A DNA stretch of 64,000 nt from assembly GCA_001800315.1 (NCBI GenBank), contig MGVE01000018.1, forward strand, positions 1 to 64,000, written 5' to 3'. Below are positions 1 through 64,000 of the stretch, in pieces; positions within the stretch are counted from its first letter, which is position 1, and each line of letters opens with the position of its first letter. A program made the translations under genes and the position numbers. The stretch comes from Elusimicrobia bacterium RIFOXYA2_FULL_47_53 (GTDB lineage: Bacteria; Elusimicrobiota; Endomicrobiia; Endomicrobiales; XYA2-FULL-47-53). The notes below the pieces were generated by a model. It was not told where the DNA came from. It searched no databases and saw only the letters and a list, made by a program, of their open reading frames with translations.

Positions 1-115
1 AGCCCCTTTTCTTTCAAAGGTCAATATTAAAAGAAAAAAGTAGCAAAAAAGAAATACTTCAACATCTAAACCAATTTACACACTTTAGTATACACTACCG
101 GCTGAAAGTATTCCT

Positions 116-143
116 TTGAGACGGGGTAAATATTTGATATAAT
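116..143 (+). promoter_or_regulatory. Sigma70-type promoter of typA
   Basis: TTGAGA (116-121) and TATAAT (138-143) are separated by 16 bases. They lie in an AT-rich gene-free stretch about 90 bases before the typA start. Transcription would begin near 150. Confidence 0.5.
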
Positions 144-234
144 CAGGCAACCCCAGCGTATATATATAGAAGAGGCGTCTGTAAACCCAGATTCAGCTTA
201 GTAGAATTTGGGGTTGGTTTATTGGAGAATAATA

Positions 235-2076
235 ATGAAGAAGTATCTGACAAACGAAAACATCAGGAATATCGCGGTCATAGCGCATGTTGACCACGGC
301 AAAACCACTTTGGTGGACCACATGCTCAGGCAAAGCGGGACCTTCCGCGCGAACGAGGCGGTTTCCGAGCGCGTCATGGACAATATGGACCTGGAAAAAG
401 AGCGCGGTATTACAATATCCGCCAAGAACTGCGCCGTGTGGTACAAAAATGTGCGCATAAATATACTTGATACGCCCGGCCATGCCGATTTCGGCGGGGA
501 AGTTGAAAGAAGCCTCAAGATGGTTGACGGAGTGATACTGCTTGTTGACGCCTCCGAGGGGCCTCTGCCTCAGACGAGGTTTGTGCTCAGAAAAGCGTTT
601 GAGAACGGACTTAAGGTTGTGGTGGTAATAAACAAAATTGACAGAAAAGACGCCCGCGCCAAAGAAGTCCTGGACGAAATCTATGCCCTGTTTATAGACC
701 TTGACGCCAAGGACGACCAGATAGAGTTTCCCATACTCTACGCCATAGGCCGCGAAGGCATAGCTCAGCGCACTCTTGAGGAAAAAGGAAAAGACCTCGC
801 GCCTCTTTTTGAGGCTATCATTGAAGAGATACCCGCGCCGAAGTACAACCCAGAAGAACCTTTCCAGATGCTGGTCTGCGACCTGGATTATTCGGATTAT
901 GTAGGCAGGCTTGCCATAGGCCGCGTCTTTAACGGTTCGGTTAAATGCAATCAGGACCTGGTATGCATAAACGAAGCGGGGAATGTCATTCCTCTGCGCG
1001 TCGTCAAGCTCCAGCTTTACGACGGCGTTGACATAAAGGAAGTTGAGGCGGTTTCCCCGGGAGATATTACAATTTTAGCCGGTATAGAAGATGTTCACAT
1101 AGGAGATACGATCTGCCCCAAGGAAGCGCCCAAGGCTCTCAAGAGAATAAAGGTGGACGACCCGACGCTCTCCATGATATTTACGATAAATTCCTCGCCG
1201 TTCACCGGCAAGGAAGGCAAGTTTGTCCAAAGCAAAAGGATAGCGGAACGCCTGCACCGCGAAACCCTCCAGAATGTGGCTATTCAGGTGGAGGATATGG
1301 CTGACTCGGACAAATTTATCGTAAAAGGCCGCGGCGAGTTTCAGATGGAAATATTGATAGAAACTATGCGCCGCGAAGGTTTTGAACTCAGCGTCGGCAG
1401 GCCCAAGGTTATTTTTAAGGAAAAAGACGGCAAACATCTTGAGCCCATAGAGAACCTTTTTATTGACTGCGACGACGCTTTCATAGGCGTTATAACCGAG
1501 AAGCTCTCCCGCAGAAAGGGACGCATGATTAATCTCGTCAATCACGGGACCGGGCGTGTGCGCATGGAGTTTTCAATCCCAAGCCGCGGCCTCATAGGCT
1601 ATAGAAGCGAATTTTTAACCGACACTCGGGGAACGGGCATAATGAATTCGTATTTAAGCGGTTACGAAGAATACAGGGGCGACTTCACGCCGAGAGTTAC
1701 CGGCTCTCTTGTTGCCGACAGGCTGGGCGAAGCAGTCGCCTACGGGCTGTTTAATCTGGAGCCCAGAGGCATACTGTTCGTGGTTCCGGGAGATCCGGTT
1801 TATGAAGGCATGATAGTCGGCGAACACAACCGCGACAATGACCTCAATGTAAATGTCTGCCGCGAGAAAAAGCTTACCAATATGCGCGCCGCCGGCTCGG
1901 ACGAAAATGTCCAGCTGACGCCCGTGCCGAATATGTCGCTGGAACGCGCGATAATGTTTATCCGCGACGATGAAATGGTTGAGGTTACGCCTAAGTCCAT
2001 ACGCCTGCGCAAAACCATTCTTTCGGCCGACCAGAGGGCGAGGATCCGCTCAGACCAGAGAGATAAGTCGGAATAG
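235..2076 (+). CDS. typA: Ribosome-associated GTPase TypA/BipA
   Basis: Translational GTPase that binds the 70S ribosome and affects 50S assembly and stress adaptation. The 613-aa length fits the family (about 600-615). The N-terminal G domain shows G1 AHVDHGKTT at residues 17-25, the switch-II motif DTPGHADF near 80-90 and NKIDR near 130. EF-G-like beta-barrel and alpha/beta domains follow, ending in the typical lysine/arginine-rich C-terminus. I take the ATG at 235, 8 bases after GGAG at 223-226, not the in-frame TTG at 208, which has no ribosome binding site. It ends in TAG, so TAG is a normal stop here. Confidence 0.96.
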   Translation: MKKYLTNENIRNIAVIAHVDHGKTTLVDHMLRQSGTFRANEAVSERVMDNMDLEKERGITISAKNCAVWYKNVRINILDTPGHADFGGEVERSLKMVDGVILLVDASEGPLPQTRFVLRKAFENGLKVVVVINKIDRKDARAKEVLDEIYALFIDLDAKDDQIEFPILYAIGREGIAQRTLEEKGKDLAPLFEAIIEEIPAPKYNPEEPFQMLVCDLDYSDYVGRLAIGRVFNGSVKCNQDLVCINEAGNVIPLRVVKLQLYDGVDIKEVEAVSPGDITILAGIEDVHIGDTICPKEAPKALKRIKVDDPTLSMIFTINSSPFTGKEGKFVQSKRIAERLHRETLQNVAIQVEDMADSDKFIVKGRGEFQMEILIETMRREGFELSVGRPKVIFKEKDGKHLEPIENLFIDCDDAFIGVITEKLSRRKGRMINLVNHGTGRVRMEFSIPSRGLIGYRSEFLTDTRGTGIMNSYLSGYEEYRGDFTPRVTGSLVADRLGEAVAYGLFNLEPRGILFVVPGDPVYEGMIVGEHNRDNDLNVNVCREKKLTNMRAAGSDENVQLTPVPNMSLERAIMFIRDDEMVEVTPKSIRLRKTILSADQRARIRSDQRDKSE

Positions 2077-2127
2077 CGGGCTCATGAGTTCCAGGGGGCT
2101 TAAGAGCCAAAGCTGCTTATTGCGATC

Positions 2128-2382
2128 ATGTGGCACATATATATACTCAAATGTTCCGGCGGCCGGCTGTATACCGGGATAGCCAAAGATATTCATAAGA
2201 GGTTCTCCGAACACGCCTCAGGAAAGGGCGCAAGGTTCACAAGGGCCTTTAAGCCCGTTAAAATTGTTTATTCCGAAACAAAGCGCACGCGCTCCGGCGC
2301 TTTAAAAAGAGAAGCCGGCATCAAAGCCCTGCCAAAATCAGAAAAACTCCAGCTTATACTTACCGCGAAAACGCCAAAATAG
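2128..2382 (+). CDS. GIY-YIG domain protein (YhbQ/UPF0213-like)
   Basis: An 84-residue single-domain protein. The GIY-YIG signature appears as WHIYILKC (residues 2-9) and LYTGIAKD (residues 14-21). The downstream basic residues and a conserved glutamate (EAGIK) fit the UPF0213/YhbQ group of small stand-alone GIY-YIG proteins. Members are predicted nucleases with poorly defined roles, some implicated in DNA repair. It lies 51 bases after typA with no clear promoter or terminator between, so it may be co-transcribed. The family call is firm; the function is not known. Confidence 0.85.
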   Translation: MWHIYILKCSGGRLYTGIAKDIHKRFSEHASGKGARFTRAFKPVKIVYSETKRTRSGALKREAGIKALPKSEKLQLILTAKTPK

Positions 2383-2409
2383 ACCATCAGCTAATTGTTA
2401 ATATCCCGC

Positions 2410-2438
2410 TTGTCAACGCAAGTCAAATATGGTAATTT
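2410..2438 (+). promoter_or_regulatory. Sigma70-type promoter upstream of the ECF sigma gene
   Basis: TTGTCA (2410-2415), a 17-base spacer and TAATTT (2433-2438). This would give housekeeping transcription of the sigma operon, in addition to the ECF-type promoter 22 bases further on. Confidence 0.45.
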
Positions 2439-2459
2439 GAACTTAACGCCAAAAACGAT

Positions 2460-2488
2460 GGAACTTTTTTTCGTTTGGAATTGTCTAA
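2460..2488 (+). promoter_or_regulatory. ECF (RpoE-type) promoter, probably autoregulatory
   Basis: GGAACTT (2460-2466) and TCTAA (2484-2488) are 17 bases apart, with a T-run directly after the -35. This matches the known RpoE/ECF02 promoter form (GGAACTT, 15-19 bases, TCNRA). The start codon of the sigma gene lies 18 bases downstream, which suggests positive autoregulation. Confidence 0.7.
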
Positions 2489-2506
2489 CTGTATGCAAGG
2501 GTAAAA

Positions 2507-3064
2507 ATGGATATATCTAAAGACATTATTGAGAGAGCTGCCAGAGGCGAAATACCGGCGTTTGAGGAAATATATAAATCATCCTCAGGTTTTGTGTACA
2601 ATGTCGCGCTCAGGATATCGGCCAGCGAGCATGAGGCCAGCGAAATAACCCAGGATGTTTTTGTGAAACTGTTCTCAGGGCTTAAAAGCTTCAACCACAA
2701 ATCCTCATTTAATACCTGGCTTTACAGGGTCGCCGTTAACGAGGCCTTAAATCGCAGAAAAAAGAGCAATCTGGAAAATAGCCGCAGAGCCGAGTTTGAC
2801 GAATCGGTTGAAGCAAACCCGGCCCTGAGAGAAGACCCTGTTGGGAAAAGCGTAAACGAAAATATTGACAAGGACAAAGTAGCCGAATTGCTGTCTTTGG
2901 TGAACGAAGAACACAGGGTCGTGCTTGTTCTAAGGGAAATGCAGGGTTTAAATTATGAAGAGATGTCGCGGGTTCTCGGAATAAATATAAATACGGTCAG
3001 AACAAGGCTTAAAAGAGCCCGCGAAATTTTAATAAAGAAGGTGAAAGAAAATGGAATGCAATAA
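2507..3064 (+). CDS. ECF-family RNA polymerase sigma factor (RpoE-like)
   Basis: A 185-aa sigma-70 family protein with the two domains of ECF sigmas. Region 2 (about 25-90) contains ASEITQDVFVKLF and SFNTWLYRVAVNEALNRRKK. Region 4 (about 125-180) contains LVLREMQGLNYEEMSRVLG, and its recognition helix starts at NINTVRTRLKRAR. It would be held inactive by the membrane anti-sigma encoded next and released by envelope stress. The anti-sigma start overlaps its 3' end by 14 bases, so the pair is translationally coupled. An RpoE-type promoter sits directly upstream. Downstream Spy-like periplasmic proteins and an export system are the likely regulon. Confidence 0.93.
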   Translation: MDISKDIIERAARGEIPAFEEIYKSSSGFVYNVALRISASEHEASEITQDVFVKLFSGLKSFNHKSSFNTWLYRVAVNEALNRRKKSNLENSRRAEFDESVEANPALREDPVGKSVNENIDKDKVAELLSLVNEEHRVVLVLREMQGLNYEEMSRVLGININTVRTRLKRAREILIKKVKENGMQ

Positions 3065-3530
3065 GGCAAGAGAGCTGATGCTTTCGGATTACATGGATGG
3101 AATGCTTAACAAAGAAACATCCGGGGAAGTGGAAAAACATATCGCTTCCTGCCAATCCTGCGCCGGCTACTACCGCTCAGCCGTTTCCGCGTTTGTTCCT
3201 TTCCGAAAAAGCAGGGCTCTCGGCGTTCCGCCGGCCGTATGGGAGGGCATAAGAGGAAGGCTGGCCGCTGTTCCCGAGGATGAGCAGGCATTCAATATTA
3301 AATCAATGTTTGAGATATTTCACTCAAAGTGGGCTAACGCCGCTGTTTTTACTTCCATGCTCCTGCTAACTCTTTTCGCGGGCACTTATTTCGCGGAAAA
3401 TATGGCGTCTTCCGCGAACAGCCGGCTTCGCCAGGCGCCCGAGGAGTTTGCTTCCAATATAGGTTTTTCCGAGTTTGAAGATATGCCGGGAGACCAGTCA
3501 AAGAATGTTTTCAGCATTATAGGAGGTTGA
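3051..3530 (+). CDS. Zinc-finger anti-sigma factor, single-pass membrane protein
   Basis: 159 residues. The N-terminal cytoplasmic domain carries the HxxxCxxC zinc motif of anti-sigma factors (HIASCQSC, near residues 30-37) preceded by an acidic helix. A transmembrane segment lies around residues 98-118 (ANAAVFTSMLLLTLFAGTYF), followed by a short periplasmic tail. It should bind and inhibit the ECF sigma factor whose gene it overlaps. No protease or second regulator is seen nearby, so the release mechanism is unknown. Confidence 0.88.
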   Translation: MECNKARELMLSDYMDGMLNKETSGEVEKHIASCQSCAGYYRSAVSAFVPFRKSRALGVPPAVWEGIRGRLAAVPEDEQAFNIKSMFEIFHSKWANAAVFTSMLLLTLFAGTYFAENMASSANSRLRQAPEEFASNIGFSEFEDMPGDQSKNVFSIIGG

Positions 3531-3532
3531 AG

Positions 3533-4015
3533 GTGAAAATAAAAATTATCGCGTTTCTTCTTGTTTTGTCGCTTGGTTTTAATCTTGCGGTGATCATTAC
3601 GCTGGGCCACCACAGGATATTTAAGCCGGATTTTAAGAACGGCCAGCGCCAGTTCAACAAAATGTCCAGAGAGCTCAAACTTTCGGCCGAACAGCGGGAA
3701 GCCATGAAAAAGAGCCGGGATGAAATGATGTCCCAGGCCGAGCCGCTGAAAACGCAGCTGAGGCAGAAAAGGAACGAGCTGTTTCTGCTGATAGACGCGG
3801 AAAACATTGAACAGAAAAAAATTGACGCTCTTGTCGGTGAAATTTCGGATCTTCAGCTGCGGCTTGAGAAAAAGGTCGTGGAGCACTCTTTGAGCATGAG
3901 AAAAAATCTTTCGCCGGAGCAGAAGAAAAAATTCTCCGAGATGATTAGGCGTCCCTTTGAAAAAATGGGCCGCGGTTCCCGGATGATGAGAGGTGATGGA
4001 ATGATGGGGCAGTAA
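3533..4015 (+). CDS. Periplasmic Spy/CpxP/ZraP-like protein (first of three)
   Basis: 160 residues with an N-terminal signal anchor (IIAFLLVLSLGFNLAVIITL) and a helical domain. LSAEQREAMKKS and LSPEQKKKFSEMI are LTxxQ-type repeats, typical of the CpxP/Spy/ZraP metal-resistance fold. The C-terminus is methionine- and arginine-rich (MMRGDGMMGQ). The start is the GTG at 3533, 6 bases after a perfect AGGAGG (3521-3526); an in-frame TTG at 3527 is too close to it. Likely a periplasmic chaperone or metal-responsive stress protein controlled by the upstream sigma/anti-sigma pair. Confidence 0.75.
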   Translation: MKIKIIAFLLVLSLGFNLAVIITLGHHRIFKPDFKNGQRQFNKMSRELKLSAEQREAMKKSRDEMMSQAEPLKTQLRQKRNELFLLIDAENIEQKKIDALVGEISDLQLRLEKKVVEHSLSMRKNLSPEQKKKFSEMIRRPFEKMGRGSRMMRGDGMMGQ

Positions 4016-4074
4016 GGTCCGTTGTCGGCAGTTAAACAGCCGTTTTGCGCGGCTATAAATACAGGAGGAGTATC

Positions 4075-4605
4075 ATGAAAAAGTATCTGTTGGTTGTGCT
4101 GGGAGTTGTGCTTATGTCGGGAGCGTATGTTTTCGGCGATTGCGGCATGCCGGACTGTAAAATGAAGGGCGGAATGGGCGGAGAGGGGATGCACGGCAAG
4201 ATGATGGGCGGAATGGATGACGACCTGCGTTATGCGGGCAAGGCCGTAAAATTCAAAAAAGAGCTTAATCTTTCCAAAGAGCAGGAAGCTTCCATTGAGC
4301 AGATCCGTTCGGACTACAAGAAAGCGGCTATACAAAAACAGGCCGACATAAAAGTCGCCCAGCTTGAAGTCACGGAGGCGATGAAATCCGATACGCCCGA
4401 TTTTAACGCCGCGAAAGAAAAGGCGAAGAAATTGTATGCCCTGAAACTTGAGCAGAAAACAGCGATGATTGACGCTCACCAGAAAGTTTTTAATGTGCTC
4501 ACAAAAGAGCAGCAGCAGAAGCTCTCTGAACTCAAGGGCGCGATGAAAGAGCAGAATAAAGGGAAAATGATGGATCATAAGATGCACCAGATGAAGGGAA
4601 AATAA
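4075..4605 (+). CDS. Spy/CpxP-like periplasmic protein, methionine-rich (second of three)
   Basis: 176 residues with a signal peptide (about 1-20, cleavage near VFG-DC). A Met/His/Gly/Cys-rich stretch follows (residues 22-45, including KMKGGMGGEGMHGKMMGGM). The helical LTxxQ domain contains LNLSKEQEASIEQIR and LTKEQQQKLSELK. The tail is again Met/His-rich (MMDHKMHQMKGK). The methionine-histidine clusters suggest binding of soft metals such as copper, which is inference. The start is the ATG at 4075 after GGAGGAG. Confidence 0.75.
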   Translation: MKKYLLVVLGVVLMSGAYVFGDCGMPDCKMKGGMGGEGMHGKMMGGMDDDLRYAGKAVKFKKELNLSKEQEASIEQIRSDYKKAAIQKQADIKVAQLEVTEAMKSDTPDFNAAKEKAKKLYALKLEQKTAMIDAHQKVFNVLTKEQQQKLSELKGAMKEQNKGKMMDHKMHQMKGK

Positions 4606-4681
4606 CTGATCGCGGACAGGCCTCGCGTCCGGAGATTCCGGCCGCGGGGGCCGTCCTGCCGTTTGTGATAAAGGATTGACG

Positions 4682-5236
4682 ATGAAACCCGTTGAAAAAA
4701 TAATACACATTGTTTCTCTCGCAATATTCATGTCGGTTGTCGCGGCGGCTTCGTCCTTCGCCTTATACGGCGGTATGCCGGGAGACTCAGGCGGTAGCGG
4801 CACGCGTCGCGGCAAGGGTAAAATGAGCGCTCAGGCAAGGCCGGCATCAGCGCCTTTACGCGGAATTGACACAAGCGATATTCGTGAAATTCTTGGTTAT
4901 GAGAAGGAATTGAAGCTGACATCAGCCCAGGTTGAGGAGATAAATTCCGCGCGCCAGGAACTCCTCAGGGAAAGCGCTGCTAAATACGAGTCCCTCTCGG
5001 AGCCTCAGAAAGAGGCCGCGAAATTGTTAAATAAAGTTGAGCCTGATTTCAACGGAGCCAGGGGAAAAATTGAACAAATAATGTCGGTTTTGTGTGAATT
5101 GCCCGTTACCTCGCTTAAGTATTACGAAAAGGCATATAATTCGCTGACCAGGGAACAAAAAGAGGCATTTTTTAATATCAGGGCCGCAAAAGCTCAGCAG
5201 GGCAGAGGCCCGGCTCAAGATAATATAATTCAGTAG
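4682..5236 (+). CDS. Spy-like secreted protein (third of three)
   Basis: 184 residues with a signal peptide (IIHIVSLAIFMSVVAAASSFA) and a Gly/Ser/Arg-rich linker. The C-terminal helical region holds one LTxxQ-like motif at LKLTSAQVEEINSARQ and another at LTREQKEAFFNIR. Weaker than the preceding two but the same architecture, so probably a diverged tandem paralogue. The ATG at 4682 lies 6 bases after AAGGA (4671-4675). The 76-base gap before it is GC-rich and can fold into a hairpin (GGCCTCGCG paired with CGCGGGGGCC), possibly an attenuator. Confidence 0.6.
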   Translation: MKPVEKIIHIVSLAIFMSVVAAASSFALYGGMPGDSGGSGTRRGKGKMSAQARPASAPLRGIDTSDIREILGYEKELKLTSAQVEEINSARQELLRESAAKYESLSEPQKEAAKLLNKVEPDFNGARGKIEQIMSVLCELPVTSLKYYEKAYNSLTREQKEAFFNIRAAKAQQGRGPAQDNIIQ

Positions 5237-5264
5237 TTTTTGTTCGTGCCGCGGGGCAATAATT

Positions 5265-6515
5265 ATGATCTTAATTAGTAAAAAAACACTGGCGCTTCTG
5301 GCGGTATTTATCATCCGCGTCCCCGCGCTGTTTTCCGAGGAGCTTTCCTGGGAAGAGGCGCTGTCCGAAGCCAAATCCCTGAATCCGGCGCTTGCGCAGG
5401 CCCGGCAGGCTGTCAAAGCCGCGAAACAATACTATTTTCGTTCCTACTCCGCTTTCCTTCCTTCGCTGAGCGCTAACGCCGCTTCAAACCAGGGCGAGAG
5501 CGATTCTTCAGGATTTTCAAAAGACTATTCCTACGGCTTGTCGGCATCCCTGACGCTTTTTTCCGGGTTTGCCGATATCGCCGAGGCCAGGAGCCGCGAC
5601 TGCGATTTAAAACTCGCCGAGCTTGCTTATTCCCGCGCGCTTTCCGATGTTGAATACAATCTTAAAAAAAGTTATGTTAATCTGCAGTGGGCTCAGGAGA
5701 CCGTCAGGCTCTCCGAAGAGATTCTAAAACGCAGGACTGAAAACTACGAGATGATAAAACTTAAATATGAGGCCGGCAGTGAGGACAGAGGTTCTCTGTT
5801 GAGAATAGAGGCCGATAAATCGCAGGCTGAATTCGATTTATCCAAAGCAAAGAGAGCGCTTTCCAGCGCGTCTCTCCAGCTTGTAAAAGCTATGGGAAGG
5901 GACGGCTTTGAGGGCGTCACGGCCAAAGACAAGCTTCCCGAAACGCCGCCAGCGCGGGTAGTTGCGGTTGAAGAAGCTGTCAAAAAAATTCCCGAGTACA
6001 ATATGGCGGGCTACGCTCTTGCCAAAGCCTCGCTTTCCCGGGTCTCCGCGCGCGGCGGGCTCTGGCCCGATATAACCGCCACGGCCTCAAAATCAAAGTC
6101 CGGCGCCGAGTGGCCCCCGGAAACAAACCGCTGGAACGCTGGTATAAATATCTCCTATTCTTTTTTTCCGGGCGGCAGGAATATTTTTGATGTAAATATC
6201 GCCGATATCAATAAATCAATCGCCGAGGCGTCATTTAAAGAAACTACCCAGCAGCTGTCGGTAAAGCTTGATTCTGCCGTCAACGCGTATCTGGATTCAA
6301 TGGAAAATATTAAAGTCAGGGAAAAATTTCTCACGGCTTCAAGGGAACAATCCGATATTACCACGGCTAAATATATCAACGGCCTGGCTTCCTATCAGGA
6401 CTGGTATGTAATTGAAAACGATTATATTGCGTCGCAGAGAAGCATGCTCAACGCGAAAAGAGACGCTCATTTGTCAAAAGCGGGGCTGGATAACACTTTG
6501 GGTTTAGGAGACTGA
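5265..6515 (+). CDS. TolC-family outer membrane efflux protein
   Basis: 416 residues with a signal peptide (to about residue 21). Two halves of the outer membrane efflux protein fold follow, each with a strand pair and long helices: LSWEEALSEAKSLNPALAQAR near 24-44 and a second half with ISYSFFPGGRNIFDVNIAD. It forms the trimeric outer membrane channel of tripartite exporters. The adaptor gene starts 3 bases after its stop and a MacB-type transporter follows, so the three very likely form one pump. RBS GGGG at 5252-5255. Confidence 0.92.
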   Translation: MILISKKTLALLAVFIIRVPALFSEELSWEEALSEAKSLNPALAQARQAVKAAKQYYFRSYSAFLPSLSANAASNQGESDSSGFSKDYSYGLSASLTLFSGFADIAEARSRDCDLKLAELAYSRALSDVEYNLKKSYVNLQWAQETVRLSEEILKRRTENYEMIKLKYEAGSEDRGSLLRIEADKSQAEFDLSKAKRALSSASLQLVKAMGRDGFEGVTAKDKLPETPPARVVAVEEAVKKIPEYNMAGYALAKASLSRVSARGGLWPDITATASKSKSGAEWPPETNRWNAGINISYSFFPGGRNIFDVNIADINKSIAEASFKETTQQLSVKLDSAVNAYLDSMENIKVREKFLTASREQSDITTAKYINGLASYQDWYVIENDYIASQRSMLNAKRDAHLSKAGLDNTLGLGD

Positions 6516-6518
6516 TCA

Positions 6519-7475
6519 ATGAAAAAAATTATTATTATCGCTCTGGCGGCATTAATCGCCGCATCTTCCTACCTGCTGCTGCGCAAAGACAAAAAGTCCG
6601 CGGGCGGGCGCGAGGTTGTTCCCGAACGCGGCACGATCTCAATTGATTTTCGCGAGACAGGCTCGGTAAGCCCGAGAAACCGCCTTGAGATAAAGCCTCA
6701 GATGGGAGGAAGGATTGAGGATGTTAAGGTGGTGGAGGGACAGAAGGTAATAAAAGGCGAGACCATTGCCGTGTTAAGCTCCTCGGACAGGGCCGCCCTT
6801 CTGGATGTAGCGCGCTCAAAAGGCGAGGCTGAATTAAAAAAATGGGAAGACATTTACAGGCCGACTCCGATTATCGCGCCCTTGGACGGATTTATTATCG
6901 CCCGCTACAAAGAGCCGGGCCAGACAGTATCCCAGAGCGATGTTATACTTGTCATGGCCGACAATCTCATTATTGAGGCCGATGTGGATGAAACTGACCT
7001 GCGGTATATTAAGCTCGGGCAGAAGGTTCAGGTAGCGCTGGACGCGTACCCGGACAGGAAGTTTGCCGGCGTTGTTGAACACATAGCTTACGAGTCTCAG
7101 ATTATCAATAATGTCACGGTTTACACCATAAAGATTAAGCCTTTGTCCATTCCCGAAAATTTCCGTGCCGGCATGACGGCCACGATTGAGGTTGAAGCGC
7201 AAAAAAGGGAAAATGTGATTCTGCTGCCCGTTGAAGCTGTCACGGAGAAAGAAAACGGAAAGATAGTGAAGGTAAAATCTCCCGACGGAAAGCCGGAAAC
7301 CAGGAAAGTAGAAACGGGAATAAATAACGGAAGGGAAGTAGAGATTATTTCGGGTATTTCGGAAAACGACATAGTGCTTATCGGCGTGGCCAATAATAAC
7401 GGCAATAATAAACGCCAGAAGGCTGCCGGCGGCATACCCGGAATGCCTTTGGGCGGAGGAAGAAGGCCGCATTGA
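6519..7475 (+). CDS. Membrane-fusion (HlyD/MacA-type) adaptor with minimal hairpin
   Basis: 318 residues with an N-terminal membrane anchor (IIIIALAALIAASSYLLL). Lipoyl half-motifs GGRIEDVKVVEGQKVIKGE and IIAPLDGFIIARYKEPGQTV are followed by beta-barrel and membrane-proximal domains. It should link MacB in the inner membrane to the TolC protein. Odd point: between the two lipoyl halves there are only about 45 residues, so the alpha-helical hairpin that usually reaches TolC is almost missing. The C-terminus is Gly/Pro/Arg-rich. Tight spacing with tolC indicates an operon. Confidence 0.88.
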   Translation: MKKIIIIALAALIAASSYLLLRKDKKSAGGREVVPERGTISIDFRETGSVSPRNRLEIKPQMGGRIEDVKVVEGQKVIKGETIAVLSSSDRAALLDVARSKGEAELKKWEDIYRPTPIIAPLDGFIIARYKEPGQTVSQSDVILVMADNLIIEADVDETDLRYIKLGQKVQVALDAYPDRKFAGVVEHIAYESQIINNVTVYTIKIKPLSIPENFRAGMTATIEVEAQKRENVILLPVEAVTEKENGKIVKVKSPDGKPETRKVETGINNGREVEIISGISENDIVLIGVANNNGNNKRQKAAGGIPGMPLGGGRRPH

Positions 7476-7800
7476 AAGTTATAAGTTTTAAGTTGTAAGT
7501 TTTAAGTTGAGGCGGTTGAAAAAGTGTTTCAGGCCGTCTTTGCGAGGAACGAAGCAATCTCGGTGTTGACATTGAAACCGAGATTACTTCGGCCGTGAGA
7601 CAGAACCAGCTTCGTAATGACAGTCAAAAAGCGCTGTCTTTGCGAGGAGTGCAACGACGCGGCAATCTCGTCGTTAGTTGGTTTTGTAGTTGCGCAGCTT
7701 GCTGCGCGTTCCGTAAAGTGCCGTCATCTCCGAATTGTTTTATCGGTTATACGGCACAATGTCATATGTCTGAATTCTTTCTTTTCTATCCGGATTATAA
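7476..7800. repeat. Gene-free repeat tract between adaptor and MacB genes
   Basis: No gene is seen in these 325 bases. It holds AAGTT(A/G)TAAGTTTTAAG direct repeats (7480-7510) and one end of the MITE-like family (TTGAGGCGGTTGAAAAA, 7507-7523; no matching right end). It also has two GCGAGG...GCAATCTCG units (about 7540-7670) and a TTTTGTAGTTGCGCAGC inverted-repeat unit (7682-7710). The same units recur at 9.8, 11.3, 35.0, 40.0 and 52.7 kb. Confidence 0.75.
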
Positions 7801-9759
7801 ATGAATGTAATAGAGCTCAAAAATATCACTAAAACCTACCATCTCGGGAAAATTGATGTTCCGGTTCTCCACGGGGTCTCGCTTAGCATAGCCGAGGGCG
7901 AATTTGTCGCAATTATGGGGCACTCCGGCAGCGGCAAATCCACGCTGTTAAACATTTTAGGGCTGTTGGATAAACCATCGGGCGGGGAGTACTCACTTGC
8001 CGGAAAAGAAGTTTCAAAACTTACCGATGACGAACTCGCCTCTTTGCGTAATAAGTTTATGGGGTTCGTCTTTCAGCAGTTTAACCTGCTCCCGCGCATG
8101 ACGGCAAAAGAGAATGTAGCTTTGCCCATGATTTATTCCGTTGGGAAAGAAAAATACTTAAACGAAACCGCTCTGCTTGAGAAAGTCGGCCTTGGCGGGC
8201 GCGTAATGCATAAGCCAAACGAGCTTTCCGGAGGCCAGCAGCAGCGCGTGGCCATAGCAAGAGCGCTCATCAATAACCCTCTTTTAATCCTTGCTGACGA
8301 GCCCACGGGGAACCTGGATTCAAAGTCCTCCGAGGAAATAATCTCAATATTAAAAAGCCTGAACGAAGCCGGCATAACTATCGTCATGGTCACCCACGAG
8401 CCTGACTTGACGGCGGCGGCCTCGCGGATTATCCGTGTGCAGGACGGGCTGATTGTATCCGACGAAATACGCGAAAAAAGAAAATCCGCGCACGACAGAA
8501 TCAAAGGTGCGAACGGCAGCATGCACCACAATGTCGCCAATGCCTCAAGGGTAAGAGATTATTTTATGCAGGCGCTGCGTTCGCTTGTTTCAAATAAAAC
8601 CCGTTCGGTGCTTTCCATTCTCGGAGTTTTGATTGGCGTTGCCAGCCTTATTGCCATGCTGGCGCTGGGGCGCGGCGCTCAGGAACAGGTTAAGAAAAAT
8701 ATTTCATCGCTCGGTTCCAATTTGCTCATGGTCAGGGCTTCTTCGCCATTCAGGGGCGGCGTTTCGCTTGAGACCGGATCCGCGACGCGTTTCACTATTC
8801 AGGACTCCAAAGAAGTCATGGAGAGGGTTCCCGGGGTTGATAAGGTCGTGGCTTATGTCTCTGGGCGGGGCCAGGTTACTTTCAGCGGCAGGAACTGGAA
8901 CACCCAGGTTCAGGGGACAACGGCTGATTACCCGGCGGTGCGTAATTCTGTTCCGCAGAAAGGCAGGTTTTTTACCCGGGAGGAAACAATAACCCGGGCG
9001 CGGGTCGCGGTTCTCGGAAAAACCGTGGTTGACAATCTGTTCGCGGATCAGGATCCCATAGGGCAATACATTAAAATTAAAAGAGTGGATTTTCAGGTCA
9101 TAGGGGTTCTGCCGGAAAAGGGAGCGCGCGGCTTCCAGAATGACGACGATAAAATTATTATCCCTCTGAATACCGCTATGTACCGCCTGCTGGGAAAAGA
9201 ATACATTGACAGTATGGATGTGCAGGTTTCGCAGAGCGATAAGATGGACGATGTTTCCGATGCCATAAAAAAACTTATCACGCGGACGCACCGTTTGCCT
9301 GCTTCGCGGACAGACCTGATAGATATTCGCAATATGGCCGATATTCAGGAAACCATTTCTTCAACCATGAAAGCCTTTTCGTATCTCTTAGGTTCAATAG
9401 CGTTTATCAGCCTGCTTGTAGGCGGCATAGGAATTATGAACATTATGCTGGTTTCGGTTTCCGAACGCACCAGAGAGATTGGGCTCAGGAAAGCCATCGG
9501 CGCCAACGACAAAGACATTCTGTTCCAGTTTGTCATAGAATCCGTAGTGGTCTGCGCCATAGGCGGCATTATGGGAATAGCCGTCGGTTCGCTTATTTCG
9601 GTGGGCTTCGCGAAATTCGCGGGCTGGTCAACGGTGATAGCGTTCTATTCTGTGGCCATGGCGTTCACTTTCTCAGTGCTGATAGGCCTTGTTTTCGGGA
9701 TATGGCCCGCGAGGAAGGCCTCGCAGTTAAACCCTATTGACGCGCTTCGTTACGAATAA
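7801..9759 (+). CDS. macB: MacB-type ABC transporter, fused ATPase and permease
   Basis: 652 residues. The N-terminal ATPase (1 to about 230) has Walker A GHSGSGKST, signature LSGGQQQR, Walker B LLILADEPTGNLD and H-loop VTHE. TM1 lies near 270-290, then a periplasmic MacB core domain, then three C-terminal TM segments (about 525-640, including SLLVGGIGIMNIMLVSVSERTREIGLRKAIG, a FtsX/MacB hallmark region). These mechanotransmission pumps drive export through TolC. With the adaptor and TolC genes upstream it completes a tripartite exporter; substrate unknown. The repeat tract before it may uncouple its transcription. Confidence 0.94.
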   Translation: MNVIELKNITKTYHLGKIDVPVLHGVSLSIAEGEFVAIMGHSGSGKSTLLNILGLLDKPSGGEYSLAGKEVSKLTDDELASLRNKFMGFVFQQFNLLPRMTAKENVALPMIYSVGKEKYLNETALLEKVGLGGRVMHKPNELSGGQQQRVAIARALINNPLLILADEPTGNLDSKSSEEIISILKSLNEAGITIVMVTHEPDLTAAASRIIRVQDGLIVSDEIREKRKSAHDRIKGANGSMHHNVANASRVRDYFMQALRSLVSNKTRSVLSILGVLIGVASLIAMLALGRGAQEQVKKNISSLGSNLLMVRASSPFRGGVSLETGSATRFTIQDSKEVMERVPGVDKVVAYVSGRGQVTFSGRNWNTQVQGTTADYPAVRNSVPQKGRFFTREETITRARVAVLGKTVVDNLFADQDPIGQYIKIKRVDFQVIGVLPEKGARGFQNDDDKIIIPLNTAMYRLLGKEYIDSMDVQVSQSDKMDDVSDAIKKLITRTHRLPASRTDLIDIRNMADIQETISSTMKAFSYLLGSIAFISLLVGGIGIMNIMLVSVSERTREIGLRKAIGANDKDILFQFVIESVVVCAIGGIMGIAVGSLISVGFAKFAGWSTVIAFYSVAMAFTFSVLIGLVFGIWPARKASQLNPIDALRYE

Positions 9760-9769
9760 AATGAGTCAG

Positions 9770-9905
9770 CAATACAACCCGAAACGGCGAAGTTGGTGTC
9801 GTTGCGAGCCCGCCTCATCGGCGGGCGTGGCAATCTCGCCGTTGTTGTTACTCCGTCATCCCAGAAGTGTTCAGTCTGGGATCCAGAAAAGAGCCGTCTT
9901 CCTGA
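9770..9905. repeat. Dispersed GCAATCTC-type intergenic repeat
   Basis: Part of the 535-base gap 9760-10294, which holds no gene. GGCGAAGTTGGTGTCGTTGC and GGCAATCTCGCCG are followed by a palindromic unit at 9854-9886 (CGTCATCCCAGAA ... TTCAGTCTGGGATCCAG). The same palindromic unit recurs at 11435-11467 and, altered, near 52730. Confidence 0.75.
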
Positions 9906-9971
9906 GCGAAGCGATCTCTATTGTTGGGAAGGGGTATGACGACTCAAAAGAGTCCGCCGTTCACTTGTAAC

Positions 9972-10140
9972 TTGAGTCAGTTGAAAAACCTCTTTCGGGC
10001 TGCAATTTCGGTCTTTGGCCTGCGGCTTCGTTGGCCTCAGCTTACAGATACTCCGTGGAGCATATGCGCGCTTCGGCCGCCTTGCCTCGGCACAAAGCCC
10101 AAAATTTCGCTCCTGAAACAGGCTTTTTCAATTGACTCAA
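9972..10140. mobile_element. MITE-like element with 17-bp terminal inverted repeats
   Basis: 169 bases bounded by TTGAGTCAGTTGAAAAA (9972-9988) and TTTTTCAATTGACTCAA (10124-10140). The ends are inverted copies with one mismatch. It has no coding capacity. A sister element with the same ends lies at 39974-40152. Low-complexity TAAGTT/AACTTA repeats flank it. Confidence 0.65.
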
Positions 10141-10259
10141 CTTAGAACTTAATACTTATAACTTAAATTGTTCTGTCGGGGAACCAGTCTTCATACGGAT
10201 TTGTAGCTGCCGAGCTTGCTCGGCTGTTCCTGCCTTTGACTTTGTAATTTTTGTTTTAA

Positions 10260-10288
10260 TTGACTCAAGAAGCCACTTAGGGTATAAT
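10260..10288 (+). promoter_or_regulatory. Strong promoter giving a leaderless transcript
   Basis: TTGACT (10260-10265), a 17-base spacer and TATAAT (10283-10288). The ATG of the next gene is at 10295, 7 bases after the -10, so transcription should start at or next to the start codon. The -35 lies in TTTTAATTGACTCAA, which is the right end of the MITE-like family. Bases 10200-10230 hold another dispersed TTGTAGCTGC inverted-repeat unit. Confidence 0.65.
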
Positions 10289-10294
10289 ATAAAC

Positions 10295-11278
10295 ATGAGC
10301 GAAATTCAGGAAGAAGCGGTATTAGAACAGGACCAGATAATCGTTGAGTCCGGCCGGCCGAAGATGCTTGGCTATGTCTTCGGTTTTTTTGCCGTCACCC
10401 TGCTTGGCTATTTTCTGGTCAACAGGTATTATATGCCGGCGCCCGCGGTCAATACCGCACCGGCTGTGCGGTTTGCGCCGTCGGAGCTATTGAACGACCT
10501 CAACAAACGCCTTGCCTACCTCCAGAACAGGACTACCGGCGTGAGCTTTTATATTCATACCATACGCAAAAAAGAAAATCTCTGGAAGCTCGCCTCAAAA
10601 AGGCATTACTCCGTTCATGCCATTATCGGCTGCAATCCCCAGTTTGAGACCTACGATGTCAGCATCGGACAGAAAATTATAATCCCGTCGCGCGCCGGAA
10701 CTCTTCATCCCGTTCAGAAAAACGATTCGTGGCAGAAAATAGCGTCCCGTTATAAAACAACCCTGCCGGAACTGGTAAAATACAATAACACGGCCTTAGA
10801 TATAGGCTACGGCGATCTGGTTTTTGTCCCTGACCGCCGCCCCGACATGGCTCTTATGAACGACAAACTGCGCGAAAAATACGAACTGCGAGCTCTTTTT
10901 GTTTCGCCGCTCGGAGGCAGGCTTTCAAGCACCTTCGGCAGGCGAAAACATCCCGTCACCGGCCAGTATAAACTGCACGGCGGCATAGATATCGCCGTCA
11001 AAACCGGTACCTGGGTCGGCGCGGCCGCGGACGGAGTCGTCACTCTTGCCTCTGATGGTGTAGGCCATTACGGCAAAGCGGTGTTTGTTGACCATCAGGA
11101 CGGCTATGTCACCCACTACGGACACCTTTCTAAAATTCTGGTGCGCCCGGGCCAGAAAGTTAAGGCAAGGCAGCTTATTGCAAGAAGCGGTTCCACCGGC
11201 CGTTCCACGGGCCCGCACCTTCATTTCACCATAAAGAAAAACGATGTCTCCAAAGACCCCCTGAAATTCATCTGGTAA
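10295..11278 (+). CDS. Membrane-anchored LysM / M23 peptidoglycan endopeptidase
   Basis: 327 residues. There is an acidic cytoplasmic N-terminus and one TM segment near 25-43 (MLGYVFGFFAVTLLGYFLV). Two LysM modules follow (about 85-130 from HTIRKKENLWKLASKRHYSV, and 133-178 from HPVQKNDSWQKIASRYKTT). The C-terminal M23 domain has zinc ligands HGGID and HLHF. It probably trims or remodels cell-wall peptides during growth or division. Translation appears leaderless from the promoter just upstream. It ends the conserved block before the accessory island. Confidence 0.93.
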   Translation: MSEIQEEAVLEQDQIIVESGRPKMLGYVFGFFAVTLLGYFLVNRYYMPAPAVNTAPAVRFAPSELLNDLNKRLAYLQNRTTGVSFYIHTIRKKENLWKLASKRHYSVHAIIGCNPQFETYDVSIGQKIIIPSRAGTLHPVQKNDSWQKIASRYKTTLPELVKYNNTALDIGYGDLVFVPDRRPDMALMNDKLREKYELRALFVSPLGGRLSSTFGRRKHPVTGQYKLHGGIDIAVKTGTWVGAAADGVVTLASDGVGHYGKAVFVDHQDGYVTHYGHLSKILVRPGQKVKARQLIARSGSTGRSTGPHLHFTIKKNDVSKDPLKFIW

Positions 11279-11319
11279 ACCGATTTCACCCTGACTAAAT
11301 TCTTCCATAAACAAACCCA

Positions 11320-11480
11320 AAACCGCGAAGTTGGTGTCATTGCCTGCCCGCCAAAGGTTCAGTGGAGGGCGATCTCCCGCAGGGAGAGAAGAATCTCGCG
11401 GTTCATTGGTTTTGTAGCTGCGCGGCTTGCGCGTCGTCATCCCAGAAATGTTCAGTCTGGGATCCAGCCTTTGCGTAGGC
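11320..11480. repeat. Dispersed intergenic repeat cluster
   Basis: In the 474-base gene-free gap 11279-11752. It contains a CGCGAAGTTGGTGTCATTGC ... GAATCTCGCGGTTC inverted unit, a TTTTGTAGCTGCGCGGC unit (11410-11434) and the CGTCATCCCAGAAATG palindromic unit (11435-11467). I see nothing recognisable in 11480-11740. Confidence 0.7.
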
Positions 11481-11752
11481 TTGTAGATTTGTTCTTGCTT
11501 CCCTGTCCCGTTATGAACATATAAATCCTATCTTGACGAAACCATTCTAAAGAGTTAACATCTTTTTTAACAACACTTCGGGGGCTGCAAATAATGTTCA
11601 ACTCATCAACTCGCTGATATTTTTACCATGCCGCGTCCCCGCGGGATGGGTTTTTCTGTTTGAGTGATAAAACATGATTGTCAGGAAGGAAAATGAAAAA
11701 CAATGAATAAATACTACGCGCATAGTGTTTCAGGCAAAACGCCGGAGGGAAT

Positions 11753-12196
11753 ATGAGAAAGGTCAAGATCTCTGTTGATGAGCTGTCAACAGCTTTTGAT
11801 ATGGTGTCAGCGGAAACAGTCTGTTTTTTAGATGTGGAAAGTGCTGAGATTGAGACAGTGAATGAATATACAATGAGCCGGGAAGAAATAGACAAGATTT
11901 ATAAGGCAATAGACGAAAACCCCGACAGATTCATACAAATACCTGAAAATGACCCGCACGAAAGGTACGAGGAAATGACGGAATTCGCGGACGGAGTAAC
12001 GGATTTCAAGCTTAGGGATAAACTCTATGCAGCGCTGGAATCCAAAGGGCCTTTCAGGAAATTTAAGGATGTATTACTGAACTATCCGGACGAACGCAAG
12101 GAATGGTTTGCCTGCGTTGACGAAAAAATACAGCAAAGAGTCCTGTATTGGCTAAAAGAAAATGAAATTGAATTAACTGATAAAGGACAAATATGA
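11753..12196 (+). CDS. UPF0158-like protein
   Basis: 147 residues, acidic, no signal peptide or TM segment. Motifs such as FIQIPENDPHERYEEMTEFA, KLYAALESKGPFRKFKDVL and ERKEWFACVDE match the UPF0158 family, small cytosolic bacterial proteins of unknown function. It is often found as an orphan in variable regions. The GGAGGG before the ATG at 11753 supports the start. First gene of the accessory island. Confidence 0.75.
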   Translation: MRKVKISVDELSTAFDMVSAETVCFLDVESAEIETVNEYTMSREEIDKIYKAIDENPDRFIQIPENDPHERYEEMTEFADGVTDFKLRDKLYAALESKGPFRKFKDVLLNYPDERKEWFACVDEKIQQRVLYWLKENEIELTDKGQI

Positions 12197-12406
12197 TTGT
12201 ACTTGATTGCATGTTCCAAAAAAGGTTTGAAAATCGGCCGAGTTAATACTAAAGAAACCGTATGCCTGTCTATGAGTGGGTGCGGAAGTTTCACAGTTTT
12301 GCATGAGATACGAAGTAGCTTTCCATTCGCGGCAGTGTTGCGCGGCACAATTACAAACAAGTAAAAACATGATTCTCCAGTTGACTCAAAATAATGGAGG
12401 GAAATA

Positions 12407-12766
12407 ATGCAAAGTAATTGTTTTGCTGTAATTTTCTGGTTAGTTGCGAGCGTCTCAAGCATTTTCTGGGCGGTATATGGTTGGTATTATGAGAAACATT
12501 TAAACCAGAAAAAAACCGACAGGGTATATCCCGAATGTCTGTTTTGTTTGGGCGCGGCTATTTCGGAATTCCTTGGTTCAATGGGCGGCTGGCTTGTTTT
12601 ATGGATATTCTCAAAAAGATATATGGCAGGCGCGTTCGGGAATGTTGATATAGCTCTAATAGTATTGGCGATTATTGGGATATCCGGATATTCTTACAGG
12701 TTGATTGAAGTTTTCAGCAATCTTACAAAAAAGGTGAAGGATAAATACACCACTACGGACTTATAG
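12407..12766 (+). CDS. Small hypothetical membrane protein
   Basis: 119 residues with three hydrophobic stretches: about 6-24 (VIFWLVASVSSIFWAVYGW), 42-67 and 83-101. A basic, charged C-terminus (KKVKDKYTTTDL) follows. I do not recognise the family. A good ribosome site (GGAGG, 12394-12398) precedes the ATG. The 210 bases before it contain only a TTGACTCAA MITE-end-like motif near 12381 and no convincing gene. Confidence 0.6.
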   Translation: MQSNCFAVIFWLVASVSSIFWAVYGWYYEKHLNQKKTDRVYPECLFCLGAAISEFLGSMGGWLVLWIFSKRYMAGAFGNVDIALIVLAIIGISGYSYRLIEVFSNLTKKVKDKYTTTDL

Positions 12767-12793
12767 CCGCAGCGGTTGATTAGGTGGTGGTTT

Positions 12794-13261
12794 GTGAAAA
12801 ACATTTCTATGTCGTTTTTCGGGAAAACACTGCGCATGTACTGGCTGCGCGGGGAGTATTGCGCGCTGGATAGAGATATCGCGGTTATGTTTGAGGTTGA
12901 CAAAAAAGCGCTTGTCGCGTTGCTAAAGAGAAAGAAATACTCCGATACAAACTGTTTCACTCTGAATATTAACGAGTATAACCGCGTCATGCAAGCCACA
13001 TTAAAGCGTTTAAAGAAGACAGACACCGTTTATGCTCTTAATGAACTGGGTATTATCAGGTTGTCGTTTGATATCAGAAAGAGCAAGACGGCCGCCGAAG
13101 TGTCCGTTAAAGTTATCAGGGCAACGGCTGAAGTGATCAATCTGATGGCATATGTCAAAAAAGCAGATGATTTCAATGTCCCTCTTGGCCCGCAATATGA
13201 TAAGGTCCGTAAAGAAATAGAAAGGGCGCCCGATATCGTAAAACAGCTGTTTGGGCTATAA
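12794..13261 (+). CDS. Hypothetical protein with weak ORF6N-like N-terminus
   Basis: 155 residues from the GTG at 12794 (weak GGTGG upstream); the ATG at 12809 is an alternative start. The N-terminal part (LRGEYCALDRDIAVMFEV, KALVALLKRKKY, FTLNINEYN) resembles the phage-type ORF6N DNA-binding domain in spacing, but the match is weak. The rest is helical with no recognised motif. It could be a phage-derived regulator or an unrelated orphan. Confidence 0.45.
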   Translation: MKNISMSFFGKTLRMYWLRGEYCALDRDIAVMFEVDKKALVALLKRKKYSDTNCFTLNINEYNRVMQATLKRLKKTDTVYALNELGIIRLSFDIRKSKTAAEVSVKVIRATAEVINLMAYVKKADDFNVPLGPQYDKVRKEIERAPDIVKQLFGL

Positions 13262-13295
13262 GCCGGCCGAAGAAAGCAAACATAAGTGGATGATT

Positions 13296-13318
13296 ATTTC
13301 AAATCTCAGATTTGAAAT
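13296..13318. repeat. Perfect palindrome, 11-bp arms
   Basis: ATTTCAAATCT, one central C, then AGATTTGAAAT. It lies 21 bases before the four-helix-bundle gene. A second, partly diverged copy lies inside that gene at about 13619-13646, where it reads in frame as [11 protein letters not shown]. Confidence 0.8.
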
Positions 13319-13338
13319 ATACAACGATGGGGGGGATT

Positions 13339-13845
13339 ATGAAATATGAGAAGTTTGAAGATGTTCCGGTCTGGAAAGATGGCGTGAACCTTACGGTAGA
13401 GGTATTTAAATTAACCGAAGATAAGAGATTTCGTTTTAAAGGGGACATAGCCAACCAGATACAGAGGGCGGCGTTATCAGTCCCAAATAATATAGCCGAG
13501 GGTTTTGAGCGCGGGACAACACAGGAATTGATAACATTTTTGTACTATGCCCGCGGATCGGCCGGTGAAGTTCGTTCTATCCTGTCCGTTGTTGAGCGGA
13601 TGCCGGTGTTTGATGATCTCAAATCTCAGATTTCGGATTTGAAATTAAAGGCGGAGTCGGTTTCCCGCCAAATTAGAGGATGGACAAATTCTCTCCAGAA
13701 CACGGGGATAGAAGGTCAGAGATATCTGAATGAAAAATCCAAAAAAATATATGAACGGGAGAAAGACAAAGAAGATTTCCTGAAAACATTAAGGCAATAT
13801 GCAAATTCTAAAAATGTAAGAAAAAACAGCATGGAAACCCCATGA
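13339..13845 (+). CDS. Four-helix-bundle protein (23S IVS-type family)
   Basis: 168 residues from the ATG at 13339, which follows a G-rich ribosome site. [48 protein letters not shown] and [16 protein letters not shown] are hallmark motifs of the four-helix-bundle family first seen in 23S rRNA intervening sequences. Function unknown; it is common in candidate phyla. A copy of the nearby palindrome forms the stretch near residues 94-103 in frame. The family usually ends near 120 aa, so the basic tail after about residue 125 is extra. Its stop overlaps the start of a cas1 remnant. Confidence 0.8.
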
Positions 13846-14042
13846 AAAAATATCTGAATACGCTTTTCATTACAACTCAGGGCGCCTATCTCAAAAAGGA
13901 AGGCGAGACTATTGTTGTAAGCGTTGACAAAGAATAAAAGCTATGGGTTCCTGTTCATACGGTGGGTGTATTCGGGAATGATTTAGGGAAGGTTTCTAAA
14001 CTCGCACTGGGTAAGAGTAATGAATATGGAGATGAAAAATGA
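13842..14042 (+). pseudogene. 5' remnant of a cas1 gene (I-C-like), interrupted by a stop
   Basis: Reads [31 protein letters not shown], then TAA (13935-13937), then in the same frame KLWVPVHTVGVFGND and loses similarity. The two pieces match the N-terminus of Cas1 from type I-C and related systems (KxLNTLYVTTxGAYLxxxGExVVV, then VPxHTxxGxVxFG). Only about 45 of some 340 residues remain. The frame ends at a TGA (14040-14042) that overlaps the cas12b ATG. This is not the Cas1 of the present locus, which is a Cas4-Cas1 fusion. It looks like the scar of an earlier CRISPR system. Confidence 0.75.
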
Positions 14043-17000
14043 ATCGTATTTATCAGGGCAGGGTGACGAAGGTTGAGGTGCCGGACGGTAAAGATGAAAA
14101 GGGCAACATAAAATGGAAAAAACTTGAGAACTGGTCAGATATCCTTTGGCAGCATCACATGCTTTTCCAGGATGCGGTGAATTATTACACGCTGGCACTT
14201 GCTGCTATATCAGGATCTGCAGTAGGTAGCGATGAAAAATCAATTATACTTCGCGAATGGGCTGTGCAGGTACAAAACATATGGGAAAAAGCAAAAAAGA
14301 AAGCAACGGTGTTTGAAGGGCCACAAAAAAGATTAACTTCAATACTTGGACTGGAGCAAAATGCATCGTTTGATATAGCTGCAAAGCATATATTGCGTAC
14401 GAGTGAAGCAAAACCGGAACAACGAGCATCTGCGCTTATTCGTCTATTGGAAGAGATAGATAAGAAAAACCATAATGTGGTCTGCGGTGAAAGGCTTCCT
14501 TTTTTCTGTCCGCGAAACATCCAAAGCAAGAGATCACCCACCAGCAAGGCAGTATCGTCAGTTCAAGAGCAAAAAAGGCAAGAAGAGGTAAGAAGATTTC
14601 ATAATATGCAGCCTGAAGAAGTAGTAAAAAATGCAGTTACACTTGATATTAGTTTGTTTAAATCTTCTCCCAAAATAGTTTTTTTAGAAGACCCAAAGAA
14701 GGCGCGGGCGGAATTACTTAAACAATTTGATAATGCATGCAAAAAGCATAAAGAGTTAGTTGGGATTAAAAAGGCATTTACGGAATCAATTGATAAGCAC
14801 GGAAGTAGTCTTAAAGTCCCCGCGCCAGGTAGTAAGCCCAGTGGGCTATATCCTTCCGCTATAGTTTTTAAGTATTTTCCTGTAGACATAACCAAAACTG
14901 TATTTTTGAAAGCAACAGAAAAATTGGCCATGGGTAAAGATAGGGAAGTTACAAATGATCCTATAGCCGATGCGCGCGTAAATGATAAGCCGCATTTTGA
15001 TTATTTTACCAACATTGCATTAATTCGCGAAAAAGAAAAAAATCGCGCCGCATGGTTTGAGTTTGATTTAGCAGCTTTTATTGAGGCCATAATGTCGCCT
15101 CATAGGTTTTATCAAGACACGCAAAAGCGTAAAGAGGCGGCAAGGAAGTTAGAAGAAAAGATAAAAGCCATTGAAGGAAAAGGCGGACAATTTAAAGAAT
15201 CGGATAGTGAAGATGATGATGTGGATAGTCTGCCTGGGTTTGAGGGTGATACCCGTATTGATTTGCTGAGAAAACTGGTTACAGATACACTTGGATGGCT
15301 TGGAGAGTCAGAGACACCAGATAACAACGAAGGTAAAAAGACGGAGTATTCAATAAGCGAAAGAACCCTGCGCATATTTCCCGATATACAGAAACAGTGG
15401 TCAGAGCTCGCTGAAAAAGGAGAGACGACAGAAGGAAAATTACTGGAAGTGCTTAAACACGAGCAAACAGAGCATCAGAGTGATTTCGGCAGTGCAACGC
15501 TTTATCAGCACTTGGCCAAGCCGGAGTTTCATCCGATTTGGCTTAAAAGTGGAACCGAAGAATGGCATGCAGAAAACCCGCTTAAGGCATGGCTTAACTA
15601 CAAGGAACTACAATATGAGCTGACTGATAAAAAGCGTCCTATACATTTTACTCCAGCTCATCCGGTATATTCCCCCAGATATTTTGATTTTCCCAAAAAG
15701 TCAGAAACAGAAGAAAAAGAAGTCTCTAAAAATACACATTCACTAACAACGAGCCTTGCATCAGAACATATTAAAAACTCATTACAGTTTACAGCAGGAT
15801 TGATACGCAAAACCAATGTTGGCAAAAAAGCTATAAAAGCGCGATTCTCATACTCTGCACCTCGCCTTCGGCGTGATTGTTTGCGTTCTGAAAACAACGA
15901 GAATCTATACAAGGCTCCATGGTTGCAACCAATGATGCGGGCATTGGGTATTGATGAAGAGAAAGCAGACAGACAAAACTTTGCCAATACCCGTATTACT
16001 CTAATGGCTAAGGGATTGGATGACATACAACTTGGCTTTCCCGTGGAAGCGAATTCGCAAGAATTGCAAAAAGAGGTGTCTAATGGTATTAGCTGGAAAG
16101 GGCAGTTTAATTGGGGTGGAATTGCTTCTCTTTCTGCTTTGCGTTGGCCTCATGAAAAAAAGCCAAAGAATCCGCCAGAACAACCATGGTGGGGCATAGA
16201 CAGCTTTTCATGCCTTGCGGTTGATTTGGGGCAGCGTTATGCCGGAGCATTTGCCAGACTGGATGTGTCAACTATTGAAAAGAAGGGGAAATCACGCTTC
16301 ATCGGTGAGGCATGCGACAAGAAGTGGTATGCGAAGGTGTCGCGTATGGGGCTTTTACGCCTACCCGGTGAAGATGTAAAGGTGTGGCGCGATGCATCAA
16401 AAATAGATAAAGAAAATGGCTTTGCGTTTCGTAAAGAACTTTTTGGCGAAAAAGGCAGATCTGCCACACCTTTGGAAGCAGAAGAAACAGCAGAGCTTAT
16501 TAAGCTATTCGGTGCAAATGAAAAAGATGTAATGCCTGATAACTGGAGTAAAGAACTCTCGTTTCCGGAACAGAACGACAAGCTTTTAATAGTAGCGCGG
16601 CGTGCGCAGGCAGCAGTATCAAGGCTTCATCGTTGGGCGTGGTTTTTTGATGAAGCTAAGCGTTCCGATGACGCTATCAGGGAGATTTTAGAAAGCGATG
16701 ATACGGATTTGAAACAAAAAGTAAATAAGAATGAAATTGAGAAAGTTAAGGAAACTATAATAAGCCTATTGAAAGTAAAACAGGAGCTATTGCCTACTTT
16801 GTTAACCAGGCTTGCAAACCGAGTGTTGCCTCTTCGTGGTAGAAGCTGGGAGTGGAAAAAACATCACCAAAAAAACGATGGTTTTATTCTGGATCAGACA
16901 GGCAAAGCTATGCCCAATGTATTAATTCGTGGCCAACGCGGGCTTTCTATGGATAGAATTGAGCAAATAACGGAATTGCGCAAGCGTTTTCAAGCGCTTA

Positions 17001-18133
17001 ACCAATCGTTACGCAGGCAGATAGGCAAAAAAGCGCCTGCCAAACGGGATGATTCAATACCCGACTGCTGCCCGGATTTGCTTGAAAAACTTGATCATAT
17101 GAAGGAACAACGGGTAAACCAGACCGCACATATGATTTTGGCCGAAGCGCTTGGGTTGAAGCTTGCAGAACCGCCAAAGGATAAGAAAGAGCTTAATGAA
17201 ACCTGCGATATGCACGGGGCATATGCAAAGGTTGATAATCCGGTAAGTTTCATTGTGATAGAAGATCTTTCAAGATATCGTTCTTCGCAGGGGCGTTCTC
17301 CAAGAGAAAATAGCCGTCTGATGAAATGGTGTCATCGTGCGGTTAGGGACAAGCTAAAGGAGATGTGTGAAGTATTTTTCCCTTTGTGCGAAAGAAGAAA
17401 AGCAGGTAGCGCCTGGGTATCGTTGCCGCCGCTACTTGAAACGCCAGCGGCTTACTCATCGCGCTTTTGTTCGCGCAGCGGTGTTGCCGGCTTCCGTGCA
17501 GTAGAAGTGATTCCGGGATTTGAATTAAAGTACCCTTGGTCTTGGTTAAAAGACAAAAAAGATAAAGCCGGAAATCTCGCCAAAGAAGCTTTAAATATTC
17601 GTACTGTAAGTGAACAGCTTAAAGCGTTCAATCAGGATAAGCCTGAAAAGCCACGCACATTATTAGTGCCTATTGCAGGTGGCCCTATTTTTGTGCCTAT
17701 TTCAGAGGTTGGGTTGTCATCTTTCGGTTTGAAACCGCAGGTAGTGCAGGCAGATATTAATGCGGCTATTAATTTAGGATTAAGAGCAATCTCTGATCCG
17801 CGGATATGGGAAATACATCCCCGCTTGAGAACCGAAAAACGAGACGGACGGCTTTTTGCGCGAGAAAAGAGAAAATACGGAGAAGAGAAAGTGGAAGTAC
17901 AGCCTTCAAAGAACGAAAAAGCAAAGAAAGTTAAAGATGATCGCAAGCCTAATTACTTTGCTGATTTTTCCGGTAAAGTTGATTGGGGTTTTGGAAATAT
18001 AAAAAATGAAAGTGGTCTCACTTTGGTTTCAGGCAAGGCTTTGTGGTGGACTATCAATCAATTACAGTGGGAAAGATGCTTTGACATTAATAAAAGGCAC
18101 ATTGAAGATTGGTCTAATAAACAAAAACAATGA
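14039..18133 (+). CDS. cas12b: Type V-B CRISPR effector Cas12b (C2c1), large variant
   Basis: RNA-guided DNA endonuclease of 1364 residues; characterised Cas12b proteins are about 1100-1200. RuvC motifs are seen as LAVDLGQRYAGAFARLD (D729), FIVIEDLSRYRSS (E1075) and VVQADINAAINLGLRA (D1239). Flanking signatures match known Cas12b: RENSRLMKWCHRAVRDKL after RuvC-II, and AAYSSRFCSRSGVAGFRA with GGPIFVPISE before RuvC-III. There is no HNH domain or Cas12a-type repeat. The N-terminus (MNRIYQGRVTKVEV) fits the wedge/OBD start. A strongly acidic insertion lies near residues 390-405 (SDSEDDDVDS). GGAG at 14028-14031 gives 7-base spacing to the ATG. Its stop overlaps the cas4-cas1 start as ATGA, so the two are coupled. 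AT-richer than the flanking core genes, consistent with transfer. All three catalytic residues are present, so it should be active. Confidence 0.95.
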   Translation: MNRIYQGRVTKVEVPDGKDEKGNIKWKKLENWSDILWQHHMLFQDAVNYYTLALAAISGSAVGSDEKSIILREWAVQVQNIWEKAKKKATVFEGPQKRLTSILGLEQNASFDIAAKHILRTSEAKPEQRASALIRLLEEIDKKNHNVVCGERLPFFCPRNIQSKRSPTSKAVSSVQEQKRQEEVRRFHNMQPEEVVKNAVTLDISLFKSSPKIVFLEDPKKARAELLKQFDNACKKHKELVGIKKAFTESIDKHGSSLKVPAPGSKPSGLYPSAIVFKYFPVDITKTVFLKATEKLAMGKDREVTNDPIADARVNDKPHFDYFTNIALIREKEKNRAAWFEFDLAAFIEAIMSPHRFYQDTQKRKEAARKLEEKIKAIEGKGGQFKESDSEDDDVDSLPGFEGDTRIDLLRKLVTDTLGWLGESETPDNNEGKKTEYSISERTLRIFPDIQKQWSELAEKGETTEGKLLEVLKHEQTEHQSDFGSATLYQHLAKPEFHPIWLKSGTEEWHAENPLKAWLNYKELQYELTDKKRPIHFTPAHPVYSPRYFDFPKKSETEEKEVSKNTHSLTTSLASEHIKNSLQFTAGLIRKTNVGKKAIKARFSYSAPRLRRDCLRSENNENLYKAPWLQPMMRALGIDEEKADRQNFANTRITLMAKGLDDIQLGFPVEANSQELQKEVSNGISWKGQFNWGGIASLSALRWPHEKKPKNPPEQPWWGIDSFSCLAVDLGQRYAGAFARLDVSTIEKKGKSRFIGEACDKKWYAKVSRMGLLRLPGEDVKVWRDASKIDKENGFAFRKELFGEKGRSATPLEAEETAELIKLFGANEKDVMPDNWSKELSFPEQNDKLLIVARRAQAAVSRLHRWAWFFDEAKRSDDAIREILESDDTDLKQKVNKNEIEKVKETIISLLKVKQELLPTLLTRLANRVLPLRGRSWEWKKHHQKNDGFILDQTGKAMPNVLIRGQRGLSMDRIEQITELRKRFQALNQSLRRQIGKKAPAKRDDSIPDCCPDLLEKLDHMKEQRVNQTAHMILAEALGLKLAEPPKDKKELNETCDMHGAYAKVDNPVSFIVIEDLSRYRSSQGRSPRENSRLMKWCHRAVRDKLKEMCEVFFPLCERRKAGSAWVSLPPLLETPAAYSSRFCSRSGVAGFRAVEVIPGFELKYPWSWLKDKKDKAGNLAKEALNIRTVSEQLKAFNQDKPEKPRTLLVPIAGGPIFVPISEVGLSSFGLKPQVVQADINAAINLGLRAISDPRIWEIHPRLRTEKRDGRLFAREKRKYGEEKVEVQPSKNEKAKKVKDDRKPNYFADFSGKVDWGFGNIKNESGLTLVSGKALWWTINQLQWERCFDINKRHIEDWSNKQKQ

Positions 18134-19827
18134 TGGACTCTCTTGTCCGCACAGAAAATTCAATGGCACCTCAGCCCATGATGGGTGTCCGCAATCTGCA
18201 CAACTACATCTACTGCCCGCGGTTGTTCTATTATCAGTGGGTGGAGAATATCTTCCAGGAAAACGCGGATACTGTGGAAGGTTCTTACATTCACCGCAAT
18301 GTTGACCGTCCATCCCGTCTTGATGACCTTAATGAAATTGATCTCCCGGAAGGTTCGGCAATAAAATCCCTTCGCCTGGATAGCGAAACTCTCGGTATTG
18401 TGGGTGTGATTGATATTGTTGAGGGCGGACCCGAAGGGGCCGTTCTTATTGATTACAAGAAAGGTTCATCTCGTCGTGATGAGAAAGGCGAGAGGATGGC
18501 GAAGGAGCCTGACGCAATGCAGGTGGTAGCGCAGGCCATGCTTTTGGCGGAACATGGAATTGCTGTTAAAGAGGCATTTATATACTATGCCGCAGACAAG
18601 CGGCGCGTCCCGGTAGATATATCGAGCGGCTGTGTTGATGTTTGTCGTGAGAAAATTGCCGAAGCAAAGGCAATAGCTGTCTGTGGTAAGTGCCCGCCGC
18701 CCTTGATAAATGATGCGAGGTGTCTGTATTGTTCGGTATATCCAATATGCTTACCCGCAGAGTCGGAATATTGGAAAAACCACGGAGATGAGGCTTGTGA
18801 AGTCAAGAGAGCTCCACGGCCGGATAATGACGACGGAGAAGTTCTCATTGTGCAGACGCCGGGAGCTCAAATTGGGCTGAAAGGCGGGGAAGTCGTTGTG
18901 TCCGTTAAGGGCGAAGAGATACGCAAACTTCCCGCGCATCAGTTGAGAGCAGTTTACCTATATGGTGCTGTTCAGGTAACTGCGCATGCTTCGCATAGCT
19001 TTTTGGAGCAAGGAACTGATGTCTCGTTCTTTGCGCCCTCCGGTCGTTTCTTAGGGTTATTGAGAGGCCTGCCTACATCGGGAACAGACGCACGCCGAGG
19101 TCAGTATCGTCTTTTTGATCAACCGGAGATATGTCTTAAAATAGCTCGTGAAATGATTCGTGCGAAGATTCACAATCAACGGACAATGCTTATGCGTAAT
19201 GGTGAACCGGACAAAAATGTGCTTGATCAAATGCTGAAGTTGCGAGATAAAACGGTGGAAGCTGAAGAGCTTACTAAATTACTCGGTCTTGAAGGAATGG
19301 CGGCGGCGCTATATTTTGAGAACTTCAAGTGCATGTTGAAACCGAAGGATGATTATTCTTTTGACTTTTCGTCTCGCAATAGGCGGCCTCCGAAAGATCC
19401 CGTAAACGCACTTCTTTCCATGGGCTATAGCATGTTGTGTAAGGAATTGACTGGAGTATGTCATACGGCCGGACTTGACCCATTTATAGGAGTTATGCAC
19501 CGCCCTCATTACGGTCGTCCGGCATTAGCGTTAGATATTATGGAAGAATTTCGTCCTTTAATCGCAGATAGCGTTGCCATAAGTCTTATTAATCGCGGCG
19601 AAGTAGTCAAGAGCGATTTTCTCGTCAGCGCGGCAGGTGTATTCCTGAATGAGCAGGGACGCAGAGCTTTCTGGGAGGCCTATAGCCGCAGGATGGATAC
19701 CGAGATCATACATCCACAATTTGAATATAAAATGCCTTACCGGAGAATGCTGGAGGTTCAAGCTCGCCAAATGTGGCGGTTTGTAAGAGGCGAGGCGGTT
19801 GGATACACAGGTTTTACAACGAGGTAG
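18130..19827 (+). CDS. cas4-cas1: Cas4-Cas1 fusion, CRISPR adaptation protein
   Basis: 565 residues. The Cas4 part (1 to about 215) has the N-terminal iron-sulfur cysteine C29 (YCPRLFYY), RecB nuclease residues D95 (VIDIV) and D108-x-K110 (IDYKKG), and the C-terminal cysteine cluster RCLYCSVYPIC. The Cas1 part (about 235-565) has integrase residues E388 (GLEGMAA), H457 (GVMHRPHYGRP) and D469/E472 (LALDIMEEF). Cas4 selects PAM-bearing prespacers; Cas1 with Cas2 inserts them. This fusion is known from types V-B and I-G; with Cas12b beside it the V-B assignment holds. ATGA overlap with cas12b. The partner Cas2 is broken. Confidence 0.95.
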   Translation: MMDSLVRTENSMAPQPMMGVRNLHNYIYCPRLFYYQWVENIFQENADTVEGSYIHRNVDRPSRLDDLNEIDLPEGSAIKSLRLDSETLGIVGVIDIVEGGPEGAVLIDYKKGSSRRDEKGERMAKEPDAMQVVAQAMLLAEHGIAVKEAFIYYAADKRRVPVDISSGCVDVCREKIAEAKAIAVCGKCPPPLINDARCLYCSVYPICLPAESEYWKNHGDEACEVKRAPRPDNDDGEVLIVQTPGAQIGLKGGEVVVSVKGEEIRKLPAHQLRAVYLYGAVQVTAHASHSFLEQGTDVSFFAPSGRFLGLLRGLPTSGTDARRGQYRLFDQPEICLKIAREMIRAKIHNQRTMLMRNGEPDKNVLDQMLKLRDKTVEAEELTKLLGLEGMAAALYFENFKCMLKPKDDYSFDFSSRNRRPPKDPVNALLSMGYSMLCKELTGVCHTAGLDPFIGVMHRPHYGRPALALDIMEEFRPLIADSVAISLINRGEVVKSDFLVSAAGVFLNEQGRRAFWEAYSRRMDTEIIHPQFEYKMPYRRMLEVQARQMWRFVRGEAVGYTGFTTR

Positions 19828-19828
19828 T

Positions 19829-20119
19829 ATGAGCAGAACCAGGTTTCTTGTTTGTTATGATATCTCTAATCCTAAGCGATTAAGGCGTATTGCAAAAACA
19901 CTGGAGGGGTACGGGAGTCGCCTACAATTTTCTGTATTTGAATGTCCGCTGGATAAACAAAGGCTTGCAGAAGTGAAAGCGAGGCTTGCAGATATTTTGA
20001 GTCATGATTAGGATCAGGTATTGTTTGTAGAACTCGGGAAAGAGGCATCGGAATCCGGTTTAATTATTGAAGCAATGGGCCTGCCATATGTCGGAAGAAC
20101 ACGCTTGACAATCGTTTAA
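19829..20119 (+). pseudogene. cas2: cas2 interrupted by an in-frame TAG
   Basis: Starts one base after cas4-cas1 (MSRTRFLVCYDISNPKRLRRIAK, with the ferredoxin-fold beta1 and aspartate D10). Residues 1-60 end in ILSHD, then TAG (20009-20011). The same frame continues DQVLFVELGKEASESG...PYVGRTRLTIV to a TAA at 20117-20119. The full reading frame of 96 codons is the normal Cas2 length, so a single base change (for example GAG or CAG to TAG) broke it. The truncated protein would lack the last strands that bind Cas1. TAG ends intact genes here (typA, cas4-cas1), so recoding is unlikely. Adaptation is probably lost or needs another Cas2. Confidence 0.88.
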
Positions 20120-20133
20120 AATTTGAGTAGCAT
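20105..20133 (+). promoter_or_regulatory. Promoter for the tracrRNA
   Basis: TTGACA (20105-20110), a 17-base spacer and TAGCAT (20128-20133). The -35 overlaps the last codons of the broken cas2 frame. Transcription would start near 20140, just before the anti-repeat region. Confidence 0.6.
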
Positions 20134-20137
20134 CTAA

Positions 20138-20250
20138 AATGCCTACGGGCAACGAACACAATCCTTCCGCCATTGGGATTGCAGGCTCTTTGGAATTACA
20201 TGCGGAGCGAGCGCGATAATGAAGCATTTGCTTATCATAAGCGCTCGGTT
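20138..20250 (+). ncRNA. tracrRNA of the type V-B system
   Basis: Three segments pair with the CRISPR repeat in order. CCGCC (20167-20171) pairs with the repeat's 3' GGCGG. CAGGCT (20182-20187) pairs with AGCTTG, including one wobble. GGAATTACATGCGGAG (20192-20207) pairs with CTCCGCAGTGATTCC with one G-U and one bulged A. The first segment lies in the loop of a stem CAATCC/GGATTG (20159-20164 with 20176-20181). This is the plan of the Alicyclobacillus Cas12b tracrRNA, whose CAACGGG/CCCGTTG stem encloses its first anti-repeat. A stem CGAGCGC/GCGCTCG (20208-20214 with 20241-20247) follows and may form the 3' end. Strand inferred from the promoter and from this order. Confidence 0.72.
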
Positions 20251-20382
20251 TACACAATTAGCTGCAATTGCAGAGAATTATTGTGGTGAGAGTACTATGA
20301 CAAAATTTGTGGTTTTGGTTTTGAGGTTATGCTCGCAAAGTGCGGAAAAGCACCTTATAAACCGTGTGTTTTATAAAGCGCT
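20251..20382 (+). other. Probable CRISPR leader
   Basis: 132 bases between the tracrRNA hairpin and the first repeat, with no coding frame. It contains the palindrome CTGCAATTGCAG (20262-20273), a small hairpin GTGC-GGAAAA-GCAC (about 20340-20353) and the inverted pair TTATAAA/TTTATAA directly before repeat 1. No clear -35/-10 pair is visible for the array itself. Confidence 0.45.
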
Positions 20383-21055
20383 ATTAACTCCGCAGTGATT
20401 CCTATCAGCTTGAGGCGGAACAAAAGCATTTTCCCCTACTCCAGAACAAGAGGCATTAACTCCGCAGTGATTCCTATCAGCTTGAGGCGGTTGAGTATGT
20501 CAATAATAGTGAATTGCCCCCTGATATTAACTCCGCAGTGATTCCTATCAGCTTGAGGCGGTTTTACGCCTTCCGCGTCCTTACCGTCATCTTTGATTAA
20601 CTCCGCAGTGATTCCTATCAGCTTGAGGCGGTTATCTTATCTACTAAAAGAAACTTTAATTAACTTATTAACTCCGCAGTGATTCCTATCAGCTTGAGGC
20701 GGAGCGAAGCTCAAGCTAAAAGACTATATGCCATTTATTAACTCCGCAGTGATTCCTATCAGCTTGAGGCGGCGAATGCGGAAAATTCAAGTTTAATCCC
20801 GACAAATTAACTCCGCAGTGATTCCTATCAGCTTGAGGCGGTCTATATCAATCCTCTCTAATATCTCTTTATCGTGATTAACTCCGCAGTGATTCCTATC
20901 AGCTTGAGGCGGTTCGCCCAATAAAGTTATTTCCAATGTTGATGCTTGATTAACTCCGCAGTGATTCCTATCAGCTTGAGGCGGATCGTTGAGCAGTTCA
21001 CAAAGGTCAGGCCATGAGCATTAACTCCGCAGTGATTCCTATCAGCTTGAGGCGG
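20383..21055 (+). CRISPR. CRISPR array, 10 repeats of 36 nt, 9 spacers
   Basis: The repeat begins ATTAACTCCGCAGTG and ends ATCAGCTTGAGGCGG; all ten copies look identical. Repeat starts: 20383, 20455, 20526, 20596, 20667, 20737, 20806, 20877, 20949, 21020. Spacers are 33-36 nt. The repeat can fold through CCGC/GCGG and TGAT/ATCA. No spacer matches any other part of the window by eye. There is no degenerate end repeat, so the age polarity cannot be read from the repeats. Orientation (+) follows the tracrRNA pairing. Confidence 0.98.
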
Positions 21056-21087
21056 TTATTGTGCAGTGAGGCATAAGCCCCGACTAT

Positions 21088-21114
21088 GTTCCCCGCGCGA
21101 GCGGGTATGAACCG
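21088..21114. repeat. Solitary type I-E-like CRISPR repeat
   Basis: A 27-base stretch GTTCCCCGCGCG / AGCGGGTATGAACCG. It matches the common type I-E repeat form (GTTCCCCGCGCG, AGCGGGGATGAACCG) except for one base. It lies 32 bases after the V-B array, with no second copy and no I-E cas genes in the window. It could be a relic of a former array. Its CCCGC-GCGA-GCGGG hairpin might instead end the array transcript, though the T-run lies about 5 bases beyond the repeat. Confidence 0.7.
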
Positions 21115-21136
21115 CTCTATTTTTTGTAAATAATAC

Positions 21137-21165
21137 TTGGCAAACATTGTTTATTATTATATATT
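21137..21165 (+). promoter_or_regulatory. Promoter of the zinc-ribbon / nucleotidyltransferase genes
   Basis: TTGGCA (21137-21142), a 17-base spacer and TATATT (21160-21165), in an AT-rich tract 20 bases before the start codon. Confidence 0.6.
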
Positions 21166-21184
21166 TATACTGAGGAGAACAAAA

Positions 21185-21334
21185 ATGGTAGAAGTAGCGA
21201 TCCGTGAAGGGCAGCTGAAATGCTTAAGATGCGGGCATAGGTGGAATCCGCGCACGAACGATGTTAGGATTTGTCCGTGCTGCAAATCGCCATATTGGGA
21301 TAAACCGGCTAAGAATAAAAAGAGGATAAAGTAA
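21185..21334 (+). CDS. Small zinc-ribbon protein
   Basis: 49 residues from the ATG at 21185, after GAGGAGA. CLRCGHRW (C13, C16) and CPCCKSPYW (C31, C34) form a four-cysteine zinc ribbon with rubredoxin-like knuckles, and the tail is lysine-rich. It is the first of three closely packed genes (1-base gap, then a 23-base overlap). Such ribbons often occur with small nucleotidyltransferase genes; the role is unknown. Confidence 0.75.
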   Translation: MVEVAIREGQLKCLRCGHRWNPRTNDVRICPCCKSPYWDKPAKNKKRIK

Positions 21335-21335
21335 A

Positions 21336-21548
21336 ATGAAGATCCTGAAAACCTCTGTTCATAAAGGCAAAATCTTTGTTTCGGGCAAAATGGTTCATGC
21401 GGAAAAAGATATCCTGAACAAGGAGGATTCTTTTGAAAGCGCTCTTAATACCCTTATGGTGATCCGTGAAGAAAGGGAAAACCTTTTCAATGACAAGACC
21501 GTCAAATATTTGGAGAAAACAATTCATGGTAAAAGAAAGGCCGGCTGA
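21336..21548 (+). CDS. Hypothetical 70-aa protein, possible antitoxin-like partner
   Basis: 70 residues (starts MKILKTSVHKGKIFVSGKMV), basic, with a helix at EDSFESALNTLMVIREEREN. I do not recognise the family. It starts one base after the zinc-ribbon stop and overlaps the nucleotidyltransferase gene by 23 bases. The pairing with a nucleotidyltransferase hints at a two-gene module, but this is inference from layout only. Confidence 0.55.
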   Translation: MKILKTSVHKGKIFVSGKMVHAEKDILNKEDSFESALNTLMVIREERENLFNDKTVKYLEKTIHGKRKAG

Positions 21549-22014
21549 GAAAGACTACCAGGAATTTATTGAGTGCCTAAACAAGCACAAGGTTGATTAT
21601 ATGATCCTTGGGGCTTATGCCGTGATAAGACATACCAGGATCGCCAGGGAAACAAAGGATATTGATTTCTGGATTAAAGACAATATTGAGAACGCTAAAA
21701 AGACGGCCGCCGCGATTAAGGAGTTCTCGGGGATTACCGTAGATCCTCGTGAGCTGATAAAAAAAGACGAGATTTACTATATAGGCAGAGTGCCGAGACG
21801 CATTGATATTTTTTGCAACCAGGCAGACTTGAATTATGACAACGCGCGCAAAAATGCCGTCAAAGATAAGTTTTTGGACTTTGAAGTATCATTCATTTCA
21901 GCCCAGGATCTGTTGAAGCTTAAGAGATTCTATAAGTCCGAAGAAAATGAGGACACTTACGGTAAGGATATTAAAAGACTTGAGAATGTTTTGGAGCAGG
22001 AGCGCGAAAGATAA
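21526..22014 (+). CDS. Nucleotidyltransferase-fold protein (DUF6036/AbiEii-like)
   Basis: 162 residues from the ATG at 21526. YMILGAYAVIRHTRIARETKDIDFWI (residues about 24-49) gives the G-x-A ... T-x-DID core of minimal nucleotidyltransferases; a further aspartate lies in RRIDIFC. A helical C-terminus has DLLKLKRFYKSEE. This fold occurs in AbiEii and MNT toxins and in uncharacterised housekeeping proteins. Its place beside a CRISPR locus, overlapping a small basic gene, fits a toxin-antitoxin or defence module, but this is not shown. An in-frame TTG/ATG further upstream has no ribosome site. Confidence 0.7.
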   Translation: MVKERPAEKDYQEFIECLNKHKVDYMILGAYAVIRHTRIARETKDIDFWIKDNIENAKKTAAAIKEFSGITVDPRELIKKDEIYYIGRVPRRIDIFCNQADLNYDNARKNAVKDKFLDFEVSFISAQDLLKLKRFYKSEENEDTYGKDIKRLENVLEQERER

Positions 22015-22030
22015 ATACTATTCTCCTTTG

Positions 22031-22070
22031 CAATAAACCTCAGCTCAGCCAGCTGAGCTGAGGTTTATTG
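22031..22070. terminator. Perfect 18-bp hairpin after the nucleotidyltransferase gene
   Basis: Arms CAATAAACCTCAGCTCAG (22031-22048) and CTGAGCTGAGGTTTATTG (22053-22070) pair without mismatch around a CCAG loop. Likely a terminator working in either direction, since the ends are AT-rich; there is no long T-run. Confidence 0.65.
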
Positions 22071-22137
22071 GTGGGTGGCCGGGTTGTGTACGCAGGGTCA
22101 GGGTAGTGCAAAAAGCAGAATTATTTTGGTATAATGA

Positions 22138-22167
22138 AACCGCGGCGGAGTGGCGCCGCGGTTTTTT
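22138..22167 (+). terminator. Intrinsic terminator in front of pfp
   Basis: AACCGCGGCG and CGCCGCGGTT (10 perfect pairs, 6-base loop) followed by T6. A TATAAT at 22130-22135 lies directly before it, with only a weak -35. It either closes read-through from the island or acts as a 5' attenuator for the phosphofructokinase gene. Confidence 0.75.
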
Positions 22168-22200
22168 ATTTTATACCAATACTTCAGCGGAGGAAAGCAA

Positions 22201-23871
22201 ATGGCAAAGAACATGTCCGAACTGCAGGCAGAAAGAGCCAAATTTAAACCGGTTTTACCCGCAATCCTTAAAAACGGAGCGGGCGCGGTTGTCGCCAGGC
22301 AGGGCAAACGCACCGAAAGCATATCCGACCAGGAAACAGTCAATAAATTATTTGAAAATACCTACGGCCTGCCTGTAGTTACCTTCGCGAAAGGCAAAAA
22401 CCCGTCGGCCGTTAAAAAGGCCGTGAAAATAGGTGTGGTTCTCTCGGGCGGCCAGGCCCCCGGCGGCCATAATGTCATAGCCGGGCTTTTTGACGGCCTC
22501 AAGAAGGCCAACCCAAAAAACAAACTTATAGGCTTTCTCGGCGGCCCTTCCGGAATTCTTGACAATAAATGGAAGGAAATTACAGCCCCTTACATGGATC
22601 ATTACCGCAATACCGGCGGTTTTGACATAATCCAGTCCGGCAGAACAAAAATTGAGACTCCCGAGCAGTTTGAACAGGCCAAAAATAATATATTGGATAA
22701 TAAAATTGACGCGCTTGTAGTTGTCGGCGGAGACGACTCAAACACAAACGCCGCTCTTCTTGCCGAGTATTTCAAAAAAGAAGGGACCGGCATCAGTGTT
22801 GTGGGTGTTCCGAAAACCATAGACGGCGACCTGAAGAACGAACAGATAGAATCTTCTTTCGGTTTTGATACGGCCACTAAAATTTACTCCGAGCTTGTTG
22901 GCAATATCTGCCGCGATGTAAATTCCGCCAGGAAGTACTGGCACTTTGTCCGCCTTATGGGTAGAAGCGCCTCTCACATAACCCTTGAGGTTGGTTTTAA
23001 GACCCAGCCTAATATCACGCTCATAGGCGAGGAGATACTTGCCAAAAAAATGACGCTTTCAAGTGTGGTTGATAACATTGTGGGCGTAATAGCGGAGCGC
23101 GCCGAGCTTGGAAAGAATTTCGGTGTAGCGCTGGTTCCCGAAGGCCTCATAGAATTTATCCCTGAAATGAAAGAGCTTATTTCGGCGCTTAACGACGCTA
23201 TGGCCGATAACGAAGAGAAATTAAACGAGATGGGCAGTGTCGGAGACAAGAAAAACTTTGTCTGCGGCCTTCTGCCCGAGAACCTCGCGTCGCTTTTGAA
23301 ATCTTTGCCCTCCGCCATAGCCGCGCAATTGATGTTAGACCGCGACCCGCACGGTAATGTGCAGGTCTCCCAGATTGAAACGGAGAAACTGCTTATTGAG
23401 ATGGTTAAAGTGAAACTCAGAGACCTTAAAAAAGCCGGCTTGTTCAAGGGCAAGTTTTCGGCGATTACCCACTTTTTCGGCTACGAGGGGCGCTGCGGGG
23501 CGCCGTCCAACTTTGACGCCAATTACACCTACGCGCTCGGGTATAACGCCGCTGTGCTTGCCTTAAACGGGTTGACCGGATACATTTCTTCCGTAAGAAA
23601 GCTCCTTAAAAAATCTTCCGACTGGGTTTGCGGAGGCGTGCCTCTGACCATGATGATGAACATTGAAAGAAGAAAAGGCAAGGAAAAGCCGGTTATACAG
23701 AAGGCGCTCGTCAGGCTTGACGGCGCGCCGTTTAAAACGCTTTTGCAGAACAGGGACAACTGGGCTTTAACCGAGAGCTATATATTCCCGGGGCCGATAC
23801 AGTATTTCGGGCCTTCGGCTGTCACGGACATGACAACCAAAACGCTTGCCTATGAGCAGAAGGGAAAATAA
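22201..23871 (+). CDS. pfp: Diphosphate-dependent phosphofructokinase (long form)
   Basis: 556 residues. Converts fructose 6-phosphate and PPi to fructose 1,6-bisphosphate, reversibly, in the cytosol. GVVLSGGQAPGGHNVIAGLFD binds the nucleotide or PPi. The GGDDS motif and PKTIDGDL, with the lysine-threonine form, mark the PPi-dependent class rather than the ATP-dependent class. The long form (550-560 aa) is related to the plant and spirochaete PFP group. The start is the ATG at 22201 after GGAGGAAAG; an earlier in-frame start would lie inside the terminator. Use of PPi suggests an energy-sparing glycolysis. Confidence 0.94.
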   Translation: MAKNMSELQAERAKFKPVLPAILKNGAGAVVARQGKRTESISDQETVNKLFENTYGLPVVTFAKGKNPSAVKKAVKIGVVLSGGQAPGGHNVIAGLFDGLKKANPKNKLIGFLGGPSGILDNKWKEITAPYMDHYRNTGGFDIIQSGRTKIETPEQFEQAKNNILDNKIDALVVVGGDDSNTNAALLAEYFKKEGTGISVVGVPKTIDGDLKNEQIESSFGFDTATKIYSELVGNICRDVNSARKYWHFVRLMGRSASHITLEVGFKTQPNITLIGEEILAKKMTLSSVVDNIVGVIAERAELGKNFGVALVPEGLIEFIPEMKELISALNDAMADNEEKLNEMGSVGDKKNFVCGLLPENLASLLKSLPSAIAAQLMLDRDPHGNVQVSQIETEKLLIEMVKVKLRDLKKAGLFKGKFSAITHFFGYEGRCGAPSNFDANYTYALGYNAAVLALNGLTGYISSVRKLLKKSSDWVCGGVPLTMMMNIERRKGKEKPVIQKALVRLDGAPFKTLLQNRDNWALTESYIFPGPIQYFGPSAVTDMTTKTLAYEQKGK

Positions 23872-23941
23872 CTCAAAAGGCGGCGGGCAGCCGCGGGTTG
23901 ATGAAAAATACACGCGTCGGTTCAATATTATCAGGACAATG

Positions 23942-23972
23942 GGCCATCTTGTTTCGTGAAGGTGGCCTTTTT
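23942..23972 (+). terminator. Intrinsic terminator of pfp
   Basis: GGCCATCTT and AAGGTGGCC (9 pairs, one wobble) around an 8-base loop, followed by T5. Confidence 0.8.
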
Positions 23973-23982
23973 GTTTAAACCA

Positions 23983-25323
23983 ATGAAAAAAATATTTGCG
24001 GTAAATTTTCAGCTATTCGCGTTTCTTTCGGTTTTTTTCTGGCCGGTTGCCGTGTATTGCGAGGGAGATGCGCCGGTCGCGAATATTTTTATTTCAGGCA
24101 ACAGGGTTAAAGAAAGCGTTATATTAAACAAACTCGCTTTTAAAAAAGGACTGCCGCTTACGGAAGAGCAGATAGAGGAAAGCAGGCTGAATCTTTATTC
24201 GCTGGGGCTGTTTAAGTCACTAAAGATTGAAAAGCGCGCGGAGGGAGACAGGCTTAATGTGTTTATAGAGGCCAAAGACGGCTGGTTTGTTTTCCCCTGG
24301 GTAATGTTCGGCAGCAGGGGAGGGGTGAGATACTCAAGTTTTATGCTTGTGGAACAGAATATTTTTAAGGAAGCCGAGAGGATAATGTTTTTCGGAAATT
24401 ACCAGGAGAACCTGTCGTTTAATGTGCTGAGTTTATTTTTTCCGGAATATTCCTTCACGGCTCTGCACGAAAACAGGTTTAATACCGAATACCGCTATTC
24501 GGACGGTGCCTATAACACCCAGACTTTTTCCGGGGATGTTTTTAAATTCGGGCCGGTCTCCGACTGCTACGAGAAAAAAATCACAGGCGTCAGAATTAAC
24601 GCCGGAAAGAAGATAAGCGATAAAATCAGCGCGGCGCTGCTGGCGGCCGAGAGCGATGTGGAATATTCGCCGGTTTCCGGGACGGCTCCTTCGGACAGAG
24701 GCAGAATAAGGCTTGCCGGAGTGTCCTTAAGTTACGGAGATGTTGAAAATAGGGCTGAAATGCTTTCAAGTTTTGGCAGGATTTTCGGGCTGGGCATGGC
24801 CGATATGGCGGAAAACCTTAAGAAAAACGGGCGCGCGAAGCGCGAGACAGGGCTTCAATGTTCAATTGAGCGCGCGGAGCCAGCGATAGGCTCGGATTTT
24901 GAGTTTACGAAATTCACGGCCGGCGGGAACGCTGCGGTGGTCTATGGCGACAAAAGCCGGCTCGCGGTCCTTATCAGAGGCGGCCTCGGGTCAGGCCTGC
25001 CGTTCAGTCAGTTGTTTTCAACCGGCAGGCGCGAGGGCATGAGCGGTGTCTACGCGCGGGAGTTCAGAGGCGACAGGATAGCGGTCTCAAGCGCCAACTA
25101 CCGATACCCTATTCTTAGAAACGGGCTTGGTAACATGAGCGCCGGAGTTTTTGCGGATTACGCGCTCTGTTTTAACCAGGCAAATCAGTGGGAAAAAAGC
25201 GGCGCGGGATTAAATTTTACATATCAGTTCTGGCGTTTTCCTATACCGATAGGGGTCGGCTACACTTACAGTTTTAACGACGAGGACTGGCTTGGGTCAT
25301 TCTCGGTCGGAGGGGCATTTTAA
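23983..25323 (+). CDS. POTRA-domain outer membrane beta-barrel protein (Omp85-like)
   Basis: 446 residues. Signal peptide to about residue 27. A single POTRA domain follows (about 30-100: ISGNRVKESVILNKLAFKKG, LTEEQIEESRLNLYSLGLFKSLKIE). The rest is a beta-strand-rich barrel of roughly 340 residues ending in phenylalanine (SVGGAF), as outer membrane barrels do. Much shorter than BamA, which has five POTRA domains. It may be a secretion or lipid-related Omp85 relative. I start at the ATG at 23983 because the upstream GTG at 23956 lies inside the pfp terminator. Confidence 0.78.
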   Translation: MKKIFAVNFQLFAFLSVFFWPVAVYCEGDAPVANIFISGNRVKESVILNKLAFKKGLPLTEEQIEESRLNLYSLGLFKSLKIEKRAEGDRLNVFIEAKDGWFVFPWVMFGSRGGVRYSSFMLVEQNIFKEAERIMFFGNYQENLSFNVLSLFFPEYSFTALHENRFNTEYRYSDGAYNTQTFSGDVFKFGPVSDCYEKKITGVRINAGKKISDKISAALLAAESDVEYSPVSGTAPSDRGRIRLAGVSLSYGDVENRAEMLSSFGRIFGLGMADMAENLKKNGRAKRETGLQCSIERAEPAIGSDFEFTKFTAGGNAAVVYGDKSRLAVLIRGGLGSGLPFSQLFSTGRREGMSGVYAREFRGDRIAVSSANYRYPILRNGLGNMSAGVFADYALCFNQANQWEKSGAGLNFTYQFWRFPIPIGVGYTYSFNDEDWLGSFSVGGAF

Positions 25324-25337
25324 CAAGGATGGGTTTA

Positions 25338-25919
25338 ATGAAAAAACATGTGCACTCGGGGCAAAAGGGCAGGAGCATTACGGATGTAAAAGGCGTGCTT
25401 GTCAACGGAGGGCTCAGGGAGGGAGATGCACTGCTTGATCTCGGCTGCGGGGGCGGCGATTTCTCGCTGGAGGCTTCAAAAATTGTCGGCGAAACCGGTA
25501 GAGTTTACGCCCTGGACAGTTTTGAGGAATCCGTTAAGAATCTGGAAGCAAAAATTAAATCCGAAGGAATTACAAATATAGTCCCGCTTGTCGCTGACGC
25601 CGTGAAGGAAATTCCGCTTCCGCAGGCTTGCGTCAGCGTCTGCCTTCTTTCAAATGTACTGCACGGGTTTGCGGCCAACGAGGAACTGGGGCGCGTAATG
25701 AATAATCTTAAGCCGGTTTTAAAGCCCGGCGCGAGGCTGATAGCGGTTGATTTCAAAAAAACGGCCACGCCATTCGGCCCTCCAATGGAGATTCGGCTCA
25801 GCGAAGATGAAATGAAAGATATCCTCGCCAGGCATGGATTCTTCGCTCTAAAAACCTTTAATGCGGGGTCTTTCCATTACGGCATTACTTTCAGGCTTGA
25901 TATAGAACCTGAAAAATGA
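25338..25919 (+). CDS. Class I SAM-dependent methyltransferase
   Basis: 193 residues. The SAM-binding motif I is LLDLGCGGGDFSLEAS; acidic motif II is VYALDSFEESV, with a later VSVCLLSNVLHGF. Close in form to UbiE/MenG-like and arsenite-type methyltransferases, but no substrate can be assigned. The ATG at 25338 is 9 bases after AAGG; the ATG at 25329 touches the ribosome site. It lies 14 bases after the POTRA gene, so probably same transcript. Confidence 0.82.
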   Translation: MKKHVHSGQKGRSITDVKGVLVNGGLREGDALLDLGCGGGDFSLEASKIVGETGRVYALDSFEESVKNLEAKIKSEGITNIVPLVADAVKEIPLPQACVSVCLLSNVLHGFAANEELGRVMNNLKPVLKPGARLIAVDFKKTATPFGPPMEIRLSEDEMKDILARHGFFALKTFNAGSFHYGITFRLDIEPEK

Positions 25920-25980
25920 TAGCATAAAGCCCAATTTAGATTAATATACGGCACAACGGAGTGCCAATCTTTAAACCTCG

Positions 25981-26026
25981 GGACAGAGCTTGTCCTTCAT
26001 TGGACAGGGTATGTCCTTTTTATTTT
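25981..26026 (+). terminator. Tandem GGACA-N5-TGTCC hairpins with T-run
   Basis: Two small hairpins of the same form, GGACA-GAGCT-TGTCC (25981-25995) and GGACA-GGGTA-TGTCC (26002-26016). The second is followed by TTTTTATTTT. It probably ends the methyltransferase transcript. Twin copies before amt could also be regulatory. Confidence 0.6.
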
Positions 26027-26046
26027 AACTACAGAGAGGTAATAAA

Positions 26047-27276
26047 ATGATTAACTCGGGCGATACGGCGTTTATTTTGCTTTCCGCGGGGCTTGTGATG
26101 CTGATGACTCCAGGGCTCGCGCTTTTTTACGGAGGAATGGTTCGCAGGAAAAATGTCTTGAGCGTTTTGATGCAGTGTTTTGCCATGCTCTGCGTGTTAA
26201 GCATCCAGTGGATGCTTTTTGGCTACAGTCTCTCTTTCGCGCCGGGCAACGGTTTTATAGGCGGGTTGCAGTGGTTTGCTCTTAACGGTGTCGGGCTTGA
26301 AGCGTATCCGGATTACGCTTCCACGATACCGCACCAGGCTTTTATGATATTTCAGGCGATGTTCGCGGTAATCACTCCGGCTTTGATAATCGGAGCGTTC
26401 GCCGAGAGAATGAAGTTCTCGGCTTTTATGGTTTTCGGACTGCTTTGGGCTACATTGGTTTACGACCCTGTGGCGCACTGGGTCTGGGGCACGGGCGGCT
26501 GGCTTCGCTCCATGGGCACGCTTGATTTCGCGGGCGGGATAGTGGTGCACACGACCGCCGGCATAGCGGCGCTGGTTATGGCTTTGGTAATAGGGCGGCG
26601 CAAGGGATACAAGGACCAGCCCATGCCTCCGCACAGTCTCACCTTCACGGCTCTCGGGGCCGCGCTTTTATGGTTCGGCTGGTTTGGTTTTAACGCGGGA
26701 AGCGCGCTTTCCGCCGGCGGCCTCGCCGTAACGGCTTTCGTGAACACTAACGCGGCCGCGGCAGCCGCGGGGCTTACCTGGTTTGTCATTGAATGGGTTT
26801 ACAACGAAAAACCTACCACCTTCGGAGTAATAACGGGATCCATAGCCGGACTCGCGACGGTTACCCCGGCCTCAGGATACATAACTCCCTTTTCCGCCGT
26901 GGCCATAGGCATTGCGGCAAGCTCGGTATGTTTCCTTGCCGTCAGCAAAATTAAACCCAGGCTCGGTTACGACGATTCGCTTGACGCTTTCGGGGTGCAT
27001 GGAGTCGGCGGAATTCTCGGCACAATATTGGCCGGGGTTTTCGCTCTTAAAAGCATTAACCCCGCCGGCGCCGACGGATTGCTGGCAGGAAATGCCAGCC
27101 AGCTTTTCGTGCAGATCAAAGCGGTCGGAGCGGTGACGCTCTATACTTTGGTAATGACCTTTGCGATTTACAAATTTGTTGATATAATACTGGGTATAAG
27201 GGTAAGCGAAAAAGACGAGGTGCTCGGCCTGGACCTTACCCAGCACCGCGAAGGCGCTTACACCGTACTTGAATAA
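26047..27276 (+). CDS. amt: Ammonium transporter (Amt family)
   Basis: 409 residues with about eleven TM segments and no cleavable signal. Signature regions: [21 protein letters not shown] near 18-38, [13 protein letters not shown], and the twin pore histidines in [11 protein letters not shown] and [12 protein letters not shown]. It moves ammonium across the inner membrane and is gated by the PII protein encoded next (8-11 bases apart). RBS GAGAGG before the ATG at 26047. Confidence 0.95.
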
Positions 27277-27287
27277 ACGGAGGAATG

Positions 27288-27629
27288 ATGAAGCTCATTG
27301 TCGCGATTATCCAGCCTCACAAGCTTGAGGATGTAAAAAAAGAGCTGTACGGTTCCGATGTAAACCTTATTACGGTTACCGAAGTATTGGGGCACGGGAG
27401 GCAGATGGGCGTCACCGAAATTTACAGGGGAGTCAAGGAATCGGGAAATCTGCTTAGAAAAGTGCGCCTTGAGATAGGTGTTAACGATGATTTTGTGGAG
27501 AAGACCATACAGGCGATATTGAAAGGTGCCAGGACCGGCGAGGTCGGAGACGGCAAGATATTCGTGCTGGATATGTCCGACTGCATACGCATCAGAACCG
27601 GAGAAAGAGGTTCGCCGGCGATAGGTTAG
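27288..27629 (+). CDS. glnK: PII signal protein GlnK/GlnB, lacking the T-loop tyrosine
   Basis: 113 residues from the ATG at 27288 (GGAGG ends 4 bases before; the ATG at 27285 is too close). PII core motifs are present: [29 protein letters not shown] and [14 protein letters not shown]. It senses 2-oxoglutarate and ATP/ADP and blocks Amt. The T-loop reads YRGVKESGN where GlnB has YRGAEYMVD, so residue 51 is glutamate, not the tyrosine modified by GlnD. Control by uridylylation is therefore unlikely. Confidence 0.93.
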
Positions 27630-27650
27630 TTTGAAGTTGTTTTTATTTCA

Positions 27651-27691
27651 CAAAACCCGCCCGGTTAAGAACCTTAATCGCGCGGGTTTTG
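27651..27691. terminator. Terminator after amt-glnK
   Basis: CAAAACCCGC (27651-27660) pairs perfectly with GCGGGTTTTG (27682-27691). A small inner hairpin GGTT-AAG-AACC lies within the loop. Confidence 0.75.
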
Positions 27692-27718
27692 TGGTAAGGC
27701 CGCAATATTTTGTATAAT
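27689..27718 (+). promoter_or_regulatory. Promoter of glnS
   Basis: TATAAT at 27713-27718 with TTGTGG at 27689-27694 (18-base spacer). The -35 overlaps the end of the preceding terminator. Confidence 0.45.
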
Positions 27719-27765
27719 ATTCATCGTTATCATCAGGAAATTGACAGCCAGGGAGAATAAAGCTG

Positions 27766-29487
27766 ATGGCAGAAAACACACCCGAAGAAAAAACCGAGAA
27801 ATCAAAAGATTTTATCAGAAATATCATTGATACAGATCTTGCTGCCGGAAAGAACGAAGGCAGGGTTGAGACGCGGTTCCCGCCTGAGCCTAACGGCTAC
27901 CTGCACATAGGCCATGCCAAATCCATCTGCCTGAACTTCGGCATAGCCGCCGATTACAAGGGCGTGTGCCATCTGCGTTTTGACGATACCAACCCCGAAA
28001 AAGAAGAGCAGGAATATGTGGACTCCATTCAGCAGGATGTTAAATGGCTCGGTTTTGATTGGGGCAAACACCTCTACTACGCGTCGGATTATTATGATAA
28101 ATGCTATGAATACGCCCTGGAGCTTATCAATAAAGGCCTTGCCTATGTCTGCGACCTGTCTCCTGACGAAGTCAGGGAACACCGCGGCACGCCAACCGCG
28201 CCCGGAAAAAACAGCCCTTACAGAAACCGTTCCGTAAAAGAAAATCTTGAGCTGTTTGAGAAAATGCGTTCCGGCGAATTCCCCGAAGGCAAATGCCTTT
28301 TACGCGCGAAAATAGATATGGCTCACCCTAATATCAACATGCGCGACCCGGCTCTCTACCGCATAAAAAAAGTCAGGCACGACAGGACCGGCGACAAGTG
28401 GTGCATTTATCCGATGTACGATTACGCCCACCCCATATCAGACGCCCTGGAAAACATAACCCACTCCATCTGCACGCTTGAGTTTGAAGACCACCGCCCT
28501 CTTTACGACTGGGTTTTAGACAATATTTCCATAAAGGCTCATCCGCGCCAGGTTGAGTTTGCCCGCCTTAACATGACCTACACGGTTTTAAGCAAGAGGA
28601 AGCTTCTTCAGTTGGTAAATGACGGCAATGTTTCCGGCTGGGACGACCCCCGCATGCCTACCATATCCGGCCTTCGCCGCAGAGGGTACACCGCGGAAGC
28701 GATACGCAATTTCTGCGACAGGATTGGCGTGGATAAGACCAATTCTACTATTGATGTCGCGCTTCTGGAATATTTTATCAGGGAAGATTTAAATAAGAAG
28801 GCTTTGCGGGCCATGGCGGTATTAAGGCCGCTTAAAGTCGTCATAGACAATTACCCGGAAGGCCGGGTTGAGGAATTTGACGCTGAAAATAACCCCGAAG
28901 ACCCGGCGGCGGGAAGCAGAAAGGTGTTATTCTCGCGCGAGCTTTACATAGAGCAGGAGGATTTTAAGGAAGTTCCGCCCAAAGGTTATTTCAGGCTTTC
29001 TCCCGGCGCCGAGGTCAGGCTGAAACACGCCTACTATATTACCTGCACCGGTTTTAAAAAAGACGAAAAGACCGGCGAGATAAACGAAGTTCACTGCCAG
29101 TACGACCCTCAGTCGCGCGGAGGCGGAACTCCCGACAACAGAAAAGTAAAAGGGACGCTTCACTGGGTTTCCGCGGCCCACGCGGTTGACGCCGACGCCC
29201 GCCTCTACGAGAGGCTTTTTAACTCTGAAAATCCCGACAATGTCCCGGAAGGCGGGGATTTCAAAGACAATTTAAACGCGAACTCGCTGGAGCTGCTAAA
29301 AAACTGCAAGCTGGAAAAAAGCCTCGCAGAGGCGAAGCCCGGACAGCCCTACCAATTCCTGAGAAACGCGTATTTCTGCCTTGACAGGGATTCATCTGCC
29401 GGGAAACTTGTATTTAACAGAACCGTTACCCTTCGCGATTCCTGGGCAAAGATGGAAAATAAATCAGCAAAGGGAAAGGATCGCTGA
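27766..29487 (+). CDS. glnS: Glutaminyl-tRNA synthetase
   Basis: 573 residues. Class I synthetase with the HIGH region [15 protein letters not shown] (about residues 42-56) and the KMSKS-type motif VLSKRK (near 283). The C-terminal anticodon-binding beta-barrels include GRVEEFD and [16 protein letters not shown]. It charges tRNA-Gln directly, so this organism need not depend on the GatCAB amidation route. In bacteria GlnRS is lineage-restricted and thought to come by transfer from eukaryotes. It follows the amt-glnK pair, all linked to glutamine metabolism. Confidence 0.96.
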
Positions 29488-29488
29488 T

Positions 29489-30142
29489 ATGGCCTTAAAA
29501 AAGTTTTTTGTCTCCGCGTGGACGCTGTTTATTTTTTCCGGCGCGGTGTTTGCCGGCCATCCGCTGGTCACGGATGACGCAGGGGTTGTGCCCAGGGAGG
29601 CTTATGAGCTGGAAGTGGGGTATGAATCTTCCCGAGACGCATCGGACCTTATTGATAATAATGCAGGCATTTCTTTTAAACACGGTATTACGGAAAAAAT
29701 GGATATTGGTTTCTCCATGCCGTATCATGTAGATCCCGCCGAAACCGAAAACCTCGGCCCGGTTTCTGTCGGGGCGAAATTTTCGCTTATTAAAGACACT
29801 CTGGCGCTTTCGCTGGCCAACGAGCTTGGAGCAAAAGACTATTATATAAACGCGATATATTCAAGAGAAATCGCCGCGGTTAAATGCAGTTTGAACGCAG
29901 GGTATCTGTCTACGGGCGACGCTGCGGTGAAAGGTATCGGATCCTACGGCGTTTCTGCCGAGTTACCGGTGGGAAAATTTGACATTCTCTGCGAACTGCA
30001 GGCGCAGGAGGGCGGCTCCGGCAACGGGCTGGCCGGCCTCCGCTACCATTTACTGGAAAATATTTTTGTAGCGGCGGGTTTTTCTAAGGATTTTCAGACA
30101 ACCGCCAATAAGCTGACCTTAGGCTCTCATTTGGAATTTTAA
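29489..30142 (+). CDS. Putative outer membrane beta-barrel protein, next to the Ni/Co transporter
   Basis: 217 residues. Signal peptide (FFVSAWTLFIFSGAVFAG), then HPLVTDDAGVVPREAYELEV, a form shared with the phenol MetA-pathway / transporter-like barrel family. Alternating beta strands end in LTLGSHLEF (terminal phenylalanine). It starts 1 base after the glnS stop and 24 bases before cbiM. That order suggests it could be an outer membrane channel for the cobalt or nickel taken up by the ECF transporter. The function is inference from place. Confidence 0.68.
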   Translation: MALKKFFVSAWTLFIFSGAVFAGHPLVTDDAGVVPREAYELEVGYESSRDASDLIDNNAGISFKHGITEKMDIGFSMPYHVDPAETENLGPVSVGAKFSLIKDTLALSLANELGAKDYYINAIYSREIAAVKCSLNAGYLSTGDAAVKGIGSYGVSAELPVGKFDILCELQAQEGGSGNGLAGLRYHLLENIFVAAGFSKDFQTTANKLTLGSHLEF

Positions 30143-30166
30143 TATATATTAAGGCTGGGCAAAAGA

Positions 30167-30847
30167 ATGCACATACCTGACGGATACCTCGGGCCCGCAA
30201 GCTGCGGATTTTTCTACGCGGTGATGATTCCCATCTGGGCGCTTGCCGCAAAAATAGTAAAAAAAACTCTTAGCGTAAGGCAGGTGCCGCTTATGGCCAT
30301 AGGCGCGGCATTCAGCTTTGTCATAATGATGTTCAATATACCCATACCCGGAGGCTCCACCGGCCACGCGGTAGGCGGGGTATTGGTCGCGATACTGCTG
30401 GGGCCCTGGGCCGCCGTAATATCAATTACCATCGCGCTGGTCGTTCAGGCGCTTTTATTCGGAGACGGAGGTGTAACGGCAATAGGAGCAAACAGTTTCA
30501 ATATGGCTTTCGCGATGCCGTTCGCGGGATATTACACATATAAATTAATCAGCCTTAACGCTCCTCAGGTCTCCGGGAGAAGGGTTTTCGCGGCCGGCGC
30601 GGCCGCCTATATAGGCCTTAACATCGCGGCGTTGCTTACGGGAATTGAATTCGGCCTTCAGCCGCTTTTGCATCATTCGGCTTCCGGCCAGGCCCTGTAC
30701 TGTCCTTACGGGCTCAATATCGCGGTGCCGGTAATGCTGGGCGAGCATATGCTGATTTTCGGATGGGTAGAGGCGCTGGTGACCTCGCTTGTGGTAAAAT
30801 ACCTTCAGAAACACGATCCTGCTCTTCTCTCAGGGGTTGTTAAATGA
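30167..30847 (+). CDS. cbiM: ECF transporter substrate-binding membrane protein CbiM/NikM
   Basis: 226 residues, about seven TM segments. The N-terminus MHIPDGYLGP is the family hallmark; its amino group, His2 and His near 66 bind the Ni or Co ion. FNIPIPGGSTGHAVGGVLVA and GANSFNMAFAMPFAGYY are conserved. It confers substrate choice for the energy-coupling complex formed with CbiN, CbiQ and CbiO. It overlaps the next gene by 4 bases. Nickel or cobalt cannot be told apart by eye. Confidence 0.94.
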   Translation: MHIPDGYLGPASCGFFYAVMIPIWALAAKIVKKTLSVRQVPLMAIGAAFSFVIMMFNIPIPGGSTGHAVGGVLVAILLGPWAAVISITIALVVQALLFGDGGVTAIGANSFNMAFAMPFAGYYTYKLISLNAPQVSGRRVFAAGAAAYIGLNIAALLTGIEFGLQPLLHHSASGQALYCPYGLNIAVPVMLGEHMLIFGWVEALVTSLVVKYLQKHDPALLSGVVK

Positions 30848-31179
30848 AAACAATATTAAAGTTCTGGATAGGGCTTGGAATTCTTGTTATTTTGTCGCCG
30901 TTAGGCCTGATAATTCCCGGGCTGTTAAAATCCAGTTCCGCCTGGGGGGAATGGGGCGTTGAGGAAATAGAAAAGCTTGCGGGCTATGTGCCGAGAGGGC
31001 TCGCCAAACTCTCATCATTCTGGAACGCGCCCGTGCCGGATTACGCTTTTAAAGGCTGGGAAGAAAAAAGCTTAACGCAGCTTAGTTTCGCATACATATT
31101 TTCGGCGATAGCCGGAGCCGCGGCCGTAGCGGCCTTGGCGTATTTAGCCGGGAAAATGCTGACAAAGAAAAAAAATTAA
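30844..31179 (+). CDS. CbiN/NikN-like accessory protein (PDGLE type)
   Basis: 111 residues with TM segments near 7-27 and 82-104. The soluble loop between them has EKLAGYVPRGLAKLSSFWNAPVPDYAF, as in PDGLE-domain proteins that replace CbiN in Ni/Co transporters. ATGA overlap with cbiM supports coupling. Confidence 0.85.
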   Translation: MKTILKFWIGLGILVILSPLGLIIPGLLKSSSAWGEWGVEEIEKLAGYVPRGLAKLSSFWNAPVPDYAFKGWEEKSLTQLSFAYIFSAIAGAAAVAALAYLAGKMLTKKKN

Positions 31180-31184
31180 ACCCG

Positions 31185-31288
31185 AAATTTGCATCAGGCG
31201 CGAGAACCGAGGCGAGCAAGGCGGAGGCTTTATTAGGATGAAAAAGTCCCGCAGGGTTCTGCGAATTCCGTGTCCTAATGCAAAATTT
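31185..31288. other. Structured intergenic element inside the cbi operon
   Basis: AAATTTGCATCAGG (31185-31198) and CCTAATGCAAAATTT (31274-31288) can pair over 14 positions with one bulge and one wobble. They close a region of about 75 bases that is itself rich in short inverted repeats (TTAGGA ... TCCTAA). It starts 6 bases after the cbiN-like stop and ends 31 bases before the proposed cbiQ start. It could be an RNA switch, an attenuator or a small mobile element; no known riboswitch core is recognised. Confidence 0.5.
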
Positions 31289-31319
31289 GGCTTAAAATCC
31301 GCATACACGGGGCAATAAT

Positions 31320-32165
31320 ATCAAAAACAGATCCGGCAGCAACTTCGCGGAACGCTCAATAACAGCCGCGGTTGAAATTGTTAAATCTCTGGTAAATAAC
31401 CAGGATTACGCCTCTCACAAAGGGTTCCTGCAGCCTCTGGATCCGCGCGTCAAGCTCCTTTCCACTGTTTTTTTCATAAGCGCGGTTATTTTTCTGGGCG
31501 ATCTACGGCTGCTTGTGGCATTCTATGTCCTCGGGCTTTTCCTCGCCGCGCTTTCTGGAATCGGGCTTATGTATTTTCTGGCGCGCACCTGGATTTTTAT
31601 CCCGCTGTTTTCCGCTTTTGCGGTTGTACCCGCTGTTTTTAATATTGTTACCCCCGGCAGTGAACTTTTCGCGCTGAAAATATTCGGTTTTCCTCTCGCG
31701 GTTACGCGCGAAGGGTTGATTCTGGCGGCGCGTTTTGTGCTTCGTGTCGCCGCGTCGGTTTCGTTTGTGGTTTTGCTGGCTCTCTCCACAAAACACGACG
31801 AGCTTTTAAAAGCCCTGCGCAGTTTCGGGATACCGCAGATTTTTGTTATGACCCTTGGCATGGCCTACAGATACATATATATGTTCGCGGAGATAATCGG
31901 ACAGACCCATACGGCGATTAAAAGCAGGGTAGGTTCTGGTATCGGGCATAAAAAAGGCCGCAAGCTGGTTGCCTGGAGTATGGCTAATCTCTGGATTAGA
32001 TCGTATTCAATGAGCAGTCAGGTTTTCAGCGCGATGATTTCAAGAGGATATGCGGGAGAGCCGCGTACCATGCAGGAGTTTAAGACTCGGCCGGCCGACT
32101 GGATTTTTTTGGCTGTTGCGGCAATGAGCCTTCTGCTGGTTTTATATAAAAATTACGGCAACTGA
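31320..32165 (+). CDS. cbiQ: ECF transporter transmembrane protein CbiQ, non-standard start
   Basis: 281 residues from a proposed ATC start at 31320. The frame is open from 31296 and the conserved N-terminus (KGFLQPLDPRVKLLSTVFF) is encoded upstream of the first GTG at 31515, yet no ATG, GTG or TTG exists before that GTG. GGGGCAATAAT directly precedes the ATC, just as GGGGCAATAATT precedes the tolC ATG. CbiQ is the coupling protein between CbiM and the ATPase: about five TM segments and the charged signature ISRGYAGEP (residues about 240-250). An early frameshift or a base error at the start codon is the alternative. Confidence 0.82.
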   Translation: MKNRSGSNFAERSITAAVEIVKSLVNNQDYASHKGFLQPLDPRVKLLSTVFFISAVIFLGDLRLLVAFYVLGLFLAALSGIGLMYFLARTWIFIPLFSAFAVVPAVFNIVTPGSELFALKIFGFPLAVTREGLILAARFVLRVAASVSFVVLLALSTKHDELLKALRSFGIPQIFVMTLGMAYRYIYMFAEIIGQTHTAIKSRVGSGIGHKKGRKLVAWSMANLWIRSYSMSSQVFSAMISRGYAGEPRTMQEFKTRPADWIFLAVAAMSLLLVLYKNYGN

Positions 32166-32181
32166 TGTTTAACGAGGCAAA

Positions 32182-32997
32182 ATGAGCGAATATGTTTTTG
32201 AGCTGGAAAATGTTGTTTATTCCTACCTGGGCAGGTTCAAGGCCCTAAACGGAATCAGCCTTAAGGTCAAGGCCGGGGAAAAGATAGCGTTTATCGGGGC
32301 TAACGGAACCGGCAAGTCAACCCTGCTGACGATGCTTGACGCTTTGATTTTTCCCGACACCGGCTCTATAAAAGCTTTCGGCGGAGAGCGGCTCAGCGAA
32401 GGCAGTTTCAGGGATGAGCGCTTCTCTCAGTCTTTCAGGAAAAAAGTCGGATTTGTCTTTCAGAATCCCGATGTACAGCTTTTTTGTCCGACTGTTAGAG
32501 AAGACATTGTTTTCGGTCCGCTTCAGCTCGGGGCTTCCGACACTCAGGCGCGGGACAGGCTGGCCTCCCTGGCAAAGATCCTTGAGATTGAGGAACTTTT
32601 AGACCGCGCCCCGCACCAGCTGAGCATCGGCGAAAAAAGAAAAGCCGCCATAGCCTCGGTGCTCTCCATGGACACCGATGTGATACTCCTTGACGAGCCG
32701 ACCGCCGGGCTGGACCCTGCCACCACAAGGCATATCGTTGACATGGTTTTGGAGGCCGGTTCAAAGGGCAAAACTATTATCACGGCAACCCACGACCTTC
32801 ATATAGTAAGCGAAATTTCCGACACGGTCTATGTTTTTGACAAGGCCAAAACAATTGTCCGCAGCGGGACACCTCACGAAATACTCTCGGACGAAGAATT
32901 TTTGAAAAACAATAATCTGGCGCACATTCACAAGCATAAACATAAAGACGGCTTTCATGTCCACCCTCACACGCACCTTGATCATCACGAAGCGTAA
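32182..32997 (+). CDS. cbiO: ECF transporter ATPase CbiO with histidine-rich tail
   Basis: 271 residues. Walker A GANGTGKST (near 39-47), Q-loop VFQNPDVQLF, signature LSIGEKRKAAIA, Walker B VILLDEPTAGLDP and H-loop TATHD. It powers CbiM-mediated Ni/Co uptake. The last 25 residues are very His-rich (HIHKHKHKDG, HVHPHTHLDHHEA), an unusual extension for an ATPase that could bind or store the transported metal or sense it. Spacing to cbiQ is 16 bases, RBS GAGG. Confidence 0.93.
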   Translation: MSEYVFELENVVYSYLGRFKALNGISLKVKAGEKIAFIGANGTGKSTLLTMLDALIFPDTGSIKAFGGERLSEGSFRDERFSQSFRKKVGFVFQNPDVQLFCPTVREDIVFGPLQLGASDTQARDRLASLAKILEIEELLDRAPHQLSIGEKRKAAIASVLSMDTDVILLDEPTAGLDPATTRHIVDMVLEAGSKGKTIITATHDLHIVSEISDTVYVFDKAKTIVRSGTPHEILSDEEFLKNNNLAHIHKHKHKDGFHVHPHTHLDHHEA

Positions 32998-33038
32998 TCT
33001 CGCCCGGGAGCAAAAGAGCTCCATAAGGAGACATTAAT

Positions 33039-33731
33039 ATGTTTCAGGTAAATTTTGAACAGATATCTTTATTGACCTATGCCGGGGTGTACGCTTCCGG
33101 ACTGCTGACTTCTCTTACCCCGTGCGTATATCCTATCATTCCGATAGTTGTGGGCTATCTGGGTTCGCTGGCTGGCACTCCGCGAAAAAAGTTTATAGCT
33201 TCCGCGGCCTATGTACTGGGCCTGTCGCTGGTTTATTCACTGCTTGGCATGATAGCCGCTTTAAGCGGCCAGATATTCGGCCAGATGACGGCAAACCCGT
33301 ACCTTTACGGCGGATTCGGCCTGCTCCTTCTGGCGCTGGGCGGAAATATGATGGACTGGTACTATATCCCTCTGCCCGGCTCATCGCTCGGCGGCACTAA
33401 AACTATAAAAGATTCCTATTTCTGGGCGCCCTTCGCGATAGGCCTGACTTCGGGGCTTGTTGCCTCGCCTTGCACCGCTCCGGTTTTAGGAAGCCTGCTT
33501 ATATATGTGGCCTCAAGCAAAAATGTGCTTAAAGGCGGGCTTCTTATGTTCGTCTTCTCACTGGGCATGAGCACGCTCCTGCTTTTGATAGGTTTTTCTT
33601 CCGGGATGCTGGCGTATTTGCCGAAATCAGGGAAATGGATGGAGATAATAAAGAAAATAATGGCTCTGGCGATTTTCGGAGCCGGGGTATACTTTATTTA
33701 TCAGGCGGGAATACTCGCCGGGCTGTACTAA
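33039..33731 (+). CDS. ccdA: CcdA-type thiol-disulfide transmembrane protein
   Basis: 230 residues, six TM segments. Redox cysteines lie in TPCVYPIIPIV (TM1) and SPCTAPVLGSLL (TM4), the DsbD-gamma/CcdA pattern. It passes electrons from cytosolic thioredoxin to periplasmic partners for cytochrome c maturation or disulfide reduction. No cytochrome c genes are in the window, so its client is unknown. RBS AAGGAG. Confidence 0.92.
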   Translation: MFQVNFEQISLLTYAGVYASGLLTSLTPCVYPIIPIVVGYLGSLAGTPRKKFIASAAYVLGLSLVYSLLGMIAALSGQIFGQMTANPYLYGGFGLLLLALGGNMMDWYYIPLPGSSLGGTKTIKDSYFWAPFAIGLTSGLVASPCTAPVLGSLLIYVASSKNVLKGGLLMFVFSLGMSTLLLLIGFSSGMLAYLPKSGKWMEIIKKIMALAIFGAGVYFIYQAGILAGLY

Positions 33732-33781
33732 CCTCGGGCATTACGCAAAACCGATAAAATTTTGCTATAATACAAATCTTG

Positions 33782-34993
33782 ATGAAAATATTAATCGTTG
33801 ATGACAACAAAGCCGCAGCGGAAATGATGTCTGATGTCTTTAGCGCCAAAGGACTGGACTCTTCCTTTATAACCGACCCGAAAGAAGCCGTTTCTGCCGT
33901 TAAAAAACTTAAGCCGGATGTGGTCCTGCTTGACATTATGATGCCGGGCATTGACGGCATCACCGTATGCAAAAACATTAAAGCCGACGCCGAAGCAAGC
34001 GGCGCCAGAGTTATAATGCTTACGGCCAAGGATTTTGTGGAAGACAAGGAAAAGGCCAAGGCGGTCGGCGCCGAAGGTTTCATTAATAAGACCCTGCTTC
34101 CTGATGAAGTTTTAAAAATCATATACAGCATAGTCGCGCCCCCAAAGGCCGCGCCGGCATACATAAAATTTTGGGGCACAAGGGGTTCCATAGCCACCAC
34201 CGAACCCGAAACCGCTAAATACGGAGGCGATACCGCCTGCGTTGAAGCGAATTTCGGCGACAGGATGATTATTTTTGACGCCGGCACGGGTTTGCGCAGG
34301 CTCGGCGACCGAATAATCGGAGACAAGACGCGGGTTAAAAGCATAGATATGTTTTTAAGCCACTATCACTGGGACCACATTCAGGGCCTGCCGTTTTTTA
34401 TACCCGCTTACAGCCAGAAGCATAACATAAGCATTTACGGCTGTTCAGAGACGGATCTTTCAATTGAAGAAATCCTTGAAACTCAGATGAGTTTCCCGTA
34501 TTTTCCCATACCGTTCAAATTTGTGTCTCCCAATATTAAGCTCCGCTCCTTGGCGGAGGAGACCATAGAGCTCGGCGATATCAAAATAAAGACGACATAT
34601 TTAAACCATCCGGGCAACGCGCTCGGCTTCAGGATAGAGTACAACGGAAAGGCCGTGGTTTACATGCCGGATAACGAAATTAATTTTTCCGTGCCTGAAT
34701 ACGGCAACAGGATAGTGGATTTCTGCAAAGACGCCGACATACTGATTCACGACGCCCAGTATACGCCGGAGGAGTACAAGCTTAAAAAATCCTGGGGCCA
34801 TTCCACTCAGGAAGACGCGCTTAAACTCGCGATAAAAGCCAATGTAAAGAAATTTTTCATGTTCCATCATGACCCCTCAAGGACCGATGCCCACATGGAA
34901 GAGATTCTGGCCAAGTGCCGTAAAATACTGAGCGCTTCGGGAAGCTCCGTGGTTTGTGAGGCCGCGAGACAGGGCGAGAAAATAGAAATTTGA
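33782..34993 (+). CDS. Response-regulator receiver fused to a metallo-beta-lactamase-fold hydrolase
   Basis: 403 residues. The receiver domain (1 to about 118) has acidic pair D7/D8, phospho-acceptor D51 (LLDIMMPG), T in VIMLTAK and lysine in FINK. The C-terminal metallo-beta-lactamase domain (about 125-400) begins IKFWGTRGSIATTEP and has the zinc motif SHYHWDHIQG, MPDNE, HDAQYT and MFHHDP, resembling the PhnP/RNase Z-like phosphodiesterase branch. Phosphorylation may gate a phosphodiesterase. No sensor kinase is adjacent. The ATG at 33782 lies only 10 bases after a TATAAT (33766-33771), so the 5' leader is nearly absent. Confidence 0.9.
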   Translation: MKILIVDDNKAAAEMMSDVFSAKGLDSSFITDPKEAVSAVKKLKPDVVLLDIMMPGIDGITVCKNIKADAEASGARVIMLTAKDFVEDKEKAKAVGAEGFINKTLLPDEVLKIIYSIVAPPKAAPAYIKFWGTRGSIATTEPETAKYGGDTACVEANFGDRMIIFDAGTGLRRLGDRIIGDKTRVKSIDMFLSHYHWDHIQGLPFFIPAYSQKHNISIYGCSETDLSIEEILETQMSFPYFPIPFKFVSPNIKLRSLAEETIELGDIKIKTTYLNHPGNALGFRIEYNGKAVVYMPDNEINFSVPEYGNRIVDFCKDADILIHDAQYTPEEYKLKKSWGHSTQEDALKLAIKANVKKFFMFHHDPSRTDAHMEEILAKCRKILSASGSSVVCEAARQGEKIEI

Positions 34994-35184
34994 AGCAGTA
35001 AAAAACCTCTTTCGGGCCGTCTTTGCGAGGACCCGTCGCGTTGTTGCGGAGGGGACGAAGCAATCTCGCAGTTGACTTCAAAGTCGGGATTGCTTCAGCC
35101 ATGAAGCAGAACTGGCTTCGCAACGACGACAAAGGACGAAGTCATCCTGACAGGGTTTTGCTAAGGGATTTTAAATTGACTCAA
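34990..35184. mobile_element. MITE-like element, diverged copy
   Basis: Left end TTGAAGCAGTAAAAAA overlaps the stop codon of the preceding gene; right end is TTTTAAATTGACTCAA (35169-35184). It shares AACCTCTTTCGGG with the copy at 9972, and GTCTTTGCGAGG and GAAGCAATCTCG with the copies near 7.5 and 40.0 kb. No gene inside. Confidence 0.6.
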
Positions 35185-35206
35185 TTAGAGCAACAGGGAG
35201 AATACA

Positions 35207-35779
35207 ATGTTAAAGAAATTTATGACGGTGGCCGCTGTGTTGTCGTTTTTGTTTTCTTCTAACGCTTCCGCCGCGAAATATTTCGGCGCCAGGCCGGAAG
35301 GCACTCCTTCGGTTATAAATTACGGCTGGGACGGCCTTAAGCTCGGACTCTTCACGGGCCTGAGCATAGGTTACCTGGATTATTCAAACAGCAACAACTC
35401 TTCGGCTATCACAAACGGCGCGGCTTACGGGGCACTTCTGGGAGTCGGCGCCGGACTGCTGATAGGCATTTCGGACGCTTCCAAAGGGAGAAAAGGCATG
35501 GGGGCGATTTATTTAAGGGATATGCAGAAGGGCGGAACCCTCGGTTTGCTGGTAGGCGCGCTTATCGGCGCTCTGCAGGGAAGCGGCAAGGCTTTAGGCG
35601 AAGGCGCGGCGTGGGGATATCTGGGCGGAGAGGTTGCCGGTTTCTTTATAGCATCTTTTGAGGGTCCGGTCATACTCAGGGAATATTCCGGCGCTGACAG
35701 ACTTTCGGTGAATCTCGCCGCGGTTCGCGGTTCTGACGGAAATTATATTCCGGGACTTCGGATTCAGGGAAAATTTTAA
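35207..35779 (+). CDS. Hypothetical exported glycine-rich protein
   Basis: 190 residues. Signal peptide cleaved after SNASA (about residue 22). The mature part has three Gly/Ala-rich hydrophobic stretches (AAYGALLGVGAGLLIGI, GTLGLLVGALIGALQGSG, AWGYLGGEVAGFFIASF), reminiscent of glycine-zipper membrane segments. It ends in a short strand region with terminal phenylalanine. I do not recognise the family. A TTGACT of the preceding MITE-like end could serve as its -35. RBS GGGAG. Confidence 0.62.
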   Translation: MLKKFMTVAAVLSFLFSSNASAAKYFGARPEGTPSVINYGWDGLKLGLFTGLSIGYLDYSNSNNSSAITNGAAYGALLGVGAGLLIGISDASKGRKGMGAIYLRDMQKGGTLGLLVGALIGALQGSGKALGEGAAWGYLGGEVAGFFIASFEGPVILREYSGADRLSVNLAAVRGSDGNYIPGLRIQGKF

Positions 35780-35801
35780 CCGGCTTAACATAGGAATAAC
35801 A

Positions 35802-36665
35802 ATGAAAAAATTTAATATACTTCCGCTTTTAGTTTTGTTCTCGCTGTTTGTGTCCGGCTGCACCAGGCCGCCCCGCGATAACACCATTAATATCATAGGT
35901 TCTGATACCATGGTAAACCTTGTCCAGTCCTGGGCCGAGGAGTTTATGAAGTCGCATCCGGATTATTTCATTGCCGTGACAGGCGGCGGTTCGGGAACCG
36001 GCATGGCAAACCTTATCAGCGGGAGCTGTGATATCGCTTCCGCTTCAAGAAAAATAAAGCCCCGCGAAATTGAGCTTGCCGCGCAAAACGGCATAACCCA
36101 GCATGAATTTATCGTGGGCTTAGACGGCATTGCCGTAGTGGTCAATCCCGGCAACCCGGTTAACGAGCTTACCATAGACCAGCTGGCGGATATTTTCACC
36201 GGGAAGCTGACAAACTGGAAGGATGTGGGAGGCAAGGACGGCAAAATTGTTATACTTTCCCGCGAAGTTAATTCGGGTACGCACATATATTTTAAGGAAA
36301 GAGTGTTAAATAAAGGCAAATCCGGCGCTTCCGGCGGAAAGGAATTCGCCCCGTCGGCCCTGATGCTTTCTTCGTCCCAGGCGATAGCCGACGAGATCAG
36401 CGGCAATGAAAATGCCATCGGCTATTACGGTATGGGCTACATCAATCCGAAACAGAAGCCTCTTAAAGTCGCCAAAGACCCGAAAACAGGATACTTCTCG
36501 CCCGACATTCCGAGCGTTGTTTCCGGGAAATATCCAATATCAAGGCCCATGTTTCTCTACACAAAAAACGAACCGAACCGCTGCGCCAGGGAATTTTTGG
36601 AGTTTGCCATGAGCAAGCGCGGCCAGGAAATAGTCAAGGAAACGGATTTTGTGCCGGTAAAATAA
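35802..36665 (+). CDS. pstS: Phosphate-binding lipoprotein PstS
   Basis: 287 residues. Lipobox FVSGC places the lipid-modified cysteine at residue 20. The PBP-like phosphate domain starts INIIGSDTMVNLVQSWAEEF and has GGGSGTGMANL and SREVNSGTH, the classic phosphate-binding loops. It captures inorganic phosphate for the PstCAB channel. First gene of pstS-C-A-B1-B2. No PHO-box-like direct repeats are recognisable upstream. Confidence 0.95.
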   Translation: MKKFNILPLLVLFSLFVSGCTRPPRDNTINIIGSDTMVNLVQSWAEEFMKSHPDYFIAVTGGGSGTGMANLISGSCDIASASRKIKPREIELAAQNGITQHEFIVGLDGIAVVVNPGNPVNELTIDQLADIFTGKLTNWKDVGGKDGKIVILSREVNSGTHIYFKERVLNKGKSGASGGKEFAPSALMLSSSQAIADEISGNENAIGYYGMGYINPKQKPLKVAKDPKTGYFSPDIPSVVSGKYPISRPMFLYTKNEPNRCAREFLEFAMSKRGQEIVKETDFVPVK

Positions 36666-36668
36666 AAA

Positions 36669-37547
36669 ATGAACATTAAATTCAGAAGGTTCAGCGAATT
36701 CCTTATTGAGAAGGCGATTTTTTTAAGCGGCATTATCTCCATACTTTTCGTGGTGCTTATTTTCGCTTTCCTGCTTAAAGAAGGGCTCGCGCTTTTTAAA
36801 TATGTTTCCGTGAAAGACTTTATTTTCGGGGCGGAGTGGTATCCCATAAGCGAACCTCCCAAGTTTGGAATTATTTCGCTTATCATGGGTTCTGTCTGGG
36901 TTACCGCGGGAGCCATAATTATTTCGGTGCCTATCGGCATCGCTGCCGCCATTTATATTTCTGAAATAGCACCCCGCAAAATAAGGGGCATTCTTAAGTC
37001 TGGCATTGAGATGCTTGCCGCTATTCCAAGCGTTGTGATAGGTTTTATCGGCATAACTACGCTGGTGCCGCTGGTAAAAAATGTGTTCGGCCTTTCAACG
37101 GGGCTCACCGCGCTTTCGGGGTCAATAATGCTGGCTTTTATGGCCATACCCACTATTGTTTCCATCGCCGAGGACGCGTTTTATTCAATTCCGAAAAGGT
37201 ATAAAGAGGCGGCGCTCGCGCTCGGCGCGACCCACTGGCAGACTATTTGGCGGGTGCTCATAAAGGCGGCTTTCCCGGGGATAGTCGCGGCTTCCATGCT
37301 GGGCATCGGCCGCGTGATAGGCGAAACTATGGCGGTCATGATGATAACCGGCAATGTCGCCAAAATTCCCAACAGCATCTTTGATCCGGTCAGGACGCTT
37401 ACGGCCACTATCGCGGCCGAGATGGGCGAAGCCGTACGGGGCAGCGACCACTATTTCGCGCTTTTCGCCATAGGCATAGTGCTTTTTGTCATAACATTTT
37501 TGATTAACCTTATCGCGGACATTTATATAAACAGAGAGCTAAAGTGA
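36669..37547 (+). CDS. pstC: Phosphate ABC transporter permease PstC
   Basis: 292 residues, six TM segments. The EAA loop reads YKEAALALGATHWQTIWRVLIKAAFPGI, where it meets the ATPase. It overlaps pstA by 4 bases and follows pstS by 3 bases. Its paralogous partner is PstA. Confidence 0.95.
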   Translation: MNIKFRRFSEFLIEKAIFLSGIISILFVVLIFAFLLKEGLALFKYVSVKDFIFGAEWYPISEPPKFGIISLIMGSVWVTAGAIIISVPIGIAAAIYISEIAPRKIRGILKSGIEMLAAIPSVVIGFIGITTLVPLVKNVFGLSTGLTALSGSIMLAFMAIPTIVSIAEDAFYSIPKRYKEAALALGATHWQTIWRVLIKAAFPGIVAASMLGIGRVIGETMAVMMITGNVAKIPNSIFDPVRTLTATIAAEMGEAVRGSDHYFALFAIGIVLFVITFLINLIADIYINRELK

Positions 37548-38383
37548 ACCCGAAACTCGCGCAAAAAATCGCTTTTATAATTCTGCTTCTGGCTACAATT
37601 CTTGTAATCGTGCCGGTGGGAATGATAGTCGTGATAATTGTAGTTAAGGGGGCTCCCGCCATAAACTGGGAATTTCTCCTGGCAATGCCCAGCAAAGGCA
37701 TGAGGGCCGGCGGCATATTCCCGGCTATAGTTGGCACCATTTACCTTGTCGCGGCGACTATTCTTTTTGCCATTCCGGTCGGGGTATTCTCGGCCATTTA
37801 CCTTGTTGAGTACGCCAGGGAAAATCTGCTGACCCGCATGGTAAAACTCGCGATAATAAATTTGGCCGGCGTGCCTTCAATAGTTTACGGGCTTTTCGGG
37901 CTCGGCCTCTTCGTGATATTCCTCGGTTTCGGGCCCTCCATAATAGCCGGCGCTCTGACACTGGCGATAATGATTCTTCCCATTATTATTACAACTTCTA
38001 AAGAAGCGCTTGACTCGGTTCCGAGGTCCTACAGGGAGGCGAGCCTGGCGCTTGGCGCCTCCAAGTGGCAGACTATCCGCCATGTGGTGCTTCCCAGCGC
38101 GCTGCCGGGAATTCTCACGGGCATAATACTCGGCATAAGCCGCGCCGCCGGCGAGACCGCGCCTATTCTTTTTACCGTGGCGGCCTTTTATCTTCCGCGC
38201 CTGCCAAGGACTATGTTTGACCAGGTAATGGTCCTGCCCTACCATTTGTTCGTGGTTTCAACCCAGATACCTAACATCAAGACCGAATACACTTACGCCA
38301 CGGCTCTTGTCCTTGTGGGTATAGTTTTGATAGCCAATCTGGCGGCCATAATTCTGCGCTCAAAATACCGGAAAAAAATATGA
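37544..38383 (+). CDS. pstA: Phosphate ABC transporter permease PstA
   Basis: 279 residues, six TM segments, EAA loop YREASLALGASKWQTIRHVVLPSALPGI. GTG start overlapping the pstC stop (GTGA) and an ATGA overlap with the first pstB. Forms the membrane pore with PstC. Confidence 0.95.
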   Translation: MNPKLAQKIAFIILLLATILVIVPVGMIVVIIVVKGAPAINWEFLLAMPSKGMRAGGIFPAIVGTIYLVAATILFAIPVGVFSAIYLVEYARENLLTRMVKLAIINLAGVPSIVYGLFGLGLFVIFLGFGPSIIAGALTLAIMILPIIITTSKEALDSVPRSYREASLALGASKWQTIRHVVLPSALPGILTGIILGISRAAGETAPILFTVAAFYLPRLPRTMFDQVMVLPYHLFVVSTQIPNIKTEYTYATALVLVGIVLIANLAAIILRSKYRKKI

Positions 38384-39135
38384 CGATAAAAATAAAAACT
38401 AATAAACTGAATATTTACTATGGCGATAAGCAGGCCGTGAAATCTCTTGACATTGAGATTTACAACAATGAGATCCTGGGCATTATCGGCCCCGCCAACA
38501 GCGGCAAGACAACTTTCCTTCGTTCGCTCAACAGGCTTAACGATTTAAGCCCGAGCTTCAGTCACGACGGAGAAGTTCTGATAGACGGAGTTGATATCTA
38601 CTCCAAGGGTGTTGATGTCAACAGCCTGCGCAAAAGGGTGGGAATGGTTTTCGCGCTTCCGCTTCCTCTTCCCATGAGCATTTACGAAAATATTGTTTAC
38701 GGCCCGAAAAGGCAGGGCCTGACCGATAAAAAGAAACTTAATGAAATAGTAGAGGCGTCGCTTAAGGAAGCCTACCTCTGGGACGAGGTTAAAGACAGGC
38801 TGGATCTGCAGGCGATGAGGCTTTCCGGCGGACAGCAGCAGAGGCTTTGCATAGCGCGCACCCTGGCTGTTGAGCCCGAGATAATACTTTTTGACGAGCC
38901 CTCCTCCGGCCTTGACCCCATTTCAACGGCCAGGGTTGAGGAAGCGATGGTAAAGCTTAAAGAAAAATACACCATTGTGCTTGTCACCAACCACACCAAG
39001 CAGGCCGCCAGAGTAAGTTCGCGCGTGGCATTTTTCCTCATGGGCGAAATGATTGAAATAGACAAAACCGACAGGATATTCACCAACCCCAAAGATTCAA
39101 GGACAGAGGGCTATATTTCGGGCAAATTCGGCTGA
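38380..39135 (+). CDS. pstB: Phosphate transporter ATPase PstB, copy 1 (degenerate Q- and H-loops)
   Basis: 251 residues. Walker A GPANSGKTTF, signature [13 protein letters not shown] and Walker B ILFDEPSSGLDP are intact. However the Q-loop reads VGMVFALPLPLPM where PstB normally has VFQKPNPFPM, so the glutamine is alanine. The H-loop reads VTNHTKQ where VTHNMQQ is normal. Its own nucleotide side therefore looks impaired while its signature is normal. The second copy lies 41 bases downstream with the complementary pattern. Confidence 0.92.
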   Translation: MTIKIKTNKLNIYYGDKQAVKSLDIEIYNNEILGIIGPANSGKTTFLRSLNRLNDLSPSFSHDGEVLIDGVDIYSKGVDVNSLRKRVGMVFALPLPLPMSIYENIVYGPKRQGLTDKKKLNEIVEASLKEAYLWDEVKDRLDLQAMRLSGGQQQRLCIARTLAVEPEIILFDEPSSGLDPISTARVEEAMVKLKEKYTIVLVTNHTKQAARVSSRVAFFLMGEMIEIDKTDRIFTNPKDSRTEGYISGKFG

Positions 39136-39176
39136 TACCGGCGAAATAACATAGACGGACGGGAATTCATTTAACT

Positions 39177-39929
39177 ATGACTAAGATAGCTGTTGAAAAA
39201 CTAAATCTGTTTTACGGTGATTTTCAGGCGCTGATCAATGTGGATATACGCATACCGGCCAACAAGATCACTTCCATGATAGGGCCTTCGGGCTGCGGTA
39301 AATCCACGCTGCTAAGGACCGTCAACCGCATGAACGATCTTGTGGACGGCGCCAGGGTTGACGGCAAAATAATTATTGACGGGGATAATGTGCTTGACTC
39401 CGGCTACGACCTGGTTTCTCTGAGAAAAAGAGTCGGCATGGTTTTCCAGAGGCCCAACCCTTTCCCTATGTCGGTCGCTTCCAATATAACATTCGGCCTT
39501 AGGGTTCACGGCTCGGCAAAGCGCGGCGATTTTGACAATATAGTGGAAGATTCGCTAAAGAAAGTTCTGCTCTGGGACGACCTCAAGGACAGGCTGGACC
39601 GTTCGGCGCTTTCCCTGAGCCTTGAACAGCAGCAGAGGCTCTGCATAGCCAGGCTTATCGCGGTAAAGCCGGAAATTCTTCTTATGGACGAACCGTGTTC
39701 GGCTTTAGACCCCATCGCGACGGAAAGAATAGAACAGCTTATGATTGAGCTTAAAGAAAACTACACCATAGTTATCGTAACACACAACATGCAGCAGGCC
39801 TCCCGTATCAGCGATTCAACCGGATTTATGTGGCTGGGCGAGCTGATAGAATACGGAGCCACGGATATGATTTTCACAAACCCGAAACAGAAACTGACCC
39901 AGGATTATATTACGGGCAGGGCGGGATAA
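39177..39929 (+). CDS. pstB: Phosphate transporter ATPase PstB, copy 2 (degenerate signature)
   Basis: 250 residues. Walker [11 protein letters not shown]-loop [10 protein letters not shown], Walker [14 protein letters not shown] and H-loop VTHNMQQA are all canonical. The signature is [13 protein letters not shown] instead of [13 protein letters not shown]. Paired with copy 1, it would form one normal site (its Walker motifs with the copy-1 signature) and one degenerate site. It probably acts as a heterodimer with copy 1 on PstC/PstA. Confidence 0.92.
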
Positions 39930-39973
39930 TATATTCAGAAAAAAGTTGTAAGTGGTAAGGGGTAAGTGGTAAG

Positions 39974-40152
39974 TTGAGTCAGTTGAAAAAGTGTTTCAGG
40001 TCGTCTTTGCCTGCCCGCCAAAGCTTTTGTGGAGGGCGAGGAGTGCAACGACGAAGCAATCTCGTCGCTTCCGACGGAAAAGCGAGATTGCTTCTCTCCC
40101 TTTGGGAGATCGCAATGACAGGGTCTTATTAAGGGTTTTTCAATTGACTCAA
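39974..40152. mobile_element. MITE-like element between pstB2 and phoU
   Basis: 179 bases bounded by TTGAGTCAGTTGAAAAA (39974-39990) and TTTTTCAATTGACTCAA (40136-40152), inverted with one mismatch. Flanked on both sides by AAGTGGTAAG-like low-complexity repeats. The interior has GAAGCAATCTCG and CGAGATTGCTTC as an inverted pair. Same family as the element at 9972-10140. Confidence 0.7.
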
Positions 40153-40223
40153 GTTGTAAGCGGTAAGTAAAGACAGGAACTATTAAGTAATAAAAATTAA
40201 CGGAATTTTGAACAGGAGGAAAT

Positions 40224-40889
40224 ATGGAAAAACATTTTCACCGCGAATACGAATCACTTAAACAGCTTCTGCTGGGCATGGCGCGCCGAGTGCAGGACAT
40301 GCTGACAAACTCAATTGAGGCGCTGGTTAATCTGGACGCTTCCAAAACGGCGCTGGTTGAGGCAAGCGAGCACGATGTGAATCTTTCCGAGATAGCCATA
40401 GACAGCCAGTGCATGAAGCTTATCGCGCTTTACCAGCCCGTGGGGCAGGACCTGAGGCTTTTGAATATTATTTCCAAAATAAACAACGACCTTGAAAGGG
40501 TCGGCGACGAAGCCGTGAATATCTGCGAGCGCGTCAACCGCCTTATCGCGAACCCGAAGCTGGAACACGGAGATATCCTGCCGCAGATGCAGGAGATCGC
40601 CAGAAATATGCTCAGCAAGTCCATTGAAGCTCTGGAAAAATGCGACATTTCTTTCTGTGACGAGGTTTTTAAGCAGGAAGATGTTTTAGACGAACTCAAC
40701 AGAAGGCTTACCAGAGACACCATTGACCAGATAAAGAGGCGCCCGGAAATAACCGAGCTCGCGCTTGACATAATTTCCATAGGCCACCGCTTTGAGCGTA
40801 TAGGCGATATGGCGGTGAACATTTCCGAAGACATAATTTTTTTCATGACCGGGGAAGACGCGCGCCACCCGGGCGACCAGAAAAAATAA
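40224..40889 (+). CDS. phoU: Phosphate-signalling regulator PhoU
   Basis: 221 residues, all-helical, two PhoU repeats. Each has the metal-binding E/DxxxD motif: LERVGDEAVNICERV near 90-104 and FERIGDMAVNISEDI near 190-204. It restrains phosphate uptake and phosphate signalling with Pst. Separated from pstB2 by the MITE-like element, with its own RBS AGGAGG. Confidence 0.95.
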   Translation: MEKHFHREYESLKQLLLGMARRVQDMLTNSIEALVNLDASKTALVEASEHDVNLSEIAIDSQCMKLIALYQPVGQDLRLLNIISKINNDLERVGDEAVNICERVNRLIANPKLEHGDILPQMQEIARNMLSKSIEALEKCDISFCDEVFKQEDVLDELNRRLTRDTIDQIKRRPEITELALDIISIGHRFERIGDMAVNISEDIIFFMTGEDARHPGDQKK

Positions 40890-40899
40890 AGGCGGATAG

Positions 40900-41382
40900 A
40901 TGGATGTAATTGAAAAACTCATTGCCGGCCACAGGGAAGTTAAAGAGTACTCGGACATATCGGACAAGCTCGCGGAGCTGATTAATAACGACGCCTTTTT
41001 CTGGGACAACGCCGTCCGCGTGACAAAATTTTTTAAAAAAGAGGTCAGGGAGCATTTTGCCATAGAGGAAAGCGTTTTGTTCCCTTTGCTTGAAAAAATA
41101 CTGCCGCCCGATGTTTTAGACAATCTAAGCGAAATAGAAAATGAGCATGGGCCTATAATAAAAAAGCTTGACGAGCTTGATAGAATATCCCTGCAGCATT
41201 TAAAGTACCCGTCAAAAACCACCAGGGAGCTTTTTGTAAAGGTCTGCGGCGAAATAATTGAACTTTTGCTGCCACATGCCAGAAGAGAGGACGGCGATAT
41301 TTTTCCCGCTGTCAGAAAAATATTTTCAGACGCCAACTACAGGGAGCTTGAAAACCTCTATTTCAAGTATATGGAATCATGA
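40900..41382 (+). CDS. Hemerythrin-like HHE domain protein
   Basis: 160 residues forming a four-helix HHE cation-binding domain. Candidate di-iron ligands: H10 (AGHREVKEY), [29 protein letters not shown] and [18 protein letters not shown]. It may bind oxygen, nitric oxide or iron. It follows phoU by 10 bases and overlaps glgB by 4 bases. Confidence 0.88.
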
Positions 41383-43286
41383 ACGAGAATAATCTGTCAC
41401 TTCTTTCGGACCACGATATCTATCTTTTCCGCGAAGGCAGCCATTTCAGGCTCTATGAAAAGCTTGGCAGCCATCCGGTCAGCCATAACGGAGTTGAGGG
41501 TGTCTATTTCGCCGTCTGGGCGCCTAACGCCGAGAGGGTTTCGGTGATGGGGGATTTCAACTTCTGGAACAGAGAGGCCAACCAGCTTAACGCCAGGTGG
41601 GACGGTTCCGGCATTTGGGAAGGCTTTGTGCCGGGGCTGAAAAAAGGGAGTATATACAAATATTTTATTAAATCGCGCAATAATAATTATTCCGCTGAGA
41701 AGGGCGACCCGTTCGCTTACCATTGGGAAACGCCGCAGAAAACCGGTTCAATAGTCTGGGATCTTGACTATAAATGGGACGATTCCTCCTGGATGGGTTC
41801 AAGAAAGGATAAAAACTCCCACAACGCTCCCATCTCTATTTACGAGCTCCACCTCGGTTCCTGGCGCAGGGTTCCCGAAGACGGCAACAGGTTTTTAAGT
41901 TACAGGGAAATGGCGCCGCTGCTCGCCGATTACTGCCTTGAAATGGGGTTCACCCATGTTGAGCTCCTGCCCGTAATGGAGCACCCTTTTTATCCTTCGT
42001 GGGGTTATCAGACCACGGGTTATTTCGCTCCCACGAGCCGTTTCGGCACGCCCCAGGATTTTATGTTTATGATTGACACTCTTCACCAGAAAGGCATCGG
42101 CGTAATACTGGACTGGGTGCCCTCGCATTTTCCGGTTGACCTCCACGGGCCGTCATATTTTGACGGAACGCACCTCTACGAGCACGAGGACACCAGAAAA
42201 GGATTTCATCCCGACTGGAAGAGCAGTATTTTTAATTACGGCCGCCACGAAGTGGCTAATTTTCTTATTTCCAGCGCGCTTTTCTGGCTGGATAAATACC
42301 ACATAGACGGCCTGCGGGTGGACGCTGTAGCTTCCATGCTTTACCTGGATTATTCAAGAAAAGAAGGCGAGTGGATACCGAACCAGTTCGGCGGAAGGGA
42401 AAATATTGAAGCCATAGAATTTTTAAAAAGGTTTAACCACTCGGTTTACGAGAACTATCCCGATGTGCAGACTTTCGCCGAGGAATCAACGGCCTGGCCG
42501 ATGGTTTCAAAGCCCACTTACGCCGGAGGCCTGGGTTTCGGCTTTAAGTGGAACATGGGCTGGATGAACGATACGCTTAAATATTTTTCCACCGATCCGC
42601 TTTTCAGAAAATTCCGGCAGAACCAGCTGACCTTCAGCCTCTGGTACGCTTTCTTTGAAAATTTCGTGCTTCCGTTTTCTCACGATGAGGTCACTCAAGG
42701 CAAAGGTTCGCTGGTAGGTAAAATGCCCGGCGATGAATGGCAGAGGTTTGCCAACCTGCGCGTGCTTCTGGGGTATATGTACGGCCATCCCGGAAAAAAA
42801 CTGCTTTTCATGGGCTGCGAGTTCGGCCAGGTCAGGGAATGGATACACGATGAAAGCCTTGAATGGCATGTGCTCGGCTTCGGCTTTCATAAAGGGGTCC
42901 AGAATTTCGTCAGGGATTTAAACCACATATATAAAAATGAACCCGCGCTTTACGAAAGGGATTTTGGCTGGGACGGGTTCCAATGGGTGGATTTTAACGA
43001 CGCGGAACACAGCGTCATGAGCTTTGTAAGAAAATCCGCGGGCGAAAAGGAGGTCATTCTCTGCGTTTATAACCTTACGCCGCAGCCGATGCACAACTAC
43101 AGGGTCGGTGTGCCTCGCGGAGGAATGTGGAAAGAGCTGTTAAACAGCAACGCCGAAATCTACGGCGGCTCGGGTATGGGCAACTGCGGCGGTTTTCATG
43201 CCGACCCGGCGCCGGCGCACGGCATGGATTTTTCGCTGAACCTTACGCTTCCGCCTTTAAGCGTATCTTTCTTTAAGAATATTTAG
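41379..43286 (+). CDS. glgB: 1,4-alpha-glucan branching enzyme GlgB (GH13)
   Basis: 635 residues. The N-terminal CBM48 has [20 protein letters not shown]. The GH13 barrel has [18 protein letters not shown] (nucleophile Asp), TFAEEST (acid/base Glu) and [11 protein letters not shown] (Asp). A C-terminal all-beta domain follows. It makes alpha-1,6 branches in glycogen. ATGA overlap with the hemerythrin gene. A GH57 enzyme at 53.9 kb may share this task. Confidence 0.95.
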
Positions 43287-43331
43287 GCACACGCGCATAT
43301 CCAATTTAGACTCATGTGATAGGAGCATAAA

Positions 43332-44573
43332 ATTAATTATTTCGCGCTTGCAGTGATAATTCTGTTGTTAAACTATGCGCTTGAACTGGTAAAGGAGTCG
43401 TTGAACCTTTCCAATATTTCCCCTGACCTGCCCGAAGAGTTTTCCTCTCATTACGACGCGCGCAAGTACGAACTGTCCCAGAAATACCTCAAGGACAACA
43501 CGGTTTTCGGCCTCGTTTCGGGCGGATTCAACCTTGCGGTTCTTGTGGCGTTTATTTCAGCCGGCGGGTTCGGGTTTGCCGACAGCCTGGCCAGGTCTTT
43601 CGGCCACGGGCCTGTTATAACCGGCGTAATATTTTTCGCGTTGATCGCTCTGGGTTCTCTGCTTCTGGGAATACCGTTCTCGGCCTACAAAACATTTGTC
43701 ATAGAGCAGAAGTACGGTTTTAATAAAACAAAGCCGGCGACTTTCATTTTTGACATTATTAAATCAATGCTGCTGATGTCCGTTTTAGGGGCTCCGGTCG
43801 CGGCCCTGGTCATATGGTTTTTTCTCACGGCAGGGCCTTCGGCCTGGCTCTGGTGCTGGCTCGCGGTAACGCTGTTTCAGCTTTTCGTGGAGTTTATAGC
43901 GCCCGTTGTGATAATGCCTCTGTTCAATAAATTTGTTCCTCTTGAGGACGGGGAGCTGAAAAGCGCCCTCGCGGACTACGCTAAATCCCAGGACTTTAAG
44001 ATGAAAGGCCTTTACAAGATGGACGGTTCAAAACGCTCGTCTAAATCCAATGCCTTTTTTACCGGTTTTGGAAAATTTCGCAGGATTGTGCTCTTTGATA
44101 CCCTTATTGAACGGCACTCAACCGACGAGCTTGTTTCCGTGCTTGCCCACGAGATGGGGCATTACAAGAAAAAACATATTGTTAAATTTATGGCCGCCTC
44201 GGTTGTTGAGACTGGGTTCGTGTTTTTCCTGCTTTCGTTTTTCGTGCAAAACGCCGAAATTTCGGCAGCTTTTAAAATAACACAGCCTTCCGTTTACGCG
44301 GGGATAATGCTGTTTGCGTTTTTTTATTCTCCCCTGGGCACGCTTACCTCCATAGTCAACAGCTATTTTTCAAGAAAATATGAATTTCAGGCGGATAGTT
44401 TCGCGGCTGATACCTACGGCAAGCCCGCGGCGCTTGTTGAGGCGCTGAAAAAACTAAGCGTTGATAACCTCTCCAACCTGACGCCGCACCCGTTTAAGGT
44501 TTTCGTTGATTACAGCCATCCTCCGGTTTTGTCCAGGATAGAGGCCTTGCGCGGCCGGCCGGGCGCGCGATAG
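43332..44573 (+). CDS. M48 family (Ste24/CAAX-type) membrane metallopeptidase, possible ATT start
   Basis: 413 residues from an ATT at 43332. AGGAG (43321-43325) lies 6 bases before it; the frame has no ATG or TTG between the upstream TAG at 43320 and the GTG at 43353, which lacks a ribosome site. The protein has about six TM segments, zinc motif HEMGH (VLAHEMGHYKKKH) and the third ligand in YEFQADSFAAD, as in Ste24. It would cut membrane or misfolded proteins at the inner membrane. The GTG start would shorten TM1 by seven residues. Confidence 0.88.
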   Translation: MNYFALAVIILLLNYALELVKESLNLSNISPDLPEEFSSHYDARKYELSQKYLKDNTVFGLVSGGFNLAVLVAFISAGGFGFADSLARSFGHGPVITGVIFFALIALGSLLLGIPFSAYKTFVIEQKYGFNKTKPATFIFDIIKSMLLMSVLGAPVAALVIWFFLTAGPSAWLWCWLAVTLFQLFVEFIAPVVIMPLFNKFVPLEDGELKSALADYAKSQDFKMKGLYKMDGSKRSSKSNAFFTGFGKFRRIVLFDTLIERHSTDELVSVLAHEMGHYKKKHIVKFMAASVVETGFVFFLLSFFVQNAEISAAFKITQPSVYAGIMLFAFFYSPLGTLTSIVNSYFSRKYEFQADSFAADTYGKPAALVEALKKLSVDNLSNLTPHPFKVFVDYSHPPVLSRIEALRGRPGAR

Positions 44574-44626
44574 CCAAAATCTGAAAAATGTTGTAGAATA
44601 GAGCCGCCGCATTTACGGAGAAACAT

Positions 44627-45304
44627 ATGATACTTATAAAATTCATCGCCGTGCTCGGCTTCAGCGTCCTGGTTTTTGTTCCGGCGGTTGTTTTCGCCGT
44701 ATCTCTGATTTTTCACATAACGGCGAAACTGTTTACCAGGGTTCTGGGGCTTGCCAGGCCCATGACACCGCTTATGGGGCCTATTTTAGACAGCGATTTC
44801 AGGAGGGCTTTCCAGTCGCCCAATGTAATTATTCAGAGGAGCGGCATACAGGAAGGGATGAAGGTTGTTGAAATAGGATGCGGAAGCGGAGCCTTCACTA
44901 CATATGTGGCGCGCGCCATAGGGCCGAAAGGCACGACCTTCGCCGTGGACATTCAGCAGAAAATGCTTAAACAGCTGGAAGCCAAACTTAAGAAGCGCGA
45001 AAACAGAGACATTGAAAATGTAAAGATATACAACCACAGCGCCTATCACCTTCCTTTTGAAGACGAGTCCATGGATTTGGTTTTTTTTGTGAGCGTTCTG
45101 CAGCAGATTCCCGATATAAACAAGGCTTTGAGCGAGTCGCGCCGGGTATTAAAAACCGGCGGCACGCTGGCCGTTACGGAAACATTGTGGGATCCCTACT
45201 ATCCGATTTGCGCTACAACCATCAAGCAGGGTATCGCGGCCGGATTCTCGCTGAGCAAGCTGGATGGAAATTTCTGGCATTACACGGCCAGGTTTAAGAA
45301 ATAA
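44627..45304 (+). CDS. Membrane-anchored class I SAM methyltransferase
   Basis: 225 residues. One N-terminal TM segment (LIKFIAVLGFSVLVFVPAVVFAVSLIF), then a Rossmann domain with VVEIGCGSGAFTTYVARAIG, FAVDIQQKML and LPFEDESMDLVFFVSVLQQI. UbiE-like core. The membrane anchor suggests a lipid or quinone substrate, which is inference. A TAGAAT (44594-44599) upstream may be its -10. Confidence 0.82.
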   Translation: MILIKFIAVLGFSVLVFVPAVVFAVSLIFHITAKLFTRVLGLARPMTPLMGPILDSDFRRAFQSPNVIIQRSGIQEGMKVVEIGCGSGAFTTYVARAIGPKGTTFAVDIQQKMLKQLEAKLKKRENRDIENVKIYNHSAYHLPFEDESMDLVFFVSVLQQIPDINKALSESRRVLKTGGTLAVTETLWDPYYPICATTIKQGIAAGFSLSKLDGNFWHYTARFKK

Positions 45305-45357
45305 TACGGCGCGCGCTGTTCCCGCCGGCAAAACGGACTCATGCATTGGAGGACTGT

Positions 45358-46389
45358 GTGGACGAACTTTTAATAAAAATGCTTTCCGCGGCTGGGATTT
45401 CAGGGTATGAGAGCGAGATAAGCGCCATTATGGAATCCGAGCTCAAAAAATCCTCGCGCGAGGTCACGAGCGACGATTTCGGGAACATTATAGCCAAAAA
45501 GGGCTCAGGAAAAAGAAAAATAATGCTGGCCGCGCACATGGATGAAGTCGGCCTCATGGTAAAGTATATAAGCAAAGAAGGTTTCATCAGCTTTATTAAG
45601 GTCGGGGGCATTGATGACAGGGTGCTTGTGGCTCAGCGCGTTGTCGTAAAAACATCCAAAGGCGATGTGACGGGTATTATCGGCTCCAAACCTCCTCATC
45701 TTCAGAAAGATGAAGAAAGAAAAAAGCCGGTGAAGTATGAGGAAATGTTTATTGATATCGGCGCAAAAAGCCGGGAAGAAGCCTTGTCAATGGTAAGTAT
45801 AGGCGATCCTGTTGTTTTTGACGCCCCTTCGGGTGTGTTGAACGGAAAATTATGCTATGGGAAGGCCGCCGATAACAGAGTCGGCTGCTATATTCTTCTT
45901 AAGGTTATGGAAAAGCTCAAAGCCGATGCCGAGGTCTACGCGGTTGCCACGGCGCAGGAAGAGGTGGGGCTGAAAGGCTCCAGAGTCTCGGCCTTCGGAA
46001 TAGATCCGGATTTCGCTCTTGCCATTGACACTACCGTCGCGGGCGACACGCCGCAGATACAGGAGCGCGAATCCTCTCTTAAACTCGGCAGCGGAGTCGC
46101 CATTACAATTATTGAGGCTTCCGGCCGCGGAGTTATAGTAGGCGAAAAGATGAAAAGCCTGCTGATAAAGTCAGCCAAAGACAATAAGATAAAATACCAG
46201 ATGGATGTAATAGAGGGCGGCGTTACCGACGGAGCCATGATCCAGCTTAACAGAAGCGGGGTTCTGACGGGAGTGCTGAGCGTTCCCTGCCGCTATATTC
46301 ATTCCCCGAACAGCGTGTTTCATTTAGACGATGTGAACAGCGCGGTTAATTTAACAATCAAAGCGGTGGAAAAACTCGCGAAACTGTGA
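45358..46389 (+). CDS. M42 family glutamyl/deblocking aminopeptidase
   Basis: 343 residues from the GTG at 45358, 5 bases after GGAGG. Co-catalytic metal motifs: AAHMDEVGLMV, ADNRVGCY, ATAQEEVGLKGS (catalytic Glu pair), AIDTTVAGDTP and RYIHSPNSVFHLDDV. M42 peptidases form dodecameric shells that remove N-terminal residues from peptides. Cytosolic, no signal. Confidence 0.92.
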   Translation: MDELLIKMLSAAGISGYESEISAIMESELKKSSREVTSDDFGNIIAKKGSGKRKIMLAAHMDEVGLMVKYISKEGFISFIKVGGIDDRVLVAQRVVVKTSKGDVTGIIGSKPPHLQKDEERKKPVKYEEMFIDIGAKSREEALSMVSIGDPVVFDAPSGVLNGKLCYGKAADNRVGCYILLKVMEKLKADAEVYAVATAQEEVGLKGSRVSAFGIDPDFALAIDTTVAGDTPQIQERESSLKLGSGVAITIIEASGRGVIVGEKMKSLLIKSAKDNKIKYQMDVIEGGVTDGAMIQLNRSGVLTGVLSVPCRYIHSPNSVFHLDDVNSAVNLTIKAVEKLAKL

Positions 46390-46397
46390 CAAGGGCA

Positions 46398-46440
46398 GTT
46401 ATAAGTCATAAGTTTTAAGTTATCAGTTGAGTCAGGCGGC
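46398..46440. repeat. Low-complexity TAAGTT repeat with partial MITE end
   Basis: TTATAAGTCATAAGTTTTAAG followed by TTATCAGTTGAGTCAGGCGG. The last part resembles the left end of the MITE-like family (TTGAGTCA), but no element follows. Similar tracts lie at 7480, 10140, 39950 and 52780. Confidence 0.5.
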
Positions 46441-46551
46441 GCGGCTTTCAGCGCATTCCTTCTTATGTAAATGAAACAAAGATAGGTCATAAAAATAAAT
46501 GCCGCGGGCCTGCCTTGCCGGCGGGAAAACACGGCAAAAAAGGAGAGCAAC

Positions 46552-46701
46552 ATGGCAGAAGCAAGATGCATGAAATGCAAAAAGCAGGTGGAAGTCAAGG
46601 ATCCGAAAGATGTTGTGATGAAAAACGGCATGAAGGCCATATCAGGCGTTTGCCCGGATTGCGGAACAAAGGTTTTCAAAATAGTCGGAAAAGCAAAATA
46701 A
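46552..46701 (+). CDS. Small zinc-ribbon protein (DUF5679-like)
   Basis: 49 residues: MAEARCMKCKKQVEV, MKNGMKAISGVCPDCGTKVF, basic tail. Two CxxC pairs (C6/C9 and C34/C37) form a zinc ribbon, and the middle matches the DUF5679 form. Strong RBS AGGAGAG. It stands alone between the M42 gene and a terminator. Function unknown. Confidence 0.82.
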   Translation: MAEARCMKCKKQVEVKDPKDVVMKNGMKAISGVCPDCGTKVFKIVGKAK

Positions 46702-46750
46702 AAAAGCAGTAAGCCGGTTTGTTTAACTGAAATATTGCCGCAGAGTATGG

Positions 46751-46775
46751 CCCGCAAGTTGTTATGCGGGTTTTT
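46751..46775 (+). terminator. Intrinsic terminator
   Basis: CCCGCA and TGCGGG around an 8-base loop, followed by T5. Ends the DUF5679-like gene. Confidence 0.75.
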
Positions 46776-46817
46776 GCTCTGGGAATTTATTTTATGCCGG
46801 ATCGTCCGCGGTAAACC

Positions 46818-47984
46818 ATGGTTCTTATTGAGACAGCCATTCTATTGTTGTCGTTTTCCATACTTGCCGCCTACCTGTTGCTTGAATTTATTCACAGGCC
46901 GGGTTCGCAGGGCTTTGATTTTAAAGACGGTACGGTCCTGCCCAGGGTAAGCATTTTAAAGCCCGTGAGCAATATGGATGACGGCATGGAGGCCAATCTT
47001 GAGACTTTTTTCACGATTGACTATCCAGCTTACGAGGTTATCTTCGGCCTTGACACCGATGATGCCGCCTGCAGGGAGCTTATTGAGAAGGTGATTAAAA
47101 AATACCCGGCCGTAAATGCCAGGCTTATCCTTTGCCGCAAGGAGAAGAAACTCAATCCTAAAATAACGACGCTTTCCAACATTGAGCCGCACGCTTCTGG
47201 AGATATTTTCTGGATGACGGATTCCAATGTGAGAGTTGAAAGCGATACGCTCAAACTGCTGGTGCGCGAATACCTTGAAAACGGCTCCAAGATAGTGTTC
47301 TCTCCGATAATCGGATCCGGCTCGGAGACTCTCGGGAGCATCATAGAGAATTCCTACCTGAATTATTTTGTTTCCGGCAGTATTATCGCGGGATGGAAAA
47401 TAGCCGGCGAGCAGATTATTGTCGGAAAATCTATGCTCATAGAAAAAGAAACACTGCTTAAATTCGGAGGCTTTACCCATTTTAAGGAGTATCTCGCCGA
47501 AGATTTTATCATGGGCCGGGTCTATACGGAAAACAAATTCCATGTTTCAATGAATTACACCTGGGTTACAAACTATATAAGCCGGGCCTCCATATCCAAG
47601 TTCTGGCACCGGGTGGTGCGCTGGGCCAAAATTCGCTACAATACGGAGCGGCTGTTTTATTTTATTGAGATAATATTAAATCCCATAGCCATAGCGTTTC
47701 TGTTTATCCCGTTTACCGGAGCCCGGGGCCTGGTTTTGTTTCTGTCGGCCGCGGGGGCCAAGATAGTACTGGAATATCTCAACCTGTTTGTAGTAAACGG
47801 CCGGGACGCCCGCAAGCTCAGGGTGCTCGCGCTATACCCTGTGAGCGTTTTGCTCAAGGATTTTCTTTTGTTTTTTATTTATCTCTCGCCGTTTTTCTCA
47901 AAAGAGGTTTTCTGGCGCGGGATGCATATTAAGATAGATAATATGGGCAAGATCGTGAGCATCAATAGCCAAGCCAAAGCTTAG
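46818..47984 (+). CDS. Membrane glycosyltransferase, GT2/GT21 (ceramide glucosyltransferase/HpnI-like)
   Basis: 388 residues. One N-terminal TM, then a GT-A domain with VSILKPVSNMDDGMEANL, first aspartates LDTDD, a D-x-N-type motif in MTDSNVRV, D in YLAEDFIMG, and the R-V-V-R-W form of the (Q/R)xxRW motif (FWHRVVRWAKIR). Several C-terminal TM segments follow. Probably transfers a sugar to a membrane lipid. The donor and acceptor are unknown. Followed by an uncharacterised GT-B-like gene. Confidence 0.82.
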   Translation: MVLIETAILLLSFSILAAYLLLEFIHRPGSQGFDFKDGTVLPRVSILKPVSNMDDGMEANLETFFTIDYPAYEVIFGLDTDDAACRELIEKVIKKYPAVNARLILCRKEKKLNPKITTLSNIEPHASGDIFWMTDSNVRVESDTLKLLVREYLENGSKIVFSPIIGSGSETLGSIIENSYLNYFVSGSIIAGWKIAGEQIIVGKSMLIEKETLLKFGGFTHFKEYLAEDFIMGRVYTENKFHVSMNYTWVTNYISRASISKFWHRVVRWAKIRYNTERLFYFIEIILNPIAIAFLFIPFTGARGLVLFLSAAGAKIVLEYLNLFVVNGRDARKLRVLALYPVSVLLKDFLLFFIYLSPFFSKEVFWRGMHIKIDNMGKIVSINSQAKA

Positions 47985-48001
47985 ATAAGAATTTCAACTG
48001 A

Positions 48002-48023
48002 GCCGCTTGACACCTCAAGCGGC
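48002..48023. promoter_or_regulatory. Perfect 9-bp hairpin before the ribosome site
   Basis: GCCGCTTGA and TCAAGCGGC around the loop CACC, ending about 5 bases before GGGAG of the next gene. No T-run follows, so it may be an RNA-stability or translation-control hairpin rather than a terminator. Confidence 0.45.
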
Positions 48024-48037
48024 CGCCGGGAGATGAT

Positions 48038-49375
48038 ATGCAGCAGGAAGGACAAAAAAAGGCCTGGGTAGTTTCCGTTATAATGGGGCTCGGACACACG
48101 CGGGCCGCTTATCCTTTGAAGGATATAGCCTACGATAATATAATCGTTGAGGGTTCCAGGGAGTTCGCTCCGCCCGACAAATACAAACTGTGGCACAAGC
48201 TCCTGAACTATTATTATCTTTTATCCAAGGCCACGAATATTTCCATTATCGGGACCTATGCCCTTGTGGCTCTTCAGAAGATACCGTCTTATTACCCTAA
48301 AAGAGACCTCTCAAGGCCTAATTGGGCCGTCAAATACCTCGGCTATCTGATTAGAAAAAAGAATCTCGGCTCAACACTGGTTGAAAAAGTCAAGACAAAA
48401 GATATCCCGGTAATCAATACTTTTTACGCTACCGCTATCGCCATAGACATGGCCGGAATAAGGCCTGATGACAACTACCTGATGATCTGCGACGCCGATG
48501 TAAACCGCGTCTGGGTTCCGGAAAATCCGGCGGCCAGCACTATTAAATACCTCGCTCCCTGCACTCAGGTAAAAAGAAGGCTAATGTCCTACGGCGTGCC
48601 TGAAAATAAGATTTTTCTGACAGGTTTTCCTCTGCCCAAGGAGAATATAGGCGACAGCAAAACGCTCAATATTTTAAAAGAAGACCTTTTCAAACGCCTC
48701 CTGAGGCTTGATCCCACAAACAGGTTTTTTAAAATTCACGAGAAGGATGTCCTGAATTTTCTCGGGGTTTCCTCCATTCCTGAAGAAAGGGAAAAACATT
48801 TCACGCTGTCGTTTACGGTGGGCGGCGCCGGCGCGCAGGCCGATATGTCGGAAAAGATACTCAGAAGCCTGCGCCCGATGATAAAGGACGGAAGTATTAA
48901 AGTTAATCTTTCGGCGGGAGTAAAGAAAGAGGTCTATGACCTGTTCATCATTTACATTAAAGCGCTCGGCCTGGAGAAATATATAGGCAACGGCATCGGG
49001 TTGATTTACGATCAGAATGTTTACCGCTACATAGATAAATTTGACTCCATGCTCAGGAACACCGATGTGCTCTGGACAAAGCCGAGCGAACTTTCATTTT
49101 ACTGCGCTCTCGGGGTGCCGATACTCACCGCCCCGCCGGTCGGCACGCACGAAGAGTACAACAAAACCTGGCTCCAGGAACTTCACGCCGGAGTCAATCC
49201 CTCCGGCCCCGCCGAGTACGCGGCCGAGTGGCTTTTTGACCTGCGTGACAACGGCAGGCTGGCGGAAGCGGCCTGGGACGGTTTCCTTAAGGCCAGGAAA
49301 CTCGGCACCTTTAAGATTGAGGAACTCATTGAGACCGGGAAATGTTCCACGGGCGCTTTGCCCTTTGAACAATAA
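48038..49375 (+). CDS. Uncharacterised protein, possibly GT-B-fold glycosyltransferase
   Basis: 445 residues, no signal or TM segment. It begins WVVSVIMGLGHTRAAYPL, like the GxGH loop of MGDG-synthase/MurG-type GT-B enzymes. It has CDADVNRVWVPENP, YLAPCTQVKRRLMSYGVPENKIFLTGFPLP (an acceptor-to-donor hinge pattern) and near the C-terminus LWTKPSELSFYCALGVPILTAPPVGTHEEYN, which resembles a donor-sugar site. I do not recognise the family by name. It follows the GT21-like gene, so a joint role in glycolipid making is plausible. Confidence 0.65.
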   Translation: MQQEGQKKAWVVSVIMGLGHTRAAYPLKDIAYDNIIVEGSREFAPPDKYKLWHKLLNYYYLLSKATNISIIGTYALVALQKIPSYYPKRDLSRPNWAVKYLGYLIRKKNLGSTLVEKVKTKDIPVINTFYATAIAIDMAGIRPDDNYLMICDADVNRVWVPENPAASTIKYLAPCTQVKRRLMSYGVPENKIFLTGFPLPKENIGDSKTLNILKEDLFKRLLRLDPTNRFFKIHEKDVLNFLGVSSIPEEREKHFTLSFTVGGAGAQADMSEKILRSLRPMIKDGSIKVNLSAGVKKEVYDLFIIYIKALGLEKYIGNGIGLIYDQNVYRYIDKFDSMLRNTDVLWTKPSELSFYCALGVPILTAPPVGTHEEYNKTWLQELHAGVNPSGPAEYAAEWLFDLRDNGRLAEAAWDGFLKARKLGTFKIEELIETGKCSTGALPFEQ

Positions 49376-49395
49376 TAAACTATTTTGGAGGCATT

Positions 49396-49890
49396 ATGGG
49401 AAACCCTTCGTTTGATATTGTTTCCGAGCTTAACTGGCAGGAAGTGGACAACGCTGTTAACCAGGCGCAGAAGGAACTGCTGCAGCGTTACGATTTTAAG
49501 GGCAGCAAATCATCCATAGACTATGATAAGACAGGCAAAAAGATCACGCTTGTCGCCGACGACGATTTTAAGCTCCGGGCGCTTACCGACATACTTGAGG
49601 GCAGGTTCGCCAAAAGGGGAGTTTCCATTAAATCGCTTACTTACAAAACTCCCGAGAGTGCCTTTGAGGGAACGCTGCGCCAGGCGGTGGAGCTCACCAG
49701 CGGCCTGCCTTCCGAAAAGGCCAAGGAGCTTGTCAAGATTATAAAGGACGCCAAATTTAAAGTGCAGGCCCAGATAGAGGGAGACAAATTAAGGGTTTCA
49801 TCGGCTAAAAAAGACGAGTTACAAGCGGTAATCGCGCATTTAAGAAGTATAAATTTTTCACTGCCTCTGCAATTTACAAACTACAGATAA
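49396..49890 (+). CDS. yajQ: YajQ-family nucleotide-binding protein
   Basis: 164 residues. Starts PSFDIVSELNWQEVDNAVNQ and has QRYDFKGSKSSIDYD, GRFAKRGVSIKSL and AKFKVQAQIEGDKLRVSSAKKDELQ, all typical of YajQ (UPF0234). Two ferredoxin-like domains. Members bind cyclic di-GMP and act with transcription factors. An HD-GYP protein at 56.2 kb may turn over that signal. RBS GGAGG. Confidence 0.94.
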   Translation: MGNPSFDIVSELNWQEVDNAVNQAQKELLQRYDFKGSKSSIDYDKTGKKITLVADDDFKLRALTDILEGRFAKRGVSIKSLTYKTPESAFEGTLRQAVELTSGLPSEKAKELVKIIKDAKFKVQAQIEGDKLRVSSAKKDELQAVIAHLRSINFSLPLQFTNYR

Positions 49891-49953
49891 TCATGGCCGC
49901 ACAAATTTAACCAAATATAATACCGGGATATTCCCGGCAAGAAAGGCGCTAAA

Positions 49954-50961
49954 ATGGAAATGATTGAGAGGTTTATTAAAGACGCTAAGAAGCTTAACGG
50001 CAGAATTATTTTTGCCGAAGGCGACGAGGAAAGGACGCTGGATGCCGCGGTAAGGCTCGCGCGCGACGGAGTATGTAAGTGCGCCGTTGTTGCATCCGAC
50101 AGCAAACTTATCACTGAGGCCGCGAAAAAAAAGAGCCTGGACATTTCCTGGGTTGAGGTTATTACTCCAGATACCGCCCTGCTGGACGCGGAGGTTTTGA
50201 AAGCTTTCGCAGCTCATTATATTAAAAAAGGCAGGAGCGAGGCTGAAGCGGCGGCGCTCGCGCTTGAGCCGCTCAATTTCTCGGCTCTCTATGTGAAAAG
50301 CGGAAAAGCCGACGGTTGTGTCGCGGGAGCAAGGTCTTCCACGGCCGATGTTTTAAGGGCCGCGATTTACGGCATTGGCACGGCCGAGGGTACAAAAATA
50401 ATATCTTCGTTTTTTATAATGGTGCCTCCGCAGGGCCATGCCCTGGCAAAAAAGCCTCTGATTTTCGCCGATTGCGCGGTTAATCCGGATCCAGCGCCTT
50501 TGGGCCTTAAGGATATAGCGGTATCAAGCGTGCGCAGTTTCAAGAGCCTGTTTCCTGACGAGAAACCGGTTGTCGCGTTTCTGTCCTTTTCAACCAAGGG
50601 CAGTGCTGAACACAAGATTATTTCCAAGGTCAGGGAAGCCGCCGGCCTGACGAAGGAATATTTTAAGAATGACGCCGATGTAATTGTTGACGGAGAACTT
50701 CAGTTTGACGCCGCTTTTATACCGGCGGTAGGCGCGAAAAAAGCTCCCGGTTCGCCGGCGGCGGGCAAGGCGAACATATATATATTCCCGGACCTTAACG
50801 CGGGCAATATAGGTTACAAGATAACCGAACGGCTCGGCGGATTCAGCGCCATAGGCCCCGTCATACAGGGCCTTGAAAAACCAATGAACGATTTAAGCCG
50901 CGGCTGCTCGGTAGACGACATTTACTATGTGGCCGTAATAGCTCTTCTTAAAAGCCGCTGA
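49954..50961 (+). CDS. pta: Phosphate acetyltransferase
   Basis: 335 residues, the short catalytic form. Motifs: IIFAEGDEERTLDAAVRLARDG, DGCVAGARSSTADVLRAAI, FADCAVNPDPAPLGLKDIAVSS, VDGELQFDAAF and GNIGYKITERLGGFSAIGPVIQGLEKPMNDLSRG. It interconverts acetyl-CoA and acetyl phosphate. No acetate kinase gene is adjacent. Confidence 0.94.
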   Translation: MEMIERFIKDAKKLNGRIIFAEGDEERTLDAAVRLARDGVCKCAVVASDSKLITEAAKKKSLDISWVEVITPDTALLDAEVLKAFAAHYIKKGRSEAEAAALALEPLNFSALYVKSGKADGCVAGARSSTADVLRAAIYGIGTAEGTKIISSFFIMVPPQGHALAKKPLIFADCAVNPDPAPLGLKDIAVSSVRSFKSLFPDEKPVVAFLSFSTKGSAEHKIISKVREAAGLTKEYFKNDADVIVDGELQFDAAFIPAVGAKKAPGSPAAGKANIYIFPDLNAGNIGYKITERLGGFSAIGPVIQGLEKPMNDLSRGCSVDDIYYVAVIALLKSR

Positions 50962-50976
50962 AATAGAGGGCAGCTT

Positions 50977-51396
50977 GTGAAATCTTACCGCAGGGAACTT
51001 TCCTTTAATATACCCCAGAGAACAGGATTTGTTAATATTACCGGAGCTGTGCGCGGCGCCCTTGAGGAAAGCGGAATCAAGGAGGGGCTTTGCCTTGTTA
51101 ACGCGATGCACATAACGGCCAGCGTTTTTATAAACGACAATGAGTCCGGGCTTCATGAGGACTATGCGGAATGGCTTGAACAGCTCGCGCCGCACGAGCC
51201 CGTTTCCAGGTACAGGCATAACCGCACCGGCGAAGATAACGGCGACGCGCACCTAAAACGCCAGATAATGGGAAGAGAAGTCGTGGTGGCGGTAACCGGC
51301 GGGGAACTGGATTTCGGGCCGTGGGAGCAGATATTCTACGGAGAATTTGACGGCAGGCGCAAAAAAAGAGTGTTAATAAAAATTATCGGACAATGA
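50977..51396 (+). CDS. YjbQ family protein (UPF0047)
   Basis: 139 residues, GTG start. [37 protein letters not shown] and [18 protein letters not shown] are the family hallmarks, with conserved histidines that bind metal. Linked to thiamine-phosphate synthase side activity in E. coli, but the true role is uncertain. 15 bases after pta. A T7 stretch lies about 14 bases after its stop. Confidence 0.92.
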
Positions 51397-51428
51397 CGGC
51401 AATTCCGCACTCTTTTTTTATCCGCAAA

Positions 51429-51437
51429 GGGGGGGGG
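51429..51437. repeat. Homopolymeric G9 tract upstream of an outer membrane protein gene
   Basis: Nine consecutive G at 51429-51437, 109 bases before the FadL-like gene. Such tracts slip during replication and can vary promoter spacing. Confidence 0.7.
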
Positions 51438-51545
51438 CGGCTGGTTCCAGAATATTTCAAAGGATGACTAAGCCGGTAGAATGTTTTGAGGGGTTTTCGC
51501 ACGAACGCAGCATGCAGGGATGGAGAATATCCAATGGAGGCTGTG

Positions 51546-52634
51546 ATGAAAAAGTTTTGTTCCGCAGTGCTTGTAGCGTCGGTTATCGCTTCGCTATCCG
51601 CGAATTCATTCGCGATGGGTATCTTTATGCGCCCCGGCGCAAAGGCAAATTGCTCGGGCGGCGCAACCGGAGCGACTTCCGGAGATGTTACCGCGATTTG
51701 TTCAAATCCGGCGGCACTGAGTGTCCTTGAGGGGTCGGGCGTAATGTTCAGCACCTATAATCTTGATCTCGCGGTAAAAGCCTCCGGCGCGATAAACGGC
51801 GACTACAAAGTTTCAGGCCCTATACCGTTTCTGGCCGCTTACCAGTCGTATAACGAATATGTTTTCGCCCTGGGCATATATGTGCCGGGCGGAGCCAGCG
51901 GAAAAGCTGACAATGTGGTGATGCCCACGGCTCTGGGCCTCGCTCCGGTTTCTGTTGAAGGTCAGCAGATGTATATGGCCGCGAACTTTTCTGTTTCAAG
52001 GCAAATTACCGCGAGACTGGCCGCGGGGCTTGGAGTTGATTTTATTTACACCTCACTCATGCAGAAAATGAGCCTGGCCGGCCTGCAGGTTCTTGATACC
52101 AGCGTTAACGGCAACGGCTATGAGTTTAACGGCGGCGTAACTTATAAAATATCCGATAATATCAGGGCCGGCGCTTTCGCGAGAAGCGGGGCGTTGCTGA
52201 GGTTCAAAGATTCCGCCGGAAGCTCCATTATTTATCCCGTTGTTTACGGCGCCGGAGCAGATTTTGAGGTTACAGAAGACCTTAAGCTGTCGGCTGGAGC
52301 GGATATTCATAAGTATTCTTCCTACGCGGACAAGTGGAAAGACATGCCTATGTACCACGCGGGCGCGCTCTATGATGTCAACGAAAAAATTTATGTCGGA
52401 ATGGGGCTTCAGTACGAGCTTTCTGCCGTTTCTCCTGAAGATGTGGCCGTGCCGCTTTTTGACACAAATAAATTCGCTGAAACTATCGTCAGCTTAGGCA
52501 CCGGTTATGATTTCGGGAAATGCAGGGTTAGCCTGCTTTACGCCTACGGATTAAGCGACAAGGTCACCGTTGCCGGCACCGACTATGTTTTTAACGGCGG
52601 AACCTGGGGGCTGGATATCGCTTACAAGTTCTGA
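51546..52634 (+). CDS. FadL/OmpP1-family outer membrane protein
   Basis: 362 residues. Signal peptide to about residue 22 (SANSFA). The N-terminal plug-like region GAKANCSGGATGATSGDVTAICSNPAALSVLEGSG fits the FadL/OMPP1 start (small-residue run, then NPA). A beta-barrel follows, ending TWGLDIAYKF (terminal Phe). It should let hydrophobic compounds pass the outer membrane. RBS GGAGG; earlier in-frame ATGs have none. A G9 tract lies upstream. Confidence 0.85.
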   Translation: MKKFCSAVLVASVIASLSANSFAMGIFMRPGAKANCSGGATGATSGDVTAICSNPAALSVLEGSGVMFSTYNLDLAVKASGAINGDYKVSGPIPFLAAYQSYNEYVFALGIYVPGGASGKADNVVMPTALGLAPVSVEGQQMYMAANFSVSRQITARLAAGLGVDFIYTSLMQKMSLAGLQVLDTSVNGNGYEFNGGVTYKISDNIRAGAFARSGALLRFKDSAGSSIIYPVVYGAGADFEVTEDLKLSAGADIHKYSSYADKWKDMPMYHAGALYDVNEKIYVGMGLQYELSAVSPEDVAVPLFDTNKFAETIVSLGTGYDFGKCRVSLLYAYGLSDKVTVAGTDYVFNGGTWGLDIAYKF

Positions 52635-52659
52635 GAAACCGCCGTCCCCCGCGGCTTGG

Positions 52660-52805
52660 TCCTAATCCTCCAGTAAGGCGGCGCGGTCATTCTGATCTCC
52701 CGCAGGGAGAGAAGAATCTCGCTTTGCCGTCATTCCGGAGAGTTTCTGTCCGGAATCCACAAAACACCGTCGTTCACTTACAACTTAAAACTTATAACTT
52801 GAAAT
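52660..52805. repeat. Dispersed intergenic repeats
   Basis: The 328-base gap 52635-52962 has no gene. It contains TCTCCCGCAGGGAGAGAAG, GAATCTCGC and an altered palindromic unit GTCATTCCGGAGAG / CTGTCCGGAATCCA. An ACTTACAACTTAAAACTTA low-complexity repeat follows, then the promoter listed next. Confidence 0.65.
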
Positions 52806-52888
52806 GTTCAGGGTGACTTTACATGTCCGGTGAAATCTTCACCATCAGGCTCCGGGCGCCATCTGAGGATTATGGTTTTATAATTTCT

Positions 52889-52917
52889 TTGACAAATCTA
52901 ACTTAAAGAGTTAGAAT
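52889..52917 (+). promoter_or_regulatory. Promoter with internal dyad (putative operator) before the DUF4912 gene
   Basis: TTGACA (52889-52894), a 17-base spacer and TAGAAT (52912-52917). The spacer holds the inverted repeat TCTAACT (52897-52903) and AGTTAGA (52909-52915), placed where a repressor would block polymerase. Confidence 0.68.
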
Positions 52918-52962
52918 CTTTACGATACCGAGGCAATAAAGCAGCAGCAGGGGAGGACTTTC

Positions 52963-53829
52963 ATGAGTGAGAATCTGAGTTCAAAATTCAAGGGGGATTC
53001 AATAATTTCCGCGGCCGGCCGCATTACCGGCCTGCCCAGAGGTTACGGCGACACGAAAATTGTGATAATGCCCAGGGATCCGATGTGGTTTTACGCCTAC
53101 TGGGAAGTCTCGTCCGTGGCCCATTCAGAGCTTCGCAAGAAAATCGGCGACGATAAGTACGGCTCAAGCTGCTGGGTCTTAAGAGTCTACGATATCACGG
53201 ACAAAGAGTTTGACGGTTCAAACGCCAATAAGTTTTTTGATATCGCTCTTAACCAGGATTCGGAAAGCTGGTATATAAATGTTACCGAAACCAACCGCGT
53301 GTGGTGCGTTGATATAGGCGTTGTGACGCCGGACGGCCGGTTTATCGCCGTCGCCCGTTCCAATGTGCTGGCTCTTCCGAGGCACGGAGTTTCCACTATT
53401 ACCGACGAACAGTGGGCAATGCTCCAGCAGGAGTTTGAAAAACTTCTCAAACTTTCGGGAGTGGACAAAATAGGAAGAAGTTCTTTTGATTTAACCAAAC
53501 TTATGCGCGAGCGCTGGGAGGAGATTCTTTCCGTTTCCATGCCGAGCTCTCACATGGGCGCGAGTTCCTGGAAGAAAGCTCCCGGCGGAGAAGTAAAAGC
53601 CAAGGACTTCTGGCTTAAAGCCGACACCGAGCTTATTGTTTACGGCGCGACCGAGCCCGACGCCACATTAAAGGTGCAGGGCCAGAAGGTCACCTTAAGG
53701 CCGGACGGTTCTTTCGCCCTTAGATTTTACCTTCCGGACGGCGAGCAGGAATACCCCATAGAGGCGACCTCTTCCGACGGAACAATGCACAGGCATATTA
53801 CTTTTGTCGTAAGAAGGGATACGAAATAA
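52963..53829 (+). CDS. DUF4912 domain protein
   Basis: 288 residues. The DUF4912 core reads VIMPRDPMWFYAYWEVSSVAHSELRKK, then SCWVLRVYDIT, WYINVTETNRVWCVDIGVVTPDGRFIAVARSN. A C-terminal beta-rich segment (ELIVYGATEPDATLKVQGQKVTLRPDGSFALRF) looks like an Ig-like or transglutaminase-linked repeat. Function not known; in many candidate phyla it sits directly before a GH57 gene, as here, hinting at a role with alpha-glucans. RBS GGGGAGGA. Confidence 0.85.
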   Translation: MSENLSSKFKGDSIISAAGRITGLPRGYGDTKIVIMPRDPMWFYAYWEVSSVAHSELRKKIGDDKYGSSCWVLRVYDITDKEFDGSNANKFFDIALNQDSESWYINVTETNRVWCVDIGVVTPDGRFIAVARSNVLALPRHGVSTITDEQWAMLQQEFEKLLKLSGVDKIGRSSFDLTKLMRERWEEILSVSMPSSHMGASSWKKAPGGEVKAKDFWLKADTELIVYGATEPDATLKVQGQKVTLRPDGSFALRFYLPDGEQEYPIEATSSDGTMHRHITFVVRRDTK

Positions 53830-53874
53830 TTTCCATAATCATGACGGACCAGGCTAATAGATTAAATAATTGCG

Positions 53875-53905
53875 CCACGGAGTCTCGCTGGATTCCGTGG
53901 TTTTT
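53875..53905 (+). terminator. Intrinsic terminator between DUF4912 and GH57 genes
   Basis: CCACGGA and TCCGTGG around a 12-base loop, then T5. It would end or attenuate the transcript before the GH57 gene. Confidence 0.72.
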
Positions 53906-53935
53906 GCTGTATAAAAAGCAAGGGCGGGTATTTTA

Positions 53936-55528
53936 ATGGAACCGAAAGGCTATTGGTGTCTTCAGCTTCACGCTCATCTGCCGTATGTCAGGCATCCGGA
54001 ATTTCCGGACTTTCTTGAAGAGGACTGGCTTTATGAGGCCATAACCGAGACTTACCTCCCGATATTGTCTATGATGGAAAAATTCATGGACGAGGGGGTT
54101 GATTTCAGGCTTACCATGAGCATAACCCCTCCTCTGGCGGGAATGCTTTCCGATTCGCTTCTCCAAAGCCGTTACTACAATAAGCTCGGGAAACTTATTG
54201 AGCTTTCGGAAAAAGAGATCTGGAGAACGAAAAATCAGCCCTTTTATGAAACCGCGCAAATGTACGACAGGCAGCTGAAAGAATGCCGCCGCCTCTGGGA
54301 AAAATATCACGGCAATATACTAAACGGTTTTAAAAATCTTCAGGACTCCGGAAAACTTGAGATAATCACCTGCTGCGCGACTCACGGTTTTCTCCCGCTG
54401 GAAGTAAACAGCCCGGCGGCAAGAGCCCAGGTGCGCATAGCCGCGCAGGATTACGAAAGACATTTCGGCAGAAGGCCGCGGGGTATATGGCTTTCCGAGT
54501 GCGCCTACACTCCGGGCATTGACGCCATACTTAAAAAAGAGGGAATAAAGTTTTTCTTTCTGGAAGCGCACGGCATATTGTATGCCACTCCGAGGCCGCG
54601 CTTCGGCGTCTTCGCGCCGGTTTACTGCCCTTCGGGCGTAGCGGCTTTTGGAAGGGATATGGAAACGGCTCACCAGGTATGGAGCGCCGACACCGGGTAC
54701 CCGGGCGACCCGGATTACCGCGAGTTTTACAGGGATTTAGGCTACGACCTTGAATATGATTACATTAAGCCTTATCTTCACGAAGACGGAGTCAGAAGAA
54801 ATATAGGCCTTAAATACCACAGGATAACAGGCAAGGTTTCCCTAAGCGAGAAACAGCCTTACAACCCGCAATGGGCCGACAACAAGGCCGCGATGCACGC
54901 CGGAAACTTTCTTTTTAACAGGGAGAAGCAGGCTCAATACCTCTCGGAAGTGCTCGGCAGGACGCCTCTGGTTGTTTCAATGTACGATGCCGAGCTTTAC
55001 GGGCACTGGTGGTTTGAGGGCCCCAACTTTTTAAATTATCTTTTCAGAAAAATCCATTACGATCAGAATACCATTAAAACCATAACTCCTTCGGAATACC
55101 TTGAGAAATTTCCGAAAAACCAGGTTGTGACTCCGGCGGCCTCGTCGTGGGGGGACAAGGGCTACTACGAGGTCTGGCTTAACGGATCCAACGACTGGAT
55201 ATACCGCCATCTCCACAAAGCTTCGGAACGCATGGTGGAACTCGCGCGGGAAAATCCTTCCGCCGACGGCCTCAGAAGAAGGGCTTTAAACCAGGCCGCC
55301 AGAGAGCTGATTCTGGCGCAGTCTTCCGACTGGGCTTTTATTATGACCACAAAAACCATGGTGGAGTACGCCGAAAAACGCACGCGCGAACATCTCTCCA
55401 ATTTCACGGCGATTTTTGAACAGGTAAAGCGTTCTCAGATAGACGAGGGCTATATCGGAAATCTTGAATACAGGAATAATATTTTCCCGGGCATAGATTA
55501 TGCCGCTTACAATCCGGAGGTTAAGTGA
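53936..55528 (+). CDS. GH57 glycoside hydrolase (DUF1957), probable alpha-glucan branching enzyme
   Basis: 530 residues. GH57 motifs: LHAHLPYVRHPE near 11-22, nucleophile Glu188 in GIWLSECAYTPG, and acid/base Asp351 in VSMYDAELYGHWWFEGP. A helical C-terminal domain carries TPAASSWGDKGYYEVWLNGSNDWIYRHLHKA. This matches the GH57/DUF1957 branching enzymes. With the GH13 GlgB at 41.4 kb the organism has two candidate branching enzymes. It overlaps the next gene by 4 bases. Confidence 0.92.
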   Translation: MEPKGYWCLQLHAHLPYVRHPEFPDFLEEDWLYEAITETYLPILSMMEKFMDEGVDFRLTMSITPPLAGMLSDSLLQSRYYNKLGKLIELSEKEIWRTKNQPFYETAQMYDRQLKECRRLWEKYHGNILNGFKNLQDSGKLEIITCCATHGFLPLEVNSPAARAQVRIAAQDYERHFGRRPRGIWLSECAYTPGIDAILKKEGIKFFFLEAHGILYATPRPRFGVFAPVYCPSGVAAFGRDMETAHQVWSADTGYPGDPDYREFYRDLGYDLEYDYIKPYLHEDGVRRNIGLKYHRITGKVSLSEKQPYNPQWADNKAAMHAGNFLFNREKQAQYLSEVLGRTPLVVSMYDAELYGHWWFEGPNFLNYLFRKIHYDQNTIKTITPSEYLEKFPKNQVVTPAASSWGDKGYYEVWLNGSNDWIYRHLHKASERMVELARENPSADGLRRRALNQAARELILAQSSDWAFIMTTKTMVEYAEKRTREHLSNFTAIFEQVKRSQIDEGYIGNLEYRNNIFPGIDYAAYNPEVK

Positions 55529-56100
55529 TCAGGATTACAAGATTTCACTTAATTGTAATCGGCCTGGCGCTGTTTCTCGGCGGAGTGTATTTGTACCAGA
55601 TGCACATGGAAAAGATGAAACAGGAAGAAATCCTTTCAATTGAGCGGCAGAAAGCGATTGTCCGCGCTAAGTATGAAGAGGAAAGAAGGCGCCAGCTGGA
55701 ACTTGAGAGAAAGGAGTACCTGGCGGTTGAGGCGGTTGCCATAGCGGGCGAGTACTGGCTGATGGCCAAAAAACAGGGCAAGGATATCTCTCTCGGTCAG
55801 GAAACGCTCAGAAACGCCAAGGAAAACCTGGCGCAGAGGCAGTTTGATCCCGCTTACGGCCTGGCGATAAAATCCATAGCGGAATTTAAGTCGGCAAAAT
55901 CAAAAGATATTTTCTACACCGTAAAACGCGGCGACTCTCTCTGGGGTATCGCCGCCATGGCGATCCATTACAGCGACGGCAGAAGATGGCCCGTTATATG
56001 GAAAGCGAACAAAGAAAAAATACGCAGCCGCAGGCTGATATACGCCAAACAGGTTCTTCTTATTCCAAGGATTGAAATCAACGGAGAACTCAGGCCTTAA
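55525..56100 (+). CDS. Membrane-anchored LysM protein
   Basis: 191 residues, GTG start overlapping the GH57 stop (GTGA). One TM segment (LIVIGLALFLGGVYLYQM), a charged coiled-coil (about 28-65, EEERRRQLELERKEYL), then a linker helix. A single C-terminal LysM (about 128-180: YTVKRGDSLWGIAAMAIHYSDGRRWPVIWKANKEKI) follows, of the YgaU/tail-type form. Likely binds peptidoglycan from the periplasmic side. Confidence 0.85.
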   Translation: MIRITRFHLIVIGLALFLGGVYLYQMHMEKMKQEEILSIERQKAIVRAKYEEERRRQLELERKEYLAVEAVAIAGEYWLMAKKQGKDISLGQETLRNAKENLAQRQFDPAYGLAIKSIAEFKSAKSKDIFYTVKRGDSLWGIAAMAIHYSDGRRWPVIWKANKEKIRSRRLIYAKQVLLIPRIEINGELRP

Positions 56101-56162
56101 ACGCCCCCTCTTTTCATTAGCTGAACTCCCCTGTTTTACGCCGTTTATAACCCAAAAACCCC

Positions 56163-56191
56163 TTGACTTAATAATTGATTTTTGCTATTTT
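56163..56191 (+). promoter_or_regulatory. Promoter of the HD-GYP gene
   Basis: TTGACT (56163-56168), a 17-base spacer and TATTTT (56186-56191), 50 bases before the start codon. Confidence 0.5.
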
Positions 56192-56241
56192 AATCATGTC
56201 GGTCAGGGCGCCCAAAATCATAACTTGCCCGCCTAATAAAA

Positions 56242-57522
56242 ATGCCAATACTTTCTCTTGAAGAGCTGCTTCTCGCGCTGTTAATAATTGTGTTTTTTTT
56301 CATTTGGTTTTTTATGCGCAGGGAAGCGCGCCTTTCGCAAAAAAGGGAACAGGAATATTCCAGAAAATTAAAAGACATGCAGCTGCAGCTGCAGTCTTAT
56401 ATAGCCGATCTTGACAGCCTTATCGTGATGCTCGTCGGTATACACGAATTCGGCATGACGGCCACGGGCATAGTGTCAAAAGACGAGCTTGCCAGTTCCA
56501 TAGTCAATTCCGCCTGTAAACTCATGCGTTCCGATACAGGGTCTCTGATGATTTTAAACCACGAGACCAACGAACTGGTTATAGCGGCCTCCAGGGGATT
56601 GGCGCCCGATATTGTGGACGCTACCAGAATTAAGGTCGGAGAAGGCATAGCGGGGCGGGTCGCTCAGAGCGGCCGGCCTATTTTTGTGGAAGACATTGAA
56701 ACGGATATCAGGTTTATGCGGGTATCCAGTATAAGGTATCCGTCCAAGTCCTTTATTTCCGTTCCTCTCCGCCTTAAAGACAGGATACTGGGAGTGTTAA
56801 ATATCAGTTCCTCGGATTCAGACCGGCAGTTTGAGGAAAGAGATGTCAGGCTCATGACGATTTTAGCCGACCAGGCCGCCATAACCCTTGAAAATATTGA
56901 TCTTTACGGAAATCTGCAGCACTTTTACCTTGAGATGGTGCAGACGCTGGCCAGGGCGATAGACGCCAAGGATTCCTATACCCATGACCACGCCGACCGC
57001 GCCCGCAGATACGCCCGCAGAATCGGAAAGAAGCTGGGCCTGCCGGAGGTAATGATACGCCATATTGAGTACGCGGCTCTGATGCATGACATCGGCAAGA
57101 TAGGCATTGACGAGAACATTCTGCATAAAGCAGGCAAGCTTACCGATGAGGAGAGGTCCATAATAAAAAAACATCCGGCGATAGGCAACAGGATTATCGC
57201 CCCGGTCGCCTTCCTTTCTCCCGTGGCTCCGATGGTGCTGTACCATCAGGAATGGTATAACGGTCAGGGTTATCCCGAAGGCCTGGCCGGCGAAGAGATA
57301 CCGCTGGGAGCCAGAATTGTGGCCGTGATTGACGCTTTTGACGCTATAACATCCGACAGGCCGTACAGGAAGGCTCTTTCAAGAGAGATAGCCATTGAAG
57401 AAATAAAAAAGGGCGCCGGCAGCCAGTTTGACCCTAAAGTGGCAGAGGCGTTTATTGAGGCGTTGTCTGAAGAAAACTCCGCTCCGGATAACGCGGGCAG
57501 CCACGGCGCGAAAGAGAATTAA
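56242..57522 (+). CDS. GAF / HD-GYP phosphodiesterase, membrane-bound
   Basis: 426 residues. N-terminal TM (about 5-27) and short coiled-coil, GAF sensor domain (about 60-215, GEGIAGRVAQSGRPIFVEDIE), then HD-GYP domain (about 235-410). That domain has YTHDHADRARRYA, LMHDIGKIGI (HD pair), KKHPAIGNRI, YHQEWYNGQGYPEGLAGEEIP (the HHExxDGxGYP form with Gln-Glu and Asn changes) and DAFDAITSDRPYRKA. Should degrade cyclic di-GMP or a related signal. The second His of HHE is Gln here, which may alter the metal site. Stop and rsmI start overlap by one base. Confidence 0.9.
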   Translation: MPILSLEELLLALLIIVFFFIWFFMRREARLSQKREQEYSRKLKDMQLQLQSYIADLDSLIVMLVGIHEFGMTATGIVSKDELASSIVNSACKLMRSDTGSLMILNHETNELVIAASRGLAPDIVDATRIKVGEGIAGRVAQSGRPIFVEDIETDIRFMRVSSIRYPSKSFISVPLRLKDRILGVLNISSSDSDRQFEERDVRLMTILADQAAITLENIDLYGNLQHFYLEMVQTLARAIDAKDSYTHDHADRARRYARRIGKKLGLPEVMIRHIEYAALMHDIGKIGIDENILHKAGKLTDEERSIIKKHPAIGNRIIAPVAFLSPVAPMVLYHQEWYNGQGYPEGLAGEEIPLGARIVAVIDAFDAITSDRPYRKALSREIAIEEIKKGAGSQFDPKVAEAFIEALSEENSAPDNAGSHGAKEN

Positions 57523-58220
57523 TGGGAACGCTTTATATTGTTCCAACGCCCATAGGGAATCTTGACGATATCACTATCCGGGCTTTAAATGTTCTTAAGT
57601 CGGTGGATTTTATTGCCTGCGAAGACACGCGCCACAGCGCGAAACTTTTAAACCATTTCGGCATAAAGAAGCCCCTTTTGAGTTTTTATTCCTACAACCA
57701 GTCAAACAGGGCTCCGCAGATAATAAAAGAGCTCAGCCTGGGAAAAAACGCGGCGCTTATTTCTGACAGCGGCACGCCCTGTATATCGGACCCGGGGTTC
57801 TATCTGGTAAACGAAGCTATCGCCGGCGGCATAAATATAGTTCCTCTGCCGGGGCCGAGCGCGGTTTTAACGGCGCTGGTGGCTTCAGGGCTTCCGACGG
57901 AGAATTTTGTTTTTCTGGGTTTCTTAAAAAGAAAACCCGGCAAACTTAAAAAAGAACTCAAACAGGCCGCGCTTGCGGGCGCGACGGTGGTATTCTATGA
58001 ATCGCCGCACAGGCTGAAAAAAACGCTGGGCCTGCTTTTAGATGTTTTCGGTTCACAATCGCGGGTCGCGGTGGCAAGAGAGCTTACGAAAAAATTTGAG
58101 GAATTTGTGCGCGGCACGCTGGGAGAAGTCGCCGAAATATTCAATAACAGGGAAATTCTCGGGGAATTCGTGGTAATGGTCTCTCCCGAAAATAACGCAA
58201 CGGAGAAAGATAATGAGTAA
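57522..58220 (+). CDS. rsmI: 16S rRNA (cytidine-2'-O)-methyltransferase RsmI
   Basis: 232 residues. LYIVPTPIGNLDDITIRALNVLKSVDFIACEDTRHS, SDSGTPCISDPG and FYESPHRLKKTL are the RsmI signatures. It methylates C1402 of 16S rRNA with SAM. Its 3' end overlaps argC by 8 bases. Confidence 0.95.
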   Translation: MGTLYIVPTPIGNLDDITIRALNVLKSVDFIACEDTRHSAKLLNHFGIKKPLLSFYSYNQSNRAPQIIKELSLGKNAALISDSGTPCISDPGFYLVNEAIAGGINIVPLPGPSAVLTALVASGLPTENFVFLGFLKRKPGKLKKELKQAALAGATVVFYESPHRLKKTLGLLLDVFGSQSRVAVARELTKKFEEFVRGTLGEVAEIFNNREILGEFVVMVSPENNATEKDNE

Positions 58221-59238
58221 GCTTAAGGCAGCCATAGTCGGAATAACCGGATATACCGGCGAAGAGTTGCTTAAAATACTTTTAAGACACCCCGGGGTTG
58301 AAGTCTCGGTTGTGGCCGGAAGAAGCAGTTCCGAAAACAAGCCCGTCAAGGAGCTCTATCCTTCTATCGGCGAAACTTCGCTGGTCTGCGAGAACCTTGA
58401 CATTGACTCCGTCGCGAAGCGGGCCGATGTCGTATTTCTCGCTCTGCCTCATAAAGTATCCTTTGAGATAGCGCCGAAGTTCCTGGAGAAAGGCGCGCGG
58501 GTTGTTGACCTCTCGGCAGATTTCAGGCTGGAGAGCGCCGAGGTTTACGAGAAGTGGTATGGCGAAAAACACACGGCGCCGGCACACCTGAAAAAAGCCG
58601 TTTACGGCTTGCCGGAGCTCTACAGAGCTAAAATAAAAAACGCCTCTCTGGTGGCAAACCCCGGCTGTTATCCTACGACGATAATCCTCGGGCTTTTGCC
58701 GGTATTAAAAGAGGGACTGATTGATCTTTCTTCAGTAATTTCAGATTCCAAAAGCGGAATTTCAGGCGCCGGAAGAAAAACCGTGGCCGAATATTACTCC
58801 TCCGAGCACCCTAACCTGAGGGCCTACAACATTGCCGGCGCCCACAGGCATATTCCCGAAATAGAACAGGAGCTTTCCAAGATCGTCGGAAAAGATATCG
58901 CCATAACTTTTACTCCCCATATTTTTCCGGAAGAAAGGGGCATGCTTTCTTCCATATACTCCAATTTAAAGAAAAAAATATCAACCGCCGAAGCGGTGCA
59001 GCTGTATAAGGAATTTTATTCAAGGGAGCCTTTTGTGGAAGTGCTAAGCGAAGGCAAGCTCCCGGGGATAAGGGATGTCGTGAACACCAATTACTGCAGG
59101 ATAGGCCTTAAGGTAGACGAAAGGACCGGCAGGTTAGTGGTAATATCCGTAATAGACAATCTTTTAAAAGGGGCTTCCGGCCAGGCGGTGCAGAATATGA
59201 ACATCATGTTCGGCATTGACGAGAAAACCGGGCTCTAA
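58213..59238 (+). CDS. argC: N-acetyl-gamma-glutamyl-phosphate reductase
   Basis: 341 residues. NADP-binding GITGYTGEELLKILLRHPGVEV, catalytic cysteine in NPGCYPTT and the later histidine region AGAHRHIPEIEQEL. Third step of arginine/ornithine synthesis. Pairs with argJ 13 bases downstream; argB, argD and the rest are not in the window. Confidence 0.95.
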   Translation: MSKLKAAIVGITGYTGEELLKILLRHPGVEVSVVAGRSSSENKPVKELYPSIGETSLVCENLDIDSVAKRADVVFLALPHKVSFEIAPKFLEKGARVVDLSADFRLESAEVYEKWYGEKHTAPAHLKKAVYGLPELYRAKIKNASLVANPGCYPTTIILGLLPVLKEGLIDLSSVISDSKSGISGAGRKTVAEYYSSEHPNLRAYNIAGAHRHIPEIEQELSKIVGKDIAITFTPHIFPEERGMLSSIYSNLKKKISTAEAVQLYKEFYSREPFVEVLSEGKLPGIRDVVNTNYCRIGLKVDERTGRLVVISVIDNLLKGASGQAVQNMNIMFGIDEKTGL

Positions 59239-59251
59239 GAAAGGGAAAACA

Positions 59252-60457
59252 ATGTTTCCGAAAGGTTTTAAAACAGCCGGAGCTCGCGGCGGCATTTCAA
59301 AGAAGAAAGACAAAAAAGACACAGCTCTTTTCTATTCCGAATTTCCGTGTGCCGCGGCGGGGATGTTTACCAACAATCTTGTAAAGGCTGCGCCGGTTCT
59401 GGTGAGCACGGAGCATCTTAAAAAATCAGCCTCCGATATCCGCGCCGTCATAGCTAACTCCGGCTGCGCCAACGCCTGCACGGGAGAACGCGGCCTTGCT
59501 GACGCGCGCGAGACCTGCTCTTACGCCGCGAAAAAACTTGCGCTCAACCAAAATCAGGTGCTTGTGGCTTCCACCGGAGTCATCGGCCAGTTCCTTCCGA
59601 TGAAGGCCGTGAAGTCCGGCATAGACATCCTCCTGGGTTCCGCGGGTTCCGGGCCTGAAAATTTTGACTCCGCCTCCCGGGCCATCATGACAACAGACCT
59701 TATTCCCAAGGTTTCTTCGGCTCAGGTAAAGATATCAGGAAAAACCGTTTCAATCTGGGGTTGTGTTAAGGGTTCGGGCATGATTCATCCCGATATGTCG
59801 CTCCCGCACGCCACGATGCTTGCCTTCATTCTGACCGATGCCGCGATAGACAAAAAAACTCTTGCGTCCGCTTTAAGCGCCGCGGTTGAAAATTCATTTA
59901 ATTGCGTTTCCGTTGACGGCGATACTTCCACCAACGATTCGGTTTTCGCGCTCGCTAACGGGGCTTCGCTCTGTTCAAAAATTAAACCCGGCGGCAGGGA
60001 CTTCGTTTTGTTTTCGCAGGCTCTGGGCAAGGTCTGCCTTGAGCTGGCCAAATTGATAGCCCTTGACGGAGAAGGCGCGACAAGGCTGGTTGAAATCCGG
60101 GTGATGGGTGCGGGCAGCCGCGCCGACGCCAAAAAGATAGCCTCCACCATAGCGACATCACCTCTGGTTAAAACCGCGATTTTCGGCAATGACGCCAACT
60201 GGGGCAGAATTCTCGCGGCCGCGGGACGAGCCGGAGTGGCTATTAACCCGTCAAAGGTTGATATAAGAATCGGCGGCCTTAAGGTCGCCTCAAAAGGCAT
60301 GGCGCTTAATTTTTCAGAAGCCGCGGCCAAAAAAATCCTCACGCAAAAAGAAATTCTGATAACGCTGGATTTGAATATGGGTTCGTCTTTCTGCTCGTAT
60401 TACACCTGCGATCTGTCTTTTGACTACATAAAAATAAACGCGAGCTACAGGTCTTAA
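59252..60457 (+). CDS. argJ: Bifunctional ornithine acetyltransferase / N-acetylglutamate synthase ArgJ
   Basis: 401 residues from the ATG at 59252 (RBS AAAGGGAAA; the upstream in-frame start overlaps argC). The self-cleavage and nucleophile site is KGSGMIHPDMSLPHATMLAFI (Thr of ATML). VDGDTSTNDSV and GNDANWGRILAAAGRAGV are conserved. Recycles the acetyl group between acetylornithine and glutamate. The HPDMSLPHATML segment is longer than the usual APNMATML, an unusual two- to three-residue insertion beside the cleavage site. Confidence 0.94.
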   Translation: MFPKGFKTAGARGGISKKKDKKDTALFYSEFPCAAAGMFTNNLVKAAPVLVSTEHLKKSASDIRAVIANSGCANACTGERGLADARETCSYAAKKLALNQNQVLVASTGVIGQFLPMKAVKSGIDILLGSAGSGPENFDSASRAIMTTDLIPKVSSAQVKISGKTVSIWGCVKGSGMIHPDMSLPHATMLAFILTDAAIDKKTLASALSAAVENSFNCVSVDGDTSTNDSVFALANGASLCSKIKPGGRDFVLFSQALGKVCLELAKLIALDGEGATRLVEIRVMGAGSRADAKKIASTIATSPLVKTAIFGNDANWGRILAAAGRAGVAINPSKVDIRIGGLKVASKGMALNFSEAAAKKILTQKEILITLDLNMGSSFCSYYTCDLSFDYIKINASYRS

Positions 60458-60461
60458 GCCC

Positions 60462-61088
60462 ATGCGGACATCTCTGATAAAGATACCGCGAAGCAGGCCC
60501 TCCGCCGCGAAGCTCAAAGAGGCTGTCTCGGCGCTTGAGAAGGGCGGAGTGGTAATTTTTCCAACCGACACGGTTTACGGCATGGCCGCCAACGCTTTTA
60601 ACGCGGCGGCGCGCAAAAAGATTTATGCGCTTAAGGGGCGGCATTTCACAAAGCCGCTTATTTTAATGGTTCCAAATATAGCCGCGGCTTCGCTTGTCGC
60701 TGAGGTGCCTCACAAGGCTATAAAAATAGCAAAAAAGTTCTGGCCCGGCCCTCTTACGCTGATATTCCCGACTTCAACGCACGGCAAGATGGTTATGGGA
60801 GGAAGGAAAGATGTGGGCGTAAGGATCCCCGACGATTCTGTCGCGGGGATGCTTTTGAAGCTCTGCCCCTTTCCGCTGGCCACAACGAGCGCGAACCCTT
60901 CCGGCAAAGAAAGCGCCGTGGACGCGAAAACAGCCGAAAAATATTTCGGCGGCAAGCTGGATTTGATTATTGATTCCGGCGCCTGCAGGCACGCGAGGGA
61001 ATCCACGGTGATAGACATGGTGCATTTTCCCTATGTGGTTATCAGGGAAGGCTGCCTGCCGAGCAAAAAGCTTTTGAAATATATTTAA
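60462..61088 (+). CDS. tsaC: L-threonylcarbamoyladenylate synthase (TsaC/Sua5/YwlC)
   Basis: 208 residues. [63 protein letters not shown] and RESTVIDM mark the YrdC fold. First step of the t6A modification of ANN-reading tRNAs; an essential function. Short form without the Sua5 C-terminal domain. Confidence 0.93.
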
Positions 61089-61104
61089 TGAAAGAGAGGA
61101 AAAG

Positions 61105-62358
61105 ATGATTTACCTTGAGAACCTTCGCAAGCAGGACCCGCAGATTTACGATGTGGTAAAAAAAGAGATCAGCCGCCAGAGGGGCACGCTGGAGCTGATA
61201 GCTTCCGAGAACCATACTTCGCTGGCGGTTATGGAGGCCCAGGGAACGCCTCTGACCAATAAGTACGCCGAGGGATACCCCGGGAAAAGATATTACGGCG
61301 GCTGCGAGGAAGTGGATGTTGCCGAGAATATTGCCATTGACAGGGCAAAACAGCTTTTCGGGGCGGAGCACGCGAATGTTCAGCCTCACTCGGGAACCCA
61401 GGCTAATATCGCGGTGCTGATGGCTATGCTGAATGTCGGCGACACGATAATGGGCATGAGCCTGGCTCACGGCGGGCATCTTTCACACGGCCATCCGCTT
61501 AATTTTTCGGGAAAATATTTTAAGATCGTCCCGTATACCGTAAGGCAGGATACCGAGCTTATAGATTATGACGAAATAGAAAAACTTGCCCGGGAAAACA
61601 AGCCTAAGATGATAATGACGGGAGCCAGCGCCTATTCAAGAATATGGGACTGGGCAAGGCTCCGCAAAATAGCCGACGACGCGGGCGCGTTCCTTGTGGC
61701 CGACATAGCCCATTACGCCGGACTTATGGCGGCGGGGGTTTATCCTTCCGCGGTTCCGTACGCCGATATCACGACCACAACCACGCACAAGACTCTTCGC
61801 GGGCCGAGAGGCGGCGTTATCATGTGCAAACAGAAATATGCTCAGATAATTGACAAAACCGTTTTCCCGGGAGACCAGGGCGGGCCGCTTATGCATGTCA
61901 TCGCCGCCAAGGCCGTCGCTTTCGGCGAGGCGCTTAAACCCGAATTTAAAAATTACCAGGAGCAGGTTTTGAAGAACTCTCGGGCTCTCGCCTCCGCTCT
62001 CGCGAAAGGCGGGCTCAGGATAGTTTCGGGGGGAACGGACTGCCACATGTTCCTTGTTGACCTTCGCCCGGTTTCCGTGAAGGGAAAGGACGCCCAGGCG
62101 GCTCTTGAAAAAATACTTATAACCGTTAACAAAAACGCTATCCCCTACGATCCGGAAAAGCCCATGGTCGCCTCAGGAATAAGAATAGGCACTCCCGCCG
62201 TGACGACAAGGGGGATGAAAGAGCCGGAGATGGAGAAAATAGCTCAGTGGATAATAAAGGCATTAAAAAACATTTCAAGCGAGCAGGCCTTAAGCGAAAT
62301 AGCAAAAGAAGTTAAGGGCGCCTGCGACAAATTCCCTTTATACCCGGAACTCGGCTAA
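61105..62358 (+). CDS. glyA: Serine hydroxymethyltransferase
   Basis: 417 residues. PLP lysine in [44 protein letters not shown] and [14 protein letters not shown] are diagnostic. Converts serine and tetrahydrofolate to glycine and methylene-THF. RBS GAGAGG. Confidence 0.97.
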
Positions 62359-62365
62359 AACAATA

Positions 62366-63385
62366 ATGCTATACTTTTTTGCTTTCCTCTTAGCGCTTAT
62401 CGGCACCGCGGTATTTACCCCGGTATCCATGTTTCTGGCCAGGAAGTTTGATGTAATGGACTATCCCAAAGCCAGAAAAGTTCACAGGCAGCCTCTGCCG
62501 CGCTGGGGCGGCATTGGAATATTCGCCGGTTATTTTTTCGCGATACTCGTGCTGGTAATTTTTTTCCCTTCGTTCCGGGAACTGATCTCCTATAAATACA
62601 AAGCCCTTTCGCTGATGAAAGAATTCAGCGGCATAATTTTCGGAGCCATACTGATTTTCACGCTCGGGCTTATAGACGACAAAAAACCGGTGCAGGCGCT
62701 TACAAAACTGCTGACTCAGATTATCGCCGCCTATGTGGTTATGGATTACGGCGTAAGAATTTCCGGGCTGGCGCTTCCGTTCACGAAGGGTTTTATTGAA
62801 TTTCCAATACTGCTCGGACAGATAATAACTGTTTTCTGGATAATCGGTTTTATGAACACGATTAACCTTGCCGACGGCTTAGACGGGCTTGCCTCCGGGA
62901 TAGTCGCGATAGCGTCAGGCACTTTTTTTGTGGTGGCCCTGCTTCAGGGGCAGACGAGTATAGTGTTTCTCGCAAAACAGCTGAGCCTCTCCGCTATACT
63001 TGCCGCCGGCCTTACGGGTGCGTGCCTCGGATTTTTGATCTATAATTTTAATCCGGCCAAGGTGTTTATGGGCGACTCGGGCGCTCTGTTCCTGGGTTTT
63101 ATGCTTGCCGTCATTAGCGCGATAGGGACCCTTAAAACCGCGGCTGTCATGTCTCTGTTTATTCCAATTACGGTCGTGGCTCTGCCGATACTGGATGTGG
63201 CGCTTTCAATTTTCAGGCGCATGAGAAAAGGAATGGGGCTCATGCAGCCCGACAAGGAACACATTCACCACAGGATACTCAGCTTTGGCTGGACTCACCG
63301 CGAAGTCGTGCTGCTTATGTATATTTTCACTCTTTTACTTTCCATAGTCTCTATTTTGCTGACAGTGTTTAAGGGAAAGGTTTAG
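62366..63385 (+). CDS. wecA: WecA/TagO-like polyprenyl-phosphate HexNAc-1-phosphate transferase
   Basis: 339 residues, about ten TM segments. [27 protein letters not shown] (DDxxP-type aspartates), [28 protein letters not shown] and the cytosolic histidine loop [18 protein letters not shown] are the GT4 (WecA/MraY) motifs. HIHHR favours the WecA side. It starts glycan assembly on undecaprenyl phosphate. Followed by wecB, so a UDP-ManNAc or surface-polysaccharide path is likely. Confidence 0.92.
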
Positions 63386-63386
63386 G

Positions 63387-64000
63387 ATGAAAAACACAAG
63401 AAAAAAAATCCTGGCGGTTTTCGGCACCAGGCCGGAGGCCATAAAAATGGCCCCGCTGGTAAACCTTCTGCGCCGGACGCGCGAATATTTTACCGTCAAA
63501 GTATGCGTAACGGCCCAGCACCGGCAGATGCTTGATGAAGTTCTTGAAATCTTTAAAATAATACCCGATTACGACCTTAGCGTGATGCAGGACGGCCAGT
63601 CGCTCTATCACATTACCGCCGCGGCTGTTTCCAGGATGGAGGGCGTTCTTAAAAAAGAGAAGCCGGACCTTGTGCTGGTTCACGGCGACACTACAACCAC
63701 CTTCGCCGCCGCGCTTTCAGCGTTTTACGAAAAAATACCCGTGGGCCATGTTGAGGCGGGTTTACGCTCAGGAGACATAAGCCGACCGTTTCCCGAAGAG
63801 GCCAACAGGATACTTACGGACTCCGTTACGACTTTGTTTTTCGCGCCCACTGCCGCTTCAAAAGCCGCTTTATTAAAACAAAACCTCAGCAGGGAAAATA
63901 TTTTTATAACCGGTAACACCGTCATTGACGCCCTCAGGGAAGTCGCGGGCGGCAAGAGCGGTTTTACCAACGGGCAGCTTAAGAAACACCCGGCCTTAAA
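63387..64000 (+). CDS. wecB: UDP-N-acetylglucosamine 2-epimerase (partial, runs off the window)
   Basis: The first 204 codons only. [81 protein letters not shown] and TGNTVIDAL are diagnostic for WecB. It converts UDP-GlcNAc to UDP-ManNAc. Starts 1 base after the wecA-like stop (TAGG-ATG), so an operon. The 3' end lies beyond the window. Confidence 0.94.

Follow-up and report, generated by a model that had tools for sequence, protein, structure and literature searches.

A type V-B CRISPR-Cas block lies at positions 14039 to 21055 of the window, by which we mean the whole stretch of 64,000 nucleotides that was analyzed. Its parts run on the plus strand in the order cas12b, cas4-cas1, cas2, tracrRNA, and CRISPR array, and the locus is chromosomal, in a genome of 2.4 Mb in 20 contigs. 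The cas12b gene (14039 to 18133) encodes a protein of 1364 aa and is followed by a cas4-cas1 fusion (18130 to 19827; 565 aa), which scored 623.6 bits with the Cas4g/Cas1g model NF049935, against a cut-off of 560, and also matched PF01867 and PF01930. The cas2 frame (19829 to 20119) carries an in-frame TAG at codon 61 of 96. Next come a site that resembles a promoter by consensus match only (TTGACA-17 nt-TAGCAT; 20105 to 20133), a tracrRNA (about 20140 to 20250), and an array (20383 to 21055) in which ten identical 36-nt repeats (ATTAACTCCGCAGTGATTCCTATCAGCTTGAGGCGG) separate nine spacers of 33 to 36 nt, the same counts that the first-pass annotation of this DNA had given. That annotation had called the locus complete; its coordinates, cas12b, cas4-cas1, tracrRNA, and 10-repeat array all bear the description out, but the cas2 frame that it counted in has a premature stop that it overlooked. 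Judged from its sequence, the locus is a genuine type V-B CRISPR-Cas12b system of an uncultured Elusimicrobiota bacterium, with the effector, Cas4-Cas1, the dual-RNA guide, and the array intact and cas2 broken. A neighboring relic outside the V-B system (13842 to 13980, plus strand) ends just before cas12b: it is what remains of the N-terminal part of a decayed type I-C cas1 (TIGR03640, 2e-10) and is interrupted by a TAA.

The assignment of the effector to type V-B, already made in the first-pass annotation, was confirmed by both profile and structure comparisons. NF033949, the curated NCBI model of Cas12b, matched the protein at 1085.9 bits (cut-off, 150) over profile positions 1 to 1252 of 1253, and among the PADLOC models that matched, the best was Cas12b. 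The RuvC residues D729, E1075, and D1239, correctly named at first reading, are intact, and 20 of 20 proteins in the effector's lineage carry the same three. The protein was modeled with AlphaFold2 as two overlapping parts, residues 1 to 735 (mean pLDDT, 82.0) and 580 to 1364 (mean pLDDT, 80.5), and both predicted halves ranked Cas12b structures first. The top match of the N-terminal half was Cas12b 5WTI (Z, 18.1; 417 residues; 4.7 Å), and those of the C-terminal half were ChCas12b 9KLN (Z, 23.5) and AacC2c1 5U34 (Z, 23.3). A profile of the lineage aligned with that of the short Cas12b lineage over the whole length (E, 7.8e-86), with about 20% identity between the effector and short-lineage proteins. 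Cas12b3, an inactivated variant that is likewise type V-B by name (PMC12669027), was rejected as an identity: its RuvC-I and RuvC-II substitutions are absent here, and the D/E/D triad is intact.

Relatives were sought in two genome scans, of which a single-sequence scan of genome contigs returned 0 loci and an alignment-based scan of representative genomes returned 54. A tree of 49 proteins, all Cas12b-like and including BvCas12b, contained three deep Cas12b lineages; because the tree was built by a quick method, had no outgroup from other Cas12 proteins, and drew a program warning of long internal branches, we leave the branching order of the three unsettled. The short lineage (about 1100 aa) holds BvCas12b, a second large lineage (about 1240 to 1560 aa) is mostly from Planctomycetota, and the effector's own lineage (22 rows in the tree; SH-aLRT, 100) is mostly from Verrucomicrobiota, not from Bacilli, at odds with an earlier statement that such loci come mostly from Bacilli and candidate phyla. 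All three lineages are present in Elusimicrobiota, a distribution that fits horizontal spread. Relatives in the effector's lineage (loci L022 to L047; Verrucomicrobiota, Nitrospirota, Elusimicrobiota, and others) are 26 to 61% identical to it in their best segments, share its tracrRNA, have the same gene order where this was read, and mostly encode longer Cas12b proteins (up to 1725 aa). Three of these loci (L022, L028, and L031) are the same Cas12b locus in MAGs named Deltaproteobacteria and Nitrospirae, either by recent transfer or by mis-binning. Outside this set, the annotation of cas12b on a plasmid of Alicyclobacillus dauci (L076:5548-8912; NZ_CP104065.1) gives two overlapping reading frames, such as a frameshift or a split of the gene would produce.

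The effector had been described as an unusually large Cas12b, a view that does not survive comparison with its relatives. Complete members of its lineage measure 1358 to 1725 aa, so that the 1364-aa protein is among the shortest, and the NCBI model NF033949 itself has 1253 positions. A published panel of 15 Cas12b proteins spans 1064 to 1529 aa, including the active NiCas12b (1440 aa) and DtCas12b (1529 aa), both with a TTN PAM (PMC11423069), and the cryo-EM structure of the 1496-aa ChCas12b has been solved (PDB 9KLN). These three proteins, large like the effector here, would on account of their length belong to the second large lineage (Planctomycetota and others, with repeats ending in GACAC); ChCas12b has only distant sequence similarity to our effector (78.6 bits). 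Set against these sequences, 1364 aa is an ordinary size for its branch, and large Cas12b proteins are common rather than exceptional. A mis-assembled insertion in cas12b was ruled out because relatives 46 to 60% identical to it share its length. The earlier description of a divergent branch of V-B holds insofar as the branch stands well apart from short Cas12b in both the tree and sequence identity, but length is not what distinguishes it.

The guide RNA follows the V-B architecture of a long repeat/anti-repeat duplex plus a short pseudoknot of 5 to 7 bp (PMC11246509). In the tracrRNA, hairpin 1 (20140 to 20151) precedes stem 2 (20159 to 20164 with 20176 to 20181), whose loop contains the short anti-repeat CCGCC (20167 to 20171), the exact complement of the GGCGG at the 3' end of the repeat. 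The long anti-repeat (20184 to 20208) and a third stem (20208 to 20214 with 20241 to 20247) follow. The best duplex of the long anti-repeat with its own repeat has an energy of −32.4 kcal/mol and ranks 1 of 19 loci, in a test of each anti-repeat against its own and 18 other regions that was clear for only 10 of the 19 loci. In nearly all loci the tracrRNA lies 190 to 260 nt upstream of the first repeat (374 nt in L045). In stem 2, 99.1% of cells are paired and all six pairs have changed on both sides; the covariation score was reached by none of 500 shuffles and was far lower for slid versions. Stem 2 is conserved through compensatory change. A search of the whole 64-kb window with Rfam at gathering thresholds gave 0 matches. 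As minor observations, the tracrRNA core occurs twice, about 100 nt apart, in L045 (15345 to 15493), and a second anti-repeat-like stretch is present in L036 and L041.

The short pseudoknot differs from that of classic Cas12b throughout the lineage. A repeat 3' end in CAC was found in 13 of 15 Cas12b systems and is common but not defining (PMC11423069); it is absent here, where the repeats finish in GGCGG like those of the rest of the lineage (GGCGG or GACGG, not CAC, in 21 of 21 arrays examined). Repeats end in TGGCAC in the short lineage and mostly in GACAC in the second large lineage (GGCAC in its Elusimicrobiota member L068). The loop of stem 2 is the exact complement of the last five bases of the repeat in 21 of 21 loci, including two with a compensatory change (L024 and L040), whose repeats end in GACGG and whose loops read CCGTC. 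This compensated swap across the lineage supports, from natural variation, the short repeat/anti-repeat duplex in Cas12b guides. A recoded handle would prevent the exchange of guides with classic Cas12b, and the swapped handle marks enzymes that likely use their guides independently of the characterized ones, a property that may be useful for combining several Cas12 enzymes.

Classic short Cas12b systems (AacC2c1, 5U30; BthCas12b, 5WTI; and BvCas12b of Bacillus sp. V3-13) share with this locus the effector fold and RuvC triad, the adaptation genes (a Cas4-Cas1 fusion plus cas2), 36-nt repeats, and a tracrRNA with a long duplex and short pseudoknot. They differ in the pseudoknot sequence (TGGCAC in the repeat and GTGCC in the tracrRNA, versus GGCGG and CCGCC here) and in length: they have about 250 fewer residues, and the recognition lobe accounts for most of the difference. 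In the profile alignment with the short lineage, the main inserts of our effector are residues 169 to 213, 219 to 252, 267 to 283, 383 to 397, and 804 to 849. The first three add about 100 residues to the first helical (recognition) region and were mostly predicted as confident helices by AlphaFold2, and the last sits after RuvC-I. The added recognition-lobe structure proposed in the first-pass annotation is partly borne out by residues 169 to 283, but the acidic run that it included is a 15-residue insert predicted as a low-confidence loop (383 to 397; block means of about 65). In the model this run is a linker, not a domain, and most lineage members have at the same place a loop that varies in length and is acidic or of mixed charge. 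In the longest proteins (L032, L034, L035, and L036; 1668 to 1725 aa), the extra length is distributed over several inserts, none of those listed exceeding 51 residues.

How far these differences set the effector apart can be read in several ways. The low identity to the short lineage and a crRNA handle unlike the classic one might suggest a protein outside Cas12b, that is, a new type V subtype. We regard this as highly improbable, considering that the NCBIfam and PADLOC models of Cas12b cover the full length, that both halves have Cas12b structures as top match, and that gene order, the Cas4-Cas1 fusion, and guide architecture are all shared with type V-B. A more modest reading stays within Cas12b and gives the lineage a distinct activity, for example another PAM or gated cleavage, through its recognition-lobe additions and acidic loop. 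The confident helices at 169 to 283 and the acidic, variable character of the loop in most of the lineage are in its favor; however, the loop is of low confidence and has no conserved motif, and Cas12b proteins of 1440 and 1529 aa use an ordinary TTN PAM (PMC11423069), which makes a distinct activity doubtful. Within type V-B, we tentatively propose that the lineage is a coherent sub-lineage, not formally named, that combines the recoded GGCGG/CCGCC handle with an enlarged recognition lobe and acidic loop.

The nine spacers were compared with several sequence sets. The whole array had only chance matches in phage and plasmid records, and 20-nt seeds of six spacers (1, 2, 3, 5, 8, and 9) found no protospacer in viral contigs, where the one seed match lost agreement after 20 of 34 nt. 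Arrays of two relatives had no usable match in phages, and the array compared with relatives of the host genome gave chance matches only, the best of which (L078) spans a spacer-repeat boundary. With 0 protospacers among the spacers searched, no PAM could be derived from them. Viral contigs, scanned twice for Cas12b, gave no usable locus.

Adaptation is probably impaired. The cas2 frame starts with the ATG at 19829, meets the TAG at 20009 to 20011, and is then open to the TAA at 20117 to 20119. In the six relatives that were read, Cas2 is intact (95 to 98 aa) and has Glu, Asp, or His at this position (GAG, GAT, or another sense codon); by this comparison, the defect is a lesion of this copy and not a difference in gene content. 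No second Cas2 was found in the host genome, in which the stopped gene is the only Cas2 match. Reassignment of TAG was ruled out because TAG terminates 8 of the 54 genes checked in this organism. With the only cas2 of the genome stopped early, the cell has probably lost the ability to add new spacers, unless an assembly error created the stop.

It is quite possible that the V-B locus is fully working, adaptation included, and that the TAG either is a minority allele or arose in sequencing or assembly. TAG and GAG are one base apart, the reading frame continues undamaged for 36 codons past the stop and terminates at the same point as in the relatives, and the ten identical repeats would also fit recent acquisition. 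The assembly itself nevertheless shows a clear stop, and on balance we favor a real lesion. The same stop, taken together with the decayed type I-C cas1 piece, could instead mean that the whole locus is decaying and that the effector will follow cas2, repeating the fate of a type I-C system that once stood there. This is unlikely in view of the single lesion within 7 kb and of the intact cas12b, cas4-cas1, tracrRNA pairing, and ten repeats.

Taken as a system with a real cas2 lesion, the locus is probably unable to acquire spacers, yet it may defend. The array transcript would pair with the tracrRNA through the long repeat/anti-repeat duplex and the short GGCGG/CCGCC pseudoknot, and by analogy with the family, RNase III would trim this duplex. 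The guide-loaded Cas12b would then find DNA next to a 5' T-rich PAM, and its single RuvC site would make staggered double-strand cuts. The nine stored spacers would still be used, and new ones would no longer be added. We know of no member of this exact Cas12b lineage with known activity. We consider it very likely that the locus is a chromosomal type V-B system of a widespread large-Cas12b lineage that would cut DNA beside a T-rich PAM, using its spacers and probably adding none.

The surroundings of the locus have a distinct base composition. From about 11750 to 22150, G+C is 0.41 to 0.48 and mostly 0.41 to 0.44, compared with 0.49 to 0.50 in the flanks. Together with the type I-C relic, this stretch fits an acquired segment in which one CRISPR system may have replaced another. 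For an empty-site comparison, the genes that flank the locus were sought in related genomes, where they are on different contigs, so that no empty site emerged. The low-G+C stretch also holds a gene for a 23S rRNA intervening-sequence protein and an ORF6N-like gene. An ORF of 182 aa (21466 to 22014, plus strand) had no Pfam match but resembles a small nucleotidyltransferase and may be related to defense or to toxin-antitoxin systems. A gene for a TypA-like GTPase, about 12 kb away from cas12b here (208 to 2076), adjoins cas12b in another genome (G110; L012:6704-8539), possibly by chance.

What the first reader, a model, noticed from the sequence alone, without database searches (positions are those of the whole stretch)
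20138..20250. tracrRNA readable from sequence: three-part anti-repeat inside a conserved V-B fold
CCGCC, CAGGCT and GGAATTACATGCGGAG pair in order with the repeat from its 3' end to its 5' end, covering about 26 of 36 bases. The first part lies in the loop of a CAATCC/GGATTG stem. The Alicyclobacillus Cas12b tracrRNA has the same plan (a CAACGGG/CCCGTTG stem enclosing the first anti-repeat, the second directly after). Here the inner hairpin present in Alicyclobacillus is missing, so this would be a compact tracrRNA.
Basis: partly seen in the sequence, partly recalled or inferred. Interest (0 to 1): 0.75.

Follow-up and report, generated by a model that had tools for sequence, protein, structure and literature searches.

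The report
Compact Cas12b tracrRNA, confirmed by covariation
The stretch is the helper RNA (tracrRNA) of an ordinary type V-B (Cas12b) CRISPR system in an Elusimicrobiota-like bacterium; it has a shortened guide-RNA fold that a whole branch of Cas12b systems shares, which is useful to know but does not surprise.

Summary
On the + strand, 20139-20207 carries a three-part anti-repeat (CCGCC 20167-20171, CAGGCT 20182-20187, GGAATTACATGCGGAG 20192-20207). It pairs with 26 of the 36 bases of the CRISPR repeat 176 bases downstream. The first part sits in the loop of a CAATCC/GGATTG stem. A covariance model built without any Elusimicrobiota sequence finds it at E about 2e-15. Across 32 aligned tracrRNAs the stem is paired in 98.9% of cells, with two-sided changes at all six pairs. 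Anti-repeats pair far better with their own repeat than with others (sum -986 versus -668, sd 26, kcal/mol). A promoter-like TTGACA-17-TAGCAT ends 7 bases upstream.

The neighbours are a full-length Cas12b, a Cas4-Cas1 fusion, a cas2 with an in-frame TAG, and a 10-repeat array.

The compact form, without the inner hairpin, is not special to this locus. Every member examined of a large Cas12b branch with repeats ending in GGCGG has it; all six tracrRNAs examined in the Alicyclobacillus-like branch (repeats ending in CAC) keep the inner hairpin. Part of this branch has probably been tested before (EbCas12b, Strecker 2019; its origin is from memory). Filed as a new member of a known kind. By-products: a conserved 3' hairpin, a position-locked leader motif, a single-guide-like RNA in L020.

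The parts
14039..18133 (+). cas12b, 1364 aa, RuvC residues D729, E1075 and D1239 present
   Evidence: NCBIfam NF033949 Cas12b equivalog, 1085.9 bits; PADLOC Cas12b E 6.7e-245; invariant columns. The assignment of the three residues as catalytic is by alignment to known Cas12b motifs
18130..19827 (+). cas4-cas1 fusion, 565 aa
   Evidence: Pfam Cas_Cas4 and Cas_Cas1; NCBIfam cas4g_cas1g, 623.6 bits
19829..20119 (+). cas2 with an in-frame TAG at 20009-20011 (codon 61 of 96)
   Evidence: Pfam Cas2 across one TAG stop; the reading frame is open at this codon in L013 and L014
20105..20133 (+). sigma-70-like promoter TTGACA-17-TAGCAT, predicted start near 20140; overlaps the end of cas2
   Evidence: consensus scan, 10 of 12 matches; similar boxes at the same place in L013 and L014 by eye
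20140..20151 (+). 5' hairpin TGCC-TACG-GGCA of the tracrRNA
   Evidence: paired in 77% of cells, two-sided changes at all four pairs
20159..20181 (+). stem CAATCC/GGATTG (20159-20164 with 20176-20181) with the near-constant loop TTCCGCCATTG
   Evidence: 98.9% of cells paired, two-sided changes at 6 of 6 pairs
20167..20171 (+). anti-repeat part 1, CCGCC, pairs with the repeat's 3' end GGCGG
   Evidence: sequence; changes to CCGTC in L020, whose repeat ends GACGG
20182..20187 (+). anti-repeat part 2, CAGGCT, pairs with AGCTTG
20192..20207 (+). anti-repeat part 3, GGAATTACATGCGGAG, pairs with CTCCGCAGTGATTCC
20208..20247 (+). 3' hairpin CGAGCGC.../...GCGCTCG
   Evidence: z -2.8; motif pair in 19 of 37 loci versus 0.05 expected, in both Cas12b branches
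20328..20336 (+). leader motif containing CTCGCA, 51 bases before the first repeat
   Evidence: same position in most relatives with this repeat type
20383..21055 (+). CRISPR array, 10 identical 36-base repeats

Best explanation
This is the tracrRNA gene of a type V-B CRISPR-Cas12b locus. It is transcribed on the + strand from a promoter inside the end of cas2. Its three anti-repeat parts pair with the repeat of the crRNA precursor. [quoted passage not shown] The dual RNA then guides Cas12b to DNA. The form is compact because this branch of Cas12b lacks the hairpin that the Alicyclobacillus-type RNA carries inside that loop. Shown here: the sequence, the pairing, the covariation, the distribution over the Cas12b tree and the locus context. 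Inferred: transcription, processing, binding by Cas12b and interference.
For: Leave-out covariance model E 2.3e-15. Covariation score 0.637 versus 0.200 shuffled (0/500), and at most 0.169 when slid. G-U pairs in the stem on the + strand would be C-A mismatches on the other strand. Cognate repeat pairing sum -986 versus -668, sd 26, best of 10000 permutations -796. Compensatory GGCGG/CCGCC to GACGG/CCGTC in L020. Promoter-like site at the right distance. Same gene order in relatives. Complete Cas12b.
Against: No transcript data. cas2 carries an in-frame stop, so the locus may be losing adaptation. Cells in the pair counts are related sequences, not independent events. Most relatives were located by the CCGCC motif, so the constancy of the loop is partly selected; L020 (CCGTC), L040 and L060 came from looser pattern or model searches.
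Confidence: 0.96

Rival explanations
1. A decayed locus: the tracrRNA and array are relics of a V-B system that no longer works.
For: In-frame TAG in the only cas2 of the genome; a degraded cas1 fragment just upstream of cas12b.
Against: Cas12b and Cas4-Cas1 are full length with the RuvC motifs; ten identical repeats; 26 of 36 repeat bases still paired; promoter-like site present. Loss of cas2 would stop spacer uptake, not interference.
Confidence: 0.1
2. A free-standing regulatory RNA or a stray inverted repeat rather than a tracrRNA.
For: Transcription and binding are not shown.
Against: Cognate co-variation with the repeat over 29 loci and a fixed place between cas2 and array; matches no Rfam family.
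Confidence: 0.02
3. Chance complementarity.
For: Repeat and anti-repeat parts are short.
Against: 0 of 300 shuffles; leave-out model E 2.3e-15.
Confidence: 0.005

Closest known systems
Type V-B tracrRNA of Alicyclobacillus (tested on A. dauci L016 and A. suci L066)
   Same: 5' hairpin, stem enclosing anti-repeat 1, anti-repeat 2 directly after the stem, anti-repeat 3, 3' CGAGCGC hairpin, place between cas2 and array
   Different: Alicyclobacillus has an inner hairpin after anti-repeat 1 and repeats ending GGCAC; here the loop is 11 bases without it and repeats end GGCGG
EbCas12b (Strecker et al. 2019, PMC6342934)
   Same: V-B system whose tracrRNA was mapped by small RNA-Seq in E. coli and whose PAM is T-rich. 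From memory, 'Eb' stands for an Elusimicrobia bacterium; if so it may be this very locus or a near relative
   Different: Could not be compared: the sequence is in supplements that are not available here
Fifteen Cas12b orthologues of the NiCas12b paper (PMC11423069)
   Same: Three stem-loops, with a bulge of the second stem able to pair with the repeat's 3' end
   Different: 13 of those 15 repeats end in CAC; the window's ends in GGCGG

Membership tests
Type V-B CRISPR-Cas locus | Effector is Cas12b by curated model | tested here: met
   NF033949 1085.9 bits against cut-off 150
Type V-B CRISPR-Cas locus | RuvC catalytic motifs present | tested here: met
   VDLGxR, IED and ADINAA motifs aligned with relatives and A. 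dauci
Type V-B CRISPR-Cas locus | Cas4-Cas1 fusion and cas2 next to the effector | tested here: met
   cas2 has an in-frame stop
Type V-B tracrRNA | Anti-repeat complementary to the cognate repeat, near the array | tested here: met
Type V-B tracrRNA | First anti-repeat enclosed by a conserved stem | tested here: met
Alicyclobacillus-type V-B tracrRNA (sub-type, not required for V-B) | Inner hairpin after the first anti-repeat | tested here: not met
   11-base loop; absent in every GGCGG-type member aligned
Type V-B tracrRNA | Transcribed and required for Cas12b cleavage | not testable with these tools
   no RNA or activity data

The most novel reading that the evidence does not exclude
Cas12b guide RNAs fall into two architectures that track two deep Cas12b branches: one with and one without the inner hairpin, with repeat ends CAC and GGCGG. 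Both keep a conserved 3' CGAG/CTCG hairpin beyond the anti-repeat that is not an ordinary terminator and has its own role, for example in processing or Cas12b binding.
Probability: 0.35. Interest if true: 0.5.

Novelty: new member of a known kind. Interest (0 to 1): 0.35.

Why it matters
It gives a directly usable guide-RNA design for a large, little-studied Cas12b branch. It also shows from natural sequences which parts of the V-B scaffold are dispensable (the inner hairpin) and which are nearly fixed (the TTCCGCCATTG loop, the 5' hairpin and the anti-repeat order).

Tried and rejected
Rfam scan: only a sub-threshold GlmZ match overlapping the end of the array, taken as chance. The first genome-contig scan with the single protein found nothing; the alignment query worked. 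Viral-contig and phage searches gave no Cas12b relative to use. The anti-repeat search in CAC-type loci first returned only the antisense array and was redone with masking; L071 gave no clear tracrRNA there and was not used. A second tracrRNA or single-guide RNA upstream of the window's cas12b: none found. A canonical terminator at the 3' hairpin: none found in the window. Shmakov 2015 is not held in the library.

Full report
Check of the observation. Parts 2 and 3 pair with the first 31 bases of the repeat at -32.4 kcal/mol, with 21 pairs, and CCGCC adds 5. This is the best site in the window outside the array on both strands. None of 300 dinucleotide shuffles of the intergenic stretch reaches it. 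The tracrRNA alone folds with the stem and the 5' hairpin formed.

Locus. The order is cas12b, cas4-cas1, cas2, tracrRNA, array, all on the + strand. Cas12b is complete and matches the NCBIfam Cas12b model along nearly its whole length. The RuvC motifs are invariant in the alignment. cas2 has an in-frame TAG at 20009-20011, and it is the only cas2 in the genome. The neighbouring cas4-cas1 gene itself ends in TAG, so TAG is a stop here. Adaptation may therefore be lost or reduced while interference stays possible (inference). A broken cas1 start lies at 13863-13967.

Relatives. Two other genomes of the same phylum carry the locus at 46% and 60% Cas12b identity, and the same contigs appear under Elusimicrobiota titles. 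An alignment-based scan brought 56 loci from many phyla. Those most like the window have 36-base repeats ending in GGCGG. Alicyclobacillus, Brevibacillus, Bacillus V3-13 and others have repeats ending in CAC. Nearly every GGCGG locus with an array has, between cas2 and array, the same RNA: 5' hairpin, CCACCGACC, six-pair stem around TTCCGCCATTG, anti-repeats 2 and 3.

Covariation. On 32 sequences the named structure is paired in 90.8% of cells against 67.3% shuffled. All ten pairs have two-sided changes. The covariation score is 0.637 against 0.200 shuffled (0 of 500) and at most 0.169 for slid versions. The main stem is paired in 98.9% of cells. Relatives share history, so the shuffles overstate significance; the slide control keeps relatedness and still separates clearly. 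G-U cells in the stem fit the + strand only. A model built from 26 non-Elusimicrobiota sequences finds the window (E 2.3e-15), L014 and L013, and has no comparable match in CAC-type loci. Anti-repeats prefer their own repeats: the summed energy is -986 against a permutation mean of -668, sd 26, best of 10000 permutations -796. The own repeat ranks first in only 11 of 29 loci, because some foreign repeats are more GC-rich or closely related, so it is the total that carries the argument. In L020 the repeat ends GACGG and the tracrRNA loop reads CCGTC.

Compactness. Six CAC-type tracrRNAs (L016, L066, L063, L065, L067, L070) were read by eye. In folding, four show an inner hairpin after the first anti-repeat in the minimum-energy structure, and L070 shows it in the centroid. 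In L066 the predicted minimum uses part of the anti-repeat in that hairpin. The GGCGG-type sequences have an 11-base loop with no room for one. On a FastTree of Cas12b the two types are two sides of one fully supported branch. That tree is a quick one with long branches, and some rows without a located array or tracrRNA (L019, L022, L064, L068, L069, L072 among them) were labelled by assumption, so the split is firm only for the typed rows. The compact form is thus a branch-wide trait of this Cas12b group. Whether the hairpin was lost here or gained in the other branch cannot be said, since the root is not known.

Ends of the RNA. A TTGACA-17-TAGCAT site ends at 20133, which predicts a start near 20140. 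Beyond anti-repeat 3 all three Elusimicrobiota loci and most others have a hairpin with CGAG(C/T)GC and its complement. A strict form of this motif pair is found in 19 of 37 loci against 0.05 expected. In CAC-type loci it reads CGAGCGC/GCGCTCG, CGAGCAC/GTGCTCG and CGAGTAC/GTACTCG, with compensatory change. Most lack a T-run, so a plain intrinsic terminator is not obvious.

What is known. V-B tracrRNAs with a stem whose bulge pairs with the repeat's 3' end are described (PMC11423069). Strecker et al. mapped tracrRNAs of V-B systems, EbCas12b among those with interference (PMC6342934). From memory, Eb is an Elusimicrobia bacterium, so the window could be that locus or close to it; I could not check. 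I found no open paper that describes the GGCGG-type compact scaffold as a class, but the library is partial.

Verdict. Correct and well supported, mechanistically ordinary: a new member of a known kind, with a clade-level refinement of V-B guide architecture.

Noticed in passing
L020 972-1103 (upstream of cas12b at 1552): A second tracrRNA-like sequence (57.8 bits with model R2) runs into a single repeat end TTTGAGGCGG, so it looks like a natural single-guide RNA. The bases after it (TTAAATCCT) match 9 of 9 on the - strand at 1233, before the first ORF of the operon; about 1% of shuffles do as well. It recalls Cas9 tracr-L autorepression and may be a Cas12b counterpart.
   Followed up: partly
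L053 8847-8916 (upstream of cas12b at 9001): A weaker single-guide-like candidate: TCGCC in a stem loop, CTTAT/ATAAG hairpin, then TGAGGCGA (R2 18.1 bits). No convincing seed target nearby.
   Followed up: partly
window 20328-20336 and leaders of relatives: CTCGC[AG] sits 49-54 bases (74 in L042, whose array start is unsure) before the first repeat in 24 of 33 V-B loci, all 24 of GGCGG type (1.3 expected). It looks like a leader anchor for spacer integration.
   Followed up: partly
window 20009-20011: In-frame TAG in the only cas2 gene of the genome.
   Followed up: partly
window 13863-13967: Remnant of a cas1 start just upstream of cas12b, 20 bits, with a TAA inside.
   Followed up: no
L050 15351-15597; L062 2864-3009; L041 5550-5687: Tandem or duplicated tracrRNA copies before the array.
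   Followed up: no
L051 392-477: A tracrRNA-like stem loop lies upstream of cas12b next to an inverted repeat end (CCGCCTCAAATGATTGTG), so this locus may have its tracrRNA and array upstream.
   Followed up: no
L005, L006: Distant Cas12b-like proteins of about 1450-1495 aa in other genomes of the phylum, similar in size to the solved chain 9kln of 1496 aa that is the window protein's best PDB match.
   Followed up: no
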